Of a DNA stretch of 64,000 nt, positions 1-64,000 are shown piece by piece (within the stretch, counting starts at the first letter, position 1; every line of letters starts with the position of its first letter). The position numbers were made by a program, and so were the translations under genes. Below the pieces are notes generated by a model that was not told the origin of the DNA, searched no databases, and saw only the letters and a program-made list of their open reading frames with translations. Origin of the DNA: Pseudomonas hamedanensis (GTDB lineage: Bacteria > Pseudomonadota > Gammaproteobacteria > Pseudomonadales > Pseudomonadaceae); assembly GCF_014268595.2 (NCBI RefSeq), contig NZ_CP077091.1, forward strand, positions 2,130,501-2,194,500, given 5' to 3'.

Positions 1-133
1 GCTGGAAATGCACGCCGAACACACCTTCGTCGAGCAGATCAAGGCACTCGGTCCGATCACCCACATCCGCCTGAACGTGTTCCCGGACGGCGGCGTGAGT
101 CGCCTGCGAGTACTGGGCAAGGTCGCTAAATAA
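1..133 (+). CDS. alc: allantoicase, C-terminal end (partial)
   Basis: Only the last 43 codons lie in the window; the reading frame is open from base 2 and ends at TAA 131-133. The visible tail, including [20 protein letters not shown], is the typical end of allantoicase, which hydrolyses allantoate to ureidoglycolate and urea. The next gene downstream encodes ureidoglycolate lyase, the following pathway step, which supports the call. The gene continues upstream of the window, so its start and first domain cannot be assessed. Confidence 0.8.
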
Positions 134-145
134 GCAGTGAAGCCA

Positions 146-210
146 TTCGCGAGCAAGCTCGCTCCCACATTTGGAATGCATTCCCCTGTGGGAGCGAGCT
201 TGCTCGCGAA
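146..210. repeat. REP/BIME inverted repeat
   Basis: Two arms of about 23 bases (146-168 and 188-210) are near-perfect inverse complements of the type GTGGGAGCGAGC...GCGAA, separated by about 19 bases, between alc and allA. This is the commonest intergenic repeat in the window, with about 15 further copies of the two REP sub-families. Confidence 0.85.
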
Positions 211-252
211 GGCGTCAGAACAGTCAACACAGATCTGGATAAGAAGAACAGC

Positions 253-756
253 ATGCGCACACTACAGATTGAACCGCTGACCAAAGAAGCCTTCGCCCCT
301 TTCGGTGACGTGATCGAAACCGACGGCAGCGATCACTTCATGATCAATAACGGTTCGACCATGCGCTTCCACAAACTGGCGACGGTCGAAACCGCACAGC
401 CTGAGGACAACGCGATCATCAGCATTTTCCGCGCCGACGCGCAGGACATGCCGCTGACCGTTTGCATGCTGGAACGCCATCCGCTGGGCAGCCAGGCTTT
501 CATTCCGCTGCTCGGCAACCCCTTTCTGATCGTGGTCGCGCCACTTGGCGATGAACCTGTATCAGGCTTGGTCCGCGCCTTCGTCACCAACGGCAGGCAG
601 GGCATCAATTACCATCGCGGCGTCTGGCACCACCCGGTGCTGACGATCGAAAAGCGGGATGACTTCCTGGTGGTTGATCGCAGTGGCACAGGCAATAACT
701 GCGATGAGCATTTTTTCAAAGAGGATGAGCGTTTGATCCTCGCCCCCCACCAATAA
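253..756 (+). CDS. allA: ureidoglycolate lyase
   Basis: This 167-residue protein matches the length and sequence style of the AllA cupin-fold family, which releases urea from ureidoglycolate to give glyoxylate. Recognisable segments are the opening IEPLTKEAFAPFGDVIE and the core YHRGVWHHPVLTI. The start ATG at 253 follows an AAGAAG ribosome-binding site. It lies just downstream of allantoicase, separated by a REP pair, and upstream of the urate hydroxylase and a purine permease. Together these form a purine ring catabolism cluster like that of other pseudomonads. The function is known for the family; nothing odd is seen here. Confidence 0.93.
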   Translation: MRTLQIEPLTKEAFAPFGDVIETDGSDHFMINNGSTMRFHKLATVETAQPEDNAIISIFRADAQDMPLTVCMLERHPLGSQAFIPLLGNPFLIVVAPLGDEPVSGLVRAFVTNGRQGINYHRGVWHHPVLTIEKRDDFLVVDRSGTGNNCDEHFFKEDERLILAPHQ

Positions 757-807
757 GAGAAGGTCTGATCACTCGACAACAAGAGTGACAGGCGAGAGGT
801 AAAGACT

Positions 808-2121
808 GTGGAAGCACATCTGTTGGAATGGCTGAACCTGAGCGTGCGCTGGGTTCACATGATCACTGGCGTGGCCTGGATCGGCGCGTCGTTCTACTTC
901 GTCTGGCTGGAGAACAACCTCAACCGCGTCAACCCGAAAACCGGTCTGGCCGGTGACCTGTGGGCGATCCACGGCGGCGGTATCTACCACCTGGAAAAAT
1001 ACAAACTGGCCCCACCGTCCATGCCGGACAACCTGCACTGGTTCAAATGGGAAGCCTACTTCACCTGGATGTCGGGGATCGCGCTGCTGTGCGTGGTGTT
1101 CTACTCCAATCCTGTGCTCTATCTTGTCGCCCCCGGCAGCGGCCTCAGTGGTCCTGAAGGCGTGGCCATCGGTATCGGTTCGCTGGTGGTTGGCTGGTTC
1201 GTCTACGACTTCCTCTGCGATTCGGCGCTGGGCAAAAAACCCGCCCTGCTCGGTTTCATCCTGTTCGTGCTGATCATCGCCGCGGCCTATGGCTTCAGCA
1301 AAGTGTTCAGCGGTCGCGGTGCGTATCTGCACGTCGGCGCGATCATCGGCACCATCATGGTCGGCAACGTGTTCCGTATCATCATGCCGGCGCAACGTGC
1401 ACTGGTGGCGGCGATTGCCGAGAACCGCACGCCCGATCCGGCGCTGCCGGCCAAGGGTTTGCTGCGTTCGCGACACAACAACTACTTCACCCTGCCGGTG
1501 CTGTTCATCATGATCAGCAACCACTTCCCGAGCACCTACGGCAGCCAGTACAACTGGTTGATCCTGGCCGGGATCGCGGTGTTGGCGGTGTTGGTGCGTC
1601 ACTACTTCAACACCCGTCACGACAGCCACAAATTTGCCTGGACCCTGCCAGTGGCAGCGGTGGGCATGATCAGTCTGGCGTATGTCACCGGCCCGGCGCC
1701 GATGGCGACCGCACCTGACGTGGCGAAAGCTGCGGCGAAAATCGAGTACCAGCCGCTGCCGGAAACGGCACTGGGCGGTGGCGCGAAACCGGCTGACGCA
1801 GCTCAACCGGCGGCGCCCGCAGCGCCAGCAGCAGCTCCGGCGCAAGCCGCCAATGCCGGACCCGGTTTCGACAAAGTGCACCACGTGATTCAAGAGCGTT
1901 GCACGGTGTGCCACTCGGCCAAACCGACCAGCCCGTTGTTCAGCGCAGCGCCGGCGGGTGTGATACTCGACACCCCCGAGCAAATCCGCCAGAACGCCGC
2001 GCGCATTCAGGCGCAAGCCATCACCACGCAGATCATGCCACTGGGCAACATCACCCAGATGACCCAGCAGGAACGTGACCTGATCGGTGCCTGGATTGCC
2101 CAGGGAGCGCAGACCCACTAA
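808..2121 (+). CDS. puuD: urate hydroxylase PuuD (membrane urate oxidase with cytochrome c tail)
   Basis: This 437-residue protein starts at a GTG preceded by GAGAGGT. The N-terminal two thirds is an integral membrane domain with several hydrophobic helices. A Pro/Ala-rich linker (about residues 325-350) leads to a C-terminal cytochrome c domain with the heme motif CTVCH at residues 365-369 and a later Met. This architecture is that of PuuD, which oxidises urate to 5-hydroxyisourate and passes electrons to the respiratory chain instead of to oxygen. Neighbouring alc, allA and the NCS2 permease complete urate uptake and breakdown. A hairpin terminator follows at 2130-2155. Confidence 0.93.
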   Translation: MEAHLLEWLNLSVRWVHMITGVAWIGASFYFVWLENNLNRVNPKTGLAGDLWAIHGGGIYHLEKYKLAPPSMPDNLHWFKWEAYFTWMSGIALLCVVFYSNPVLYLVAPGSGLSGPEGVAIGIGSLVVGWFVYDFLCDSALGKKPALLGFILFVLIIAAAYGFSKVFSGRGAYLHVGAIIGTIMVGNVFRIIMPAQRALVAAIAENRTPDPALPAKGLLRSRHNNYFTLPVLFIMISNHFPSTYGSQYNWLILAGIAVLAVLVRHYFNTRHDSHKFAWTLPVAAVGMISLAYVTGPAPMATAPDVAKAAAKIEYQPLPETALGGGAKPADAAQPAAPAAPAAAPAQAANAGPGFDKVHHVIQERCTVCHSAKPTSPLFSAAPAGVILDTPEQIRQNAARIQAQAITTQIMPLGNITQMTQQERDLIGAWIAQGAQTH

Positions 2122-2129
2122 GCCACACC

Positions 2130-2155
2130 AAAGCCTGTGTAAAAACAGGCTTTTT
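2130..2155 (+). terminator. rho-independent terminator after puuD
   Basis: The hairpin AAGCCTGT/ACAGGCTT with a short A-rich loop is followed by TTTTT, immediately after the puuD stop codon. Confidence 0.75.
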
Positions 2156-2192
2156 GAGGTGAAGGAATTTGCCTGTGCTTGAGGATTTACCT

Positions 2193-2323
2193 GTGGCGAG
2201 GGGATTTATCCCCGATCGGCGGCGCAGCCGTCGCAAAAACTGCAATTGCCATCTGCCTGATGTATTGCGATCGCAGGGTTTGGGGCTACTTCGTAGCCCA
2301 TCGGGGATAAATCCCCTCGCCAC
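2193..2323. repeat. REP/BIME of the GGCGAGGGGATTTATCCCC family
   Basis: Outer arms at 2193-2217 and 2299-2323 (GTGGCGAGGGGATTTATCCC and its inverse complement) enclose about 80 bases with further inner pairing. It is a different REP family from the GTGGGAGCGAGC type, and is the only full copy in the window. It fills most of the 298-base gap between puuD and the permease gene. Confidence 0.75.
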
Positions 2324-2419
2324 AAAATCCCCTGGCCACACATACGAATGATGCAAAGAAACAGCTGCAAGCAACCCGGCAGCTGTTAATCACAAGAATA
2401 AAAAGATCCGAGGTGTTGC

Positions 2420-3778
2420 ATGTCCGAGCTGTCCAAAGCGCGCATACCCGACGCACCCGCCATTCAGCGTTTGCCCCTTTTGCAACTGATCCTGGTCGGT
2501 TTGCAACATGTTCTGCTGATGTACGGCGGTGCCATCGCGGTGCCGTTGATCATCGGACAGGCCGCTGGCCTGAGTCGTGAAGAAATTGCCTTCCTGATCA
2601 ACGCCGACCTGCTGGTTGCCGGCATCGCCACCATCGTGCAGTCGCTTGGCATCGGCCCGATGGGCATTCGCATGCCAGTGATGATGGGCGCCAGTTTCGC
2701 CGCGGTCGGCAGCATGGTCGCCATGGCCGGCATGCCCGGCATCGGCCTGCAAGGCATCTTCGGCGCAACGATCGCCGCCGGTTTCTTCGGCATGATCATC
2801 GCCCCGTTCATGTCCAAAGTCGTGCGCTTCTTTCCGCCTCTGGTGACCGGCACGGTCATCACCTCGATCGGTTTATCGCTGTTCCCCGTGGCCGTGAACT
2901 GGGCCGGAGGCGGTGCCGACGCGGCGCAATTCGGCTCGCCAATTTATCTCGCCATTGCCGCGTTGGTGCTCGCAACCATCCTGCTGGTGCACCGCTTCAT
3001 GCGCGGTTTCTGGGTGAACATTTCCGTGCTGATCGGCATGTGCCTGGGCTACGTGCTGTGCGGGGTGATCGGCATGGTCGACCTGAGCGGCATGGCCGCC
3101 GCACCGTGGGTTCAGTTCGTCACCCCGCTGCATTTCGGCATGCCCAAATTCGAGCTCGCGCCGATTCTGTCGATGTGCCTGGTGGTGGTGATCATCTTCG
3201 TCGAGTCCACCGGCATGTTCCTCGCGCTGGGCAAGATCACTGGCCAGGAAGTCTGCCCGCGCATGCTGCGCCGCGGCTTGCTGTGCGATGCCGGCGCGTC
3301 GTTTTTCGCCGGATTCTTCAACACCTTCACCCACTCCTCGTTCGCGCAGAACATCGGCCTGGTGCAGATGACCGGTGTGCGCTGCCGTTCGGTGACCATC
3401 GTCGCCGGGGGCCTGCTGATCGTCCTCAGCCTGCTGCCGAAAGCCGCGTTTCTGGTGGCATCGATTCCACCGGCAGTGTTGGGCGGCGCGGCGATTGCGA
3501 TGTTCGGCATGGTCGCTGCCACCGGTATCAAGATTCTGCAAGAAGCCGACATCGGTGATCGCCGCAACCAGTTGCTCGTCGCGGTGAGCATCGGCATGGG
3601 CCTGATCCCCGTGGTGCGCCCGGAGTTCTTCGCCCACCTGCCAATGTGGATGAGCCCGATCACCCACAGCGGCATCGCCATGGCCACCCTCAGCGCGCTG
3701 ACGCTGAACCTGCTGTTCAACATCCTCGGCGGAAAGGAGCGTGCGGCGATCAACGATTGCCATGCTCACCAGCATTAA
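2420..3778 (+). CDS. NCS2-family urate/xanthine permease
   Basis: This 452-residue polytopic membrane protein belongs to the nucleobase:cation symporter-2 family. Recognisable are the early segment GLQHVLLMYGGAIAVPLIIG, the signature near QNIGLVQMTGVRCR (about residues 312-325; the family form is QNxGxxxxTxVxSR), and about 12-14 hydrophobic segments. The position beside puuD and allantoin-pathway genes suggests urate or xanthine as substrate (UacT-like), an inference from context. The start is ATG 2420 with GAGGT upstream. Confidence 0.88.
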   Translation: MSELSKARIPDAPAIQRLPLLQLILVGLQHVLLMYGGAIAVPLIIGQAAGLSREEIAFLINADLLVAGIATIVQSLGIGPMGIRMPVMMGASFAAVGSMVAMAGMPGIGLQGIFGATIAAGFFGMIIAPFMSKVVRFFPPLVTGTVITSIGLSLFPVAVNWAGGGADAAQFGSPIYLAIAALVLATILLVHRFMRGFWVNISVLIGMCLGYVLCGVIGMVDLSGMAAAPWVQFVTPLHFGMPKFELAPILSMCLVVVIIFVESTGMFLALGKITGQEVCPRMLRRGLLCDAGASFFAGFFNTFTHSSFAQNIGLVQMTGVRCRSVTIVAGGLLIVLSLLPKAAFLVASIPPAVLGGAAIAMFGMVAATGIKILQEADIGDRRNQLLVAVSIGMGLIPVVRPEFFAHLPMWMSPITHSGIAMATLSALTLNLLFNILGGKERAAINDCHAHQH

Positions 3779-3798
3779 CTGAAAAACGCTACCCCCCT

Positions 3799-3886
3799 GT
3801 AGGAGTGAGCCTGCTCGCGATCGCGGTATGACATTCAACACATGAGTTGATTGAAAGAACGCTATCGCGAGCAGGCTCACTCCTAC
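3799..3886. repeat. REP/BIME inverted repeat (GTAGGAGTGAGC type)
   Basis: Arms at 3799-3821 and 3864-3886 are inverse complements of the second sub-family, between the permease gene and the first tsx-like gene. Confidence 0.85.
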
Positions 3887-3933
3887 AGGAACAGCTCTGC
3901 GCCTCAAACAATAAAAACAAGAGGGAGCAACAG

Positions 3934-4719
3934 ATGATTCGCACGCACACCAACGTTCTGTTGGGTGGCGGCCTGCTGGCCGCCAGTCACGCCATGGCCG
4001 GCGACCTGCTGCTGTGGCAGACCAACAGCCTCACCTACCTGTACGGCAAAAATTTTGCGATCAACCCGTCGTACCAGCAGACGGTCACCTTCGAACACGC
4101 CGACAAATGGAAGTACGGCGACAACTTTCTGTTCGTCGACAAGATCTTCTACAACGGCAAGGAAGATCAGAACAAAGGTCCACACACCTTCTACGGCGAA
4201 TTCACCCCGCGCTTCTCTTTCGGCAAGATCTTCGACCGCAAGCTCGAGTTCGGCCCGATCAAGGACGTGCTGCTGGCGATGACTTACGAATACGGTGAAG
4301 GTGAAAGCGAGGCCTACCTGATCGGCCCCGGCTTCGACCTCAAAGTGCCCGGCTTCAACTACGTCACCCTGAACATTTTCCGCCGCCAGACCGAAGGCCC
4401 GCGACCCGGCGACGGCGTCTGGCAAATCACGCCGGGCTGGTCCTACAGCTTCCCGCTGGGCAATTCCGATGTGCTCATCGACGGCTACCTCGACTGGGTC
4501 GTCGATAACGATGAAAACTCGCGTGGCACTTACCACGCCAACCTGCACATCAACCCGCAGATCAAATACGACCTGGGCAAAGCGCTGGGCTGGGGTCAGA
4601 AACAGGTGTACGTCGGCACCGAGTACAGCTACTGGAAGAACAAATACGGCGTCGAAAATACCCACTCGTTCGACACCAACCAGAACACCGCCAGCCTGCT
4701 GCTGAAGGTGCACTTCTAA
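3934..4719 (+). CDS. Tsx-like nucleoside-specific outer membrane channel (copy 1)
   Basis: This 261-residue outer membrane protein has a signal peptide (ending near SHAMA) followed by DLLLWQTNSLTYLYGKNF, the usual start of the mature Tsx/OmpK family. These proteins are small beta-barrels that pass nucleosides. The chain ends in the aromatic residue F (LLKVHF), as required for barrel assembly. The start is ATG 3934, preceded by GAGGGAG; an in-frame ATG further upstream lies within a REP arm and is not used. Placement after purine catabolism genes suggests uptake of purine nucleosides. A close paralogue of identical length follows at 5092. Confidence 0.9.
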   Translation: MIRTHTNVLLGGGLLAASHAMAGDLLLWQTNSLTYLYGKNFAINPSYQQTVTFEHADKWKYGDNFLFVDKIFYNGKEDQNKGPHTFYGEFTPRFSFGKIFDRKLEFGPIKDVLLAMTYEYGEGESEAYLIGPGFDLKVPGFNYVTLNIFRRQTEGPRPGDGVWQITPGWSYSFPLGNSDVLIDGYLDWVVDNDENSRGTYHANLHINPQIKYDLGKALGWGQKQVYVGTEYSYWKNKYGVENTHSFDTNQNTASLLLKVHF

Positions 4720-5091
4720 GATGGCCCGCAACCGTGCCCCATGCCTGTCGTCGCTGCTCTGTTGCGGGGCACTTGAGCGCTGGCCGAGGAGTCAGTATTC
4801 TCCGCGGCCTTCTGAATTCGGTCTAAAAAAAAGCCCGGATTTAATTCCTGACCGAAAAGCCAACTTATCCCGGCCCCGGTCAGCACTGAGGCATCCCGAA
4901 AACTCGCTCGATCGACTGTTTTTCAGCAGCCGAACGGGCGTTTTTTGTTTTTCCGAAAGCCTTGGCGCAGCTTTTGCTACCAGCATTCAAAGCTGACCGA
5001 TCGGATGAATTTTGCGGTACGAAAAAAGGCGCCACATCAGAGCGCCGATCTTAAAAAAATAACCTGGAACACCTACTTTGGGAGCAACCGA
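4720..5091. other. 372-base intergenic region between the two tsx-like genes
   Basis: No supported gene is seen. It holds an imperfect hairpin (GGCCGAGGAG at 4783 against CTCCGCGGCC near 4802-4811) that could stop transcription from copy 1, an A-run near 4827, and a T-rich stretch (about 4918-4955) that could carry the promoter of copy 2. No recognised riboswitch was found. Confidence 0.4.
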
Positions 5092-5877
5092 ATGAAACGT
5101 ATGTGCACCAGCCTGATGCTGGCCGGATCGATGTTCGCCGGCGGCCAGGCCATGGCCGAAGGCCTGCTGCAGTGGCAGAACAACAGCCTGACCTACCTCT
5201 ATGGCAAGGACTTCCAGGTCAACCCGCGCATTCAGCAGACCGTGACCTTCGAGCACGCCGATGCCTGGAAGTATGGGGACAACTTCCTGTTCATCGACAA
5301 GATCTTCTACAACGGCAAGGACGACGGCGGCGTCGGTTCCAACACTTACTACGGTGAGCTCAGTCCGCGCCTGTCGTTCGGCAAGATCTTCGATCAGAAA
5401 CTGGCCTTCGGCCCGGTGACTGACGTGTTGCTGGCCATGACTTATGAGTTCGGTGAAGGCGACACCGAGTCGTACCTGATCGGTCCAGGCTTCGACCTGG
5501 CGATCCCGGGCTTCGACTACTTCCAGTTGAATTTCTATCAACGTCACACCCAAGGCGCACGTGCGGGCGACAACGTCTGGCAGATTACCCCGGTTTGGTC
5601 CTACACCCTCCCGGTGGGCAAATCGAACATCCTGATCGACGGTTTCATGGACTGGGTGGTCGACAACGACTCCAATTCCAAAGGCGATTACCACGCCAAC
5701 CTGCACTTCAACCCGCAAATCAAATACGACTTGGGCAAGGCGCTGAATGTCGGCGAGAAGCAGTTGTATGTGGGTGTGGAATACGACTATTGGTCGGATA
5801 AGTACGGAATCAAGGACAGCCAGTACTTCAAGACCGATCAGAGCACTACCAGCTTCCTGGTCAAGTTCCACTTCTGA
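5092..5877 (+). CDS. Tsx-like nucleoside-specific outer membrane channel (copy 2)
   Basis: This 261-residue protein has a signal peptide ending at GGQAMA and a mature start EGLLQWQNNSLTYLYGKDF. It ends in LVKFHF, the C-terminal aromatic typical of outer membrane barrels. It has exactly the same length as the preceding paralogue and shares long identical blocks with it (for example TVTFEHAD, YGDNFLF and DKIFYNGK), so the pair arose by tandem duplication. The start is ATG 5092 with GGGAG upstream. The 372-base gap and the separate ribosome-binding site suggest the two copies are expressed independently. Confidence 0.9.
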   Translation: MKRMCTSLMLAGSMFAGGQAMAEGLLQWQNNSLTYLYGKDFQVNPRIQQTVTFEHADAWKYGDNFLFIDKIFYNGKDDGGVGSNTYYGELSPRLSFGKIFDQKLAFGPVTDVLLAMTYEFGEGDTESYLIGPGFDLAIPGFDYFQLNFYQRHTQGARAGDNVWQITPVWSYTLPVGKSNILIDGFMDWVVDNDSNSKGDYHANLHFNPQIKYDLGKALNVGEKQLYVGVEYDYWSDKYGIKDSQYFKTDQSTTSFLVKFHF

Positions 5878-5901
5878 TCCGGCGGCGTCCTTACCGACGC
5901 C

Positions 5902-5993
5902 TTCGCGAGCAAGCCCGCTCCCACAGTGGTTCTATGTTGACTGCAAATTACGCATTCGATGCAAAACCCTGTGGGAGCGAGCTTGCTCGCGAA
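5902..5993. repeat. REP/BIME inverted repeat (GTGGGAGCGAGC type)
   Basis: Arms at 5902-5924 and 5971-5993 are inverse complements with minor differences, between the convergent tsx copy 2 and patatin genes. Confidence 0.85.
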
Positions 5994-6009
5994 TAGGCTC
6001 GCCGCAATT

Positions 6010-7182
6010 TCATGCGTGAACCACCGCTTCGGATATCCCCAGAAACCGGCACAATTCCCCGCGCTTGGCCAACGCATCACGCCGCCCCAGATCGATCAAT
6101 TCGCTGCAATACCCCGCTTCGAACAGCAGGTAACTCAACACCCCCGCCCCGCTGGTCTTGGTCGCTCCCGGTCCACGCAAAAACAGACGCAGCGCCGCCG
6201 GCAATTCCTGACGATGCCGCGCGGCGATTTCGTCGATCGGCTGGCTCGGGGAAATCACCAGCACCTCCACCGGCGCCACGCCCAGTTCGCGGGTCGGCGT
6301 GCCATCGGGGAGCAGGCGGCTGAACTGGTTCAGACGCTGCAATAACTCGATATCGCTTTCCAGAGAATCGATGAACGTGCTGTTGAGCATGTGCCCGCCG
6401 ATTTGCGCCAGCGTCGGCTGCTGGCCGGTACCGGTGCGTTCCAGCGGCGCTTGCGGATCGCCGCCGCGCGGGTTGCCACTGACGCCCACCACCAGCACCC
6501 GACTCGCGCCCAGGTGCAACGCCGGGCTGATCGGCGCCGACTGGCGCACCGCGCCGTCACCGAAATACTCCTCGCCGATTTTCACCGGCGCGAACAACAG
6601 CGGAATCGCCGAACTGGCCAACAGATGATCAACCGAAAGTTGCGTCGGCACGCCAATGCGCCGATGTCGGAGCCATGCGTCGATCGTGCCGCCGCCCTGA
6701 TAGAACGTCACCGCCTGCCCCGACTCGTAGCCGAACGCGGTCACCGCGACTGCGTGCAGTTGTTTGCGCGCGATGGCCTCGGCGATGCCGGGCAGGTGCA
6801 GTTTTTCATCGAGCAATTCGCGCAGCGGCGAACTGTTGAGCAGTGCCACCGGCATCTGGCGGCCGATGCCGAGCAGACTATGGCTGACAAAACGACTGGC
6901 CTGACGGATCACACCAGGCCAGTCACTGCGCAGCACGCGATGGCTGCGAAAGCCCTGCCAGAACAGCGTCAGGCGTTCGACGGCAGCGCGAAAGTCGGTG
7001 GCGCCGCTGGCGAGGCTGACGGCGTTGATCGCCCCGGCCGAGGTGCCGACGATCACTGGAAACGGATTGTCCGCGCCCAACGGCAGCAACTCGGCGATCG
7101 CCGCCAGCACGCCCACCTGGTACGCCGCCCGAGCCCCGCCGCCGGAAAGAATCAACCCTGTGACCGGTTCAGCCGGGCTCAT
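6010..7182 (-). CDS. patatin-like phospholipase family protein
   Basis: This 390-residue protein has the patatin hallmarks. An oxyanion loop LSGGGARAAYQVGVL follows the start, the nucleophile elbow is GTSAG (about residues 45-49), and the catalytic Asp lies in FGDGAVRQ. The family hydrolyses acyl esters of phospholipids by a Ser-Asp dyad. No signal peptide is seen, so it is probably cytoplasmic. The start ATG at 7182 follows GGAG. It sits 34 bases from the end of the lipid A acyltransferase on the same strand, so co-transcription is likely. The substrate is unknown. Confidence 0.88.
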   Translation of the reverse strand: MSPAEPVTGLILSGGGARAAYQVGVLAAIAELLPLGADNPFPVIVGTSAGAINAVSLASGATDFRAAVERLTLFWQGFRSHRVLRSDWPGVIRQASRFVSHSLLGIGRQMPVALLNSSPLRELLDEKLHLPGIAEAIARKQLHAVAVTAFGYESGQAVTFYQGGGTIDAWLRHRRIGVPTQLSVDHLLASSAIPLLFAPVKIGEEYFGDGAVRQSAPISPALHLGASRVLVVGVSGNPRGGDPQAPLERTGTGQQPTLAQIGGHMLNSTFIDSLESDIELLQRLNQFSRLLPDGTPTRELGVAPVEVLVISPSQPIDEIAARHRQELPAALRLFLRGPGATKTSGAGVLSYLLFEAGYCSELIDLGRRDALAKRGELCRFLGISEAVVHA

Positions 7183-7216
7183 CGCACCACTCCAACGAGT
7201 TTAAAAGTCAGGTGAA

Positions 7217-8149
7217 TCAACCGCGTTTCGGGTACAGCTTCGGTTCGCCCGGTGGACGGCTCTTGAAGCGGCGATGCGCCCACAAGTACTGCTCGGGGCA
7301 GGCGCGCAAGGCACCTTCAACCCACTGATTGATGCGGATGCAATCGGCTTCTTCGCTTTCACCGGGGAAATCCTCCAGCGGCGGGTGAATCACCAACCGA
7401 TAACCGCTGCCATCGGCCAGACGCTCCTGAGTGAACGGCACCACCAGTGCTTTGCCCAGACGGGCAAACTTGGTCGTCGCCGTCACCGTCGCGGCCTGGA
7501 TGCCGAACAGCGGCACAAAGATGCTCTGCTTGGCGCCGTAGTCCTGATCCGGCGCGTACCAAATCGCCCGGCCGGCGCGCAGCAACTTGAGCATGCCGCG
7601 CACGTCGTCGCGCTCCACTGCGAGCGAATCGAGGTTGTGCCGCTCACGGCCGCGCCGCTGAATGAAGTCGAACAACGGATTCTTGTGCTCGCGGTACATG
7701 CCATCGATGGTGTGTTGCTGGCCGAGCAGGGCCGCGCCGATTTCCAGGGTGGTGAAGTGCACCGCCATGAGAATCACGCCCTTGCCTTCGCGCTGAGCCT
7801 TTTGCAAATGCTCCAGGCCTTCGACATGGGCCAGCTTCGCCAGGCGCTCGCGGGACCACCACCAGCTCATCGCCATCTCGAAAAAGGCGATGCCGGTGGA
7901 GGCAAAGTTTTCCTTGAGCAGGCGTTTGCGCTCGGCGGCGGATTTTTCCGGGAAGCACAATTCGAGATTGCGCCGGGCGATGGCCCGTCGGTCGCCGGCC
8001 ACGCGATACATCAACGCCCCCAGAACTCGACCGATGGTCAGTAGCGCCGGATACGGCAATTGCACGATCAGCCACAGCAGCCCCAAGCCGCACCAGAGCG
8101 GCCAGAAGCGTGGCGAGAGAAATGCTTTTCGAAAACGCGGGCGATCCAT
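7217..8149 (-). CDS. lpxL: lipid A biosynthesis lauroyl acyltransferase (HtrB/LpxL family)
   Basis: This 310-residue inner membrane acyltransferase has an N-terminal membrane anchor (residues 17-40) and the HX4E catalytic motif HFTTLE at residues 131-136. Its later segment WYAPDQDYG is typical of the LpxL/HtrB family, which adds secondary acyl chains to Kdo2-lipid A. I place the start at ATG 8149 (MDRPRFRKAF), with a GGAAG site eight bases upstream, and not at an in-frame ATG ten codons earlier. It is divergent from minC, the same arrangement as in other pseudomonads. Some annotations call it htrB. Confidence 0.9.
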   Translation of the reverse strand: MDRPRFRKAFLSPRFWPLWCGLGLLWLIVQLPYPALLTIGRVLGALMYRVAGDRRAIARRNLELCFPEKSAAERKRLLKENFASTGIAFFEMAMSWWWSRERLAKLAHVEGLEHLQKAQREGKGVILMAVHFTTLEIGAALLGQQHTIDGMYREHKNPLFDFIQRRGRERHNLDSLAVERDDVRGMLKLLRAGRAIWYAPDQDYGAKQSIFVPLFGIQAATVTATTKFARLGKALVVPFTQERLADGSGYRLVIHPPLEDFPGESEEADCIRINQWVEGALRACPEQYLWAHRRFKSRPPGEPKLYPKRG

Positions 8150-8199
8150 AAAGCTTCCGTAAATACAGTGGCCGCGCATTCTACATCGTTCGACCCGGC

Positions 8200-8227
8200 T
8201 TGCGGCCCGCGGGCGTTCTCGTTATAA
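8200..8227 (+). promoter_or_regulatory. possible sigma-70 promoter of minC
   Basis: TTGCGG (8200-8205) and TTATAA (8222-8227) are separated by 16 bases, about 40 bases before the minC start. This is pattern reading only. Confidence 0.4.
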
Positions 8228-8265
8228 GTCTCGGCACTTTTAGTGACAAGCCGTTGTATGCCGAC

Positions 8266-9003
8266 ATGAGCCAAACCGACCCGTTAGACCAAGATCCCGT
8301 ATTCCAGCTCAAGGGCAGCATGCTGGCCATCACTGTGCTGGAACTGGCCCGTAACGACCTCGAAAGCCTCGATCGGCAATTGGCCGCGAAAGTCGCCCAG
8401 GCGCCTAATTTTTTCAGCAATGCACCGCTGGTCCTGGCGCTGGACAAACTGCCGCCCAATCAGGGCGCCGTCGACTTGCCGGGACTGATGCGCGTCTGTC
8501 GCCAGCATGGCCTGCGCACCCTGGCGATTCGCGCCAGTCGCATCGAAGACATTGCCGCCGCCATCGCCATCGACATCCCCGTGCTGCCGCCTTCGGGCGC
8601 CCGCGAGCGACCGCTGGAAATGCCCGAAGCCGAAGTCAAAAAGAAGCCGGAAAAACCGCCTGAGCCGACCGTCAAACCGACCCGCGTGATCACCACGCCA
8701 GTACGTGGTGGCCAGCAGATTTATGCCCAGGGTGGCGATCTGGTGGTGGTCTCTTCGGTCAGTCCGGGGGCGGAACTTCTCGCCGATGGCAACATCCATG
8801 TATACGGTCCGATGCGTGGCCGGGCGCTGGCCGGCGTCAAAGGTGACACCAAGGCGCGGATTTTCTGTCAGCAATTGAGCGCTGAACTGATCTCCATCGC
8901 CGGACATTACAAGGTCTCCGAAGATTTGCGTCGCGATCCGATGTGGGGCTCGGGCGTCCAGGTCAGCCTGTCGGGCGACGTGTTGAACATCATTCGGCTT
9001 TAA
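8266..9003 (+). CDS. minC: septum site-determining protein MinC
   Basis: This 245-residue cell-division inhibitor blocks FtsZ assembly away from midcell. The N-terminal FtsZ-binding domain (about 1-105) is followed by a charged, proline-rich linker ([12 protein letters not shown]) and the C-terminal beta-helix domain. That domain contains [24 protein letters not shown] and [10 protein letters not shown], which dimerises and binds MinD. The start is ATG 8266. The minD and minE genes follow, giving the classic minCDE order; the 169-base gap to minD may hold a second promoter. Confidence 0.97.
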
Positions 9004-9172
9004 CGGATACTGCCGCATTTTCCAAGCATCTCTAAAACGTAGCGAAAACGGCTCAAACGAAGTAGGAAAAAGGCCAAAAGCCAAATTCCAGCCAAGGCTG
9101 TCCGACTGCAGTAGTTTTCAAGAGATGTTTTTCAGGGGCTGAACAGTCCTTCTTCCTTAGGGGTGAAACACC

Positions 9173-9985
9173 TTGGCCAAGATTCTCGTGGTTACATCCG
9201 GCAAGGGTGGTGTGGGTAAGACCACCACCAGCGCCGCTATCGGTACCGGCCTCGCTCTGCGCGGCCACAAAACAGTGATCGTCGACTTCGACGTGGGCTT
9301 GCGTAACCTCGACCTGATCATGGGTTGCGAGCGCCGCGTAGTGTATGACTTCGTCAACGTGGTCAACGGCGAAGCCAACCTGCAACAGGCCTTGATCAAA
9401 GACAAGCGCCTGGAAAACCTTTACGTGCTGGCCGCCAGCCAGACCCGCGACAAAGACGCACTGACCGTCGAAGGCGTGGAAAAAGTCCTGATGGAGCTCA
9501 AGGAACAATTCGAGTTCGTCGTCTGCGACTCCCCGGCGGGCATCGAGAAAGGCGCGCACCTGGCCATGTACTTCGCCGATGAAGCGATCGTCGTGACCAA
9601 CCCGGAAGTCTCCTCGGTACGTGACTCGGACCGCATGCTCGGCCTGCTGGCGAGCAAATCGCGCCGCGCCGAACGTGGCGAAGACCCGATCAAGGAACAC
9701 CTGCTGATCACCCGCTACCACCCGGAGCGTGTTGAAAAGGGCGAGATGCTCGGCGTTGAAGACGTCAAGGAAATCCTCTCGGTGACCCTGCTCGGCGTGA
9801 TCCCGGAATCCCAGGCCGTGCTCAAGGCGTCCAACCAGGGCGTGCCAGTGATTCTCGACGACCAGAGCGATGCCGGTCAGGCGTACAGCGATACCGTCGA
9901 CCGCTTGCTGGGCAAAGAAAAAGCCCACCGATTCCTCGATGTCGAGAAGAAGGGATTCTTCGAGCGCCTGTTTGGAGGTAGGTAA
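9173..9985 (+). CDS. minD: septum site-determining protein MinD
   Basis: This 270-residue ParA-type ATPase has the deviant Walker A motif [10 protein letters not shown] near residues 9-18, with the signature Lys at position 11. The C-terminal amphipathic helix [12 protein letters not shown] mediates membrane binding. MinD recruits MinC and, driven by MinE, oscillates between the cell poles. The start codon is TTG at 9173, preceded by AGGGGTGA, a rare start that could lower expression. The stop codon overlaps the minE start (TAATG), indicating translational coupling. Confidence 0.97.
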
Positions 9986-10239
9986 TGAACCTTTTTGACT
10001 TCTTTCGTGCCAACAAAAAGCCAAGTACCGCCTCGGTAGCGAAAGAGCGTCTGCAGATCATCGTGGCGCATGAGCGCGGCCAGCGCAGCACGCCGGATTA
10101 CCTGCCAGCCTTGCAAAAGGAACTGGTCGACGTGATCCGCAAGTACGTCAACATCGGCAACGACGACGTACACGTAGCACTGGAAAGCCAGGGCAGTTGC
10201 TCGATTCTGGAACTCAACATCACCCTGCCCGATCGCTGA
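9985..10239 (+). CDS. minE: cell division topological specificity factor MinE
   Basis: This 84-residue protein begins MNLFDFFRA, the membrane-targeting start of MinE, followed by the MinD-stimulating region (about 13-31, [11 protein letters not shown]) and the C-terminal dimerisation domain. It stimulates the MinD ATPase and sets the pole-to-pole oscillation. The start overlaps the minD stop by one base. A long perfect hairpin follows the gene at 10258-10305. Confidence 0.97.
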
Positions 10240-10257
10240 GTCGATCCGGCAGGTACG

Positions 10258-10305
10258 ACGGCGGCTCAGGGCCATTCCCCTTGCGGAATGGCCCTGAGCC
10301 GCCGT
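10258..10305 (+). terminator. 21-bp perfect hairpin between minE and rluA
   Basis: The arms 10258-10278 and 10285-10305 are perfectly complementary over 21 bp with a six-base loop. The sequence after it is only moderately T-rich. It probably ends the min transcript. Because rluA starts 25 bases later, it would also limit read-through into rluA. Confidence 0.65.
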
Positions 10306-10330
10306 TGGCATTTGTTACGAGGCTGTTTTA

Positions 10331-10966
10331 ATGCCGCTGTCCAACATCCGCATCATCCATCAGGACGCCGCCGTACTGGTGGTCGACAAACCGACGTTGC
10401 TGCTCTCGGTGCCCGGTCGCGCCGACGACAACAAGGACTGCCTGATCACCCGCCTGCAGGAAAACGGTTACCCGGAAGCGCGCATCGTCCATCGCCTGGA
10501 CTGGGAAACCTCCGGCATCATCCTGCTGGCCCGTGATGCCGACACTCATCGCGAACTGTCGCGGCAGTTTCATGACCGCGAAACCGAAAAAGCCTACACC
10601 GCGCTGGCCTGGGGTCAGCCGGAACTGGACAGCGGCAGCATCGACCTGCCCTTGCGCTACGATCCGCCGACCAAACCACGCCATGTGGTCGATCATGAAT
10701 TCGGCAAACACGCGCTGACGTTCTGGAAGGTACTGGAGCGTTGCGGCGACTGGTGTCGCGTCGAGCTGACGCCGATCACCGGCCGTTCGCACCAATTGCG
10801 CGTACACATGTTATCGATTGGCCATCCGCTGCTCGGTGACGGGCTCTATGCCCACGAGCAGGCGCTGGCGGCCTGGCCACGTCTGTGCCTGCACGCGAGC
10901 ATGCTCGGCTTCACCCATCCGCAAACCGGCGAACGCCTGCGCTTCGAGTGCCCAGCGCCGTTTTGA
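10331..10966 (+). CDS. rluA: RluA-family pseudouridine synthase
   Basis: This 211-residue protein has the catalytic motif HRLDWETSGI, with the nucleophile Asp at position 57, and the downstream GRSHQLRVHM block typical of the RluA group. It lacks an N-terminal S4 domain. Its short length fits RluA itself, which modifies 23S rRNA U746 and tRNA U32. The ribosome-binding site is ACGAGG, eight bases before ATG 10331. The position after minCDE matches other pseudomonads. Confidence 0.88.
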   Translation: MPLSNIRIIHQDAAVLVVDKPTLLLSVPGRADDNKDCLITRLQENGYPEARIVHRLDWETSGIILLARDADTHRELSRQFHDRETEKAYTALAWGQPELDSGSIDLPLRYDPPTKPRHVVDHEFGKHALTFWKVLERCGDWCRVELTPITGRSHQLRVHMLSIGHPLLGDGLYAHEQALAAWPRLCLHASMLGFTHPQTGERLRFECPAPF

Positions 10967-10985
10967 CAGGCATCACCAAGCCCAT

Positions 10986-11072
10986 GTGGGAGCGAGCCTG
11001 CTCGCGAAAGCAATGTGTCAGTCAACCCGCGTGTTCCTGATACACCGCCTTCGCGAGCAAGCCCGCTCCCAC
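10986..11072. repeat. REP/BIME inverted repeat (GTGGGAGCGAGC type)
   Basis: Arms at 10986-11008 and about 11050-11072 are inverse complements between rluA and apeB. A shorter related fragment (GGCAAGCCAGCTCCC near 11128) follows in the same gap. Confidence 0.85.
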
Positions 11073-11213
11073 ATTGAATTGCGTCAGTCTGACAATGATC
11101 GGCCGGCTTCAAGACCGCAATCGCTGGCAAGCCAGCTCCCCCAAGGATCTGCATCGGATTCAATTGTCCGGCCAATACGTTAAACTCCCGCCCATTGCTG
11201 TCTGGAGTTTCTT

Positions 11214-12503
11214 ATGCGCGCAGAGTTGAACCAGGGCCTGATCGATTTTCTCAAGGCCTCCCCTACCCCGTTCCACGCCACCGCCAGTCTCGTTCAACGC
11301 CTGGAGGCCGCCGGCTACGTGCGCCTCGACGAGCGCGAGCCTTGGACCACCGAGGCCAACGGCCGCTACTACGTCACCCGTAATGATTCCTCGATCGTCG
11401 CGATCAAAATGGGCCGCAACTCGCCCTTGCACGGGGGCATCCGTCTGGTCGGCGCACACACCGACAGCCCCTGCCTGCGGGTCAAGCCGCAGCCGGAATT
11501 GCAGCGCCAGGGCTTCTGGCAACTGGGCGTCGAAGTTTACGGCGGCGCGCTGCTGGCGCCGTGGTTCGACCGCGACCTGTCGCTGGCCGGCCGTGTAACC
11601 TTCCGCCGAGACGGCAAGGTCGAGAGCCAGTTGATCGACTTCAAGGCGCCGATCGCGATCATTCCCAACCTGGCGATTCACCTCAACCGTGAAGCCAATC
11701 AGGGCTGGGCGATCAATGCCCAGACCGAGTTGCCGCCGATCCTCGCGCAATTCGCCGGTGACGAGCGTGTCGACTTCCGCGCGGTGCTCACCGATCAACT
11801 GGCCCGCGAACACGGACTGAACGCCGACGTGGTGCTGGATTACGAGCTGAGTTTCTACGACACGCAAAGCGCTGCGGTGATCGGTCTGAACGGCGATTTC
11901 ATTGCCGGTGCACGCCTGGATAACCTGCTGTCGTGCTATGCCGGCCTGCAAGCCTTGCTCACCGCCGAAACCGACGAAACCTGCGTATTGGTGTGTAACG
12001 ACCACGAAGAGGTCGGCTCCTGCTCGGCCTGCGGCGCCGACGGCCCGATGCTCGAACAGACCCTGCGCCGCGTGCTGCCGGACGGTGACGAGTTCGTCCG
12101 CACCATCCAGAAATCCCTGCTGGTCTCGGCCGACAACGCCCACGGCGTGCACCCCAACTACGCCGAAAAGCACGACGCCAACCACGGCCCGAAACTCAAC
12201 GCCGGCCCGGTGATCAAGGTCAACAGCAACCAGCGCTACGCCACCAACAGCGAAACCGCCGGTTTCTTCCGCCATCTGTGCATGGCCGAGGAAGTCCCGG
12301 TGCAGAGCTTCGTCGTGCGTAGCGACATGGGCTGCGGCTCGACCATCGGCCCGATCACCGCCAGCCATCTGGGCGTGCGCACCGTCGACATCGGCCTGCC
12401 GACCTTCGCCATGCACTCGATCCGCGAACTGTGCGGCAGCCATGACCTGGCGCACCTGGTCAAAGTGCTCAGCGCGTTCTATGCCAGTCGTGAATTGCCG
12501 TAA
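11214..12503 (+). CDS. apeB: M18-family aminopeptidase
   Basis: This 429-residue protein is a zinc aminopeptidase of family M18. Metal and catalytic residues are visible in [13 protein letters not shown] (His82 region), [17 protein letters not shown] (the Glu pair) and the closing TFAMHSIRE. The family forms cytoplasmic dodecamers that remove N-terminal residues from peptides. The start ATG 11214 follows TGGAG. It is flanked by REP pairs on both sides, so it is probably transcribed alone. Confidence 0.93.
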
Positions 12504-12514
12504 TGGCTGAAAAG

Positions 12515-12578
12515 CTTCGCGAGCAGGCTCGCTCCCACATGTTGCATTCCAACTTGTGGGAGCGAGCCTGCTCGCGAA
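12515..12578. repeat. REP/BIME inverted repeat (GTGGGAGCGAGC type)
   Basis: Close-spaced arms at 12515-12538 and 12556-12578, between apeB and the small membrane peptide gene. Confidence 0.85.
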
Positions 12579-12695
12579 AGCGCCGGATCAGACACCAAAT
12601 ACCCCACTGACTTAAAGCATTCCTGAGCCACATCACGCCCCCGCTTCGAAAACCCGCCTAGACTGCAACCATCCCTCCCAGACAAGGCCGTCTCC

Positions 12696-12872
12696 ATGAT
12701 TTCGATGTCCTCCTTCCACGCCATGCTCGTCCCGATTCTCTCGGGAATGATCTTGCTGGCCATCGGCTTCAATTTCCGTGACAAGAACGCCGGTGTCTTC
12801 GCCATGTGGGTCGGCATGCTGATGATCCTCGCCACCGTGGTCTACAAGATCCTCGCCAAGCTGAACGAATGA
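12696..12872 (+). CDS. small inner membrane protein, 58 residues
   Basis: ATG 12696 to TGA 12872 encodes 58 residues starting MISMSSFHAML. There are two hydrophobic segments (about residues 8-25 and 33-52) separated by a charged turn (NFRDKNAG), so it is a likely two-helix membrane hairpin. Codons are GC-rich at the third position. The stop lies within the 5' region of the MscS-type channel gene (TGA shared with an ATGA), suggesting co-transcription. I do not recognise a named family. A role alongside the channel is inference only. Confidence 0.7.
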   Translation: MISMSSFHAMLVPILSGMILLAIGFNFRDKNAGVFAMWVGMLMILATVVYKILAKLNE

Positions 12873-12946
12873 CCGAGCCCGGCTCGCATTGCGCCAAAGG
12901 GCCTCGTACACTCCAGCGCATCCGCCCCTCGCGAGGTTGTCCCCTG

Positions 12947-15100
12947 GTGTTTGCTCGTCTTTTCGCTTTGCCCGGTCTGTTTCTTGTCTGCCTGATGACG
13001 CTGCTGCCGCTGGCGCCCGCACAAGCGGTCGGTTTGCCCGGCCTGCTCAATACTTCCAAGCCGCAACCAGAAGCCCAGGAACCCCTCGGTCAGTCGCTGG
13101 ATGAAGTCATCAAGTCGCTGGAAAACGACAAGCAACGCGCACAACTGCTCAGCGACCTGAAGAAGCTGCGCGACGCTACGAAACAAGCCCAGGCCGCGCC
13201 GGAAGAAGGTGTGCTGGGCCTGATCGGCGGCACCCTGGCCAACTTCGAAAAACAGTTTTCCGGCGCCGACAGCCCGATCACCCGCTGGTCCAACGAGATC
13301 GATCTGGCCAAGGACGAACTGACCGGCATGTTGCTGCCGGCCAACGAATGGCTGCCGATCATCTTCGGCTTCGCCATGATTCTGATGCTGTGGAGCCTGC
13401 TCGCTGCCGCCCTGATCTGGCTGGGTCACCGCGTGCGCCTGCGCTTCGGTCTCACCGAAGAACTGCCGCAACACCCCAAGGCCCTCGACATGCTGCGCTT
13501 CGCGTTGCGCAAGCTCGGACCGTGGCTGATCGCGCTGGTGATGACCGTCTACATGAGCTACGCGCTGCCCTCGTCATTGGGCAAGAGCCTGGCGATGGTA
13601 TTGGCCTATGCGTTGGTGGTCGGCACCTGTTTCTCGGCGATCTGCGTGATTGCCTTTTCCCTGCTCGACGGCCCGCACCGCCATCGCGCGCTGTACATCC
13701 TGCGCCATCAGGCTTTTCGACCTTTATGGCTGATCGGCAGCTTTGCCGCGTTCGGTGAGGCATTGAGCGATCCGCGCCTGATCGAAAGCCTGGGCGTGCA
13801 CCTGGCCCATACCGCCGCGACCACCGCCAATGTACTCGCCGCCCTCTCGACCGGGCTGTTCATTCTGCGCTTCCGCCGACCGATCGCGCATTTGATCCGC
13901 AACCAGCCGTTGTCTCGACGCCTGACGCGTCGCGCCCTCAGCGACACCATCGAAATTCTTGGGACCTTCTGGTACGTACCGGCGCTGGTGCTGGTCGGCG
14001 TCTCGTTGTTCGCCACTTTTGTCTCCGCCGGCGACACCAGCACGGCGTTGCGCCAGTCACTGATCTGCACTGTTTTGCTGGTCTTGTGCATGGTCATCAA
14101 CGGCCTCGTGCGTCGCCACTCGCTGAAGCCGCAACGCGGGCCGAAACGTCATGCGCTGTACTCGGAGCGACTGAAAAACTTCTTCTACACCCTCGCGCAC
14201 CTGCTGGTGTGGCTGGTGTTCATCGAACTGGGCCTGCGCGTCTGGGGCCAGTCGCTGATCGCTTTTGCCGACGGCGAAGGCCATGACATCAGCGTCAAGC
14301 TGTTCAGCCTGATCGGCACGCTGATATTCTCCTGGCTGATCTGGATCCTCGCCGACACCGCCGTGCACCACGCCCTCACCCGCTCACGCAAAGGCCTGGC
14401 CAATGCTCGCGCGCAGACGATGATGCCGCTGATCCGCAACGTCCTGTTCGTGGCGATTTTCATCATCGCCCTGATCGTCGCGCTGGCGAATATGGGCATG
14501 AACGTCACGCCGCTGTTGGCCGGTGCCGGTGTGATCGGTCTGGCCATTGGTTTTGGTGCGCAGTCGCTGGTCGCCGACCTGATCACCGGGCTGTTCATCA
14601 TCATCGAGGACTCGCTGGCCATCGATGATTACGTCGACGTCGGCGGCCACCTCGGCACCGTCGAAGGCCTGACCATTCGCACCGTGCGCCTGCGCGACAT
14701 CGACGGCATCGTCCACACCATCCCGTTCAGCGAAATCAAAAGCATCAAGAACTACTCGCGGGAATTCGGCTACGCAATCTTCCGCGTCGCGGTGCCGTAC
14801 AACATGGAAATTGACGACGCGATCAAACTGATGCGCGAAGTCGGCCAGAAAATGCGCACCGACCCGTTGCAGCGTCGCAACATCTGGTCGCCACTGGAAA
14901 TTCAAGGTGTGGAAAGTTTTGAATCCGGCAGCGCGATCCTGCGCGCACGGTTCAAGACCGCGCCGATCAAGCAGTGGGAAGTGTCCCGGGCTTTCAATCT
15001 GTCTTTGAAACGACATCTGGATGAAGCCGGGCTGGATCTGGCAACGCCGCGCATGAGCGTACAAGTGATCACAGCCGGTGGCGGTCAGCCAAAGGAATAG
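12947..15100 (+). CDS. MscS-family mechanosensitive ion channel, large (YbiO-like)
   Basis: The protein is about 717 residues from the GTG at 12947. This start has GAGG ten bases upstream and gives a clean signal peptide (FARLFALPGLFLVCLMTLLPLAPAQA shortened). An in-frame ATG at 12869, overlapping the preceding stop codon, is the alternative but has no clear ribosome-binding site. A periplasmic helical segment follows, then several membrane helices. The C-terminal MscS domain includes the pore region GAGVIGLAIGFGAQSLVAD and the cytoplasmic beta domain (DYVDVGGHLGTVEGLTIRTV). Such channels release solutes during hypo-osmotic shock. The size and signal peptide resemble E. coli YbiO. Confidence 0.85.
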   Translation: MFARLFALPGLFLVCLMTLLPLAPAQAVGLPGLLNTSKPQPEAQEPLGQSLDEVIKSLENDKQRAQLLSDLKKLRDATKQAQAAPEEGVLGLIGGTLANFEKQFSGADSPITRWSNEIDLAKDELTGMLLPANEWLPIIFGFAMILMLWSLLAAALIWLGHRVRLRFGLTEELPQHPKALDMLRFALRKLGPWLIALVMTVYMSYALPSSLGKSLAMVLAYALVVGTCFSAICVIAFSLLDGPHRHRALYILRHQAFRPLWLIGSFAAFGEALSDPRLIESLGVHLAHTAATTANVLAALSTGLFILRFRRPIAHLIRNQPLSRRLTRRALSDTIEILGTFWYVPALVLVGVSLFATFVSAGDTSTALRQSLICTVLLVLCMVINGLVRRHSLKPQRGPKRHALYSERLKNFFYTLAHLLVWLVFIELGLRVWGQSLIAFADGEGHDISVKLFSLIGTLIFSWLIWILADTAVHHALTRSRKGLANARAQTMMPLIRNVLFVAIFIIALIVALANMGMNVTPLLAGAGVIGLAIGFGAQSLVADLITGLFIIIEDSLAIDDYVDVGGHLGTVEGLTIRTVRLRDIDGIVHTIPFSEIKSIKNYSREFGYAIFRVAVPYNMEIDDAIKLMREVGQKMRTDPLQRRNIWSPLEIQGVESFESGSAILRARFKTAPIKQWEVSRAFNLSLKRHLDEAGLDLATPRMSVQVITAGGGQPKE

Positions 15101-15164
15101 CACTCAAGCGCGCCGCCGCAGTCACAGGCAAGGAAGCCTGACAACAATAATCAAGGAGACTCCG

Positions 15165-16499
15165 ATGCAACTGACGCGCATTGCCCAGACCGTTTTGCTC
15201 ACCCTGATCGCCGGCCACGCCGGTGCTGCCACTCTGGAAAGCACCCGCTCGGAAATCGCCGAACAGGCGCAGAAGCTGGAGCCGCAACTGCTGGAAACCC
15301 GTCGCGACCTGCACGCCCACCCGGAACTCGGCAACACTGAAAAACGCACCGCCGAGCTGGTCGCCAAGCAACTCGAGGCAATGGGCCTTGAGGTGAAAAC
15401 CGGCGTCGCCCGCACCGGCGTGGTCGCCATCCTCAAAGGCGCCCTGCCCGGCCCGACCGTCGCCCTGCGCGCCGACATGGACGCTCTGCCGGTCAAAGAA
15501 GTGTCCAACCTGCCATTCGCCTCGAAAGCCAAGGGCACTTATCTGGACAAAGAAGTCGACGTCATGCACGCCTGCGGCCATGACGCCCACACCGCGATCC
15601 TGCTCAGTGCCGCGAAGATTCTGACGGGCATGCGCGAGACCTTGCCCGGCACCGTGGTGTTCTATTTCCAGCCCGCCGAAGAAGGCCCAAGCGATTTCAT
15701 CCCCGACGGCAAAAACACCTGGGGTGCAAAAATGATGGTGCAGGAAGGCGTGATGAAATCGCCGAAACCCGACGCGGTCTTCGGCCTGCACGTCTGGGCC
15801 GGCATCCCCGCCGGCCAGATCGCCTACCGCCCCGGCCCGACCCTGGCCAGCTCCGACGACCTGCGCATCAAAATCCTCGGCAAACAAACCCACGCCGGCC
15901 GCCCCTGGGACGGCATCGACCCGATCACCGTCGGCGCGCAAACCCTGGTCGGCCTGCAAACCGTGGTCAGCCGCCGCACCGACATCTCCTCATATCCCTC
16001 GGTGGTGAGCATCGGCACCATCAATGGCGGGACGCGTTACAACATCATCCCCGAATCGGTCGACATGACCGGGACAATCCGCTCCTACGACTACGGCATC
16101 CGCCAGAAACTGCACGCCGACGTCCGCCAGACCGTTGAAAAAATCGCCGAAAGCGGCGGCGCAAAAGCCGATGTGACCATCATCGAAAAATACGACCCGA
16201 CCATTAACAACCCGGCGCTGACGGAAAAAATGCTGCCCACCCTGAAATGGGCCGCCAAGGACGACGTCGTGCAAGGCCCGCTGGTGGGTGGCGCGGAAGA
16301 CTTCTCATTTTTTGCCAAGGAAGCGCCGGGGTTGTTTGTGTTTCTGGGCGTCACCCCGAGAGACCAAGACATGAGCAAGGCCGCACCCAATCACAATCCC
16401 GGGTTCTTCGTGGACGAGTCGGCGTTGGTAGTCGGGGTCAGGACACTGGCTTCGTTGGCGACGGATTATTTGTATGCGAATGCGGGGGTGGGCAAATAG
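15165..16499 (+). CDS. exported M20-family amidohydrolase
   Basis: This 444-residue protein has a signal peptide (MQLTRIAQTVLLTLIAGHAGA), so it is periplasmic. M20D features are RRDLHAHPEL, ALRADMDALP, the metal motif MHACGHDAHTAILL, FQPAEEGP and a late His in the closing segment. Family members hydrolyse N-acyl amino acids, hippurate or similar amides with two metal ions. The start ATG 15165 has AAGGAGA upstream. The gene follows the channel gene by 64 bases. The substrate cannot be told from sequence. Confidence 0.88.
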   Translation: MQLTRIAQTVLLTLIAGHAGAATLESTRSEIAEQAQKLEPQLLETRRDLHAHPELGNTEKRTAELVAKQLEAMGLEVKTGVARTGVVAILKGALPGPTVALRADMDALPVKEVSNLPFASKAKGTYLDKEVDVMHACGHDAHTAILLSAAKILTGMRETLPGTVVFYFQPAEEGPSDFIPDGKNTWGAKMMVQEGVMKSPKPDAVFGLHVWAGIPAGQIAYRPGPTLASSDDLRIKILGKQTHAGRPWDGIDPITVGAQTLVGLQTVVSRRTDISSYPSVVSIGTINGGTRYNIIPESVDMTGTIRSYDYGIRQKLHADVRQTVEKIAESGGAKADVTIIEKYDPTINNPALTEKMLPTLKWAAKDDVVQGPLVGGAEDFSFFAKEAPGLFVFLGVTPRDQDMSKAAPNHNPGFFVDESALVVGVRTLASLATDYLYANAGVGK

Positions 16500-16521
16500 A
16501 GACGGGGTGACTTCGCGGGCC

Positions 16522-16689
16522 TCTTCGCGAGCAAGCCCGCTCCCACATTTGAACCGTGTGCAGCCTGTCAAAAATGGTTGGGCTGACAGGCCGCCATCGC
16601 GAGCAGGCTCACTCCTACAATTGGCTCAAGTTCACCCTCAAGAAACAGGTCGGCTGTCAGGCCGCCTTCGCGAGCAGGCTCGCTCCCAC
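16522..16689. repeat. three REP units in tandem
   Basis: Three single REP arms in the same orientation lie at about 16522-16546, 16595-16618 and 16665-16689. The middle one is of the GTAGGAGTGAGC type and the outer two of the GTGGGAGCGAGC type. This direct, mixed arrangement differs from the inverted pairs elsewhere. Confidence 0.75.
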
Positions 16690-16734
16690 AAAAGAGCAAG
16701 AGCAAGCAGACCGCCGCGCTTCTCACCACTCAAC

Positions 16735-17066
16735 ACAATGAGCGTTAGCTCGAGTAAGGCTCTTGATCTTGATCTCAGAGCCCGTCGGCAGGCTGAGCGG
16801 AGGGATTGATCCGGGCGTGGGAGCGCAGCGACCGTTTGGCGCAGCCAAACACAGCGAGAGGAGGTGCAGCGAAGCAAACCGGAGACGCTGCGCCCGGAAC
16901 AATCCCGTAGCGAAGGCACCCCGAGCCCCAGCGAGCGGGCCGAACGTCAGGGCAAAGCCTTTTTGGGTACTTTTTCGGCGTCTGGAAAAAGTGCCTCGCC
17001 GTAAGGGCGAAACCGCCAGCGGTAGCACCGCAAAAAACGGATATACCCACAAAACCCAATGAACCT
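16735..17066. repeat. about 330-base non-coding repeat element typical of pseudomonads
   Basis: The block runs from GAGCGTTAGCTCGAGTAAGG through CTTGATCTTGATCT to GTAAGGGCGAAACCGCC and AAAACGGATATACCC. It shows no convincing codon structure; the open frames through it are low-complexity and Arg/Ser/Pro-rich. It contains an inverted repeat ACTTTTTC/GAAAAAGT at 16969-16992. From memory, very similar blocks recur between genes in fluorescens-group genomes and are often mis-annotated as short hypothetical proteins. A genome-wide copy count would be needed to confirm that it is repeated. Confidence 0.5.
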
Positions 17067-17089
17067 GGTCGGCCCAAAGGCCGCCAAGG

Positions 17090-17803
17090 TCAAACCACAT
17101 CAACCCCAACATGAATCGCATCATGGCGCCAAAACTCCAGATCACAATCGATCAACCGCCCATGCTGATCATAATTGACCCGCGCAATCCGCAACCCCGG
17201 ACTCCCCACCGACACCCGCAACGCCGCCGCCGCATCCACCGACAATGAAGTCGGAACAATCTCGAACCGCACCCGCCCATAGTGCAAATCGTAATGCCGC
17301 GCATACAACTCAGTAATCGACTGATTCAAATCAAACGCCAGAATCCCCGGAAAAAACTGCGGATTCAAATAGTGCTCCACATACAACACCAGACGCCCGT
17401 CAATCCGCCGCGACCGGCAAATCTGAATCACGCTCGACAACGCCGGCAACTGCAACCACGCGCAGACCGCCGCCGAAGCCGGTTGCAAGCGCGCCGAAAT
17501 CACCTCCGTCGAAGGCTCGCGTCCCTGCGCACTGACCATCGCGTGGAAGTGACTGCGCTGCATCAGGTTATAGGCCAGACGCGGCGGCGAAACGAACCAG
17601 CCGCGCCGCTCCTCGCGATAAATCTGCCCCTGCGCCTCCAGCTGCAATAACGCCTCACGCACCGTGATTCGCGTCGTGCCAAACAGCTCACTGAGCTTGC
17701 GTTCGGCCGGCAACTTGCTGCCCGCTGCCAACAAGCCATGATCAAGCTGCTCCTGCAACACCTGGCCAATCGCTGTCACCGCTTTGGTTGCCTCATCACG
17801 CAT
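17090..17803 (-). CDS. GntR-family regulator with UTRA domain
   Basis: This 237-residue protein has an N-terminal winged helix-turn-helix (residues 20-75), with the typical run LPAERKLSELFGTTRITVRE, and a C-terminal UTRA ligand domain (about 90-235). This makes it a HutC-subfamily repressor. The start is ATG 17803, with AGGT eight bases upstream; a TTG one codon earlier is possible. It is divergent from the ABC transporter/phosphodiesterase operon at 18154. Two sites sharing CTAGACCA lie in the intergenic region, so it probably controls that operon and itself. The effector is likely a phosphorus- or nitrogen-containing metabolite, by inference. Confidence 0.85.
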   Translation of the reverse strand: MRDEATKAVTAIGQVLQEQLDHGLLAAGSKLPAERKLSELFGTTRITVREALLQLEAQGQIYREERRGWFVSPPRLAYNLMQRSHFHAMVSAQGREPSTEVISARLQPASAAVCAWLQLPALSSVIQICRSRRIDGRLVLYVEHYLNPQFFPGILAFDLNQSITELYARHYDLHYGRVRFEIVPTSLSVDAAAALRVSVGSPGLRIARVNYDQHGRLIDCDLEFWRHDAIHVGVDVV

Positions 17804-17816
17804 CAACGTTACCTAT

Positions 17817-17830
17817 CTGGACTAGACCAG
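17817..17830. promoter_or_regulatory. candidate GntR/UTRA operator 1
   Basis: CTGGACTAGACCAG is a near-palindrome with arms CTGG/CCAG around ACTAGA. HutC-type regulators commonly bind TGGTxTAxACCA-like sites. It lies 14 bases upstream of the regulator start, suggesting autoregulation. Confidence 0.55.
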
Positions 17831-18095
17831 CACTATTTCAGGGCAAGACCGACCGGTAAATGAACCGTTTTCGTCTGTTGCAAGCCTAGGCAGCGTAGAT
17901 GAACAACAGATGACAAAACGGCTCAACGGTCTTGCTCACGACTTGCAATACATCGGCCAAGTCCCTTGTCTGCCGTGGCTTGAGCATGGTCTACGCTTAT
18001 CTGGCACCTGCCGACACCGGGCAAGCAAGAGCCCCGCAAACAGGCCCTCGACATCAAAGTGTCATCCAGCGCCCTTAAATTGGCTCAGGTATTGC

Positions 18096-18107
18096 TGACC
18101 TAGACCA
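18096..18107. promoter_or_regulatory. candidate GntR/UTRA operator 2
   Basis: TGACCTAGACCA shares the CTAGACCA half with operator 1 and lies 46 bases before the binding-protein gene, where a repressor could block transcription. Confidence 0.5.
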
Positions 18108-18153
18108 ACACAAACCGCAATCGCAGCGTTGAACACGACCAAGGAGCTTCGGA

Positions 18154-19221
18154 ATGAAACAGCTTTTCCTGGCAACACTGTTAGGCTCGACCATTGCTAT
18201 GTGCAGCGCCGCCATGGCGGCCGACACCGACCTGAAAACCCTCGAAGCCGCTGCGAAGGCGGAAGGCGCCGTCAACAGCGTCGGCATGCCCGATGACTGG
18301 GCCAACTGGAAAGGCACCTGGGCGGATCTGGCCCAAAAGTACGGCCTTAAACACATCGACACCGACATGAGTTCGGCCCAGGAAATCGCCAAGTTCGCCG
18401 CCGAGAAAGACAACGCCACCGCCGACATCGGCGACGTCGGTGCCGCCTTCGGCCCGATCGCGGTCAAGCAAGGCGTGGTGCAGCCGTACAAGCCAAGCAC
18501 CTGGGATCAAATCCCCGACTGGGCCAAGGACAAGGACGGCAACTGGGCGCTGGCCTACACCGGCACCATCGCTTTCATCGTCAACAAAAAACTGCTGCAC
18601 GGCTCCGAAGTACCGACCAAATGGGCCGACCTCAAGGGCGGCAAATATAAAGTCTCCATCGGCGACGTGAGCACCGCCGCCCAGGCCGCAAACGGCGTAC
18701 TGGCTGCTGCTCTGGCCAACGGTGGCGACGAGAAAAACATCAAACCTGCCCTGCTGCTGTTCGCTGACATCGCCAGACAGGGTCGTCTGTCGATGGCCAA
18801 CCCGACCATCGCCACCATGGAAAAAGGCGAAATCGAAGTCGGCGTGGTCTGGGACTTCAACGGCCTGAGCTACAAGGCCAAGATGGCTAACCCTGATGAC
18901 TACGTGGTGCTGATCCCGTCTGACGGCTCGGTGATTTCCGGTTACACCACGATCATCAACAAGTACGCAAAAAACCCTAATGCCGCCAAGCTGACCCGCG
19001 AATACATCTTCAGCGACGCCGGCCAGACCAACCTTGCCCGCGGCAATGCCCGCCCGATCCGCGCCGAGCATCTGCAACTGCCGGAAGACGTGAAGGCCAA
19101 GCTGCTGCCGAACGAGCAGTACAAAAAAGTCACGCCGATCAAAGACGCCGATGCGTGGGAAAAGACCTCCAAAGCCCTGCCGCAGCAGTGGAACGAAGAG
19201 GTTATTGTCGAGATGAAATAA
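18154..19221 (+). CDS. ABC transporter periplasmic substrate-binding protein
   Basis: This 355-residue protein has a signal peptide ending near AAMAAD and the fold signature of the iron/polyamine/phosphonate-type extracellular binding proteins (an opening ATP-like LKTLEAAAKAEGAVNSVG, a central IGDVGAAFGP, and WALAYTGTIAFIVNKK). The start ATG 18154 has AAGGAG upstream. It is the first gene of an operon with a phosphodiesterase-type enzyme, two permeases, an ATPase and a HAD phosphatase. The substrate is unknown. The enzymatic partners suggest an organophosphate or phosphonate, by inference. A REP pair separates it from the next gene, which may make it the most abundant product. Confidence 0.85.
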   Translation: MKQLFLATLLGSTIAMCSAAMAADTDLKTLEAAAKAEGAVNSVGMPDDWANWKGTWADLAQKYGLKHIDTDMSSAQEIAKFAAEKDNATADIGDVGAAFGPIAVKQGVVQPYKPSTWDQIPDWAKDKDGNWALAYTGTIAFIVNKKLLHGSEVPTKWADLKGGKYKVSIGDVSTAAQAANGVLAAALANGGDEKNIKPALLLFADIARQGRLSMANPTIATMEKGEIEVGVVWDFNGLSYKAKMANPDDYVVLIPSDGSVISGYTTIINKYAKNPNAAKLTREYIFSDAGQTNLARGNARPIRAEHLQLPEDVKAKLLPNEQYKKVTPIKDADAWEKTSKALPQQWNEEVIVEMK

Positions 19222-19261
19222 AGCGGCTGATCACCATTGCGTGATCCGCTGGAGATCCCCT

Positions 19262-19348
19262 GTAGGAGTGAGCCTGCTCGCGATAGCGGTAGTTCAGTCA
19301 ACACTGTGTTGAATGTTCAACCGCTATCGCGAGCAGGCTCACTCCTAC
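19262..19348. repeat. REP/BIME inverted repeat (GTAGGAGTGAGC type)
   Basis: Arms at 19262-19284 and 19326-19348 lie inside the operon, after the binding-protein gene. REP hairpins in this position often stabilise the upstream part of an mRNA. Confidence 0.85.
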
Positions 19349-19401
19349 AAAGGGACCCGGGTTGAATCTGAAATTTCCTGTTTCGCGGAGTTTTTGCCCC
19401 T

Positions 19402-20208
19402 ATGAAGCACAACGTCATCCTTGTCGTGCTCGACGGCCTCAACCACGAGGTTGCACGTCACGCCATGGGGCATCTGCAGGCTTATGTTGGCGCAGGACGC
19501 GCGGCGCTCTATCAGCTGGAGTGCGAACTGCCCGCCTTGTCCCGACCGCTTTACGAATGCATTCTTACCGGCGTGCCGCCGATCGACAGCGGTATCGTCC
19601 ACAACAATGTCTCGCGCCTCTCCAATCAACGCAGCATCTACCATTACGCCCGCGATGCCGGGCTGAAAACCGCCGCGGCGGCGTACCACTGGGTCAGCGA
19701 GTTGTACAACCGCTCGCCATTCGTCGCCGCACGCGATCGCCACACCGACGATCCGTCGCTGCCAATCCAGCACGGCCATTTTTACTGGAACGACCACTAT
19801 CCGGATTCGCACCTGTTCGCCGACGCGGAAAACCTGCGCCTGCGCCACGCACCGAATTTCCTGCTGGTCCACCCGATGAACATCGATGATGCCGGGCACA
19901 AACACGGCCTCGACTCTGCGCAGTACCGCAACAGCGCCCGCTCGGCCGACATCATTCTTGCCGACTATCTGCACACCTGGCTCGACGCTGGTTATCAGGT
20001 GCTGGTGACCGCCGACCATGGCATGAACAATGATCGCTCACACAACGGCCTGCTGCCGGAAGAACGCCAGGTGCCGCTGTTCATCTTTGGCGATGCATTC
20101 AGCCTGAACCCTGACGCTGCGCCGAAGCAGACCGAACTCTGCGGCACGGTGTGCGAACTGCTCGGCGTACCCCACGACAAGCCTGTGTGCCGGGAGCTGC
20201 TCAAGTGA
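19402..20208 (+). CDS. alkaline phosphatase superfamily (nucleotide pyrophosphatase/phosphodiesterase type) protein
   Basis: This 268-residue protein has the metal-binding pattern of the superfamily: an early Asp in ILVVLDGLNH, a candidate Ser nucleophile in ALSRPLYE, MNIDDAGHKHG (Asp and His), TADHGMNN (Asp-His) and a final His in RSHNG. No signal peptide is visible, so it probably acts in the cytoplasm on the imported compound. Members hydrolyse phosphomonoesters, phosphodiesters or phosphonates. The stop overlaps the next permease start (GTGA), so it is translationally coupled to the transporter. It is shorter than typical NPP enzymes, and the substrate is not known. Confidence 0.8.
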   Translation: MKHNVILVVLDGLNHEVARHAMGHLQAYVGAGRAALYQLECELPALSRPLYECILTGVPPIDSGIVHNNVSRLSNQRSIYHYARDAGLKTAAAAYHWVSELYNRSPFVAARDRHTDDPSLPIQHGHFYWNDHYPDSHLFADAENLRLRHAPNFLLVHPMNIDDAGHKHGLDSAQYRNSARSADIILADYLHTWLDAGYQVLVTADHGMNNDRSHNGLLPEERQVPLFIFGDAFSLNPDAAPKQTELCGTVCELLGVPHDKPVCRELLK

Positions 20209-21050
20209 ATTCAATGATTCGCGGCAAATGGCTCGCAGCCCTGTGTCTGGTGCCCTTCGCACTGTTCTTTATCGTCTTCGAAATCGCCCCGCTGGTTTGG
20301 GTGATGATTAACAGCCTGCAATCGGAAGAGTTCGGCTGGGGCTTCGCCAACTTCAGCAAAATCTTCAGTTCGAAGTTTTATTTGCAGGCGATCCAGTACA
20401 GCCTCGAGATCAGTTTCTGGTCGAGCGTATTCGGCATCATCATCGCCGTGCTCGGTGCGTACTCGCTGCGTCGGGTCGACTCGAAACTGCGCAACTTTGT
20501 GAACGCCTTCGCCAACATGACCAGCAATTTCGCCGGCGTGCCCTTGGCCTTCGCCTTCATCATCCTGCTCGGTTTCAACGGCAGCATCACCATCATGTTG
20601 AAGCAGTCAGGGATCATTCAGGACTTCAACCTGTACTCGAAAACCGGGCTGATCATCCTCTACACCTACTTCCAGATTCCCCTCGGCGTGCTGCTGCTCT
20701 ACCCGGCTTTCGACGCCTTGCGTGAAGACTGGCGCGAGTCCGCCGCGCTGCTTGGGGCCAACGGCTGGCAGTTCTGGCGGCACATCGGCCTGCCGGTGTT
20801 GACGCCGGCCTTGCTCGGCACGTTCGTGATCCTGCTCGCAAACGCCCTCGGCGCTTACGCGACGGTTTATGCGCTGACCACCGGCAATTTCAACGTGCTG
20901 CCGATCCGCATCGCGGCGATGGTGTCCGGAGACATTTCCCTGGATCCGAACCTGGCCAGCGCCTTGGCCGTGGTGCTGGTGGCGCTGATGACCATCGTCA
21001 CCGTTGTGCATCAACTGCTGCTGAAGAGGAGCTACCATGTCTCGCGCTGA
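20205..21050 (+). CDS. ABC transporter permease (first)
   Basis: This 281-residue inner membrane permease has about six helices and the cytoplasmic EAA-type loop DALREDWRESAALLGANGWQ shortened around residues 175-195, which contacts the ATPase. I choose the GTG at 20205, which overlaps the previous stop codon and has CGGGAG eight bases upstream; ATG 20214 is an alternative. It overlaps the second permease gene by 14 bases. It belongs to the spermidine/iron/phosphonate permease group. Confidence 0.85.
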   Translation: MNSMIRGKWLAALCLVPFALFFIVFEIAPLVWVMINSLQSEEFGWGFANFSKIFSSKFYLQAIQYSLEISFWSSVFGIIIAVLGAYSLRRVDSKLRNFVNAFANMTSNFAGVPLAFAFIILLGFNGSITIMLKQSGIIQDFNLYSKTGLIILYTYFQIPLGVLLLYPAFDALREDWRESAALLGANGWQFWRHIGLPVLTPALLGTFVILLANALGAYATVYALTTGNFNVLPIRIAAMVSGDISLDPNLASALAVVLVALMTIVTVVHQLLLKRSYHVSR

Positions 21051-21837
21051 ATCCGGCCCGGCCGGCCTCTACCACCGCGTCGTGGTCTACCTGCTGTTCG
21101 CCATCCTGTTGCTGCCGCTGGTGGGCACGCTGATCTATTCGATCGCCAGCAGTTGGTCGGCGACCATTCTGCCCAGCGGCTTCACTTTCAAATGGTACTT
21201 GCAGCTGTGGAGCGATCCGCGCTTTCTGCACGCGTTCGGCCAGTCACTGATCGTTTGTGTCGGCGCCCTGGTGCTGTCGGTGGTGCTGATCCTGCCATTG
21301 CTGTTCGTCGTGCACTATCACTTCCCGAAACTCGATGCGCTGATGAACATCCTGATCCTGCTGCCCTTCGCGGTGCCGCCCGTGGTGTCCTCGGTGGGAC
21401 TGTTGCAGCTCTACGGTTCCGGGCCGATGGCGATGGTCGGCACGCCGTGGATTCTGATCGGCTGCTACTTCACCGTGGCGCTGCCGTTCATGTACCGCGC
21501 AATCACCAACAATCTGCAAGCAATCAACCTGCGCGACTTGATGGACGCCGCGCAACTGCTCGGCGCCAGCACCTTTCAGGCTGCATTCCTAGTGGTGCTG
21601 CCCAATCTGCGCAAGGGCCTGATGGTGGCGTTGCTGCTGTCGTTCTCGTTCCTTTTTGGTGAGTTCGTGTTTGCCAACATCCTCGTCGGCACACGTTACG
21701 AAACCCTGCAGGTTTACCTGAACAACATGCGCAACAGCAGCGGTCACTTCACCAGCGCGCTGGTCATTTCGTATTTCTTTTTCGTGCTGGTCCTGACCTG
21801 GATCGCCAACATCTTGAACAAGGACAAAAGCGAATGA
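21037..21837 (+). CDS. ABC transporter permease (second)
   Basis: This 266-residue inner membrane permease has six predicted helices and the EAA-type loop near NLRDLMDAAQLLGASTFQAA. The start ATG 21037 lies inside the end of the first permease gene, preceded by GAGGAG, and the stop overlaps the ATPase start (ATGA). With the partner permease it forms the heterodimeric channel of this importer. Confidence 0.85.
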   Translation: MSRAESGPAGLYHRVVVYLLFAILLLPLVGTLIYSIASSWSATILPSGFTFKWYLQLWSDPRFLHAFGQSLIVCVGALVLSVVLILPLLFVVHYHFPKLDALMNILILLPFAVPPVVSSVGLLQLYGSGPMAMVGTPWILIGCYFTVALPFMYRAITNNLQAINLRDLMDAAQLLGASTFQAAFLVVLPNLRKGLMVALLLSFSFLFGEFVFANILVGTRYETLQVYLNNMRNSSGHFTSALVISYFFFVLVLTWIANILNKDKSE

Positions 21838-22823
21838 GCTACGTCAGCGTCCAACACCTGCAAAAAAGCTATGCGGGCACCACCGTGTTCAGCGATATCG
21901 ATTGCGAAATCAACAAAGGCGAGTTCGTTACCCTGCTCGGCCCGTCCGGGTGCGGCAAGTCGACCCTGTTGCGTTGCATCGCCGGGCTGACGCCGGTGGA
22001 TGGTGGGCAAATCCTGCTGGATGGCGTCGATATTGTGCCGTTGAGTCCGCAGAAACGCGGCATCGGCATGGTGTTTCAAAGCTATGCGCTGTTTCCCAAC
22101 ATGACCGTCGAACAGAACGTCGCCTTCGGCCTGCGCATGCAAAAGGTCAATGCCGATGACAGCCACAAGCGCGTGGTGGAGGTATTGAAACTGGTTGAAC
22201 TGCACGACTTCGCCAAACGTTACCCGCATCAATTGTCTGGCGGCCAATGCCAGCGTGTCGCCCTCGCCCGCTCGCTGGTGACCCGCCCGCGTTTGTTGCT
22301 GCTGGATGAGCCACTGTCGGCACTCGACGCGCGGATTCGTAAACACTTGCGCGAACAGATCCGCCAGATCCAGCGCGAACTCGGCCTGACAACCATTTTT
22401 GTCACCCACGATCAGGAAGAAGCGCTGACCATGTCTGACCGGATTTTCCTGATGAATCAGGGAAAGATCGTACAAAGCGGCGATGCCGAAACCCTTTATA
22501 CCGCACCGGTCGATGCGTTCGCCGCCGGCTTCATCGGCAACTACAATCTGCTCGACGCCGAGGCCGCCTCAAAGCTGTTGCAGCGGCCGATCAACCACCG
22601 CATCGCCATCCGCCCGGAGGCTATCGAACTGAGCCTCAACGGCGACCTCGACGCGCAAGTACGCAGCCACAGCCTGCTCGGCAACGTCATTCGTTATCGC
22701 ATCGAGGCGCGCGGCGTCGAATTGGTGGTCGACGTACTCAACCGCTCGGCCGCCGACCTGCATCCCGACGGACAGCGCCTGGCACTTTCCATCGATCCGA
22801 CGGCCTTGTGCCAGGTAGCCTGA
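21834..22823 (+). CDS. ABC transporter ATP-binding protein
   Basis: This 329-residue importer ATPase has Walker A GPSGCGKST, a Q-loop, the signature LSGGQCQRVALAR, Walker B LLLLDEPLSALD and the switch His in VTHDQEEALTMSDRI. The C-terminal part (about 240-329) is a TOBE-like regulatory domain, as in the CUT1/Pot/Fbp group. It starts four bases before the end of the second permease gene. It energises the same importer as the preceding genes. Confidence 0.92.
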   Translation: MSYVSVQHLQKSYAGTTVFSDIDCEINKGEFVTLLGPSGCGKSTLLRCIAGLTPVDGGQILLDGVDIVPLSPQKRGIGMVFQSYALFPNMTVEQNVAFGLRMQKVNADDSHKRVVEVLKLVELHDFAKRYPHQLSGGQCQRVALARSLVTRPRLLLLDEPLSALDARIRKHLREQIRQIQRELGLTTIFVTHDQEEALTMSDRIFLMNQGKIVQSGDAETLYTAPVDAFAAGFIGNYNLLDAEAASKLLQRPINHRIAIRPEAIELSLNGDLDAQVRSHSLLGNVIRYRIEARGVELVVDVLNRSAADLHPDGQRLALSIDPTALCQVA

Positions 22824-22825
22824 AA

Positions 22826-22920
22826 GCAGCTGCAAGCTTCGAGCTGCAAGCACCAAGCTGTAGACTGCGGTGCACCTGATTTTAATTCTTGCAGCTCGAA
22901 GCTTGGAGCTTCGTAGCTGT
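22826..22920. repeat. inverted repeat of the GCAGCTGCAAGCTTCGAGCT type
   Basis: The arms GCTGCAAGCTTCGAGCTGCAAG (about 22829-22850, shown in part) and CTTGCAGCTCGAAGCTTGGAG (about 22889-22910) are nearly inverse complements. It is a third REP-like family, seen once here, inside the operon between the ATPase and HAD genes. Confidence 0.65.
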
Positions 22921-22936
22921 TCTCGGAGAGAACCCG

Positions 22937-23590
22937 ATGGCTTTGGCAATTTTTGATCTGGACGAAACGTTGATCCACGGCGACTGCTCCTCGCTCTGGA
23001 GCGAGCAAATGGTCCGCCTCGGCTGGGTCGATGGCGAATCGTTCATGCAGCGCGACAAGGAATTGATGGACGCCTACGGCCGCGGCCATCTGGCGATGGA
23101 GGACTACATGGCCTTCAGCCTTGAACCTCTGATCGGCCGCACGCCGGCAGAAATCGAGCACCTGGTTGGCCCATGGGTAGAAGATTTCATCGAACCGATC
23201 ATCTTCAGCGACGCGACCAAAACCATCGCCGCGCACCGCAAGGCCGGCGACCGGATCCTGGTGATCTCGGCGTCGGGTACGCACTTGGTCAAGCCGATCG
23301 CCGAACGCCTGGGGATCGATGAGGTACTGGCCATCGAGCTGGACGTCGCCCATGGCGTGTACAGCGGTAATACCGTCGGCACCTTGACCTACCGCGAAGG
23401 CAAAATCACCCGCTTGCTGGAATGGCTGGACGCCGAAGAAGAGAACCTGGAGGGCGCGAGCTTCTATTCCGACTCACGCAATGATCTGCCGTTGTTGCTG
23501 AAAGTCGATTTCCCGCACGTGGTCAACCCGGACCCGGTGCTGCTCGAGCAGGCAGAAAAATCCGGCTGGCCAATCCATCTCTGGAAGTGA
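22937..23590 (+). CDS. HAD-superfamily phosphatase, subfamily IB (SerB-like)
   Basis: This 217-residue protein has motif I DLDETLIHGD (nucleophile Asp7 and acid Asp9), motif II ISASGTH, a motif III Lys and motif IV SDSRNDLPLL. This matches the HAD-IB hydrolases related to phosphoserine phosphatase. The start is ATG 22937 with GGAGAG upstream. It is the last gene of the transporter operon and could remove phosphate from the product of the phosphodiesterase-type enzyme, by inference. A housekeeping amino-sugar or amino-acid phosphatase role is the alternative. Confidence 0.82.
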   Translation: MALAIFDLDETLIHGDCSSLWSEQMVRLGWVDGESFMQRDKELMDAYGRGHLAMEDYMAFSLEPLIGRTPAEIEHLVGPWVEDFIEPIIFSDATKTIAAHRKAGDRILVISASGTHLVKPIAERLGIDEVLAIELDVAHGVYSGNTVGTLTYREGKITRLLEWLDAEEENLEGASFYSDSRNDLPLLLKVDFPHVVNPDPVLLEQAEKSGWPIHLWK

Positions 23591-23602
23591 CACAGATCCA
23601 AT

Positions 23603-23689
23603 GTAGGAGTGAGCCTGCTCGCGAAAGCGGTCTATCAGCGACGAATATGTTGCCTGACACTCCGCATTCGCGAGCAAGCCCGCTCCCAC
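23603..23689. repeat. hybrid REP/BIME inverted repeat
   Basis: The left arm (from 23603) starts as the GTAGGAGTGAGC type but ends in GCGAA. The right arm (to 23689) is the GCGAGCAAGCCCGCTCCCAC type. The two arms therefore come from different sub-families and pair with mismatches, unlike the other pairs. Confidence 0.7.
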
Positions 23690-23704
23690 AGGGGCTTTGT
23701 GTTG

Positions 23705-24667
23705 TCAGCTCAGGCTCTCGTCAATCACCAACACCAACTTGCCCGCCACGGTGTTACTCGCCAACTCGGCAAACGCCGCCTCGGCATCCTTCACCGCAAA
23801 CGCCTTCGCCAATTGCGCACGCAAGCGCCCCTCGGCAAACAACGGCCACACCTGCTGGCCGAGATCGCTCAGTAGGTCCGCCTTGAACTGATCGTCACGG
23901 CTGCGCAACGTTGAGCCGAGCAGTTGCACGCGCTTGGCCAACACCTGCGCCAGATCCAGTTTCGCCTCACGCCCCCCCATCAGGCCGATCAACACCCAGC
24001 GTCCATCCAGCGCCACCAGTTTCAGATTCAGCGCCGAATAGTTGCCACCGACCGGATCGAGGATCACATCGAACGGACCTAAATCGCGCAGGCTTTCCAG
24101 ATCGTCAGTGCGCAGCACACCGCCCTGCGCGCCCAGCGACTCGCAGTAAGCCAGACGCTCGGCCGACCCGACGCTGACCCAGCAGGGGTTGCCAAAGGCC
24201 TTGCACAGCTGAATGGCGGCTGAACCGATTCCACTCGCGCCAGCGTGCAAGAGAACTTTCTCACCCGGTTTGAGCGCCGCAAGCTGAAACACATTCAGCC
24301 AGACTGTTGCGTAAACCTCAGGCAATGCCGCCGCCTCGATCAGCGAAACGCCTTCGGGAATCGGCAGCACGTGCCGCCCGTCGACAACCACTTCTTCAGC
24401 CATGCCGCCCCCGGCCAGCAAGGCGCAAACCCGATCGCCGACCTGCCAGGACGAGCCCGCGCCGACCTCGCTGATCACCCCGGAACACTCAAGACCGAGC
24501 ACTTGGCTGGCGCCTGGCGGTGGTGGATAAAGCCCCGCCTTTTGCAATAAATCGGCACGATTGAGGCCAGCTGCCGCCACGCGGATGCGGACTTGTCCTA
24601 CATCGCACGTAGGACTCGGCTCTTCAACCCATGCCACTTGACCTTCAACGCCTTGCAATGCCTTCAC
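23705..24667 (-). CDS. NAD(P)H:quinone oxidoreductase, zinc-type dehydrogenase family (PIG3-like)
   Basis: This 320-residue medium-chain dehydrogenase/reductase contains GLNRADLLQKAGLYPPPPGA and the nucleotide-binding segment LLHAGASGIGSAAIQL, and lacks the structural zinc Cys cluster. This pattern is typical of the PIG3 quinone oxidoreductase group, which reduces quinones with NADPH. The gene is divergent from prc. Substrate preference cannot be read from sequence. Confidence 0.85.
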   Translation of the reverse strand: MKALQGVEGQVAWVEEPSPTCDVGQVRIRVAAAGLNRADLLQKAGLYPPPPGASQVLGLECSGVISEVGAGSSWQVGDRVCALLAGGGMAEEVVVDGRHVLPIPEGVSLIEAAALPEVYATVWLNVFQLAALKPGEKVLLHAGASGIGSAAIQLCKAFGNPCWVSVGSAERLAYCESLGAQGGVLRTDDLESLRDLGPFDVILDPVGGNYSALNLKLVALDGRWVLIGLMGGREAKLDLAQVLAKRVQLLGSTLRSRDDQFKADLLSDLGQQVWPLFAEGRLRAQLAKAFAVKDAEAAFAELASNTVAGKLVLVIDESLS

Positions 24668-24693
24668 AGTGCCTCCATAGTGAGTCTGGACTG

Positions 24694-24721
24694 AGCCCGA
24701 AGCGGTAGCGCCGGGCTTTTT
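24694..24721 (+). terminator. terminator-like hairpin between divergent genes
   Basis: AGCCCG and CGGGCT pair around GAAGCGGTAGCGC-like loop sequence and are followed by TTTTT on the plus strand, although no plus-strand gene precedes it. It could be an attenuator in the prc leader, or the end of a short transcript. Confidence 0.45.
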
Positions 24722-24772
24722 GCATTATGCGACCGGATCTCAAAGAACCGGCGACTTCAAAGACGGCCTAAT

Positions 24773-26890
24773 ATGCGTTATCAATTGTCCCCGCGTCGAA
24801 TCAGCATGAAGCATCTGCTCCCCAGCACCGCCCTCGCTCTTTTCATCGGTATCGGTCTGTTGCCGGTGTCGGGCACCACATTCGCAGCCAACAGCTGGGA
24901 CAAGTTGCAGCCTGATCGCGATGAAGTCATCGCCAGCCTGAACGTCGTCGAGTTGCTCAAGCGTCACCACTACAGCAAGCCGCCGCTCGACGATGCGCGC
25001 TCGGTGATCATCTACGACAGCTACATCAAGCTGCTCGACCCGTCGCGCAGCTACTTCATGGCCAGCGACATCGCTGAATTCGACAAGTGGAAAACCCAGT
25101 TCGACGACTTCCTCAAGAGCGGCGACCTCAACGCCGGGTTCACCATCTACAAGCGCTATCTGGACCGCGTCAAAGCGCGTCTGGACTTCGCCCTTGCCGA
25201 GCTGAACAAAGGCGTCGACAAGATGGACTTCAACACTAAGGAGACCTTGCTGATCGATCGCAAGGACGCGCCGTGGCTCAAGTCCACCGCTGAACTCGAC
25301 GACCTGTGGCGCAAGCGCGTCAAGGACGAGGTGCTGCGCCAGAAGATCGCCGGCAAAGAGCCGAAGCAGATCCAGGAAACCCTGACCAAGCGCTACAAGA
25401 ACCAATTGGCGCGCCTGGATCAGACCCGTGCCGAAGACATTTTCCAGGCCTACATCAACACCTTCGCCATGTCCTACGACCCGCACACCAATTATCTGTC
25501 ACCGGATAACGCGGAAAACTTCGACATCAACATGAGCCTGTCCCTCGAGGGCATCGGCGCCGTGTTGCAGAGCGACAACGATCAAGTGAAGGTCGTGCGT
25601 CTGGTACCAGCAGGTCCGGCTGACAAAACCAAGCAAGTCGCCCCGGCCGACAAGATCATCGGCGTTGCCCAGGGCAACAAGGAAATGGTCGACGTGGTCG
25701 GCTGGCGTCTGGACGAAGTGGTCAAGCTGATTCGCGGCCCGAAAGGCACCGTCGTGCGCCTGGAAGTGATTCCGGCGAGCAATGCGCCGAACGACCAGAC
25801 CACCAAGATCGTGCCGATCACCCGTGAAGCGGTGAAGCTCGAAGACCAGGCGGTGAAAAAGTCGATCCTCAACCTGAAACAGGACGGCAAGGACTACAAA
25901 CTTGGCGTGATCGAAATCCCGGCCTTCTACCTCGACTTCAAGGCGTTCCGTGCCGGTGACCCTGATTACAAGAGCACCACCCGCGACGTCAAAAAGCTGC
26001 TGACCGAACTGCAGAAAGACAAAGTCGACGGCGTGGTCATCGACCTGCGCAACAACGGCGGCGGTTCCCTGCAGGAAGCCACCGAACTGACCAGCCTGTT
26101 CATCGACAAGGGTCCGACCGTACTCGTGCGTAACGCCGACGGCCGTGTCGACGTGCTCGAAGATGAAAACCCGGGCGCCTTCTACAAAGGCCCGATGGCA
26201 CTGCTGGTCAACCGCCTGTCCGCCTCGGCTTCGGAGATCTTCGCCGGTGCCATGCAGGACTACCACCGTGCGCTGATCATCGGTGGCCAGACCTTCGGCA
26301 AAGGCACCGTGCAGACCATTCAGCCGCTGAACCATGGCGAACTGAAACTGACCCTGGCCAAGTTCTACCGGGTGTCCGGGCAGAGCACCCAGCATCAGGG
26401 CGTGCTGCCGGACATCGACTATCCATCGTTGATCGACACCAAGGAAATCGGCGAGAGCGCCCTGCCGGAAGCCATGCCGTGGGACACCATCCGCGCGGCG
26501 ATCAAACCGGCGGCCGACCCGTTCAAGCCGTTCCTGGCCCAGTTGAAGTCCGAACATGACGCGCGCACCAACAAGGATGCCGAGTTCGTGTTCATCCGCG
26601 ACAAACTGGCCCTGGCGCAGAAACTGATGGAAGAAAAAACCGTCAGCCTCAATGAAGCCGAACGTCGTGCCCAGCACGCCGACATCGACGCCAAGCAACT
26701 GGCAATGGAGAACATCCGTCGCAAGGCCAAAGGCGAAGAACCGCTCAAAGAGCTGAAGAAAGAAGACGAAGACGCGCTGGCCGCCGCCGAGCCGGACAAG
26801 GTCAAACCGGAAGACGATGCCTACCTGAGCGAAACCGGGCGCGTGCTGCTGGATTACCTGAAGCTGAGCAACCAGGTGGCCAAGAAGTAA
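24773..26890 (+). CDS. prc: tail-specific (carboxy-terminal processing) protease
   Basis: This 705-residue periplasmic protease has an N-terminal signal sequence, a PDZ domain (about residues 235-330, SLEGIGAVLQ... GWRLDEVVKLIRGPKGT) and the S41 catalytic Ser/Lys pair (SASASEIFAGAMQ and FGKGTVQ). A DUF3340-type tail is rich in Lys and Glu. Prc degrades proteins with apolar C-termini and processes cell-wall enzymes and lipoproteins. ATG 24806, starting MKHLLPSTALAL, is an alternative start and gives a cleaner signal peptide; both lack a strong ribosome-binding site. A strong terminator follows. Confidence 0.94.
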   Translation: MRYQLSPRRISMKHLLPSTALALFIGIGLLPVSGTTFAANSWDKLQPDRDEVIASLNVVELLKRHHYSKPPLDDARSVIIYDSYIKLLDPSRSYFMASDIAEFDKWKTQFDDFLKSGDLNAGFTIYKRYLDRVKARLDFALAELNKGVDKMDFNTKETLLIDRKDAPWLKSTAELDDLWRKRVKDEVLRQKIAGKEPKQIQETLTKRYKNQLARLDQTRAEDIFQAYINTFAMSYDPHTNYLSPDNAENFDINMSLSLEGIGAVLQSDNDQVKVVRLVPAGPADKTKQVAPADKIIGVAQGNKEMVDVVGWRLDEVVKLIRGPKGTVVRLEVIPASNAPNDQTTKIVPITREAVKLEDQAVKKSILNLKQDGKDYKLGVIEIPAFYLDFKAFRAGDPDYKSTTRDVKKLLTELQKDKVDGVVIDLRNNGGGSLQEATELTSLFIDKGPTVLVRNADGRVDVLEDENPGAFYKGPMALLVNRLSASASEIFAGAMQDYHRALIIGGQTFGKGTVQTIQPLNHGELKLTLAKFYRVSGQSTQHQGVLPDIDYPSLIDTKEIGESALPEAMPWDTIRAAIKPAADPFKPFLAQLKSEHDARTNKDAEFVFIRDKLALAQKLMEEKTVSLNEAERRAQHADIDAKQLAMENIRRKAKGEEPLKELKKEDEDALAAAEPDKVKPEDDAYLSETGRVLLDYLKLSNQVAKK

Positions 26891-26956
26891 GTGATGGCAA
26901 TTTAGTGTTGGCGATCCGCGGATCGTCATCAAACAGTCATCATTCTGTCGTGCAAT

Positions 26957-26992
26957 AAAGGACTGGGAGCCAACGCTCCCAGTCCTTTTTTT
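26957..26992 (+). terminator. rho-independent terminator after prc
   Basis: A 14-bp perfect stem (26957-26970 with 26975-26988), a four-base loop CAAC and a T-run. It is among the best terminators in the window. Confidence 0.9.
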
Positions 26993-27008
26993 ATCGCCAG
27001 AGATCGCC

Positions 27009-28811
27009 ATGACCACGACCGAACAGCTGAGCGCCTTGAGCTCGATCCTGACTCAAAGCGGCTTACACAGTCTGTTCCAGCCGATCATCTGCCTCTCCGA
27101 ACGACGCATCCTCGGTTACGAAGCCCTCACCCGTGGCCCGTCCAACAGCCCGTTGCACTCGCCCATTGCACTGTTCGCCGTAGCGCGTCAGGCCGGCCGA
27201 CTGAGCGAACTGGAAATCGCCTGCCGACAGAGTGCTTGCCGCCGCTTCAACGAGCAGCGATTGCCGGGCAAGCTGTTTCTCAACGTCTCGCCGGAATCCC
27301 TGCTGGAAGCCGCGCACCAGCCGGGGCGCACGTTGCAACTTCTGCAGGACTTGGGCATTGCACCGAGCCAAGTGGTGATCGAACTCACCGAGCAGACACC
27401 AATCGATGACTTTCAGTTACTGCAAACCGCCCTGCATCACTATCGGGCGATGGGCTTTTCCATTGCGCTGGACGATCTGGGCGCCGGGTATTCAAGCCTG
27501 CGCTTGTGGTCCGAGCTGCGCCCGGATTACGTGAAGATTGATCGACACTTTATCGATGGCATTCATCAGGACGCGCTGAAGCGCGAATTCGTCGGTTCGA
27601 TCCTGCAAATCGCCAAGGCTTCCAGGGCGCAAGTCATCGCCGAAGGCATCGAGTTGCCGGAAGAACTCGCGGTGCTGACTGAAATGGGCGTCGATCTGGT
27701 TCAGGGATACCTGCTCGGCCGCCCTCAGGAACATCCATCCCGCGACGCTCGCGCCATGATGCCCAAACACGACAGCAGCGCCGTCGCGCTGAACGATGAA
27801 GGCAGTGACCTCAGCGCCCTGCTCAACGACCAACCGGCCGTGCAGCGCAATACACCGACTGCCACCGTGCTGGAAGCCTTCCGTCGTCAGGCCAACCTCA
27901 ACTCACTCGCCGTGCTCGACGAACAAGGCCAGCCCTGCGGCATCGTCCATCGCCACTCCCTGTCGGACGCCTTGCTCAAACCGTTCGCCACCGACCTGTT
28001 CGCCCGCAAACCGATCAGCCGCCTGATGAACGACGATTTTCTGGCCGTGGAAATGAGCCAGTCGCTGCAACAAGTCAGCCGCCTCATCACCAGCCGCGCC
28101 CGCCAGCGCATCGAAGAAGATTTCATCATCACCCTCAACGGCAGCTACCTGGGCCTCGGCCGGGTCATCGACGTACTCAAACTGATCACTGAACTGAAAA
28201 TCCAGCAGGCGCGGTACGCCAATCCACTGACCTTACTGCCGGGCAACGTGCCCATTCAGCAGTGCCTGACGCGATTGCTGCAACAGGCCCGCGAATCGAT
28301 CATCTGCTACGTCGACATCGACAGCTTCAAACCCTTCAATGACATCTACGGCTACGGTCGCGGCGACGAAGTCCTGCTCTGCCTCGCGCAATGCCTGAAC
28401 GAGCGCGTCGACCCCACCCGCGACTTCGTCGGCCACATCGGCGGCGACGACTTCCTCCTCGTCCTCGGCCCGGAAGACTGGCGCAAACGCCTCAACCAAC
28501 TGCTCGACGACTTTCAGAACCAATGCCGCCGGTTTTATCGGCCCGAGCATCTGGAGGCAGGACGCTTTGTTGCTCCGAACCGACAGGGGGTGCGGCAGGA
28601 GTTTCCCCTACTGTCGCTATCGATCGGTGTAGTTCACTTGCGGCCCGAAGCATGCGCAGCGCTTGATGCCAGCCAGCTTGCCGAGATGGCGTCGCAGGCT
28701 AAGCATCATGCGAAGGATGTTGTGGGGTTTAGTGTGTATGTGATCGATAGTCGCAACGCTACTGAATCAAATAGTCAGCTATTAATCGGCCAACGCTATC
28801 TTCCCAAATGA
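27009..28811 (+). CDS. EAL and degenerate GGDEF domain protein with CBS-like middle region
   Basis: This 600-residue protein begins with an EAL phosphodiesterase domain: YEALTRGP near residue 38, then NVSP, ELTEQTP, DDLGAGYSSL, DYVKID and AEGIEL, so the metal-binding residues are conserved. The middle (about 270-395) resembles a CBS pair. The C-terminal GGDEF domain has GGDDF near residue 478, a changed active-site motif that may be inactive or regulatory. It is probably a c-di-GMP phosphodiesterase. Next to prc, the same arrangement exists in P. aeruginosa. Its last 25 codons are more AT-rich, next to the toxin island. Confidence 0.88.
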   Translation: MTTTEQLSALSSILTQSGLHSLFQPIICLSERRILGYEALTRGPSNSPLHSPIALFAVARQAGRLSELEIACRQSACRRFNEQRLPGKLFLNVSPESLLEAAHQPGRTLQLLQDLGIAPSQVVIELTEQTPIDDFQLLQTALHHYRAMGFSIALDDLGAGYSSLRLWSELRPDYVKIDRHFIDGIHQDALKREFVGSILQIAKASRAQVIAEGIELPEELAVLTEMGVDLVQGYLLGRPQEHPSRDARAMMPKHDSSAVALNDEGSDLSALLNDQPAVQRNTPTATVLEAFRRQANLNSLAVLDEQGQPCGIVHRHSLSDALLKPFATDLFARKPISRLMNDDFLAVEMSQSLQQVSRLITSRARQRIEEDFIITLNGSYLGLGRVIDVLKLITELKIQQARYANPLTLLPGNVPIQQCLTRLLQQARESIICYVDIDSFKPFNDIYGYGRGDEVLLCLAQCLNERVDPTRDFVGHIGGDDFLLVLGPEDWRKRLNQLLDDFQNQCRRFYRPEHLEAGRFVAPNRQGVRQEFPLLSLSIGVVHLRPEACAALDASQLAEMASQAKHHAKDVVGFSVYVIDSRNATESNSQLLIGQRYLPK

Positions 28812-28827
28812 CCCGACTCCATTTAGA

Positions 28828-29190
28828 TCAGACAGTTTTACTACTCGCTTCGGCCTGATACCGCGTCAGGCACTCAAGCAAAACGCTCATGAAACGTCGC
28901 TGATCCCTAACATCTTCATCAAAATAAGTCGTCATTCTTTCAAACACCCGATCAAAACTGTCCTCCTCACCCAAGAAATGAGCAACTGTGTCAGCTAGAG
29001 ATGTCCGCTCCCGGTAGGTGTAGCATAAAAACTCAGGTTTCAGCAGGACATCAAATAGCTCACCCAGCTCTTTATCATCATTAACATCCTTGGATACGAT
29101 TATTTTTTCTCTTTCATCATTTCTTGTATTTTCTATATCAAAAACAAATAACAAATTTTTTATATCTACAATTTTATATTGAGTTTTCAT
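28828..29190 (-). CDS. candidate immunity protein for the Rhs toxin
   Basis: This 120-residue acidic protein has no signal peptide and is rich in Asp and Glu. Its ATG overlaps the rhs stop codon by four bases (ATGA), the usual arrangement of an immunity gene directly behind a polymorphic toxin. It is much more AT-rich than flanking genes, like the toxin tip it follows. I do not recognise the family. The immunity role is inferred from position, size and composition. It ends 17 bases from the convergent EAL/GGDEF gene. Confidence 0.75.
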   Translation of the reverse strand: MKTQYKIVDIKNLLFVFDIENTRNDEREKIIVSKDVNDDKELGELFDVLLKPEFLCYTYRERTSLADTVAHFLGEEDSFDRVFERMTTYFDEDVRDQRRFMSVLLECLTRYQAEASSKTV

Positions 29191-32100
29191 CTATCGAAAT
29201 CCGTATAAGAGGTTTTAACTCGTGCATTTGGTTCAAGAATCACAACTGCTTTTGTTTGCGTTCCATACTCAAATCCGCCTCGCCGGTATCCCTCACCAAC
29301 GGTTTTCCCCATATCCATTGGCCGTCTAGAGGTTTGTAAATCTGTATATCTCAGGATCAACTGAGCTCTATAGATAGCATTAAGCTGATCTCTATGACTT
29401 AAAAAGTGCGTCGCTGCTGATGGAATCATAGGCTGTCCGTTTCTCCTTCCACCGCTATAGTTTTCTATGCAACCCGTTGTAGGATTCCTTGCTGTGGTCG
29501 ATCTTTCAAATTGAGAGTTCAAAGTAGTCTGAGCGCCATGCTTTTCTAGAAAATGTTCTCCGTTATTTGGATCTTCCATTTCATGTAAGCGCCTATAAGC
29601 ATTTTCCTCCCCAAGCTCATCAATATTCACCCGTCGTTCCTGCGCCGTCATCTTTGGCAGCGGGGGCGCTCCCTCTTCAACGGCCACGCGACCAGCCTCA
29701 TACCGCATTGGTCGACGAGGCGGTTTTGGCGGTGGGCAGTTGGAGTTCAACCCCAACGGATCCACCCACCCCGTCGGATTCGGCACGTACAGGTACTGAT
29801 TCAACCCACCCGCGAGCTTCACCGGATCCGGGGTCAGATACCGTCCCAACCTCGGGTCGTAATACCGATGCCGGTTGTAATGCAGCCCGCTTTCCGCATC
29901 GAAGTACTGCCCCTGAAAGCGCAGCGGTTGGTCCAGGTATTCTTCGCCGGCCAGGGTCACGGCGGCGACTTTGCCGTAGGCGTCGTATTGCGCCGACCAG
30001 ACGATTTCGCCGCTGTAGTCGGTGAGTTCCTGCGGGGTGCCGAGGTGGTCGAGTTGGTAGTAGAACGGGCAGGCTTTTTTCGGGCCTTTGCCGTCGAGCA
30101 GTGCCAGCGGGCGGAAGGTGCCGGGTTCGTAGACGAAGCTGCGGTATTGGGTTGGGCTGCTTTCGGCGACGAGGTGGTCGCCTTGCCAGAAGAACTCGGT
30201 GGTGGCGCCGTCGACGGTTTTACCGATGCGCCGGCCGAAGGCGTCGTATTGATAACGGGCGGTCTGGCCGTCGGGGCGGGTCAGGCCGATCAGGCGGTGC
30301 TGGCAGTCGTAGCGGTATTCGGTGACGAGGGTCTGACCGTGGCCCCGGCGTTCGCGGATCAGGTTGCCGAAGGCGTCGTAGTCGTAATGGCGGTCGCCCT
30401 GCATCAGCAGGCGGTTGCCCTTGACCTTCGCCGGTCCCGGGCGGTCCTGCATCAGCAGGTTGCCGGCCGGGTCGTGGGCGAAGGATTCGGGCAGTTCGTC
30501 GCGCGAGTGACGCACGCGAATCAGTCGGTCGAGGGCGTCGTAGCCGTAGGTGCGCTGGCCGTGGCGGCTGTCGGCAATGTGCTCGAGGTTGCCGTTGGCG
30601 CTGTAGGCATAATCGCGGCGATACAGCGCCGCGTGCTGATGACCTACAGCGTGGGCGAGCAAACGGCCCTGATCGTCGTAGGCATATTCGCTGAGCAGCA
30701 GGCCTTGCTGGCGTTGCTGCTCGCGTCCTGACCGATAAACATGCTGCGTCAGCGGCGTGCCGTTGAGGTCGATGGCTTTTAGCGCACCGCCCTTGGCGTA
30801 GTGATAGTCGAGCCGGCTGTTGTCCGGCAGGCGCATCCGCTTGAGCTGGCCGCAGGCGTCGTAGGTATAGCGCAGGGTGCCCCAGCCCTGATGTTCGGTG
30901 ATCAGCCGGTCCTGGCGGTCGTATTCGAAGGCCAGCGGGTGGTCCTGGCCGTCATCGACCGCGGTCAGTCGGCCGAGGCGGTCGTAGTCATAACGAACTT
31001 TCACCCCGTCGGGCAGGGTCTTGAGCTGCAAACGTCCGGCACTGTCGCGCTCATAACGGGTGACCAGACTGAGCCCATGCTCACCGAACTCGGTCTTTTC
31101 CAGCAAGTGACCGTTGAGGTCGTAGGCGTAGGCGGTGCGCCGGCCGTCGAAGCCGCTTTCCTCGCGGATCAGCCCGGTGGGCGTGTAATCCAGGTGGTAC
31201 TTTTCGCCCGATTCGTTTTCGATCTCCGTGAGCAGCAACTGCGCATGGTCGTAGCGGTACTGCACGCGAGTGCCGTCGGGGTTGATGCGCCGGGAAACCA
31301 GGTGCAGGTCGTCGTCATATTCGTAGCGGGTGATGCGTCCGAGTTCGTCGCGTTCGGCGGTGACCTGACCGTAGGCGCCGTAGCTGTAGGCGCGACTGGC
31401 GCCCGTAGGAGAAGTCGTCAGGATCAGCCGGCCGGCGGCGTCCCACTGCTGACGGCTGATGACGCCAAACTCGGCCTGCGTGGTGGTCCTTCGCCCCAGC
31501 GCGTCGTAGGAAAAGCGCCGCACGCCACCATCGGGCAGGGTTTCCTCGATAAGCTGGCCGAGTTCATTCCACACCCAGCGATGGCGGCTGCTGTCCGGGT
31601 AACGCAGCGACAGCAACTGGCCACGCAGGTTGTAGTAGTAATGGGTGACCTGACCGTCGGGATCCACCGCTTCGGTGACCGCGCCCTCGGCATTGCGCCG
31701 ATAGATCCACACCGCCTCGCCACGGCAACGCTTGTAGAGAAAACCGTTGCGGTACTCGTAGGACGTTGGCGTATCGTCCGGTGGAATCAGCGCGATCAGC
31801 CGCCCGACCTCGTCGTAGCGGTATTCGGTGACCGCGCCCAAAGCATCCTGCTCGGCGATCAGCCGGCCCTGTTCGTCATAGGCCTTGAGCTGTTCACCAC
31901 CATCGGCTGCGACCTGCCGCACCAGCCGCGCGCGCTCGTCGTGGACGTAGACCTCTTCGGTGCCGTCGACGTAATGCACGGTCACGCTGGCGTCGTCATC
32001 GTTCCAGACGTAACGGGTGTTCATCTGCGAGAACGAGGCCCAGTGGCGCACGCAGCGTGCTGCTTTACCTTCGCGCTCCCACTCCCAGAAAAAACTCGCG

Positions 32101-33965
32101 CCGCCGGTCAGTTGCCGCTGCAGGATGACGTGATGGTCGTCGTAGTCGTAGCGCTCGCTGTCGCCGACCGCGTTGGCCGCGGCCAGCAGGCGTTGGCGGG
32201 CATCGAAGCTGTAGGTGGCGAGGTTTTGCTCGGTGGTCCACTCGCCCTGAACCAAGACCTGATAATCGACCGCCACCAGTTGCGCGCGGTCATAGCGCAA
32301 CAACAGCGAACGTCCGGCCCCGTTATCCAGGCGCTGAATGCGATCGGCGCGATCGCGCTGCACGGTCAGACGATTGCCGTACACATCGCTGATCGCCGTC
32401 AGCCGGCCCGCGCGAAAGTGATAGAACCGCGGACTGTCGCCGGCCAGGGCGAGGATCAGCTCTTCGGGCTCATCGCCCAGAAAGATCGCCGCCCGCGACA
32501 GGCTGTTATGAATCGCCGGGCGCGCAGCGTTGGGTAGCGGAAACCGCGTGCGGCGGTTCTCATGGTCGATCCAGACCACGCCGCCGCCATCGAAAGCCAG
32601 GCGATGGGCCAGCGAATGGCTCCAGCCAAACCCGAGGCCGATATCGATCTCCACCGCGCTGGAGCGGTACAAACGGGTGAACTCGAACGGCAGCACGCCG
32701 TCGAGTACCGCGTCGGTGAGCGTCAGCAGCTCTTCGCCGGTGACCATCGATACCGGGCAGCCGTTGGTGCAGGTCAGCGAGGAGCAATCGGCGGCATCGC
32801 CGTTAGGGTTTTTTGCTTGGTCGGGAGAGTCGTCGTGAGGTTCGTCTTTCTTCAGCGTGGTGTTGCGTTTGGCATCCCAGCGCAGTTGCATCCGGCCTTT
32901 TTTCACTCCGGCGGCGATGCCCCGCGCGGCAACGGCTTTGTAGCGGTCGACGTATTCAATGAACGTGCTGACGATGCCGAACAGCGCCTTGACCAGTCGC
33001 TTGGCCACGCTGAACAGCTGCGCTGCGCGATCAGCCAGACGCAGCGTCAGATAAGCGATCCCTGCCCCCGCCCCGACAAACGTCAGAACTACGCTGATCA
33101 ACACATCGATGATCAATTGCACGATCATCATCGACGCCACTTCAGCGGACTTGCCGGCAATCTCGCTGGGCGGCAGCATGTCCAGCCACAGGCTCGCCGA
33201 CCGTAGCAGCAAGCACATCGCCGCCTCGTCACTGACCAGCAACTGCAGCTTTTCCATGAGATCCGGCGCGGTCTGCGCAAGCTTGATCAGGTCAGCCGCG
33301 CCGCTGCCTAGACGCCCGGCGAACTTGCCGGGGTCCTGGAGAATTTCCGACAGCAAACCGAGGCTGTCCCATACCCCTTCGATTGCTGCCCAGCTTCCCG
33401 CAAGCATGCCGTTGCTCGCCGCTGTCGCCACCGACTGCGACCACTGCGGCTTGAAACCCTGCCACTCGCTACGCAGCCAGCCGTCCAGTTCGCCGGTCAA
33501 GCCGTCGTAGGATTTGAACAGCTCCGCGACCTGATTGGAGGTGACAGCGCTGTGCACCAGAACGCGGTAGAACTTGCCCTCGTCGCCTCTGAACTGGCCC
33601 TTGCCCTGCTGATCAAGGGTGATCGGGGCGGTCTCGCCGCTTTCCACGTCAACCACATCGACGGTGATGTTGCCCAGCGGGATGTCGTAGACCGATTCGA
33701 ATTTGCTCTCGATCTCCATCAGCCCGCCCTGCGGGCACTGGACGACGCTGGAGGAAAATTCGCCGTCGCTGCTGCTGACCGCCGTGCTGCGATCGCCGAA
33801 ACGGATGATCCGCTCCATGCCCATCAGCGACGGCAGGCCCGCTGCGTCGCTGATCTGGTTCGCCGCTCGACTGAACCAGTGATCAAGCTGTTTGCGGTAG
33901 AGGCTGAGGGTGTCGGGAAAGCTGTCGAGTTCCTGCTCGATGCGAGCGATGACTTCCATCAACAC
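29187..33965 (-). CDS. rhs: Rhs-family polymorphic toxin, 1592 codons
   Basis: An N-terminal non-PAAR region (about 1-390) has a hydrophobic segment at 279-308. From about residue 402 a DUF6531 region (CPVSMVTGEELLTLTD) opens a long array of YD repeats, closed near residue 1406 by YLTPDPVKLAGGLNQYLYV and the DPLGL junction. The last 186 residues (29190-29747) are the variable toxin. Such proteins are usually delivered by type VI secretion, with the shell encasing the toxin. Start: GTG 33965 or, more likely, ATG 33959, which overlaps the stop of a 15-codon leader ORF and has no ribosome-binding site of its own. No PAAR, VgrG, Hcp or adaptor gene lies nearby. The core is GC-rich; the tip is AT-richer, a sign of exchange. 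Confidence 0.92.
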   Translation of the reverse strand: MLMEVIARIEQELDSFPDTLSLYRKQLDHWFSRAANQISDAAGLPSLMGMERIIRFGDRSTAVSSSDGEFSSSVVQCPQGGLMEIESKFESVYDIPLGNITVDVVDVESGETAPITLDQQGKGQFRGDEGKFYRVLVHSAVTSNQVAELFKSYDGLTGELDGWLRSEWQGFKPQWSQSVATAASNGMLAGSWAAIEGVWDSLGLLSEILQDPGKFAGRLGSGAADLIKLAQTAPDLMEKLQLLVSDEAAMCLLLRSASLWLDMLPPSEIAGKSAEVASMMIVQLIIDVLISVVLTFVGAGAGIAYLTLRLADRAAQLFSVAKRLVKALFGIVSTFIEYVDRYKAVAARGIAAGVKKGRMQLRWDAKRNTTLKKDEPHDDSPDQAKNPNGDAADCSSLTCTNGCPVSMVTGEELLTLTDAVLDGVLPFEFTRLYRSSAVEIDIGLGFGWSHSLAHRLAFDGGGVVWIDHENRRTRFPLPNAARPAIHNSLSRAAIFLGDEPEELILALAGDSPRFYHFRAGRLTAISDVYGNRLTVQRDRADRIQRLDNGAGRSLLLRYDRAQLVAVDYQVLVQGEWTTEQNLATYSFDARQRLLAAANAVGDSERYDYDDHHVILQRQLTGGASFFWEWEREGKAARCVRHWASFSQMNTRYVWNDDDASVTVHYVDGTEEVYVHDERARLVRQVAADGGEQLKAYDEQGRLIAEQDALGAVTEYRYDEVGRLIALIPPDDTPTSYEYRNGFLYKRCRGEAVWIYRRNAEGAVTEAVDPDGQVTHYYYNLRGQLLSLRYPDSSRHRWVWNELGQLIEETLPDGGVRRFSYDALGRRTTTQAEFGVISRQQWDAAGRLILTTSPTGASRAYSYGAYGQVTAERDELGRITRYEYDDDLHLVSRRINPDGTRVQYRYDHAQLLLTEIENESGEKYHLDYTPTGLIREESGFDGRRTAYAYDLNGHLLEKTEFGEHGLSLVTRYERDSAGRLQLKTLPDGVKVRYDYDRLGRLTAVDDGQDHPLAFEYDRQDRLITEHQGWGTLRYTYDACGQLKRMRLPDNSRLDYHYAKGGALKAIDLNGTPLTQHVYRSGREQQRQQGLLLSEYAYDDQGRLLAHAVGHQHAALYRRDYAYSANGNLEHIADSRHGQRTYGYDALDRLIRVRHSRDELPESFAHDPAGNLLMQDRPGPAKVKGNRLLMQGDRHYDYDAFGNLIRERRGHGQTLVTEYRYDCQHRLIGLTRPDGQTARYQYDAFGRRIGKTVDGATTEFFWQGDHLVAESSPTQYRSFVYEPGTFRPLALLDGKGPKKACPFYYQLDHLGTPQELTDYSGEIVWSAQYDAYGKVAAVTLAGEEYLDQPLRFQGQYFDAESGLHYNRHRYYDPRLGRYLTPDPVKLAGGLNQYLYVPNPTGWVDPLGLNSNCPPPKPPRRPMRYEAGRVAVEEGAPPLPKMTAQERRVNIDELGEENAYRRLHEMEDPNNGEHFLEKHGAQTTLNSQFERSTTARNPTTGCIENYSGGRRNGQPMIPSAATHFLSHRDQLNAIYRAQLILRYTDLQTSRRPMDMGKTVGEGYRRGGFEYGTQTKAVVILEPNARVKTSYTDFDR
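29190..29747 (-). other. variable C-terminal toxin domain of Rhs (about 186 residues)
   Basis: This is the region beyond the DPLGL junction. Notable motifs are GEHFLEKHGAQTT, SAATHFLSHRDQL, MGKTVGEGYRRGG and KAVVILEPNARVKTSY. A His early, an (S/A)xT F block, a GxGY loop and a closing basic beta-strand resemble RNase A-like / BECR-fold nuclease toxins of CDI and Rhs systems. That is a tentative reading from motif pattern only. The actual activity could be different. Confidence 0.45.
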
Positions 33966-34006
33966 ACGCAGGCGGACAAGGTGAGCTGAAAAACGGGCTG
34001 GAGCAT
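33959..34006 (-). CDS. 15-codon leader ORF overlapping the rhs start
   Basis: ATG 34006, preceded by GAGGGA six bases upstream, reads MLQPVFQLTLSACVC and stops at TGA 33961-33959. The TGA shares its A with the rhs ATG (TGATG). The rhs start has no ribosome-binding site, so translation may depend on ribosomes finishing this leader. It could instead be the remnant end of a lost upstream gene. Confidence 0.5.
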   Translation of the reverse strand: MLQPVFQLTLSACVC

Positions 34007-34141
34007 GAGCGGTCCCTCGCGCAAAAATTAGTCGCGGGAACTGTGCTGGGGATCAAACAGGAAAGAAGTCAGGCGAGTAGGCAAAGGATGTAGGACTAGT
34101 CTGCAATCGAGCGACCAGCAGAAACAGCCAGGCAAAAACGC

Positions 34142-34175
34142 AAACGCGGCGTGAGGAAAACCTCACGCCGCGTTT
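34142..34175 (-). terminator. hairpin terminator downstream of the Sel1 gene
   Basis: A 15-bp perfect stem (34142-34156 with 34161-34175) with a four-base loop. It is followed on the minus strand by a moderately T-rich stretch. It separates the Sel1 gene from the rhs island, and lies in the 232-base gap between them. Confidence 0.7.
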
Positions 34176-34197
34176 ATCGGCAAAGACATACTTGGAT

Positions 34198-34605
34198 TTA
34201 CTGCGTTGAATCTCCAGCCTTCAGCTGCTGTAGCTTCATCTCAGCCAAGGGATGTCCGGCCTTGGCGGCCATGCTCCACCAGCGCGCCGCTTCAGCAGGG
34301 TCCGGCGTTTGGCTAGGCGTACCGGCAAGGCTGATTACACCGACTTGATACGCCGCTTTGCCATCCCCAGCCAACGCCGCCAGACGCAGCAAACGTATGC
34401 CTTCTTCACGCGCGCCCAGACCAACGCCGCGAAAGGTCAGGATGTGCCCATAAAAGCTTTGCGCGCTGACATCGCCGAGATTGGCCATGCGCGCAAACTG
34501 GCCTTCAAGCCAATGCCAGCCGCGCGGCTGGCGGACAAACCACGACCAATGAAACAGCCTGCGGGCCAGCCAGTAACCGACCCGCGCCTTGAGGCGTAAA
34601 AACAC
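34198..34605 (-). CDS. Sel1-repeat protein
   Basis: This 135-residue protein has two or three Sel1-type helical repeats (GDVSAQSFYGHILTFRG, GDGKAAYQVGVISLAG and GHPLAEMKLQQL), a TPR-related scaffold for protein contacts. The N-terminus is basic and aromatic with a hydrophobic stretch and could anchor in the membrane. It begins directly after the stop of the 123-residue gene upstream, so both are likely in one transcript with the XRE gene. Its function is unknown. Confidence 0.75.
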   Translation of the reverse strand: MFLRLKARVGYWLARRLFHWSWFVRQPRGWHWLEGQFARMANLGDVSAQSFYGHILTFRGVGLGAREEGIRLLRLAALAGDGKAAYQVGVISLAGTPSQTPDPAEAARWWSMAAKAGHPLAEMKLQQLKAGDSTQ

Positions 34606-34977
34606 TCAGGCCTCCGCCGATTCCGGGTACTCGTATTCGAAAACCCGGACCACTTCCGACGCATGCCAGGACGCCGCGGCGACGCCATCAGACGGCCCGG
34701 AGAATCGCCCCAGACGCTCGACACATTCAAAAAAACCGGTACGCGGCAAGCGACTGGCACCCTGACTGATGACCAGCGAGCTGCGCAACGGCTGCTCGGC
34801 TTTGGCGTCCAGCGCGGCCAGATGCTCGAGCGCGGCCGTCAGGGTTTGCATCGCCGGTGTCGGCAACTGCAAACGTTCCAGCAGCGCTCGATACGTCAGT
34901 AGATGGCGCTGGCGGCGCGCCTGATCCAGCTCCCCCAACAATCCGTCCCAATGTTGACGGCTGATGCGTACGCTCAC
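34606..34977 (-). CDS. uncharacterised protein coupled to an XRE regulator
   Basis: This 123-residue protein starts at GTG 34977, which overlaps the XRE stop (GTGA) and is preceded by GAGGGA. The first half is helical (HWDGLLGELDQARRQRHLLT...). The second contains LRSSLVISQGASRLPRTGFFECVERLGR and a WHASE segment. I do not recognise a named family. Coupling to the XRE gene and to the Sel1 gene suggests one functional unit. A toxin-antitoxin role was considered, but there is no direct evidence. Confidence 0.65.
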   Translation of the reverse strand: MSVRISRQHWDGLLGELDQARRQRHLLTYRALLERLQLPTPAMQTLTAALEHLAALDAKAEQPLRSSLVISQGASRLPRTGFFECVERLGRFSGPSDGVAAASWHASEVVRVFEYEYPESAEA

Positions 34978-35315
34978 GATTCGTCCCTCCAACCTGGCAC
35001 CGTCAATTCCCAGGCCAGGCTGCGGCGAATCGCGGCGTCGGGTAGACGCTCACCACTTTCGATCATGGCCAGATAAGACGGGCTGATGCCTACCGTGCGG
35101 GCCAGCGCCTCGATGGCGATGCCCTTCCCTTCGCGCAAACTGCGTAGTTGATCCAGACCTGGAAGAATCGGGTCTGGTGAAGTCGCGAGTGGCGCTGGAG
35201 CCGGTCGCGACGGTGCTTCGTTGATCCCTGCTGCTTTCAGTAAAGCCTGATATTGAGCCCACGGCAGAACCGCGTATTCGGGTTCGCCATCGCGTGCAAT
35301 TATCTGAATATCCAT
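34974..35315 (-). CDS. XRE-family helix-turn-helix regulator
   Basis: This 113-residue protein has a short N-terminal segment (MDIQIIARDGEPEYAVLPWAQYQALL), which looks like the first strand-helix of Phd/YefM-type antitoxins. A Pro/Ala-rich linker follows, then a lambda-type HTH (about 57-100: LRSLREGKGIAIEALARTVGISPSYLAMIE shortened). The start is ATG 35315; upstream in-frame codons have weaker support. It is coupled by a GTGA overlap to the 123-residue gene. It probably autoregulates. Confidence 0.78.
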   Translation of the reverse strand: MDIQIIARDGEPEYAVLPWAQYQALLKAAGINEAPSRPAPAPLATSPDPILPGLDQLRSLREGKGIAIEALARTVGISPSYLAMIESGERLPDAAIRRSLAWELTVPGWRDES

Positions 35316-35427
35316 GACTACCCCGTAGGACAACAACACTTAGCGAGTCGGCACTTTTCCCTAGAAGTGTAATCCTAACAGCGGCCAAGGTCGCGGGGGG
35401 TATCTATCTGTAGGCAGTATTCGCCAG

Positions 35428-35883
35428 TCAGGGCTTTTTCGGCCCCTGCAACTGCAATTGCTCAGGGGAATCGGGCAGGCGTTCTACCACTGCCAGTTTT
35501 TCCGGATTTTGCCGGTTGCGCCAGAGGCGGAAGGCGTTGAGTTCGTTATCGAGGGTTTTCATCAGCCAGGCAAGGACGGCGATGTCGTCGAGCATGCCGA
35601 ACATTGGAATGAAGTCCGGGATCGCATCGACCGGGCTGAGAAAGTACATCAGGCCCGCCACGACAGAGATCAGCGATTTGGTACTGATCGCGCGGTATTC
35701 GCCGCGCCAGTAAGCCAGGCACAGCGCCTGCAGCAAGCGCAGATCATCCTTGAGCTTGCCCAGACGGTTACCTTGCGCAGCACCTTTACTGGCCACGGCA
35801 AACAAAAGCGTTGGCAGACGTCCACGGGCCAGCAGGCGACCAGCCAAGGGCAGGAATCGAGCGAAATTCCATGGAGCTTTCAT
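35428..35883 (-). CDS. YkvA-family (DUF1232) protein
   Basis: This 151-residue protein contains the DUF1232 hallmark YFLSPVDAIPDFIPMFGMLDDIAVL at about residues 80-104 (shown in part: SPVDAIPDFIP). The protein is thought to associate with the membrane, but its biochemical role is unknown. It is the first gene downstream of the gap behind the FKBP gene and is transcribed away from it on the same strand. Confidence 0.8.
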   Translation of the reverse strand: MKAPWNFARFLPLAGRLLARGRLPTLLFAVASKGAAQGNRLGKLKDDLRLLQALCLAYWRGEYRAISTKSLISVVAGLMYFLSPVDAIPDFIPMFGMLDDIAVLAWLMKTLDNELNAFRLWRNRQNPEKLAVVERLPDSPEQLQLQGPKKP

Positions 35884-35903
35884 CTATTCTTCCCGTTGAA
35901 ATG

Positions 35904-35926
35904 TTATCCACACAAATTGTGGATAA
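35904..35926. other. pair of perfect DnaA-box-like 9-mers in inverted orientation
   Basis: TTATCCACA (35904-35912) and TGTGGATAA (35918-35926) face each other across a five-base spacer. TTATCCACA is the consensus DnaA box. A second, imperfect palindrome of the same kind lies at 54668-54688. Confidence 0.55.
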
Positions 35927-36129
35927 CCTTGTGAACAGAGCTGCATTTCAGCGCTGAGAGCCCCGTTTCATAAGGGCTGCGCTTAGATCGGGCGTTTTTT
36001 ACTCACATAAAAAACCCCAATATTTCATTGACTTGGCGGCTCAGGGCGTCTAGCGCGGGCAGCCTCAAAGCTATGACTGTGTTGATCGGCGTCAGTTCGC
36101 TCTGTTTACCCTTGCCGACGGCCAGATGC

Positions 36130-36159
36130 AACAACGCCCCGCATAAGCGAGGCGTTGTT
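36130..36159 (-). terminator. hairpin downstream of the FKBP gene
   Basis: The 9-bp stem AACAACGCC/GGCGTTGTT encloses a 12-base loop, 16 bases after the FKBP stop codon. The T-run is weak on the minus strand, so efficiency is uncertain. Confidence 0.5.
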
Positions 36160-36175
36160 TTAAAGCCGTTGCGAG

Positions 36176-36892
36176 TTACTTGGCAGCGGCGTCTTCTTTG
36201 GCTGGATCCTTGATGGCCAGCAGTTCCAGGTCGAAAACCAGAACCGAGTTAGCCGGGATCGCCGGGCTTGGCGACTGAGCGCCGTAAGCCAGATCGCTAG
36301 GGATGTACAGTTTGTACTTCTCGCCAACGTGCATCAGTTGCAGACCTTCAACCCAACCCGGGATCACACCGCTGACCGGCAGATCGATCGGGCTGCCACG
36401 CTCGACGGAGCTGTCGAATACGGTGCCGTTGGTCAGCTTGCCGGTGTAGTGAACGGTCACTACGTCGGTCGGCTTGGGCTGTGCGCCGTCGGCCTTCTTG
36501 ACCACTTCGTACTGCAGGCCGGAAGCGGTGGTAGTGATGCCAGGCTTCTTGCCGTTTTCTTCGAGGAATTTCTTGCCGGCGGCTGCCGACTCTTCGCTCA
36601 TCTTGGCCATGCGCTCTTCAGCACGCTTTTGCAGCGCGGCGAAGGCTTCGACCAGTTCTTCATCTTTCAGCTTCTGTTCTTTCTTGCCGACGGCATCTTC
36701 GATGCCCTGGGCTACCGCTTTGGAGTCCAGATCATCCATGCCTTCCTGAGCAAGGCTTTTGCCCATGTTCAGGCCGATGCCGTAGGAAGCTTTTTGCGCC
36801 GGGGTTTTCAGCTCCACGCTGGTCTGCGAATCACAACCCGCGAGGACCAGGCTAACCAGGGCTACCGCCGCCGCCAACCGATGCTGTTTCAT
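36176..36892 (-). CDS. FKBP-type peptidyl-prolyl cis-trans isomerase, lipoprotein
   Basis: This 238-residue protein has a lipoprotein signal ending in LVLAGC (acylated Cys). An N-terminal helical dimerisation region (LKTPAQKASYGIGLNMGKSLA) is followed by a C-terminal FKBP domain with VVTVHYTGKLTNGTVFDSS and IPSDLAYG. It helps fold envelope proteins, like FkpA/MIP. The start is ATG 36892 (MKQHRLAAAV), with AAGGAA upstream. The gene order FKBP, rdgC and symporter is shared with P. aeruginosa. Confidence 0.9.
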   Translation of the reverse strand: MKQHRLAAAVALVSLVLAGCDSQTSVELKTPAQKASYGIGLNMGKSLAQEGMDDLDSKAVAQGIEDAVGKKEQKLKDEELVEAFAALQKRAEERMAKMSEESAAAGKKFLEENGKKPGITTTASGLQYEVVKKADGAQPKPTDVVTVHYTGKLTNGTVFDSSVERGSPIDLPVSGVIPGWVEGLQLMHVGEKYKLYIPSDLAYGAQSPSPAIPANSVLVFDLELLAIKDPAKEDAAAK

Positions 36893-37160
36893 GCTATTTC
36901 CTTGTTCATGCGCCGAATGGGCAATCGAGTAAAGCCGCGAGCTTATCAGGCCGCCACGACCAATGGCTACCGGCATGAGAGCAGGAAACTTCCGATAAGT
37001 TCAGGGATTAAAACGCATTGGCCGCGCAGCATGATGAAGCTTCTGTCATCCGGACCCGGCAATGGCCGCACGATCTTCGGTGAATGTTTAACGTAATGGC
37101 CACTTGCCCAGAAGGGCCTGCTCAGGCATAACAACGCAACAATTGACAAGGATGTTTATC

Positions 37161-38969
37161 TTGCGCCTCTTATTCCGTGTGCTGACCCTGATCGTGGTGC
37201 TGCTGGGACTCGTCCTCGCGGTAGTCTTGTACTACGTTGCCAACCCGAAACTGCCCTTCTACACCCCCGTCGAACAGGTGCATTACCTGGATCAGTGGAG
37301 CGAGCAAGAACGGCAAACCTACTATTTCACGCCCCAGGGCACACAGGTCGAAGGCCTGCGTTACGAATGGTTTCAGGCACTGGAGTTGCCGTTCTCCGAG
37401 CAGCGTTTTGCCGCCCCCGAGTACCTCGCCCGCTTCGGTTTTCTGGTCGACCCACAACAAAAAGCCACGCCGAATAATCCTGGCAACCTGCCCGTTGGCT
37501 TTGCGCGCCATCAAAATCCCGGCAGTTCCGAGCACTATCTGGACATCACTTGCGCGGCCTGCCACACCGGTGAATTGCGTTTTAAAGGCCAGGCTGTGCG
37601 AATTGATGGCGGCACGGCGCAGCATGTGCTGCCTTCCAGTGTTCCGACGCTACGCGGTGGCAGTTTCGGACAAGCTCTGGTCGCAAGTCTGACAGCGACT
37701 TACTACAACCCCTGGAAATTCGAACGCTTCGCCCGCCATGTCCTCGGCGTTGAATACGACGCGCGCCATGAGCAACTGCGCCGGGACTTCAAAACCTCGC
37801 TGGATACTTTTCTCAAAGTCGCATGGAACGATACCCATCGCGGCCTCTATCCCACCGAAGAGGGCCCCGGTCGCACAGATGCGTTCGGCCGAATCGCCAA
37901 CGCCACGTTCGGTGATGCCATTTCTCCCGCCAACTATCGCGTGGCCAACGCCCCGGTGGATTACCCGCAGCTATGGGACATGTGGACGTTCGACTGGGTG
38001 CAGTGGAACGGCTCCGCGCAGCAGCCCATGGCCCGTAACATCGGCGAAGCACTGGGCGTCGGCGCAACCCTGAATTTCTTCGATGCCGATGGCCAGCCGC
38101 TGCGCGGCGATGAGCGCTATGCCTCCAGCGTGCGGGTGCGCGATCTGCACAAGATCGAAGAAACCCTGCAGCAATTAAAGCCGCCCTCCTGGCCTCAAGA
38201 GCTGTTCGGCGCCATCGACAAACCGCTGGCAGCGAAAGGCCGCGCGCTGTTTGCCGAAAACTGCGCCGCTTGTCACGTACCGCAGCAGACGCAGGAAGGC
38301 GAACGCCGAGTGCTGCAGCTGCCGATGCTACCCGTAGCCGCCATCGGCACCGACCCGAACGCGGCCAATAACATTGCCAGCCATCGCTTTGACCTCACCG
38401 CCCTGCAATGGGACTTGAAAGAGCTTGAAGGCATGGATGTGAAACTTCATCCGACGCCCAAAGAACCGCTCGACCTCAGCCAATTGTCGGTCGCCAAGGG
38501 GCTGGCTTATGTCACCGCCTTCGTGGAAAACCGCGCCTATCGCGAGGCAGGTGTGACGCCTGCAGAAAAACCTCGCCTGGACGGTTTCGGCCTGCCAATC
38601 GGCGTGCGTGAAAAAGTCGCCTACAAGGCGCGACCGCTGGCCGGGGTATGGGCCACTGCACCGTTTCTGCACAACGGTTCGGTGCCGAGCCTCTATCAGT
38701 TGCTCTCGCCTCGGGATGAACGCGCAAGCACGTTCTATAAAGGCACCTTCGAATACGATCCACGTCACTTGGGCTATCGCACCGAAGCCTTCGCCAATGG
38801 CTTTATGTTCGACACGCGGATTAGCGGCAACCACAACAGCGGCCACGAATTTCGTGCCGGCGAGCGCGGCAACGGTGTCATCGGCAGACTGTTGCAACCC
38901 GAGGAGCGCTGGGCGCTGCTCGAATACCTGAAAGTGCTGGGTGGCCCCCTGGAGGCGCAGTTGCCATGA
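37161..38969 (+). CDS. di-heme cytochrome c peroxidase-like protein
   Basis: The protein is about 602 residues. I favour the TTG at 37161, because AAGGAT lies seven bases before it and it starts cleanly into a membrane anchor (RLLFRVLTLIVVLLGLVL). ATG 37152 has the same site directly against it. Two c-type heme motifs are seen, CAACH (about residues 131-135) and CAACH (about 371-375), plus APFLHNGSVPSLYQLL, typical of the di-heme peroxidase/oxidase group. It is anchored in the inner membrane facing the periplasm. It overlaps the catalase-like gene by four bases. The electron acceptor and donor are unknown. Confidence 0.85.
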   Translation: MRLLFRVLTLIVVLLGLVLAVVLYYVANPKLPFYTPVEQVHYLDQWSEQERQTYYFTPQGTQVEGLRYEWFQALELPFSEQRFAAPEYLARFGFLVDPQQKATPNNPGNLPVGFARHQNPGSSEHYLDITCAACHTGELRFKGQAVRIDGGTAQHVLPSSVPTLRGGSFGQALVASLTATYYNPWKFERFARHVLGVEYDARHEQLRRDFKTSLDTFLKVAWNDTHRGLYPTEEGPGRTDAFGRIANATFGDAISPANYRVANAPVDYPQLWDMWTFDWVQWNGSAQQPMARNIGEALGVGATLNFFDADGQPLRGDERYASSVRVRDLHKIEETLQQLKPPSWPQELFGAIDKPLAAKGRALFAENCAACHVPQQTQEGERRVLQLPMLPVAAIGTDPNAANNIASHRFDLTALQWDLKELEGMDVKLHPTPKEPLDLSQLSVAKGLAYVTAFVENRAYREAGVTPAEKPRLDGFGLPIGVREKVAYKARPLAGVWATAPFLHNGSVPSLYQLLSPRDERASTFYKGTFEYDPRHLGYRTEAFANGFMFDTRISGNHNSGHEFRAGERGNGVIGRLLQPEERWALLEYLKVLGGPLEAQLP

Positions 38970-40135
38970 TCATGCCGACCTTCAAAACACAACTGCCGCT
39001 AATGGCCCGCCTCTGGTTAGGGCTGGGACGCTTGCTCGGCAGGGTCGTGTTGATCGTGCTGGTCATCGGCCTGCTTGGCTGGGGCAGCGCCACGGCCTGG
39101 TGGACCTGGCAACATCGCGGTCCTGTGTCGGCGCAGGAACAGGTTCCGGCCGGTGAAGCGGCGATGACTCAGGACGTGATTCAGACCGCCGTGCGAATTG
39201 TCGACCAACACCGCGAAGGCACGCGCTATCTGCGTGACGCACACGCCAAGGCGCATGGCTGCGTGAAGGCGCAAGTGCAGGTATTGCCGGAGCTGGCGCA
39301 GCCGCTGCGTCAGGGCGTATTCAGCGAACCTGGCAAAACCTGGCAGGCGCTGATTCGTCTGTCCAACGGCAATGCCTATCCGCAATTCGACAGCCTGCGC
39401 GACGCCCGCGGGATGGCGATCAAGCTGCTCGACGTACCGGGCAGGCAATTGCTCGACAACCGCCAGCAACAGCACGAGCAAGACTTCGTGATGTTCAGTC
39501 ATCCGAACTTCTTTGTCAGCGATGTCGCCGAGTACCGCCAGAACGTGGCAGCGCAGGCGGATGGCAAGAAAGTCATGGCGTTTTTTCCGACATGGGATCC
39601 GCGCACTTGGCAGGTCCGCCATCTGTTTATCGCGCTGGCCACCTTGTCACCGCCGCCTGACAGCCCGACCGCGACCACGTACTTTTCGGTATCGCCCTAC
39701 AAATTCGGTGAGGCCAATGCCAAATTCCGCGTGATGCCGGATCCCGGCAGTTGCCCCGCTTACACGCTGCCCAAACAGAATCACGACTTGCCGAACTTCT
39801 TGCGCGGCGCGCTGAAGCAACAACTGTCGGCGGATCGGGTGCCGGCGTGTTTCGTCTTGCAGATTCAGCGCCAGGATGCGCACCAGTACATGCCGATTGA
39901 AGACACCAGCATAGAATGGCGCGAGCAGGATGCACCGTTCGAAACCGTGGCGCGGATCACCTTGCCTGCGCAGGACTTCGATACACCGGCGCTCAATCTC
40001 GAATGCGACAACCTGTCGTTCAATCCGTGGTTCGGGATCGAGGCGCATCGGCCGATTGGCGGGATCAATCGCTTGCGCAAAGCGGTGTATGAGGCGGTGA
40101 GCGATTATCGGCACGCCCGCAATGCTGCGCAGTAG
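38966..40135 (+). CDS. membrane-anchored catalase-family protein
   Basis: This 389-residue protein has one N-terminal membrane helix (residues 24-44). The catalase core has the distal His in RDAHAKAHGC and the segment DFVMFSHPNFFV. A late Arg/Tyr region (RKAVYEAVSDYR) fits the proximal heme ligand. It is shorter than classical catalases and of the SrpA type, a group that includes heme peroxidases and oxygenases. It is translationally coupled (ATGA) to the di-heme cytochrome gene, so the two likely act together in peroxide handling in the periplasm; this is inference. Confidence 0.82.
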   Translation: MIMPTFKTQLPLMARLWLGLGRLLGRVVLIVLVIGLLGWGSATAWWTWQHRGPVSAQEQVPAGEAAMTQDVIQTAVRIVDQHREGTRYLRDAHAKAHGCVKAQVQVLPELAQPLRQGVFSEPGKTWQALIRLSNGNAYPQFDSLRDARGMAIKLLDVPGRQLLDNRQQQHEQDFVMFSHPNFFVSDVAEYRQNVAAQADGKKVMAFFPTWDPRTWQVRHLFIALATLSPPPDSPTATTYFSVSPYKFGEANAKFRVMPDPGSCPAYTLPKQNHDLPNFLRGALKQQLSADRVPACFVLQIQRQDAHQYMPIEDTSIEWREQDAPFETVARITLPAQDFDTPALNLECDNLSFNPWFGIEAHRPIGGINRLRKAVYEAVSDYRHARNAAQ

Positions 40136-40164
40136 CGCGGCGACTTTATAAATCGCAGACAGCA

Positions 40165-40188
40165 AAAAGCCCGCACAAGGCGGGCTTT
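40165..40188 (-). terminator. terminator of the first tRNA pair
   Basis: AAAGCCCGC/GCGGGCTTT hairpin followed on the minus strand by TTTTTGC, between the tRNA-Asp gene and the convergent catalase gene. Confidence 0.75.
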
Positions 40189-40225
40189 CTGTGGTGATCT
40201 GGCGTTCAGTTCCAGATACCGAATA

Positions 40226-40302
40226 TGGCGCAGCGGACGGGACTCGAACCCGCGACCCCCGGCGTGACAGGCCGGTATTCTAACCGACTGAACTACCGCT
40301 GC
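40226..40302 (-). tRNA. tRNA-Asp (GTC), copy 1
   Basis: A 77-nt gene read on the minus strand, with acceptor GCAGCGG/CCGCTGC, a D-loop AGTTCAGTCGGTTAGAATAC-type arm, anticodon GTC in CCTGTCACG, and a T-loop GGTTCGAGTCC. Discriminator G and CCA are encoded. It is the second gene of a Val-Asp pair. Confidence 0.96.
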
Positions 40303-40321
40303 GCGAAACGCTTGAAACGAA

Positions 40322-40397
40322 TGGTGGGTGATGACGGGATCGAACCGCCGACATTCTGCTTGTAAGGCAGACGCTCTCCCAGCTGAGCTAATCACCC
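40322..40397 (-). tRNA. tRNA-Val (TAC), copy 1
   Basis: A 76-nt gene on the minus strand, with acceptor GGGTGAT/ATCACCC, anticodon TAC in CTTACAA, and a T-loop GGTTCGATCCC. CCA is encoded. It lies 19 bases upstream of tRNA-Asp copy 1 in the direction of transcription. Confidence 0.96.
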
Positions 40398-40522
40398 TTC
40401 GCTTCGTTACGGGGCGCATTATGCCACAAGTTTTCGTAATATGTTGATTTAATTGAATTTTTTTTCAATTAAATCCGAAAACAAGTGAAACGACACGTCC
40501 CGCGGGTACAACGTTGAGGCAG

Positions 40523-40548
40523 AAAAAAACCCGCCTTAGCGGGTTTTT
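40523..40548 (-). terminator. terminator of the second tRNA pair
   Basis: AACCCGC/GCGGGTT hairpin with T-run on the minus strand, 41 bases after the tRNA-Asp copy 2. Confidence 0.75.
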
Positions 40549-40588
40549 CCGTGGTGACCTGGCGTTCAGTGTTCCAGGTTACCGAATA

Positions 40589-40665
40589 TGGCGCAGCGGA
40601 CGGGACTCGAACCCGCGACCCCCGGCGTGACAGGCCGGTATTCTAACCGACTGAACTACCGCTGC
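40589..40665 (-). tRNA. tRNA-Asp (GTC), copy 2
   Basis: It is identical in sequence to the copy at 40226-40302, 77 nt including the encoded CCA. Confidence 0.96.
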
Positions 40666-40684
40666 GCGTAACACTTGAAACGAA

Positions 40685-40760
40685 TGGTGGGTGATGACGG
40701 GATCGAACCGCCGACATTCTGCTTGTAAGGCAGACGCTCTCCCAGCTGAGCTAATCACCC
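40685..40760 (-). tRNA. tRNA-Val (TAC), copy 2
   Basis: It is identical in sequence to the copy at 40322-40397, 76 nt including CCA. It is the first gene of its pair, with a promoter at 40781-40809. Confidence 0.96.
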
Positions 40761-40780
40761 TTCGCTTCGGTGTGGCGCGC

Positions 40781-40809
40781 ATTCTACGGAGCGCCCCCAC
40801 CTCTGGCAA
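40781..40809 (-). promoter_or_regulatory. sigma-70 promoter of tRNA pair 2
   Basis: On the minus strand TTGCCA (-35, 40809-40804) and TAGAAT (-10, 40786-40781) are separated by exactly 17 bases, about 20 bases before tRNA-Val copy 2. A GC-rich stretch follows the -10, as in many stable RNA promoters. Confidence 0.7.
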
Positions 40810-40919
40810 GCACTTTTTTAAATAATTTTCCGAGGCCTTCCAAAGGCTTAGAGAAGGGTTGGCCTATGCCCCGGCGAAGACAATAATGCCCCCCTTTGTA
40901 TAAAGGAGAGACTCACCCC

Positions 40920-41840
40920 ATGTGGTTCAAGAACCTGCTTATCTATCGCCTGACCCAAGACCTGCCTGTCGATGCCGAGGCGCTGGAAACTGCACTGGCC
41001 ACCAAACTGGCGCGTCCATGTGCAAGCCAGGAGTTGACCACTTACGGTTTCGTCGCGCCATTCGGCAAGGGCGAAGATGCACCGCTGGTGCACGTCAGCG
41101 GTGATTTCCTGCTGATCAGCGCACGCAAGGAAGAACGCATTCTGCCGGGCAGCGTCGTACGTGACGCGGTCAAGGAAAAGGTCGAAGAGATCGAAGCCGA
41201 ACAGATGCGCAAGGTCTATAAGAAGGAGCGCGATCAGATCAAGGATGAAATCATCCAGGCGTTCCTGCCGCGCGCGTTCATCCGTCGCTCGTCGACCTTT
41301 GCCGCGATCGCGCCGAAACAGGGCCTGATCCTGGTCAACTCGGCCAGCCCGAAACGCGCCGAAGACCTGCTGTCGACCCTGCGCGAAGTCATCGGCACCC
41401 TGCCCGTCCGCCCGCTGACGGTAAAAATGGCGCCGACCGCGGTCATGACCGAGTGGGTCACCACGCAGAAAGCCGCCGACGATTTCTACGTGCTGGACGA
41501 GTGCGAGCTGCGCGATACCCACGAAGATGGCGGTATCGTCCGTTGCAAGCGTCAGGACCTGACCAGCGATGAAATCCAGCTGCACTTGAGCACCGGCAAA
41601 GTGGTGACTCAACTGTCGCTGGCCTGGCAGGACAAACTGTCGTTCATGCTCGACGACAAAATGACCGTCAAACGCCTGAAGTTCGAAGATCTGTTGCAGG
41701 ATCAGGCAGAACAGGATGGCGGCGATGAGGCACTGGGTCAGCTGGATGCCAGCTTCACCCTGATGATGCTGACGTTTGGCGACTTCCTGCCGGCGCTGGT
41801 TGAAGCGTTGGGTGGGGAAGAGATGCCGCAGGGGATCTAA
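40920..41840 (+). CDS. rdgC: recombination-associated protein RdgC
   Basis: This 306-residue nucleoid-associated protein starts [16 protein letters not shown], the recognisable RdgC opening, and has the expected length. RdgC forms a ring dimer on DNA and restrains RecA. The start is ATG 40920, with AAGGAG ten bases upstream. It is divergent from the tRNA cluster and followed by a REP pair. Confidence 0.95.
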
Positions 41841-41860
41841 AGCCTTGCGAGGTCCAAACT

Positions 41861-41948
41861 GTAGGAGTGAGCCTGCTCGCGATGAGGGACTGACATTCGA
41901 CGAATATGTTGACTGATAGACCGCTATCGCGAGCAGGCTCACTCCTAC
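41861..41948. repeat. REP/BIME inverted repeat (GTAGGAGTGAGC type)
   Basis: Arms at 41861-41883 and 41926-41948 between rdgC and the symporter gene. Confidence 0.85.
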
Positions 41949-41988
41949 ATTTGTTTAGTGGTGTTCTTTTAATAATAAGGATCAAGCC

Positions 41989-42954
41989 ATGCGCGCACTG
42001 GCTGCACTCAGCCGCTTTGTCGGCAATACCTTCGCTTACTGGGTTCTGATATTCGCGGTCATCGCGTTCCTGCAACCGGCGTGGTTCATCGGCCTTAAAA
42101 GCGCGATCGTGCCGCTGCTGGGTCTGGTCATGTTCGGCATGGGCCTGACCCTCAAACTTGACGACTTCGCCGCAGTCGCCCGCCATCCATGGCGTGTGGC
42201 GCTGGGCGTGGTCGCGCATTTCGTGATCATGCCCGGTGTGGCGTGGTTGCTCTGCCAGGTCTTTCACCTGCCGCCGGAAATCGCCGTCGGGGTGATTCTG
42301 GTCGGCTGCTGCCCGAGCGGCACTTCGTCTAACGTGATGACCTGGCTGGCGCGCGGCGATCTGGCGCTTTCCGTGGCCATCGCCGCCGTCACCACCCTGC
42401 TCGCGCCATTGCTGACCCCGGCGCTGATCTGGCTGCTGGCCTCGGCCTGGCTGCCGGTGTCGTTCATGGAGCTGTTCTGGTCGATCCTGCAAGTCGTGTT
42501 GCTGCCGATCGTCCTCGGCGTGGCCGCGCAGCGTTTGCTGGGGGACAAGGTCCGTCATGCGGTAGACGTATTGCCGCTGGTGTCGGTGGTCAGCATCGTG
42601 ATTATCGTGACTGCGGTCGTTGCGGCGAGTCAGGCGAAAATCGCTGAATCCGGCCTGTTGATCATGGCGGTGGTGATGCTGCACAACAGCTTCGGCTACC
42701 TGCTGGGTTACTTCACCGGGCGCCTGTTCGGCTTGCCATTGGCGCAGCGCAAGTCGCTGGCACTGGAAGTCGGCATGCAGAATTCGGGACTGGGCGCCGC
42801 GCTGGCCAGCGCACATTTCTCTCCACTGGCGGCGGTGCCGAGTGCCTTGTTCAGCGTTTGGCACAATATTTCCGGGGCGCTGCTGTCGACGTACTTCCGG
42901 CGCATGAGCGAAAAAGAAGACCGCGAGGAGCTGTCGCGTCAAGCGACGGACTGA
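41989..42954 (+). CDS. bile acid:sodium symporter family protein
   Basis: This 321-residue membrane protein has about nine to ten hydrophobic segments. The SBF family features are VGCCPSGTSSNVMTWLARGD, with its sodium-site region, and EVGMQNSGLGAALASAHF. Bacterial relatives transport organic acids such as pantoate or other anions and not bile acids; the substrate here is unknown. The start ATG 41989 follows AAGGA. The C-terminus is highly charged (EKEDREELSRQ). Confidence 0.88.
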   Translation: MRALAALSRFVGNTFAYWVLIFAVIAFLQPAWFIGLKSAIVPLLGLVMFGMGLTLKLDDFAAVARHPWRVALGVVAHFVIMPGVAWLLCQVFHLPPEIAVGVILVGCCPSGTSSNVMTWLARGDLALSVAIAAVTTLLAPLLTPALIWLLASAWLPVSFMELFWSILQVVLLPIVLGVAAQRLLGDKVRHAVDVLPLVSVVSIVIIVTAVVAASQAKIAESGLLIMAVVMLHNSFGYLLGYFTGRLFGLPLAQRKSLALEVGMQNSGLGAALASAHFSPLAAVPSALFSVWHNISGALLSTYFRRMSEKEDREELSRQATD

Positions 42955-43001
42955 GCGCAAAACTTGATCCCCGGGTTAAGGCTGGTCAAACTATCGCGCA
43001 A

Positions 43002-43054
43002 CGCGGGGACGACCCCGCGGCTCGATCGAGTCATTTAATCTGGGGACGACCCCG
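43002..43054 (+). promoter_or_regulatory. guanidine-II (mini-ykkC) riboswitch
   Basis: Two short hairpins each carry the loop ACGA: CGCGGGG-ACGA-CCCCGCG at 43002-43019 and GGGG-ACGA-CCCC at 43042-43053, separated by a 22-base linker. Paired ACGR-loop hairpins are the defining feature of the mini-ykkC class, which binds two guanidinium ions. The second hairpin lies ten bases before the GGAGG ribosome-binding site of sugE, so control of translation initiation is likely. Confidence 0.9.
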
Positions 43055-43074
43055 TCAATCGATGGAGGTTTGCC

Positions 43075-43389
43075 ATGTCCTGGATCATTCTGTTTTTCGC
43101 CGGCCTGTTCGAAGTCGGCTGGGCCGTCGGCCTGAAATACACCGACGGCTTCACCCGCCCGCTGCCTACCGTTCTGACCGTTGCTGCCATGGCCATCAGC
43201 CTTGGCTTGCTCGGTCTGGCGATGAAGGAATTGCCGTTGGGCACGGCTTATGCGATCTGGACCGGGGTCGGTGCCGTGGGCACGGTGATTGCCGGGATCA
43301 TTCTGTTTGGCGAATCGATGGCGTTGATTCGGCTGGCCAGTGTGGCGTTGATCGTTACCGGGTTGATCGGGCTTAAGGTCAGCGCTTAG
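43075..43389 (+). CDS. sugE: small multidrug resistance family guanidinium exporter
   Basis: This 104-residue, four-helix SMR protein has the conserved Glu13 in [19 protein letters not shown] and the SugE/Gdx-type segment [18 protein letters not shown]. Members of this subgroup export guanidinium in exchange for protons as antiparallel dimers. The start ATG 43075 follows GGAGG. The guanidine-II riboswitch directly upstream agrees with that function (also named gdx). Confidence 0.93.
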
Positions 43390-43401
43390 GCATCTATCGC
43401 T

Positions 43402-43467
43402 ATCGCGAGCAGGCTCACTCCTACAAGGGAAACGCATTTCAAATGTAGGAGTGAGCCTGCTCGCGAT
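43402..43467. repeat. REP/BIME inverted repeat (GTAGGAGTGAGC type)
   Basis: Arms at 43402-43424 and 43445-43467 between the convergent sugE and LplT-PlsC genes. Confidence 0.85.
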
Positions 43468-43487
43468 GGCGCCGGCCCAGTCAGCGA

Positions 43488-45359
43488 CTATCTGACAGAG
43501 CCACGCAGTTCGCCCACCAACACCTGCAACTTCGCCGGCTCGGCGCCTTCAGTCACCGCCGGCCCCGCCACCAATGTCACCCGCGACCACAATCGGCGAA
43601 ACATGCCCTTGTTCGGGTCGCGACTGAAGAAACTCCCCCACAGCCCCTGCAACGCCAGCGGAATGACCGGCACTGGGGTCTCCTCGAGAATCCGCGTCAG
43701 CCCGCCCTTGAATTCACTGATCTCGCCATCGGCGGTCAACTTGCCTTCCGGGAAGATGCACACCAGTTCGCCGTCCTTCAGATACTGGGCAATGCGGGTG
43801 AAGGCCTTTTCGTAGATCTGAATATCTTCGTTGCGACCGGCGATGGGAATGGTCCCCGCCGTGCGAAAGATAAAGTTCAGCACCGGCAGGTTGTAGATCT
43901 TGTAATACATGACAAAGCGAATCGGCCGACGCACCGCACCGCCAATCAGCAAGGCATCGACGAACGACACGTGGTTGCACACCAGCAGCGCCGCGCCCTC
44001 GTCGGGGATCGCTTGAAGATTGCGATGCTCGACTCGGTACATCGAATGGCTGAGCAGCCAGATCATGAAGCGCATGCTGAATTCGGGAACAATCTTGAAG
44101 ATGTAGGCGTTGACGCCGATGTTGAGCAGCGAGACCACGAGGAACAGTTGCGGGATAGACAGCTTGGCAAGGCTTAACAAAACGATCGAAACAATCGCCG
44201 ACACCACCATAAACAGCGCGTTGAGAATGTTGTTGGCGGCGATCACCCGCGCACGCTCGTTCTCTGCCGTGCGCGACTGGATCAGTGCGTACAGCGGCAC
44301 AATATAGAAGCCGCCGAAAATGCCCAGGCCGAGGATGTCGATCAACACCGCCCAGGTGTGCACGAAGCCCAGCACCTGGATCCAGCTATGCCCGCTGACG
44401 CTGTCGGGAATCCCGCCGGAATGCCACCACAGCAATAGGCCAAACACGGTCAGACCGAACGAACCGAACGGCACCAGACCGATCTCGACCTTACGCCCGG
44501 AGAGCTTTTCACACAGCATCGAACCGAGGGCGATACCGACCGAGAAAACCGTAAGAATCAAGGTGACTACGGTTTCATCACCGTGCATCCACTCCTTGGC
44601 ATACGCCGGAATCTGCGTCAGGTAAATCGCCCCGACAAACCAGAACCACGAGTTGCCGACAATCGAGCGCGACACCGCCGGGGTCTGGCCCAAGCCGAGC
44701 TTCAGGGTGGCCCAGGACTGACTGAAGATATTCCAGTTCAGGCGCATGTTCGGTGACGATGCCGCCGCGCGTGGAATGCTGCGGCTGGCAAGATAGCCCA
44801 ACACGGCGATGCCGACGATGGCAGCAGACACCACCGGCGCGTAATGCTCCGACGACATCATGACCCCGGCGCCAATAGTCCCGGCAAGAATCGCCAGAAA
44901 GGTGCCCATTTCTACCAGACCGTTACCGCCGACCAGTTCGTCGTCACGCAAGGCCTGTGGCAGGATCGAATACTTCACCGGGCCGAACAGCGCCGAGTGC
45001 GTGCCCATGGCGAACAGCGCCACCAGCATCAGCCAAAGATGATCGAAGAGAAAGCCGATCGATCCTACGATCATGATGGCGATTTCCGCGAGTTTGATCA
45101 GACGGATCAGCGCGTCCTTGGCGAACTTTTCACCGAACTGCCCGGCCAACGCGGAAAACAGGAAAAACGGCAGAATAAACAGCAGCGCGCAGAGGTTGAC
45201 CCAGATCGAACGGTCGCCCTCGATGGTCAGCCGATAAAGAATGGCGAGGATCAACGACTGTTTAAATACGTTGTCGTTAAACGCGCCGAGGGACTGGGTA
45301 ATAAAGAAAGGCAAAAAGCGCCGGGTGCGCAGCAGGGTGAACTGTGAGGGGTGACTCAT
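43488..45359 (-). CDS. LplT-type transporter fused to PlsC-type acyltransferase
   Basis: This 623-residue fusion has an N-terminal major facilitator domain of about 12 helices (residues 10-410), with LGAFNDNVFKQ, the recognisable LplT opening. A C-terminal glycerolipid acyltransferase domain (about 425-610) carries the HX4D motif CNHVSFVDALL and FPEGKLTADGE. LplT flips lysophospholipids inward, and the acyltransferase can re-acylate them, so the protein likely recycles lysophospholipids. Compared with the Aas pathway, an acyl-ACP synthetase domain is missing. A homologue lies at the same locus in P. aeruginosa. Confidence 0.88.
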   Translation of the reverse strand: MSHPSQFTLLRTRRFLPFFITQSLGAFNDNVFKQSLILAILYRLTIEGDRSIWVNLCALLFILPFFLFSALAGQFGEKFAKDALIRLIKLAEIAIMIVGSIGFLFDHLWLMLVALFAMGTHSALFGPVKYSILPQALRDDELVGGNGLVEMGTFLAILAGTIGAGVMMSSEHYAPVVSAAIVGIAVLGYLASRSIPRAAASSPNMRLNWNIFSQSWATLKLGLGQTPAVSRSIVGNSWFWFVGAIYLTQIPAYAKEWMHGDETVVTLILTVFSVGIALGSMLCEKLSGRKVEIGLVPFGSFGLTVFGLLLWWHSGGIPDSVSGHSWIQVLGFVHTWAVLIDILGLGIFGGFYIVPLYALIQSRTAENERARVIAANNILNALFMVVSAIVSIVLLSLAKLSIPQLFLVVSLLNIGVNAYIFKIVPEFSMRFMIWLLSHSMYRVEHRNLQAIPDEGAALLVCNHVSFVDALLIGGAVRRPIRFVMYYKIYNLPVLNFIFRTAGTIPIAGRNEDIQIYEKAFTRIAQYLKDGELVCIFPEGKLTADGEISEFKGGLTRILEETPVPVIPLALQGLWGSFFSRDPNKGMFRRLWSRVTLVAGPAVTEGAEPAKLQVLVGELRGSVR

Positions 45360-45455
45360 CTTCCGTGTTTCCTGATGTTAGGTAGAGAGGCCTGGGTGCT
45401 TGTCATTGGAATCTCGAACCGCGGTCCAGGCCACACCTTACCTAAACTTTTCAGA

Positions 45456-46607
45456 TTATTTCTTCAAACCTGCGATGCACGGCGAGACGAACAGCTCGCC
45501 ACGCCATGCGCCTTGCACAGTGCGCTTGCCGACGATCAACCACATCACCGCCAGCAACGCCACCAGCGCCGTGCCGAACACACTGAAAAACGTCAGGTTG
45601 AGCAGGCTCGCCAGTTTCAGCGTCGCCAGCGAATACACGCCCAACGGGAAGGTGAAGCCCCACCAGCCAAGGTTGAAGGGGATACCGTCACGCAGATAAC
45701 GCACGGTGATCAGCAGCGCCATCAGCATCCACCACAGCCCGAAGCCCCAGAGCGTGATGCCCGCCACCAGCCCCAGCCCCGCCGCGATTTCACCGACGCC
45801 CGGCAAGCCGTTGGCGGCGAAAATCGCCGGCGCCTCACCACCCAGCAGCAACATGCCCAGCGCACCGGTGCCGATCGGACCCAGCGCCAGCCAGCTCGAA
45901 GCGGCCATGTTTTCATGGGGCAGTTTGTGCAGGGCCATGCGCAGCAACAGGATCGTCAGAATGCTGAACGCCACGGGCAGGGAAAAAGCCCAGAGTACGT
46001 AACTGGTGGTCAGCATCACCAGTTGCGCGTGGGCATCGCTCAAATGCGGCGCCAGCAAGCCACCGCTGGCGGCCGCCACTTCCGCCGCGACCACAGGCAA
46101 CAGCCAGACCGCAGTCATCTGGTCGATGCTGTGTTCCTGACGGGTAAACATCATGTACGGAATCAGCACGCCGCACGCCAGCGACATCGCCACATCCAGC
46201 CACCACAGCACCTCGGCCAGATCGATCACCGCCTCGCCCCAACGTGGCAGGCCAAACAACAGAAAGCCGTTGATGATCGTCGCCAGCCCCATGGGAATGG
46301 TGCCGAAGAACATCGACACAGTGGAATGACCGAAAATCCGCCGCGCTTCGTCGAAGTACAAGATCCAGCGGGCCGCGTACGCTGCGGTAAACAGGGTAAA
46401 CAGCAGAATGTTGAACAACCACAGGCCTTCGGCGATGGCGTGCAGGCCGGCAATGTTCAAGGGCAGTTGCGCCAGCGCCAATGCCAACACACCGGTGCCC
46501 ATGGTCGCGGCGAACCAGTTGGGGGTGAATTGGCGGATTACCTCGAGCGGGTGCTGAAGCTGGCTGAACGGCTTGAGACCGGGTTTGGTGTTGCTGGGAT
46601 AACTCAT
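45456..46607 (-). CDS. TDT-family (TehA/SLAC1-like) transporter
   Basis: This 383-residue inner membrane protein has ten predicted helices. It opens with FTPNWFAATMGTGVLALAL, typical of the tellurite-resistance/dicarboxylate transporter family, whose members pass C4-dicarboxylates, sulfite or other anions. The start ATG 46607 follows GAGAGGAG. The substrate is not evident from sequence. It is followed by the LplT-PlsC gene after a 96-base gap. Confidence 0.82.
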   Translation of the reverse strand: MSYPSNTKPGLKPFSQLQHPLEVIRQFTPNWFAATMGTGVLALALAQLPLNIAGLHAIAEGLWLFNILLFTLFTAAYAARWILYFDEARRIFGHSTVSMFFGTIPMGLATIINGFLLFGLPRWGEAVIDLAEVLWWLDVAMSLACGVLIPYMMFTRQEHSIDQMTAVWLLPVVAAEVAAASGGLLAPHLSDAHAQLVMLTTSYVLWAFSLPVAFSILTILLLRMALHKLPHENMAASSWLALGPIGTGALGMLLLGGEAPAIFAANGLPGVGEIAAGLGLVAGITLWGFGLWWMLMALLITVRYLRDGIPFNLGWWGFTFPLGVYSLATLKLASLLNLTFFSVFGTALVALLAVMWLIVGKRTVQGAWRGELFVSPCIAGLKK

Positions 46608-46712
46608 CGTGGACTCCTCTCCTCGTGTGAGGTTGAGTCCATGGTAGAACCGAATAGAATATCTATATAACGGGTAATATCTCTAACTGTTATCTGTTCT
46701 ACCAATAAGCAT

Positions 46713-47024
46713 TCAGACGCTGCCTGCGCTTTCGATGACCAGAATCCGCGCCGCCCCTTGAGGATGGGCGACATGCTCGGTGCCCACCGAGGCGTAGAAA
46801 ATGTCGCCTACCTCCAGCAGCACGTGCTTTTCTTCACCCTCTTCGCGGTAGCGCATTTGCACTTGGCCATCGAGCACCACGAAGACTTCCTCGCCGTCAT
46901 TGACGTGCCATTTGTAGGGCTGATCCGTCCAGTGCAAGCGCGTGGTGATGCCGTTCATGCTGGCAATGTCCAGCGCGCCCCAGGCGCGTTCGGCGGTAAA
47001 GGTTTTGCTGCGGATAATCTTCAT
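46713..47024 (-). CDS. small cupin-domain protein
   Basis: This 103-residue single-domain cupin contains WHVNDGEEVFVVLDGQVQM and VGDIFYASVGTEHVAHP, with the two cupin motifs and His/Glu metal ligands. It is probably a metal-binding, non-DNA-binding protein or a small enzyme; its function is unknown. It is separated from the MFS gene by 49 bases on the same strand. Confidence 0.8.
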   Translation of the reverse strand: MKIIRSKTFTAERAWGALDIASMNGITTRLHWTDQPYKWHVNDGEEVFVVLDGQVQMRYREEGEEKHVLLEVGDIFYASVGTEHVAHPQGAARILVIESAGSV

Positions 47025-47073
47025 GTGCCGATCCCGGAAAGAAGTCAGCCAAGGCTAACCCAAACGGCTGCGC

Positions 47074-48273
47074 TTAAGGAGCGCTGCACACCTTGACAGC
47101 AGGTGCGCGCAAACTGAGCACCGCTGCCCCCAGCGCCAAAACAATCAGTACCGCCCCATAGCCATCAGTGGTTGCCAGCAAGCCATAGCTGCGGGTCAGG
47201 TGCCCGGCGAGCAAGGCTGGCAAACAGAACGCCAGATAACTCAGTACGTAATAAGCCGACATCATCCCGGCTCGCTCATGGGGCAAGGCCAGCGGCACAA
47301 CGCTGCGCACCGCGCCAAGAAAGCCCGAGCCGAAACCGCAACCGGCGACCAGTGTGCCGAGAAAAAACAGCGATAGACTGGCGCTGTGCACGCCGAACAG
47401 AATCAACCCCAGACCGAGCGGCAGCAGCAGTGTCCCCAGACGCAACGCTTGAGTCGCCGGGCGATTGCGCATCGTGAAGATCATCAACGCCCCGGTCACG
47501 GTCAATGCCGCGACAGTCGCACCGCCGATCAGATTGGAGGTGGACCCCGTGGCGGTGCGCACCAGTGAAGGTGCCAGCGATGCGTAAAAACCACCGAGCG
47601 CCCAGGTTGCGGTGTTCAGCGGCAGGATTCGCCACAAGGTCGAACGTGCCTGCACCGGCACATGCAAGGTCGGCCGCAACGATGCCCATGCCCCGCCCTG
47701 CCGGGTAACGTGCTCCGGCAAGCGCCAGACATAGGCGCCCTGCACCGCAAACAGTATGAGCAGCAGCCAATAGGTCAATTGCAGCGGCGCCGGCGCGTAC
47801 TCCGCCAGCAAACCACAGCCCATGCCGCCGATTGCCATTCCCAGTAGCGGCGCGACACTGTTGATCAACGGCCCATGCTGGCGATCGGTGTCGAGCAGCG
47901 TCGCGCTCAGCACTGCAGTCGCCATGCCGGTGGCAAAACCTTGCAGCACGCGGGCGCCGATCAACCAGGCCACGCTGTCGGCATAGATGAACAGCAACAT
48001 GGCCAACCCATTGAGCAACACCGCGGTGAAAATCACCGGCCTGCGCCCCAGGTGATCAGACAGCGAGCCGACGGTCAGCAATGCAGCCAGCAGACTGAAA
48101 GCGTAGACCGCGAAAATCAGTGTCAGCACCGCTGGCGAAAAATGTAGTTGATCCTGATACAGGTGGTACAACGGCGTCGGCGCGGTGGAAGCGGCGAGAA
48201 AACTCAGTAAGGTAATCGCCAGAAACCACAGACTGGCACGGTGGGAAGCGACATTATTCAAGGGGCTGGTCAT
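47074..48273 (-). CDS. major facilitator superfamily transporter
   Basis: This 399-residue protein has 12 predicted helices and the MFS motif A-like GSLSDHLGRRPV (between helices 2 and 3). The start is ATG 48273 (MTSPLNNVAS), with GGAG upstream; a codon five residues earlier lies inside the inverted repeat. It is divergent from a TetR regulator, which suggests regulated efflux of a small molecule. The cupin gene lies downstream and may be co-transcribed. Confidence 0.85.
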   Translation of the reverse strand: MTSPLNNVASHRASLWFLAITLLSFLAASTAPTPLYHLYQDQLHFSPAVLTLIFAVYAFSLLAALLTVGSLSDHLGRRPVIFTAVLLNGLAMLLFIYADSVAWLIGARVLQGFATGMATAVLSATLLDTDRQHGPLINSVAPLLGMAIGGMGCGLLAEYAPAPLQLTYWLLLILFAVQGAYVWRLPEHVTRQGGAWASLRPTLHVPVQARSTLWRILPLNTATWALGGFYASLAPSLVRTATGSTSNLIGGATVAALTVTGALMIFTMRNRPATQALRLGTLLLPLGLGLILFGVHSASLSLFFLGTLVAGCGFGSGFLGAVRSVVPLALPHERAGMMSAYYVLSYLAFCLPALLAGHLTRSYGLLATTDGYGAVLIVLALGAAVLSLRAPAVKVCSAP

Positions 48274-48275
48274 GG

Positions 48276-48318
48276 GCACACTCCGCAAAAGCTAATTTTT
48301 TGCTTTTGCGGAGTGTGC
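48276..48318. promoter_or_regulatory. 17-bp perfect inverted repeat between the MFS and TetR genes
   Basis: Arm GCACACTCCGCAAAAGC (48276-48292) is matched by its exact complement at 48302-48318 across the nine-base AT spacer TAATTTTTT. The left arm begins two bases before the MFS start codon and contains its ribosome-binding site. It is a likely TetR operator, and in RNA it would form a strong hairpin. Confidence 0.7.
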
Positions 48319-48364
48319 TACTGCCCCGCGCTTAAAGCAAATTCTTTGTGTTAAGGTCTGCCAC

Positions 48365-48907
48365 ATGGCTATTAAAGAAGGTTTACGCCCCGGTGGCCGC
48401 AGTGCCCGGGTGCAAGATGCGATTCATTCGGCAGTCCGCGCGCTGCTGCAGGAACAGGAGCGCTCGACGGTGACCGTCCCGCAAATCGCTGCGCGTGCTG
48501 GCGTCACACCGTCGACGATTTACCGGCGCTGGGGTGACCTGGCAGCGTTGCTGGCTGACGTCGCCCTGGCGCGCATGCGCCCCGACAGCGAACCAGCAGA
48601 AACCGGCAGTTTGCGCAGCGATATTCGCGCCTGGGCCGAGCAATACCTCGACGAAATGAGTTCCGAGCCTGGGCGCAACATGATGCGCGATGTGCAGGCG
48701 AGCGCTACGCCGGGGTACTGCGTGGCGATTATTGGCGCGCAGTTGCAGACCATCCTTGATCGCCACCCGCACGAGGCCGCGCCGAGTGTCGATCGGTTGA
48801 TCAATCTGGTGGTGGCGCCGGTGGTGTTCCGGATTCTGTTTTCGGCGGCGGCGCTGGAGGTGGATGAGTTGCATCGGCTGATCGATATTGCGCTGCGTCT
48901 GGACTGA
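48365..48907 (+). CDS. TetR-family transcriptional regulator
   Basis: This 180-residue protein has an N-terminal HTH (QIAARAGVTPSTIYRRWGD, about residues 40-60) and a C-terminal helical ligand domain (TetR_C type). It is divergent from the MFS gene, with a long inverted repeat in between, so it likely represses that transporter and itself. The ribosome-binding site is AAGG, eight bases before ATG 48365. The ligand is unknown. Confidence 0.87.
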   Translation: MAIKEGLRPGGRSARVQDAIHSAVRALLQEQERSTVTVPQIAARAGVTPSTIYRRWGDLAALLADVALARMRPDSEPAETGSLRSDIRAWAEQYLDEMSSEPGRNMMRDVQASATPGYCVAIIGAQLQTILDRHPHEAAPSVDRLINLVVAPVVFRILFSAAALEVDELHRLIDIALRLD

Positions 48908-48911
48908 CGCT

Positions 48912-48977
48912 ATCGCGAGCAGGCTCACTCCTACATTTGGAATGCGTCCCCTTTGTAGGAGTGAGCCTGCTCGCGAA
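48912..48977. repeat. REP/BIME inverted repeat (GTAGGAGTGAGC type)
   Basis: Arms at 48912-48934 and 48955-48977, after the TetR gene. Confidence 0.85.
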
Positions 48978-49131
48978 GAGGCCCGACCGGCCACCGCAAA
49001 AACCACCCGCCTTTACTCCTGCGACACCCCGCCACGCCACGACCTTGGTCGACACTGACTAACCGCCGCGCTCATGCGAGACTGTCCGCCCGGGCAGGAG
49101 TGCCGGGGGAGTCTTTTGTCGGGAGTGCTGC

Positions 49132-52100
49132 ATGTCGTTGTCCACCGGGCTGATCGCCGTCGTCGCCCTGGCCTATATGGCCATTATGTTCGCCATCGCC
49201 TTCTACGGCGACCGCCGCAGCACGCCGTTGCCGCCGCGCGTGCGCGCGTGGGTGTATAGCCTGTCGCTGGCGGTCTACTGCACCAGCTGGACGTTTTTCG
49301 GCGCGGTGGGCCAGGCGGCTGAGCAGTTGTGGTCGTTCCTGCCGATCTACCTCGGGCCGATCCTGCTGCTGGTGGGTGCGCCGTGGGTGCTGCAAAAAAT
49401 GGTGATGATCAGCAAACAAGAGAACATCACCTCCATCGCCGACTTCATCGCCGCGCGCTATGGCAAGTCGCAATCGCTGGCGGTGGTCGTCGCGCTCATC
49501 TGTCTGGTCGGCGTCCTGCCCTACATTGCCCTGCAACTCAAAGGCATCGTCCTTGGTGTAAATCTGTTGATTGGCGCCGGGGCTGACGCCATGGGCACCC
49601 GCGCCCAGGACACCGCGCTGATCGTTTCGCTGGTGCTGGCGCTGTTCACGATCGTCTTCGGCACCCGCAACCTGGACGCCACCGAGCACCACCGCGGCAT
49701 GGTGCTGGCGATTGCCTTCGAGTCGCTGGTCAAGCTGTTCGCCTTTCTCGCCGTCGGCGCTTTCGTGACGTATGGCCTCTATGACGGTTTCGATGACCTG
49801 TTCAATCAGGCCATGCTCGCACCGCGCCTGGAGGAGTACTGGAAAGAAACCATCAACTGGCCGTCGATGGTGGTGCAGACCGGCGTGGCGATGATGGCGA
49901 TCATCTGTCTGCCGCGGCAGTTCCATGTCACGGTGGTCGAGAACATCGACCCACAGGATCTGCGCCTGGCCAAATGGGTGTTTCCCGCTTACCTCGCCCT
50001 GGCGGCATTGTTTGTCGTACCGATCGCCCTCGCCGGTCAAATGATGCTGCCCGACGATGTGCTGCCCGATTCGTTTGTGATCAGCCTGCCGCTGGCGCAG
50101 GCGCATCCGGCGCTGGCGATGCTCGCCTTCATCGGCGGCGCTTCGGCGGCAACCGGCATGGTGATCGTCGCCAGCGTGGCACTGTCGACCATGGTCTCCA
50201 ACGACATGCTGTTGCCGTGGTTGCTGCGCCGCAACAACGCCGAGCGGCCGTTCGAGGTGTTCCGTCAGTGGATGCTGTCGGTGCGCCGCGTGAGCATTGT
50301 GGTCATTCTGCTGCTGGCCTACGTCAGTTACCGCTTGCTGGGATCGACCGCGAGCCTGGCAACCATCGGCCAGATTGCCTTTGCCGCCGTGACTCAATTG
50401 GCACCGGCCATGCTCGGCGCGCTGTACTGGAAACAGGCCAATCGCCGGGGCGTGTTTGCCGGTCTCGCGGCGGGGACGTTCCTGTGGTTCTACACGCTGA
50501 TTCTGCCGATCGCCGCGCACAGCCTCGGCTGGTCGCTTAACAGTTTTCCAGGGCTGGCGTGGCTGCACAGCAACCCGCTGAACCTGCCGATCACGCCGCT
50601 GACCCAAGGCGTGGTGCTGTCGCTGGCGGGCAACTTCACGCTGTTTGCCTGGGTCTCGGTGCTGTCGCGCACGCGGGTTTCCGAGCACTGGCAGGCCGGG
50701 CGTTTTATCGGTCAGGAAATCAGCGCCCGTCCCAGCGCCCGCTCGATGCTGGCCGTGCAGATCGATGACTTGCTGCAACTGGCGGCACGCTTCGTGGGTG
50801 AAGAACGGGCGCGACAGAGCTTCATCCGTTTCGCCTACCGCCAGGGCAAAGGCTTCAACCCGAACCAGAACGCTGACGATGAATGGATTGCCCATACCGA
50901 ACGTCTGCTCGCCGGTGTGCTTGGCGCCTCTTCGACACGCGCTGTCGTAAAAGCCGCCATCGAAGGCCGGGAAATGCAACTGGAGGACGTCGTGCGCATC
51001 GCCGACGAAGCCTCGGAAGTGTTGCAGTTCAACCGCGCGCTGCTGCAAGGCGCCATCGAGAACATCACCCAGGGCATCAGCGTGGTCGACCAATCGCTGA
51101 AGCTGGTGGCCTGGAACCGCCGTTATCTGGAATTGTTCAATTACCCCGATGGTTTGATCAGCGTCGGGCGACCGATTGCTGACATCATTCGCTACAACGC
51201 CGAGCGCGGTTTATGCGGCCCCGGTGAAGCCGAGGTCCACGTCGCGCGGCGTCTGCACTGGATGCGCCAGGGCCGGGCGCACACCTCCGAGCGCCTGTTC
51301 CCCAATGGCCGGGTGATCGAGCTGATCGGCAACCCGATGCCCGGCGGCGGCTTCGTCATGAGTTTCACCGACATCACCGCGTTCCGCGAAGCCGAACAGG
51401 CGCTGACCGAGGCCAACGAGGGGCTGGAGCAGCGGGTCAGCGAACGCACCCAGGAACTGTCGCAGCTCAACGTCGCGCTGACCGAAGCCAAAGGCACGGC
51501 CGAATCCGCCAACCAGTCGAAGACCCGCTTCCTTGCCGCCGTCAGCCACGATCTGATGCAGCCATTGAACGCTGCGCGCCTGTTCTCGGCCGCCCTTTCC
51601 CATCAGGCTGAAGGCCTGAGCAGCGAGGCGCAGAAACTGGTGCAGCACCTCGACAGCTCACTGCGTTCAGCCGAGGACCTGATCAGCGATCTGCTGGACA
51701 TCTCGCGCCTGGAGAACGGCAAGATCAATCCTGATCGCAAGCCGTTTGCCGTAAACGAGTTGTTCGACATTCTCGGCGCCGAGTTCAAGGCACTGGCGCA
51801 AGAACAACGCCTGACATTCCGCGTGCGTGGCACGCACTTGCGCGTCGACAGCGACATCAAACTGCTGCGGCGGATTTTGCAGAATTTCCTCACCAACGCT
51901 TTCCGCTATGCCAAGGGTCCGGTTTTGCTGGGTGTACGTCGACACGGTTCAGCGTTAAGCCTTGAGGTCTGGGATCGCGGGCCGGGTATCCCAGAGGACA
52001 AGCAGCAGGTGATTTTCGAGGAATTCAAACGCCTCGACAGCCATCAGACCCGCGCCGAAAAAGGCCTTGGACTCGGGTTGGCGATCGCCGATGGCTTGTG

Positions 52101-52602
52101 CCGTGTGCTCGGTCATACCTTGCGCGTGCGCTCGTGGCCGGGGCGCGGCAGCGTATTCAGTGTGACGGTGCCGCTGGCTCGTACCCAAACGCCAGCCGCC
52201 AGCGCGGTGGTGGAGTTGAATGGCACGTTATTGAGCGGCGCGCAGGTGCTGTGCATCGACAATGAAGACAGCATTCTGATCGGCATGCACAGCCTGTTGA
52301 GCCGCTGGGGCTGCCAGGTCTGGACCGCGCGCAACCGTGAAGAATGCGCGGCGCTGTTGAATGAGGGGATGCGGCCACAACTGGCGCTGGTCGATTACCA
52401 CCTGGATCATGGCGACACCGGCACCGAGCTGATGGCCTGGCTGCGCACTACCTTGGGCGAGCCGGTGCCGGGCGTGGTGATCAGCGCCGATGGACGCCCG
52501 GAGACGGTCGCGCAGGTACATGCGGCGGGACTGGATTATCTGGCCAAGCCGGTAAAGCCGGCGGCGTTGCGGGCGTTATTGAGTCGGTATTTGCCGCTGT
52601 AG
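49132..52602 (+). CDS. mxtR: SSF-domain hybrid sensor histidine kinase (MxtR/CrbS type)
   Basis: This 1156-residue protein starts with a sodium:solute symporter domain of about 13 helices (residues 1-500). A PAS-type region, a short coiled coil (about 755-790), HisKA with the phosphorylated His at 806 in AVSHDLMQPLN, HATPase motifs (NFLTNAFRYA, GPGIPED, GLGLGLAIADG) and a receiver domain with Asp1088 follow. The size and architecture match MxtR/CrbS, which senses acetate-related metabolism and acts through the regulator ErdR/CrbR. No response regulator gene lies next to it here. The start ATG 49132 follows GGGAG. Confidence 0.82.
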   Translation: MSLSTGLIAVVALAYMAIMFAIAFYGDRRSTPLPPRVRAWVYSLSLAVYCTSWTFFGAVGQAAEQLWSFLPIYLGPILLLVGAPWVLQKMVMISKQENITSIADFIAARYGKSQSLAVVVALICLVGVLPYIALQLKGIVLGVNLLIGAGADAMGTRAQDTALIVSLVLALFTIVFGTRNLDATEHHRGMVLAIAFESLVKLFAFLAVGAFVTYGLYDGFDDLFNQAMLAPRLEEYWKETINWPSMVVQTGVAMMAIICLPRQFHVTVVENIDPQDLRLAKWVFPAYLALAALFVVPIALAGQMMLPDDVLPDSFVISLPLAQAHPALAMLAFIGGASAATGMVIVASVALSTMVSNDMLLPWLLRRNNAERPFEVFRQWMLSVRRVSIVVILLLAYVSYRLLGSTASLATIGQIAFAAVTQLAPAMLGALYWKQANRRGVFAGLAAGTFLWFYTLILPIAAHSLGWSLNSFPGLAWLHSNPLNLPITPLTQGVVLSLAGNFTLFAWVSVLSRTRVSEHWQAGRFIGQEISARPSARSMLAVQIDDLLQLAARFVGEERARQSFIRFAYRQGKGFNPNQNADDEWIAHTERLLAGVLGASSTRAVVKAAIEGREMQLEDVVRIADEASEVLQFNRALLQGAIENITQGISVVDQSLKLVAWNRRYLELFNYPDGLISVGRPIADIIRYNAERGLCGPGEAEVHVARRLHWMRQGRAHTSERLFPNGRVIELIGNPMPGGGFVMSFTDITAFREAEQALTEANEGLEQRVSERTQELSQLNVALTEAKGTAESANQSKTRFLAAVSHDLMQPLNAARLFSAALSHQAEGLSSEAQKLVQHLDSSLRSAEDLISDLLDISRLENGKINPDRKPFAVNELFDILGAEFKALAQEQRLTFRVRGTHLRVDSDIKLLRRILQNFLTNAFRYAKGPVLLGVRRHGSALSLEVWDRGPGIPEDKQQVIFEEFKRLDSHQTRAEKGLGLGLAIADGLCRVLGHTLRVRSWPGRGSVFSVTVPLARTQTPAASAVVELNGTLLSGAQVLCIDNEDSILIGMHSLLSRWGCQVWTARNREECAALLNEGMRPQLALVDYHLDHGDTGTELMAWLRTTLGEPVPGVVISADGRPETVAQVHAAGLDYLAKPVKPAALRALLSRYLPL

Positions 52603-52621
52603 GTGGCGATTTCGCTGACGC

Positions 52622-52686
52622 CTTCGCGAGCAGGCTCGCTCCCACATTGAAATGCGTGCCCCTGTGGGAGCGAGCCTGCTCGCGAA
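52622..52686. repeat. REP/BIME inverted repeat (GTGGGAGCGAGC type)
   Basis: Close-spaced arms at 52622-52644 and 52664-52686 between the convergent kinase and rmuC genes. Confidence 0.85.
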
Positions 52687-52696
52687 GCCTTTGCCG

Positions 52697-54175
52697 TTAC
52701 TCAGGCAATTCAACCAACCCATCAACATCAGTCATCGCCCGCTCGAGCAAATCCGCCGGCAAGCTCTTGCTCGCCCGCGCCCCGAGCAATTTGAGTTGTT
52801 CGCTGCGGCTGACCAGGTTGCCGCGTCCTTCGGTCAGCTTGTTGCGCGCTGAGCTGTAAGCCTTGTCCAGTTGTTGCAGGCGATTGCCAACCTCGTCGAG
52901 ATCCTGAATGAACAGCACGAACTTGTCGTAAAGCCAGCCGGCACGCTCGGCGATTTCCCGCGCGTTCTGGCTTTGCCGCTCCTGCTTCCACAGGCTGTCG
53001 ATCACGCGCAATGTCGCCAGCAACGTCGTTGGGCTGACAATCACGATGTTACGGTCGAAGGCTTCCTGAAACAGCGTCGGTTCGGCCTGCAAGGCTGCGG
53101 AAAACGCCGCCTCGATGGGCACGAACAGCAAAACGAAATCGAGGCTGTGCAGACCGTCAAGACGCTTGTAATCCTTGCCGGCCAAGCCTTTGACGTGATT
53201 GCGCAAGGACAGCACGTGCTGCTTGATCGCGATCTGTCCAAGACTGTCATCGTCCGCAGCGACGTATTGCTGATAGGCCGTCAGACTGACTTTGGAGTCG
53301 ACCACCACCTGCTTGTCACCGGGCAGATAAATAATCACGTCAGGCTGGAAGCGCTCGCCGTCCGGTCCCTTGAGATTGACCTGGGTCTGATATTCGCGCC
53401 CCTTCTCCAGGCCAGCGTGTTCAAGCACTCGCTCCAGAATCAGCTCGCCCCAGTTGCCTTGGGTCTTCTGCCCCTTCAGTGCGCGAGTCAGGTTGGTCGC
53501 CTCATCGCTCAGGCGCAGGTTGAGCGCCTGCAAACGCTCCAGCTCCTTGGCCAGGGAAAAGCGTTCGCGGGCTTCGGCCTGATAACTTTCTTCCACGCGT
53601 TTTTCGAAAGACTGAATGCGCTCTTTCAACGGATCAAGCAGTTGGCCGAGACGCTGTTGGCTGGTCTCGGCAAAGCGTTGTTCGCGTTCATCGAAGATCT
53701 TCCCGGCCAGTTCGGCGAACTGCGCACGCAGCTCGTCACGCGAGCCTTGCAGGTCACTGAGGCGTTGCTGATGGCTGTCCTGCTGCTCACGCAGTTCGGC
53801 GCTCAGCGAGGCGGCCTGCGCATCAAGACGCCGCAGCTCGGCTTCCTTGCTGGCACGCTCAAGGTTCCAGGCATGGGACGCATCGCGAGCGTCATCGCGC
53901 TCGATTTGCAGTAACTCGACTTCACGACGCAGGGCCGCCAGGTCAGCCTGTTTGAGGGTATTGGCCTGGCTGAGGTCAGCGATCTCGTCACGACTGGCTT
54001 CCAACTGAGCGTTGAGACCATCCTGAGCCAACTGCGCCATGGCCAGCCGCTCTTCAAGCACAGCGATGTCGGCCTGGCCATCCCGCGCGCGGCGCTGCAA
54101 CTGCCAGGCCAGCACCAACAGCGGCAACCCTGCGCCTGCAAGCCCCAGCAACACGCTGGTCAAGTCCATAGCCAT
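52697..54175 (-). CDS. rmuC: DNA recombination protein RmuC homologue
   Basis: This 492-residue protein has an N-terminal membrane segment (residues 6-24), then a long coiled coil rich in Glu, Gln and Leu (about 35-230). The RmuC nuclease-fold domain follows, with the hallmark GNWGELILERVLEHAGL and PDGERFQPDVIIYLPGDKQVVVDSKVS (shown in parts). RmuC limits inversions at short inverted repeats. The start is ATG 54175, with AGGAG five bases upstream; ATG 54169 is possible. Confidence 0.93.
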   Translation of the reverse strand: MAMDLTSVLLGLAGAGLPLLVLAWQLQRRARDGQADIAVLEERLAMAQLAQDGLNAQLEASRDEIADLSQANTLKQADLAALRREVELLQIERDDARDASHAWNLERASKEAELRRLDAQAASLSAELREQQDSHQQRLSDLQGSRDELRAQFAELAGKIFDEREQRFAETSQQRLGQLLDPLKERIQSFEKRVEESYQAEARERFSLAKELERLQALNLRLSDEATNLTRALKGQKTQGNWGELILERVLEHAGLEKGREYQTQVNLKGPDGERFQPDVIIYLPGDKQVVVDSKVSLTAYQQYVAADDDSLGQIAIKQHVLSLRNHVKGLAGKDYKRLDGLHSLDFVLLFVPIEAAFSAALQAEPTLFQEAFDRNIVIVSPTTLLATLRVIDSLWKQERQSQNAREIAERAGWLYDKFVLFIQDLDEVGNRLQQLDKAYSSARNKLTEGRGNLVSRSEQLKLLGARASKSLPADLLERAMTDVDGLVELPE

Positions 54176-54236
54176 AGCGACTCCTGCCGATCCGATAAAG
54201 CTTGAAGGTTAACCAAGGTGTCAGAGCTTGGACAGC

Positions 54237-54593
54237 TCAGTCTTCAATCAGGCCCAGTTCCTGTTGCGCACGCACGTCGCCGGCGCGGGCGGCCTGGCGC
54301 AACAGGTCCTGGCCGATGCGCCGGTCGCGGGCATTGCCGCACTCGCGACACATCAACTGGCCCAGACGGCTCTGCGCAACGACGACGCCCTCACGCGCAG
54401 GCTGCTTAAGCAAACGCCCGGCAAGGTGTTTGGCATTACGGCTATCGCCCAGACGCGGGCTGTCGAGCAACCATTCGGCCACACGCACGGAAAAACGCTT
54501 GGGGGAGGTAACACGAGGAGGTTCTGAGGTAACAGAGTCTGATACTGAGCGAAACTTCATAAAGCACTTGGGGCAGATCGGAAGGCGCGCCAC
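54237..54593 (-). CDS. Sel1-like small protein
   Basis: This protein has 118 residues from GTG 54593; ATG 54559 (MKFRSVSDSV) is an alternative start. The second half contains Sel1-like helices (REGVVVAQSRLGQLM and RAGDVRAQQELGLIED). The N-terminus has a CPKC pair. Its function is unknown. It is transcribed toward rmuC on the same strand after a 61-base gap. Confidence 0.65.
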   Translation of the reverse strand: MARLPICPKCFMKFRSVSDSVTSEPPRVTSPKRFSVRVAEWLLDSPRLGDSRNAKHLAGRLLKQPAREGVVVAQSRLGQLMCRECGNARDRRIGQDLLRQAARAGDVRAQQELGLIED

Positions 54594-54667
54594 TCTACTC
54601 TCTTTTTCTTACAGGTAAAGTCGAAACATCAGTCGGCACGCCCGTGCTAGAGCAAGCGCTCGGGACA

Positions 54668-54688
54668 ATCCACAGAAGCTGTGGATAA
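54668..54688. other. second DnaA-box-like palindrome
   Basis: ATCCACAG-AAG-CTGTGGAT (54668-54686) includes TGTGGATAA (54680-54688), a perfect inverse DnaA 9-mer. Its meaning is unknown. Confidence 0.4.
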
Positions 54689-55070
54689 CTCAGTGGACAA
54701 CCGCCTTGCAACCCTCGCAAAGCCTTATGGAATGGGCCTCGCAGTCAAACTGACGATTTTTTCACCAACAAAAAAAAGCGATGTTTTTCATTGACTTAAA
54801 CTTTTGATACAGGCAGCCGTCAGGGTCAGGATTGATATGACAGTGCGGTGACAGTCCGCGCCACTGATGTGCACAAGTACCTGCTGCCCGGTTATATCGG
54901 TGCGCTTTTTCGGGCCAGTCTGGCAGCCTACCGGGGATAAACCGGCCTAATCACCTTGAGAGCAAGCACGTTGCGCCGACAAACGGCGAAGAAAACTGAC
55001 CCGACATAAGCGATCCGGCCTGCCGGCAAGCTGTCCCAACCGGCGCACGGGAAGTTTTTTTGCGAGGCAT

Positions 55071-55099
55071 TTGCTTTGCATCATTCGATCCGTTACTAT
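55071..55099 (+). promoter_or_regulatory. near-consensus sigma-70 promoter
   Basis: TTGCTT (-35, 55071-55076) and TACTAT (-10, 55094-55099) with an exact 17-base spacer. Transcription would start near 55106, about 415 bases before the next start codon. Confidence 0.65.
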
Positions 55100-55106
55100 C
55101 CGCGGC

Positions 55107-55522
55107 GTTAGTACCAAGCTGAAAGTCAATTCTGGTCGAACACATCCCCACGGTAAACCTTCGTTATCGAAGCCTCTGCCGAAAAGAGCGGGAACGACCC
55201 CTCGATGGTTTCCAGGTAAATCTTGCGACGACACAGCCTTTGATCGAATGCAAAGGGTGTTGCGAAGACCGTTTACTCTGACCGAACCAACCTGCAAATT
55301 GATCAGGATCTTCACCCCGGGCCCAGAACCTTTGCCCTTGTTGTGATGCCTGTCCTCCTAAGTACCTACCTGCCAGCCCAAGCGCGCCCACTTATCAGCG
55401 CTTCAAACTGGCTGCTTTGTTCCAGTCGGGTTCTTCGTTCGATCAATGGTGATCGACGTTACTGGAACGTTTTAACGTTGCACGGTTCTTATCCGTGTCA
55501 TTTGTAGGAACACCTAATAACT
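55107..55522 (+). ncRNA. candidate structured leader or independent small RNA
   Basis: This is the region between the promoter at 55071 and the 74-residue gene. It has no supported ORF. A strong hairpin near its end pairs GTTCCAGT (55419-55426) with ACTGGAAC (55461-55468), with inner pairing CGTTCGATCA/TGATCGACG, followed by GTTTTAA. This could terminate a transcript of about 370 nt or act as a 5' leader control element. I do not recognise a known RNA family. Confidence 0.35.
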
Positions 55523-55747
55523 ATGTCTACTCAAATCCACACTCAGGATGCCATTCGCACCCTAACCAACGCTTTTGCCCCAATGAACTGCCTGATCATG
55601 GCCGCTCGCAAAGGCTGCTTCAGCTTCACCGTGGTCAATGAACACGGGATCGCTCGTCACAGCGAGCGCTTGTACCCCGATCAATACTCCAGTGCCGAAC
55701 CGCTGCAGGCCGTGATCGACCGTACGCGCCAGGCACTGGTTGCCTGA
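55523..55747 (+). CDS. small conserved-looking protein, 74 residues
   Basis: ATG 55523 to stop 55747, starting MSTQIHTQDAIRTLTNAF. It is a soluble mixed alpha/beta protein with a beta-hairpin-like segment (KGCFSFTVVNEHGIARHSERLYP). I do not recognise a named family. It is preceded by a long leader and followed by a clear terminator, so it is an independent transcription unit. Confidence 0.75.
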   Translation: MSTQIHTQDAIRTLTNAFAPMNCLIMAARKGCFSFTVVNEHGIARHSERLYPDQYSSAEPLQAVIDRTRQALVA

Positions 55748-55770
55748 TAGCCGAACGCGCTGCAAAAGCC

Positions 55771-55801
55771 AAAGCCCCGCACACAATGCGGGGCTTTTTA
55801 T
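55771..55801 (+). terminator. rho-independent terminator after the 74-residue gene
   Basis: AAAGCCCCGC/GCGGGGCTTT hairpin with a seven-base loop and T-run. Confidence 0.88.
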
Positions 55802-56020
55802 TGCCTGATGTTTCGCTTTTACCGCTTCGCCGTTAAGCATCATTGGATATAACGGTTAAAACTCAGAGCCGGAAATATTTTAAAAACAGTCCTTTACACC
55901 CTGAATATGACACTACACTTCAACTCGAGCGGCTTGATCCGCTTGTGGCGAGCCTGAGCCGATCCACCGCTGCCAAGCCCCCTTTCAGGACTCGCCCCCA
56001 TTACAAGATCCGAGGGTTTT

Positions 56021-56503
56021 ATGGGTATCGCTGCCAGCGAACTGTGCCGCTACGTGATCCGTCCTACCTTGATCTACCTGGGACGCCACTGTGCAACCGC
56101 CGAATCCCTGCTGTTGGGTATCGCCGCCAGCCAGTCCGCCCTCGGCTCCGCACTGCATGACCGGCGCGGGCACGGCCTGTACCGCATCGCCGAGCAGCGC
56201 CACCAAATGCTTTGGGACGATTACCTGGCGCTCGATCCGGAGCGCGCCAGCCTGGTGCGTGGCCTGGCCAGCCAGCACGCATTCCTCAGCGGGCCGCACC
56301 TGGAACTGACCGTCAATCTGCGTTACGCCACTGCCATCGCCTGGCTATTGATCGAAGAGCAAGCCCCCACCCTCCCCGACCCGAACGATTTACTGGGCAT
56401 GGCGCGTATCTGGCGCCAGACATTCCAGCCTCAGGGTCGTCTACGCGATTTCACCGACGCCTGGCAGACCTGTGTTTCACCGCTGAATCAGGTCGCTTGT
56501 TGA
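56021..56503 (+). CDS. uncharacterised protein, 160 residues
   Basis: This 160-residue protein starts MGIAASELCRYVIRPTLIYLGRH, with GAGGG ahead of ATG 56021. It looks largely helical. It contains ASQSALGSALHDRRGHGLYRI and RIWRQTFQPQGRLRDF (shown in part). The length and composition recall phage or lysozyme-like helical proteins, but no active-site motif was identified. The role is unknown. The FadL-type gene follows after 146 bases. Confidence 0.65.
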   Translation: MGIAASELCRYVIRPTLIYLGRHCATAESLLLGIAASQSALGSALHDRRGHGLYRIAEQRHQMLWDDYLALDPERASLVRGLASQHAFLSGPHLELTVNLRYATAIAWLLIEEQAPTLPDPNDLLGMARIWRQTFQPQGRLRDFTDAWQTCVSPLNQVAC

Positions 56504-56649
56504 CCGAGCGGTTCCACAAGTTCTCGCAACAGGTCGGCATTTTGGTCGGATTGTCCTACAAAACCGCTCTAACTCAAGGCATACAGGCTATAGCGCTGGG
56601 ACGAAAATGTTGGTAATTTTCGCCCCGGTGATCACCAGGAGTTCTAATA

Positions 56650-57921
56650 ATGAAAAAAGTAATGCTCAAAACCACCCTTAGCCTCGCCGTTGCCATGGCA
56701 TCCACCCAGATTTTCGCGGCGGGTTTTGCCCTCAACGAACAAAGCATTAGCGGGATGGGGACTGGTTTTGCCGGGCGATCTTCTGCTGCCGACGACGCAA
56801 GCACTGTTTATGGCAACCCTGCCGGTATGTCGCGCCTCAAGCGCGAACAAGTCACCGGCGGCGTCGCTTTTGTCGATGCTCATACCGATATCAGCAACGG
56901 CAGCTCCAGCCCGAACGGCGGCAGCAATAAAGGCGACATGGTGCCCCTCACCGCCGTACCGATGGGCTTCTACGTCAAGCCAATCGACGATCACTGGGCA
57001 TTCGGCCTGGGCGTCTACGTGCCATTCGGCCTGATCACCGATTACGAAAACGGCTTTGCCGGCCGTTACTTCGGCAGCAAGTCCGAAGTCCAGGTCATCA
57101 CTTTCCAGCCAACCGTCAGCTACGCCTTCAACGACAAGGTGTCGATCGGTTTCGGTCCGACCATCAACCGCATCGACGGCTCTCTGGAATCGAACCTATC
57201 GATCACCCAGGCGCTGCCGGACGGCAAGGTCAAGATCAAGGGTGACGACACCGCGCTGGGCTACAACATCGGCGTGCTGGTACAAGCCACCGACACCACC
57301 CGCGTGGGCCTGACCTACCACTCCAAAGTCGATTACAAGCTCGAAGGCGACACCAAGGTCAAGTACGGCGCACTGGCGCTGGCAGGCCTGGGCGCCAACC
57401 AGAAATACGACGCTTCGTTGAAGATCACCACGCCTGAATCCGTCGACCTGTCGGTTACCCAGGCGATCAACGATCGCTGGAACGTCTACGCCGGTACCAC
57501 CTGGACGCGCTGGAGCCAGCTGGACAAGATCACCGTCAAGAACTCCGGCGTGCAGCCACTGCTGGCCGGTCAGTTCGGCTCGATCAACGAAGATCAGAAC
57601 TGGCATGACACTTGGGCTTACGCCGTGGGTACGTCGTATCAGTTGAACAAGGAATGGGTACTGCGTACCGGCCTGACGTTCGACCAGTCGCCGACCAATA
57701 ACGAAGATCGCTCGCCACGCATTCCTACCGGCGACCGCACCATCTTCAGTGTTGGTGCCGGCTGGAGTCCGACCGAAGACCTGACCATCGACGTCGCTTA
57801 TTCGTACTTGAAGGAAGAATCGGTCAACATCCGCAACGAGAACAATCGTGGCCAAAGCTACGAGTCCAAGTATGAAAACTCGGCAAACGGTTTCGGTGTC
57901 GGCGCGACCTACCGCTTCTGA
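56650..57921 (+). CDS. FadL/OmpP1-family outer membrane transport protein
   Basis: This 423-residue protein has a signal peptide ending near TQIFA and the mature start AGFALNEQSISGMGTGFAG. It has the NPAG motif (VYGNPAGMSRL) and a C-terminal Phe (GATYRF), as in FadL-type porins. These carry long-chain fatty acids or other hydrophobic compounds across the outer membrane. The start ATG 56650 follows AGGAG. A terminator follows at 57953-57991. The exact substrate is unknown. Confidence 0.9.
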   Translation: MKKVMLKTTLSLAVAMASTQIFAAGFALNEQSISGMGTGFAGRSSAADDASTVYGNPAGMSRLKREQVTGGVAFVDAHTDISNGSSSPNGGSNKGDMVPLTAVPMGFYVKPIDDHWAFGLGVYVPFGLITDYENGFAGRYFGSKSEVQVITFQPTVSYAFNDKVSIGFGPTINRIDGSLESNLSITQALPDGKVKIKGDDTALGYNIGVLVQATDTTRVGLTYHSKVDYKLEGDTKVKYGALALAGLGANQKYDASLKITTPESVDLSVTQAINDRWNVYAGTTWTRWSQLDKITVKNSGVQPLLAGQFGSINEDQNWHDTWAYAVGTSYQLNKEWVLRTGLTFDQSPTNNEDRSPRIPTGDRTIFSVGAGWSPTEDLTIDVAYSYLKEESVNIRNENNRGQSYESKYENSANGFGVGATYRF

Positions 57922-57952
57922 TGCTGCAAGGCGAGGCCAACCCCTCGCCCAT

Positions 57953-57991
57953 AAAAAAGCCCCGCTCTCTTTGCAGAGGCGGGGCTTTTTT
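57953..57991 (+). terminator. rho-independent terminator after the FadL-type gene
   Basis: AAAAAAGCCCCGC/GCGGGGCTTTTTT around CTCTTTGCAGAG, a long stem with T-run; symmetrical, so it could also act on the opposite strand. Confidence 0.88.
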
Positions 57992-58017
57992 GGTTTCCGG
58001 CACTACGCCAAGCCATT

Positions 58018-58105
58018 GTGGGAGCGAGCTTGCTCGCGAAAGCGATGGATCAGCCGACTCATACTCCGAATGAGAGACCGCATTCGCGAGCAGGCTCGCT
58101 CCCAC
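58018..58105. repeat. REP/BIME inverted repeat (GTGGGAGCGAGC type)
   Basis: Arms at 58018-58040 and 58083-58105 between the convergent FadL-type and glutathione peroxidase genes. Confidence 0.85.
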
Positions 58106-58120
58106 AGGGTACAGAGTGAA

Positions 58121-58681
58121 TCAAGGCTTCAGCGGCTTTGAAGCGATGGCCTTTTCGATCGCCGCAATAAACTCCGGATCATCCGGCTTGGTCAGGCTGG
58201 AAAAGTTGGCGATGACGTTGCCCTGACGATCGACCACGTATTTGTAGAAGTTCCACTTCGGCGCACTGCTCTGCTCGGCCAGCACCTTGAACAGATGCGT
58301 GGCGCCATCACCGCGGACCTTCTGTGGCTCGGTCATGTTGAACGTCACGCCATAGTTGGCATAACAGACCTTGGCGGTTTCGGCACTGTCCTTGGACTCC
58401 TGCTTGAAATCGTCGGACGGGACGCCAAGCATCTCCAGCCCTTGCGCCTTGTAGCGCTGATTGAGCGCCTCAAGCCCTTCGAATTGCGGAGCGAACCCGC
58501 AGAAGCTCGCCGTATTGATGACCACCAGCGGTTTGTCGGCGTAGCGCTGACACAGGTCGATGGATTCCTTGGCCCGCAGCTTGGGCAGCGAACCTTGCAG
58601 CAGGTCCGGACAATCCGCAGCCCCGGCCAAGCCAGTCAACGTCATCAGCAACGCGGGAACAGCACACCAGCGCTTCAGCAT
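58121..58681 (-). CDS. glutathione peroxidase family protein, exported
   Basis: The protein has 186 residues from ATG 58681 ([11 protein letters not shown]), which has AAGGAT seven bases upstream; another ATG three codons earlier sits directly against that site. A signal peptide ends at GLAGA, so it is periplasmic. The catalytic Cys is in [15 protein letters not shown] and the Trp in [13 protein letters not shown], both conserved in the family. It reduces hydroperoxides with thiols, here probably with a thioredoxin-type donor. Confidence 0.88.
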
Positions 58682-58737
58682 GTCGAGCATCCTTTAAGCA
58701 GTCATCAGACTGCCGACGTTACTCGCCACGCGGGCTT

Positions 58738-58860
58738 CTAGCAAATGCTCATGCCCAACTGCATCAACGCCAGCCCGCCGCGCTGCCAGCCCCACCACGC
58801 CAGCGCCAGCAGCGCGGCACCGAGTGTGATGAGGGCCAGTCGCGACCCGATTCGGCTCAT
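58738..58860 (-). CDS. small membrane protein, 40 residues
   Basis: ATG 58860-58858 overlaps the stop of the MFS gene by four bases (ATGA) and reads MSRIGSRLALITLGAALLAL, then a WWGWQRGGLALMQLGMSIC tail. It has one membrane helix with a Trp-rich boundary and a terminal Cys. The overlap, membrane character and GC-rich codons argue for a real gene. It has no recognised function, and might be a partner of the MFS protein. Confidence 0.65.
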   Translation of the reverse strand: MSRIGSRLALITLGAALLALAWWGWQRGGLALMQLGMSIC

Positions 58861-60065
58861 GCGGCGCTCGCGCGCGGTTGCAGGCGCTCGACCGGACGCT
58901 CGCGCACGGGCCAGTTCAGTGCCGCCGCCAGCAGGCTCAAGAGAACCGCCACTTGCCAGATCAAGTCATAACTCCCGGTACGGTCATACACCACCCCGCC
59001 CAGCCAGCCGCCGAGGAACGAGCCGAGCTGATGGAACAGGAACACGATGCCACCGAGCATGGACAGATTGCGCACGCCAAACAAGGTCGCCACCGTACCG
59101 TTGGTCAACGGCACCGTCGACAACCACAGGAACCCCATCGCCATGCCGAACAGATAAGCCGACGTGGTCGTCACCGGCAGCCACAGGAACAGCACGATCA
59201 CCACTGCACGCAGCAGGTACAACGCCGTCAACAGGCGCGGCTTGGACATGCGCCCGCCGAGCCAGCCAGCGGTATAGGTGCCGAAGATGTTGAACAGCCC
59301 GATCAACGCCAGCACCGTGGTGCCGACGGTCGGCGGCAGATGCTGATCGACCAGATAGGCCGGCAGATGCACGCCGATGAACACCACCTGAAAACCACAA
59401 ACGAAAAAGCCGAACGCCAGCAGCCAGAAACCGGAATGCCCACAGGCTTCACGCAGCGCCTCGGAGAGCGTCTGTTCATGCCCCATCAGCGGCAACGGTT
59501 TGTCTTTGAGCATGCTCACCAGCGGCACAATCATCGCCACCAGCAGCCCCAGCACCAACAGCGCCGCCGACCAGCCGAGCCAGCCGATCAGGCCGAGCGT
59601 GCCCGGCAGCATGGCGAACTGGCCAAAGGAGCCGGCGGCGCTGGCGATGCCCATGCCCATGCTGCGTTTTTCGGCCGGTACAGCGCGACCGACGACGCCG
59701 AGGATCACCGAAAACGAGGTGCCGGACAGGCCGATACCAATCAGCAGGCCAGCGCTCAGCGACAGGCTCAGCGGCGAATCAGCCAACCCCATGCAGACCA
59801 GGCCCGCGGCATACAGTACGCCGCCGATCAGCACCACTTTCGCCGCGCCGAAGCGGTCGGCCAGCGCGCCGGTAAACGGTTGTGCCAAGCCCCAGATCAG
59901 GTTCTGCAAGGCGATGGCGAAGGCGAATACCTCACGCCCCCAGCCGAACTGCGCACTCATCGGCGACAGGAACAGACCGAAGCCATGCCGTATGCCCAAT
60001 GACAACGCCAGGATCAGCGCGCTCCCAAGCAACACCCAACCGCACGTACGCCACATCGTTGTCAT
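58857..60065 (-). CDS. major facilitator superfamily transporter (oxalate/monocarboxylate type)
   Basis: This 402-residue protein has 12 helices and an opening GIRHGFGLFLSPMSAQFGWGREVF, typical of the oxalate:formate antiporter/MCT group. The MFS loop ADRFGAAKVV is conserved. It lies downstream of a MarR regulator (54-base gap) on the same strand, with palindromic operators before each gene. A small membrane protein gene is coupled to its end. The substrate is unknown. Confidence 0.85.
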   Translation of the reverse strand: MTTMWRTCGWVLLGSALILALSLGIRHGFGLFLSPMSAQFGWGREVFAFAIALQNLIWGLAQPFTGALADRFGAAKVVLIGGVLYAAGLVCMGLADSPLSLSLSAGLLIGIGLSGTSFSVILGVVGRAVPAEKRSMGMGIASAAGSFGQFAMLPGTLGLIGWLGWSAALLVLGLLVAMIVPLVSMLKDKPLPLMGHEQTLSEALREACGHSGFWLLAFGFFVCGFQVVFIGVHLPAYLVDQHLPPTVGTTVLALIGLFNIFGTYTAGWLGGRMSKPRLLTALYLLRAVVIVLFLWLPVTTTSAYLFGMAMGFLWLSTVPLTNGTVATLFGVRNLSMLGGIVFLFHQLGSFLGGWLGGVVYDRTGSYDLIWQVAVLLSLLAAALNWPVRERPVERLQPRASAA

Positions 60066-60080
60066 TATTGTTCTCCGCTT

Positions 60081-60096
60081 GCGGGTATATACCCGC
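60081..60096. promoter_or_regulatory. candidate MarR operator before the MFS gene
   Basis: GCGGGTATATACCCGC is a perfect 16-bp palindrome, 15 bases upstream of the MFS start. The same motif occurs before the MarR gene. Confidence 0.7.
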
Positions 60097-60119
60097 TTGA
60101 GTTTGGAAAAAAACCGGCC

Positions 60120-60524
60120 TCAGGCCAGTTCATCCAGCAGTCTGAGCAAGGTTTCGCGCTTCTCGGCACCGAGACGGTCAATCAACCGCTGTTGCGCCGC
60201 TTCCCAGGCGGGCAGCGCTGCTGCCAGGCGTTGCACGCCGATTTCGGTGAGTTTGACGATGCGGTTACGCAGGTCGTCGCCTTCGGCCAACGCCACCAGG
60301 CCTTCGCCTTCCAGCACGCGCAGATTGCGCCCAAGGGTGCTGCGATCCAGTCCCATCGCTTCGGCCAGTTCGGAAATACTCGGTTGATCCAGACGCTGCA
60401 GATTGCACAGCAGAGAATACTGGGCAACGTTGATCCCGAAGCCGTCGAGGGCGCCGTCGTAATGCCTGCTGACGCCACGCGCGGCGCGACGCAGGTTGGT
60501 GCACAAACACTGAGAAGGAAGCAT
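60120..60524 (-). CDS. MarR-family transcriptional regulator
   Basis: This 134-residue winged-helix protein has the HTH (ISELAEAMGLDRSTLGRNLRVLE) and a wing ending DLRNRIVKLTEIG, both typical of MarR dimers that respond to phenolic or other small ligands. The start ATG 60524 follows AAGGAAG-type sequence. The gene precedes the MFS gene in the same direction, and matching palindromes lie before both, so it likely controls the transporter and itself. Confidence 0.88.
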   Translation of the reverse strand: MLPSQCLCTNLRRAARGVSRHYDGALDGFGINVAQYSLLCNLQRLDQPSISELAEAMGLDRSTLGRNLRVLEGEGLVALAEGDDLRNRIVKLTEIGVQRLAAALPAWEAAQQRLIDRLGAEKRETLLRLLDELA

Positions 60525-60527
60525 GGT

Positions 60528-60543
60528 GCGTGTATATACCCGC
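60528..60543. promoter_or_regulatory. candidate MarR operator before the MarR gene
   Basis: GCGTGTATATACCCGC differs from the palindrome at 60081-60096 by one base and lies four bases upstream of the MarR start codon, consistent with autoregulation. Confidence 0.65.
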
Positions 60544-60603
60544 GACTGTGTTAAATCAAGTTACAGATGAAATTCCTGATATTTTTGCTGCCTGAAAAAT
60601 CGC

Positions 60604-60670
60604 CATCGCGAGCAGGCTCACTCCTACAAGGGGTACGCATTTCAATTGTAGGAGTGAGCCTCCTCGCGAT
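60604..60670. repeat. REP/BIME inverted repeat (GTAGGAGTGAGC type)
   Basis: Close-spaced arms at 60604-60626 and 60648-60670; the second arm has CCTCCTCGCG in place of CCTGCTCGCG. Confidence 0.8.
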
Positions 60671-60697
60671 AAGGCCGGCATTATCACTACAAAACTG

Positions 60698-61429
60698 TCA
60701 GCCTAACGCCAGCCCAACCAACACCATCATTTCCAGCAACTCCAGCAACGCCCCCGCTGTATCCCCGGTAGTCCCGCCCAACCGTCGCAGCATCACCCGC
60801 CGCAGCCAGACAAACACCCCAAGTGAAATCAGCAGCGCCACGACCGCACTGATCCCCGCGATCAACAGGCAACCCAGCGCACTCAACCCCAGCACCCACC
60901 AACCGCCCTTGCGCGGCAGATGATCGGCCAGCGCCTGGCCCAAGCCACCCGCACGCACATACGGCGTGGTCAGAAACAACCCCAGCAGCGCCGCCCGGCC
61001 CAGCACCGGCACGATGACCAGCGCCATCCCTTGTCCTTGCTCAATCAACGCCAGCAGCGCAGCGAATTTCAGCAGCAGCACCAACACCAGCGTGACTACT
61101 GCAATCGGCCCGCTGCGTGGATCTTTCATGATCGTCAGCGTGCGTTCGCGATCACCGAAACCACCGAGCCAGGCATCCGCGCTGTCGGCCAGACCATCCA
61201 GGTGCAGCGCACCGCTGAGCAACACCCAAACCGTCAGCAACAGCGCTGCATGAAGCAACGACGGCGCACCGGCCAACAACAGATTCAACGTGTAGAGGAT
61301 CAGCCCGAACAGCAATCCCACCAGCGGATAGAACAGCAGCGACCGCCCAAGTTGTTCCGGCTCAGGCATGCCTGGCAGACGAATGGGCAGACTGCTGAGA
61401 AACTGCAAGGCGATCCACAGCGGCAGCAT
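60698..61429 (-). CDS. cobS: adenosylcobinamide-GDP ribazoletransferase (cobalamin synthase)
   Basis: This 243-residue polytopic membrane enzyme has the conserved SGALHLDGLADSADAWLGG and MKDPRSGPIAV blocks of CobS. It joins adenosylcobinamide-GDP to alpha-ribazole in the last steps of cobalamin assembly. It lies one base after the alpha-ribazole phosphatase gene, at the end of the cob cluster. Confidence 0.94.
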   Translation of the reverse strand: MLPLWIALQFLSSLPIRLPGMPEPEQLGRSLLFYPLVGLLFGLILYTLNLLLAGAPSLLHAALLLTVWVLLSGALHLDGLADSADAWLGGFGDRERTLTIMKDPRSGPIAVVTLVLVLLLKFAALLALIEQGQGMALVIVPVLGRAALLGLFLTTPYVRAGGLGQALADHLPRKGGWWVLGLSALGCLLIAGISAVVALLISLGVFVWLRRVMLRRLGGTTGDTAGALLELLEMMVLVGLALG

Positions 61430-61430
61430 G

Positions 61431-62006
61431 TCAGTGACCTTCCCTGAGCGCGCCGTCCGCCGCGACCGTCAGCGCAAACAGCGCACCGTGGCCGACTTCG
61501 ACATTGAGCAATTGTTCGCGCGGCAATCCGCGCGCCTGCGCCAATAACAGGCGCATCACACCGCCGTGGCTGATCAACAAAATCCGCTCTCCTGCGTACG
61601 CCGCGTGCAACCGCGCAACCGCCGCCAGCACCCGCAAGGAAAACTCGCTGACCGGCTCGCCTTGCGGTGGCGTGAACGCATACGGATCAGCCCAGAACAG
61701 CCCCAGCGCCTCGGCATCCGTTTCCATCAACGCTGCTGCGCTCTGCCCTTCCCAGGCGCCGAAATGCAGCTCCTGCAAATCCTTGTCGAGGTGCACCGAC
61801 AGGTTCAGTCGCTCACCGAGTTCGGCGGCAAACCGCGCGCAGCGCTGCAACGGCGAGCTGACAATACGATCCCACGGCCCACCCGCGACCACCGCTGTGC
61901 GCATCTGCATCCAACCGTTTTCGGTGAGCGCATCGTCAAGGCTGCCGCGCAAGCCGCCGCCCAGCTCCGTCTCGCCGTGGCGCAGCAGATCCACCCGCAG
62001 CGTCAT
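61431..62006 (-). CDS. cobC: alpha-ribazole phosphatase (histidine phosphatase family)
   Basis: This 191-residue protein has the histidine phosphatase motif [10 protein letters not shown] (catalytic His in RHG) and the second His in [13 protein letters not shown]. Genomic context between cobT and cobS shows it removes phosphate from alpha-ribazole phosphate. Its start overlaps the cobT stop by four bases (ATGA). Confidence 0.9.
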
Positions 62007-63058
62007 GCCGGGCGATCCGCCACCGCGGCTTCGGCGAACGTCGCCATCTGCCCGTGCAGGTCACACGCCAGGCGCAACAACGGCACCGCCAACGCCGCGC
62101 CACTGCCCTCGCCCAAGCGCAGGCCAAGCTCCAGCAACGGCTCGGCGCTCAAGGTTTCCAGCACATGACGATGTCCCGGCTCGGCACCGCGATGGCCGAA
62201 CAACAGCCAATCACGCGAGGCCGGATTCAAACGGACCGCGACCAGCGCAGCGACGGTGCAGATAAAACCGTCGACCAGCACCGCGATCCCTTCCTGCGCG
62301 CAGGTCAGATAAGCGCCGACCAACGCGGCAATCTCGAAACCGCCGAGATTGCACAGCGTCTGCAAGGCATCGCCACGCTGTGCGGCATGCAGCGCCAGCG
62401 CGCGCTCGATCACTTGCGCTTTATGGCTGACGCCTTCGGCATTCAGCCCGGTGCCAGGACCGGTCAGGTGCGCCACCGGGCAATCAAGCAAGGCACACGC
62501 CAGCGCACTGGCCGCCGTGGTGTTGCCGATGCCCATCTCGCCGCCGATAAACAATTGCGTGCCGGCGGCTTTGGCGCGCAACACACTGTCGCGACCGGCC
62601 TGCAACGCCAGTTCGCCCTGCGCCTGAGTCATCGCTGCGCCTTGAGCGAAATTCGCCGTGCCTGCGCCGAGGTTCAAATGGCGCACGCCCGGCAGATTCA
62701 GCGCCGGATTCACCGTGCCCAGATCGACCACTTCCAGCTGCGCACCGAGCTGACGCGCCAGCACGCTGATCGCCGCGCCGCCGCTGACAAAATTGAGCAG
62801 CATTTGCCCGGTGACTTCCTGCGGATAAGCCGAAACGCCCTCCGCCACCACACCATGATCGCCGGCAAAAATCGCAATCCACACCTGCGCAAGCGTCGGT
62901 TTGACCTGACCTTGCAGACCGGCCAGTTGCACCGCCACCGACTCCAGCCGCCCGAGCGAGCCGGCCGGTTTGGTCAGTTGCTGCTGTCGCGCTGCCGCGC
63001 TTGCAACGGCGTCGAGATCCACCGGTTTGCACGGGTTCAGCCACCAGGGTTGGGTCAT
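62003..63058 (-). CDS. cobT: nicotinate-nucleotide-dimethylbenzimidazole phosphoribosyltransferase
   Basis: This 351-residue enzyme makes alpha-ribazole phosphate from the lower ligand and nicotinate mononucleotide. Recognisable blocks are [35 protein letters not shown] (part), [14 protein letters not shown] and GHRGAEPGH, with the catalytic Glu near the C-terminus. The start is ATG 63058 ([10 protein letters not shown]), overlapping the cobU stop (ATGA); an upstream in-frame start would lie inside cobU. Confidence 0.94.
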
Positions 63059-63576
63059 AACGCAGGTCCTTTCAAAGTCAGGGGCAGGCCGGCGACGGTC
63101 AGGACAACACGCTGACAGCGCTCGGCCAGAGTTTGATGCAGCCAACCGGCTTCATCGACATAACGGCGAGTCAATTCGCCCAGCGGCACGACACCCATTC
63201 CGGTCTCGTTGCTGACAAAAATGATTTCACCCGGCAGCGCGGCCAGGCACTCGAGCAGGGCTTCACGTTCGGCGCTGAGACGTTCGGCGTCGTCGAGCAT
63301 CAGCAGGTTGGTCAGCCACAGCGTCAGGCAATCGACCAGCAGGCAACGCTCGGCACTGGCGCTTTCGCGCAGCACGCGGGCCAGTTCCAGCGGCTCTTCG
63401 ATCAATACCCATTCGGCCGGGCGGCGCGCGCGGTGATGGGCGACGCGTTGGTTCATCTCGCCGTCCAGCGGCTGGCTGGTAGCGATGTAGGTGACGGCGA
63501 GATGGCTTTCACTGGCGAGTTTTTCCGCCAGGCGACTTTTGCCGGAGCGGGCGCCGCCGAGGATCAGTTGGAGCAT
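63055..63576 (-). CDS. cobU: bifunctional adenosylcobinamide kinase/guanylyltransferase
   Basis: This 173-residue protein starts [21 protein letters not shown], with the P-loop GGARSGKS, and has the CobU segment [15 protein letters not shown]. It phosphorylates adenosylcobinamide and transfers GMP to it. I take ATG 63576; earlier in-frame codons run into a REP arm. The name cobP is used in Pseudomonas. Coupled to cobT by ATGA. Confidence 0.93.
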
Positions 63577-63615
63577 CAGTTCATCCCGAAAAATATGCAT
63601 TGAAGCTAAGGGCGC

Positions 63616-63681
63616 TATCGCGAGCAGGCTCACTCCTACAGGGGAACGCATTTCAAATGTAGGAGTGAGCCTGCTCGCGAT
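63616..63681. repeat. REP/BIME inverted repeat (GTAGGAGTGAGC type)
   Basis: Close-spaced arms at 63616-63638 and 63659-63681 between cobQ and cobU on the minus strand. Confidence 0.85.
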
Positions 63682-63699
63682 GAGGCCCTTGAAGCCCAC

Positions 63700-64000
63700 T
63701 CAAATCCCACAAAGCTGACGCAACAGCCCGGTATCCAGATGCTTCTCCACCAGATCCGCCAAGCGCTCGATATCACGCTCGCGCAAGCCGTGGTAATCGA
63801 CCTCTTGCACGTCACTCAACCCGGCCCAGCGCAACAACGCGGCACTGGCCTGGGGCGATTCGAACAAGCCATGCAAATAGGTGCCGAACACCTGACCATC
63901 CGCACTTTGCGCACCGTCACAACGGCCGTCGTCCAGATGCACCGCCGCATTCTCCAGCGCCGGCCCGGTGGTTACGCCAGCATGAATTTCATAACCGCTG
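63700..64000 (-). CDS. cobQ: cobyric acid synthase, C-terminal end (partial)
   Basis: The last 99 codons are in the window, and the gene continues beyond base 64000. The visible part includes [13 protein letters not shown] and the glutaminase His in [12 protein letters not shown], both typical of CobQ. CobQ amidates the corrin ring with ammonia from glutamine. The class I glutaminase Cys lies outside the window. It is the first visible gene of the cobQ-cobU-cobT-cobC-cobS series. Confidence 0.9.

What the first reader, a model, noticed from the sequence alone, without database searches (positions are those of the whole stretch)
28828..29747. AT-rich toxin tip of Rhs with overlapping immunity gene
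After the conserved DPLGL junction, rhs encodes 186 residues of variable toxin and then overlaps an acidic 120-residue gene by ATGA. Motifs such as HFLEKHGAQTT, SAATHF and VILEPNARVKTSY look like an RNase A-like/BECR toxin, but I do not recognise the exact family. Base composition drops sharply compared with the Rhs core, a sign of horizontal exchange. The pair is the best candidate here for an undescribed effector.
Basis: partly seen in the sequence, partly recalled or inferred. Interest (0 to 1): 0.75.

Follow-up and report, generated by a model that had tools for sequence, protein, structure and literature searches.

The report
RNase A-like Rhs toxin with immunity gene
A Pseudomonas carries an antibacterial weapon whose exchangeable tip looks like an RNA-cutting enzyme shaped like pancreatic RNase A, next to the small gene that should protect its owner; the pair belongs to a widespread family that the family libraries searched here do not name.

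Summary
On the minus strand, rhs (29187..33965) ends in a 186-residue tip after DPLGL; its stop overlaps the start of a 120-residue acidic gene (28828..29190) by ATGA. GC is 63.5% in the chassis, 47.3% in the tip, 38.3% in the second gene.

The immunity gene, predicted all-helical and not of the Yersinia type (CdiI_2), lies beside the toxin in 30 of 30 Pseudomonas loci and next downstream in 14 of 14 distant loci. Orphan copies exist (9 of 59 rows). The same genome holds a second Rhs, 98% identical in its core, with a PF18431 RNase A tip and CdiI_2.

Verdict: a new family within a known kind, bacterial RNase A-like polymorphic toxins, probably delivered by type VI secretion. RNase activity, neutralisation and delivery are inferred, not shown.

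The parts
29187..33965 (-). rhs: Rhs/YD-repeat polymorphic toxin chassis plus C-terminal toxin tip, 1592 codons (GTG at 33965; an in-frame ATG lies two codons further in)
   Evidence: RHS_repeat E 4.5e-69, DUF6531, RHS, TIGR03696
32856..33959 (-). N-terminal region of the Rhs (368 aa; no PAAR match in the Pfam scan of the whole protein), used for the relatives search
   Evidence: a related N-region lies on a third Rhs of the same genome, just downstream of a VgrG-sized PF05954 protein
29748..29762 (-). DPLGL junction; with the earlier DP at residue 1380 it gives an Asp-Asp spacing of 22, as in the RhsA autoprotease dyad D1324/D1346
   Evidence: RhsA residues from PMC8765631 passages
29604..29747 (-). 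linker (tip residues 1-48), GC 61%, partly shared with other tip families
29190..29603 (-). RNase A-like toxin core (tip residues 49-186)
29538..29540 (-). H70, predicted general base (His175 of CdiA-CT Ykris)
29502..29504 (-). R82, predicted phosphate-stabilising residue (Arg186 of Ykris)
29211..29213 (-). T179, predicted acid-side active-site residue (Thr276 of Ykris)
29205..29207 (-). Y181 (Tyr278 of Ykris); Y in 108, F in 22, H in 3 of 133 sequences
29553..29555 (-). H65, second invariant His, five residues before H70, also invariant in the 27 aligned PF18431 tips
28828..29190 (-). cognate immunity gene, 120 aa, acidic, predicted all-helical; ATG overlaps the rhs stop (ATGA)

Best explanation
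This is an interbacterial effector-immunity pair. The Rhs chassis encloses and, by its DPLGL aspartyl self-cleavage, frees a C-terminal tip that folds like RNase A and cuts RNA without metal, using H70 as base, R82 to hold the phosphate and T179/Y181 on the acid side. The cell that makes it is protected by the overlapping 120-aa helical acidic protein, which most likely plugs the positively charged RNA groove. Delivery is most likely by the type VI secretion system that the genome encodes. Toxin plus immunity travel as one low-GC cassette that is swapped behind DPLGL. SHOWN here: gene anatomy, conservation, predicted fold match, linkage across distant bacteria, different tips at the same locus. 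INFERRED: RNase activity, self-cleavage, neutralisation, T6SS delivery, and which RNA is cut.
Against: No convincing profile similarity to PF18431: hhalign probability 2-7%, and only 1 of 30 tips touches PF18431, at E 0.054. No Foldseek row has E of 0.001 or less. Y181 is not invariant: F in 22 and H in 3 of 133. The chassis has no PAAR match by Pfam, and none of the ten PF05954 rows of the genome lies in the window, so delivery is by analogy. Orphan immunity genes exist: 9 of 59 rows. No complex could be modelled.
Confidence: 0.82

Rival explanations
1. The tip is a BECR-fold RNase (barnase/EndoU/colicin/RelE) like YxiD or the CDI tRNases, and the resemblance to RNase A is general.
Against: 5e3e stands 5 Z units above YxiD, with rmsd 2.1 against 3.5 A. 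The next eleven rows (ranks 3-13) are vertebrate RNase A-family proteins; Nsp15, a chain of a Serratia CDI complex and RelE score 2.5 or less. The four catalytic positions correspond to those of Ykris.
Confidence: 0.1
2. The tip is a true but very diverged PF18431 (RNAse_A_bac) domain, not a separate family.
For: Same order and similar spacing of HxxxxH, R, [AS]TxF or [AS]TF, and Tx[YF]; a forced global profile alignment pairs the catalytic columns. The nominal single-comparison P-values of the hhalign runs are 0.012, 0.013, 0.024 and 0.0013. BLASTP of the two tips of this genome pairs a 12-residue stretch round the His motif at E 0.013. One of 30 tips touches PF18431 at E 0.054.
Against: Own tip: no PF18431 hit at E 1. 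hhalign probability 2-7%. The two immunity families show no relation (hhalign probability 0.6%).
Confidence: 0.3
3. The tip is a decayed or inactive relic kept by hitch-hiking with the rhs chassis.
For: Broken or fragmentary copies occur in relatives: 8 of 59 immunity rows lie beside toxin fragments only, and fetched loci show a cut-short tip (L109), a shortened rhs without tip (L107) and a chassis in several frames (L117).
Against: The window copy is open over its whole length with the invariant residues present, and the immunity gene is open.
Confidence: 0.05
4. Delivery is not by T6SS but by another route, the Rhs acting as a non-T6SS effector.
For: No PAAR match in this chassis and no PF05954 row in the window.
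Against: The genome has a T6SS sheath gene and VgrG-sized PF05954 proteins; a paralogue with a related N-region lies beside one of them; PAAR-bearing relatives carry the same tip. PMC8765631 passages mention the T6SS Rhs TseI, which lacks prePAAR, PAAR and TMD.
Confidence: 0.2

Closest known systems
CdiA-CT/CdiI of Yersinia kristensenii ATCC 33638 (PDB 5E3E), the type the Pfam models PF18431 RNAse_A_bac and PF18593 CdiI_2 are taken here to describe
   Different: No convincing sequence-profile similarity; longer spacing between H70 and T179 (109 against 101); immunity of another family; found here on Rhs and PAAR proteins, not seen here on CdiA.
Second Rhs of the same genome (G000:C1, L065:1292..6181)
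   Same: Core 1004 of 1022 residues identical; also an RNase A-type tip (PF18431) with an immunity gene (PF18593 CdiI_2).
   Different: Different N-terminal region; tips alike only in a 12-residue stretch round the His motif; immunity families unrelated by profile.
Ribocin RbcN of P. aeruginosa (PMC13189344, passages read)
   Same: RNase A-superfamily fold; H60, T159 and Y161 reported as needed for cleavage.
   Different: Reported to cut eukaryotic rRNA helix 69; a search of the paper for 'Rhs' gave no occurrence; a stand-alone protein as far as the passages show.
MafB2-CT of N. meningitidis and YxiD of B. subtilis (PMC9970974, PMC12700104, passages read)
   Same: RNase polymorphic toxins; [quoted passage not shown]

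Membership tests
Bacterial RNase A superfamily branch (CdiA-CT Ykris type) | RNase A-type fold | tested here: met
Bacterial RNase A superfamily branch (CdiA-CT Ykris type) | Active-site His175, Arg186, Thr276, Tyr278 (PMC9086364 passages) | tested here: met
   H70, R82, T179 in 133 of 133 and 147 of 147; Y181 present here, F or H in 25 of 133. Equivalence rests on the aligned range, spacing and a forced profile alignment, not on residue-by-residue superposition.
Bacterial RNase A superfamily branch (CdiA-CT Ykris type) | Metal-independent RNase activity | not testable with these tools
   Needs an assay.
Pfam PF18431 RNAse_A_bac | HMM score over the curated cut-off | tested here: not met
   No hit for the window tip at E 1; 1 of 30 relatives at E 0.054; the tip of the second Rhs of this genome, as a control, scores 78.4 bits against a cut-off of 27.
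Pfam PF18593 CdiI_2 (immunity) | HMM match of the immunity protein | tested here: not met
   None in 46 members at E 1 nor in P0130/P0168 at E 10, although UniRef titles these two 'CdiI immunity protein domain'; hhalign probability 0.6%.
BECR toxin fold | Barnase/EndoU/colicin/RelE topology as best match | tested here: inconclusive
Rhs polymorphic toxin with cognate immunity | RHS core, PxxxxDPxGL end, variable tip | tested here: met
   RHS_repeat, RHS, TIGR03696; DPLGL with Asp-Asp spacing 22; other tips at the same locus in L108 and L110.
Rhs polymorphic toxin with cognate immunity | Adjacent immunity gene specific to the tip | tested here: met
   30 of 30; 42 of 47 genus rows of 130 or more residues, the 5 unpaired rows being only 28-34% identical; 14 of 14 distant loci. 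Protection itself not tested.
T6SS effector | PAAR/VgrG/Hcp linkage or secretion | tested here: inconclusive
   No PAAR match in the chassis; VipB and PF05954 proteins elsewhere in the genome; PAAR on relatives.

The most novel reading that the evidence does not exclude
The tip founds a second, separately adapted branch of bacterial RNase A-like toxins, spread over Proteobacteria and probably Bacillota, Acidobacteriota and Chloroflexota, with its own helical immunity family. In it the acid side rests on the invariant Thr, since Tyr is replaceable, so substrate choice may differ from the unspecific Ykris enzyme. One genome then carries two RNase A-like toxins on a near-identical chassis, each with a non-homologous antidote.
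Probability: 0.4. Interest if true: 0.6.

Novelty: new variant of a known kind. Interest (0 to 1): 0.5.

Why it matters
RNase A-type enzymes were known only from vertebrates until the Yersinia CDI toxin (PMC9086364 passages). This family extends the fold, by prediction, to a further set of Rhs and PAAR effectors with a separate immunity solution, and gives clear residues to test. The two Rhs proteins of one genome, near-identical in core but differing in tip and immunity, are a ready comparison for immunity specificity. A model for the pair would let annotation pipelines find toxins and antidotes now called 'RHS repeat protein' or 'hypothetical' (names seen).

Tried and rejected

Paper searches (listings; passages of seven papers) showed no description of this tip family. 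The library lacks most subscription papers. The Yersinia structure paper is not held; [quoted passage not shown] PF18431 is already listed among T6SS effectors of Klebsiella (PMC12469244 passage), and RNase A-like two-histidine toxin families were predicted in 2012 (PMC3482391 passages).

Rejected: UniRef's 'CdiI immunity protein domain' title for two homologues, because no CdiI model matches. Counting all 80 of 298 genomes as toxin carriers, because many rows match only the linker; I used the rows reaching past residue 106, of which 47 have 130 or more residues, 42 of them paired with the immunity.

Rows dropped before counts: 3 truncated relatives, 6 of 30 pairs without enough chassis, 4 of 30 loci without enough chassis for GC, 3 of 30 PF18431 loci that did not fit the motif used to cut them, L126 with a degenerate toxin. 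Selection: the sequences for the residue counts were cut out with a motif that contains H70 and a His (or Tyr) at H65; all 112 proteins fitted that motif (105) or the motif of the other tip type (7), so none was lost for lacking it, but the scan itself used patterns round the His motif and AAT..SHRD. R82, T179 and Y181 were not in the motif. Several of the 14 distant loci are near-identical to each other, so they are fewer than 14 independent cases. Of the nine same-site regions, three (L119-L121) were fetched for having this tip; of the other six, found by the N-terminal region, three carry this tip (one cut short), two another, one none. The Anaerolineae MAG contig (L127) is close in its toxin to the Noviherbaspirillum one (L130) and may be misbinned.

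Full report
OBSERVATION. The window lies at C1:2130501-2194500 of a single-contig 6.05-Mb genome. On the minus strand a 1592-codon rhs gene (29187..33965) holds RHS repeats and the Rhs-associated core. It ends in DPLGL followed by 186 residues; its stop overlaps the start of a 120-codon gene by ATGA. GC is 0.635 in the chassis, 0.473 in the tip and 0.383 in the second gene. The first 48 tip residues are a GC-rich linker; the low-GC part is the toxin core, residues 49-186.

NOT NAMED BY FAMILY LIBRARIES. Neither the tip nor the 120-aa protein has a Pfam or NCBIfam match at E 1. Among 30 aligned tips one touches PF18431 RNAse_A_bac, at E 0.054. Among 46 immunity relatives no CdiI or Imm family rings. 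A protein search found 112 relatives of the tip (7 of them of another tip type) and 74 rows for the immunity, the window's own included.

SEPARATE FROM PF18431 BY SEQUENCE. Profile-profile comparison with 27 PF18431 tips gives probabilities of 2-7%, with nominal single-comparison P-values of 0.001-0.024: a hint of kinship, not a proof. The two immunity families show no relation (0.6%). Another tip type behind the same linker (MHTVKKH...FTGFP) is closer to this family (hhalign 93%, E 3e-7, seven sequences), part of which may come from the shared linker.

THE IMMUNITY PARTNER. All 30 fetched Pseudomonas loci have a homologue of the 120-aa gene directly downstream, with gaps from -4 to +25 bases. 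In a sample of 298 Pseudomonas genomes, 47 toxin rows match over 130 or more residues; 42 are paired with the immunity, and the other 5 are only 28-34% identical. Of 59 immunity rows, 42 lie beside such a toxin, 8 beside toxin fragments and 9 (8 places) have no toxin within 1 kb; three of these lie within 3 kb of a PF18431 tip. A scan of species genomes found 70 loci, among them Pectobacterium, Photorhabdus, Xenorhabdus, Brenneria, Noviherbaspirillum, Acetivibrio and MAGs labelled Clostridiaceae, Anaerolineae and Holophagae. Toxin and immunity distances correlate beyond what the chassis explains (r 0.71, partial 0.55, 0 of 5000 permutations, 24 of 30 pairs). The immunity model is all-helical with no clear relative among solved folds. 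The Yersinia inhibitor is also helical, eight helices that bind the RNA groove (PMC9970974, passages), so a similar blocking role is plausible, but not shown.

CASSETTE EXCHANGE. Nine of the 18 larger regions fetched are the same chromosomal site: FKBP gene - Sel1 gene - rhs - EAL/GGDEF gene - tail-specific protease (gene names by Pfam). Six carry this tip family (one cut short), two carry another tip, one has a shortened rhs without tip; three of the nine were fetched because they have this tip. In the five with an intact tip of this family, the FKBP, EAL and protease proteins are 94-99.6% and Sel1 83-91% identical to the window's, while tips are 62-74% and immunity proteins 49-61% identical. 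Within the same genome a second Rhs shares 1004 of 1022 core residues (95.7% of bases). Identity falls from 26-29 to 5-10 matches per 30 bases at DPLGL, after which that gene has a PF18431 tip (78 bits) and a CdiI_2 immunity gene.

DELIVERY. The chassis has the DPLGL signature with two Asp 22 residues apart, as in P. protegens RhsA D1324/D1346, where cleavage is required for killing (PMC8765631, passages). The genome has a T6SS sheath gene and ten PF05954 rows, six of them in VgrG-sized frames of 682-703 residues, none in the window. A third Rhs with a related N-region lies just downstream of one of these. Relatives elsewhere bear PAAR domains; in Noviherbaspirillum the toxin is fused directly to one. 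The window's chassis itself has no PAAR match by Pfam. T6SS delivery is therefore likely but unproved.

VERDICT. It is a broadly spread family without a model in Pfam or NCBIfam, inside a known kind of system, not a new kind. Activity, target and protection await experiments.

Noticed in passing
G000:C1 about 371791..376680 (L065:1292..6181 and 984..1295): A second Rhs in the same genome with a 98% identical core, a PF18431 RNase A-like tip and a CdiI_2 immunity gene.
   Followed up: yes
L118:8727 (G000:C1, downstream of the PF05954 row at 2819108-2819989): A third Rhs of the genome with an uncharacterised 199-residue tip, close to a VgrG-sized PF05954 protein.
   Followed up: no
L108, L110, L111; proteins P0102, P0103, P0105-P0107, P0112, P0114: Another Rhs tip type (M-H-[TM]-V-x-K-H ... 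R ... F-T-x-[FY]-P) behind the same linker; the seven proteins are related to this family by profile (93%) and may be another RNase A-like family. P0102, the one scanned, has no Pfam toxin hit. Its immunity gene was not studied.
   Followed up: partly
G262:C20:2311-2661, G119:C1:2493643-2493987, G176:C1:1997930-1998205: Copies of this immunity gene without their toxin but within 3 kb of PF18431 matches, as expected if a newer tip displaced an older one and left its antidote behind.
   Followed up: partly
L126:3303 and L126:3852: Pectobacterium polonicum carries two immunity homologues in a row beside a degenerate toxin copy.
   Followed up: no
L130:2104-3402: In Noviherbaspirillum the toxin sits on a short prePAAR-PAAR protein and not on Rhs.
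   Followed up: partly
window 34201..34605 (-): A small Sel1-repeat gene upstream of rhs is kept in 8 of the 9 same-site regions; whether it serves the effector is unknown.
   Followed up: no
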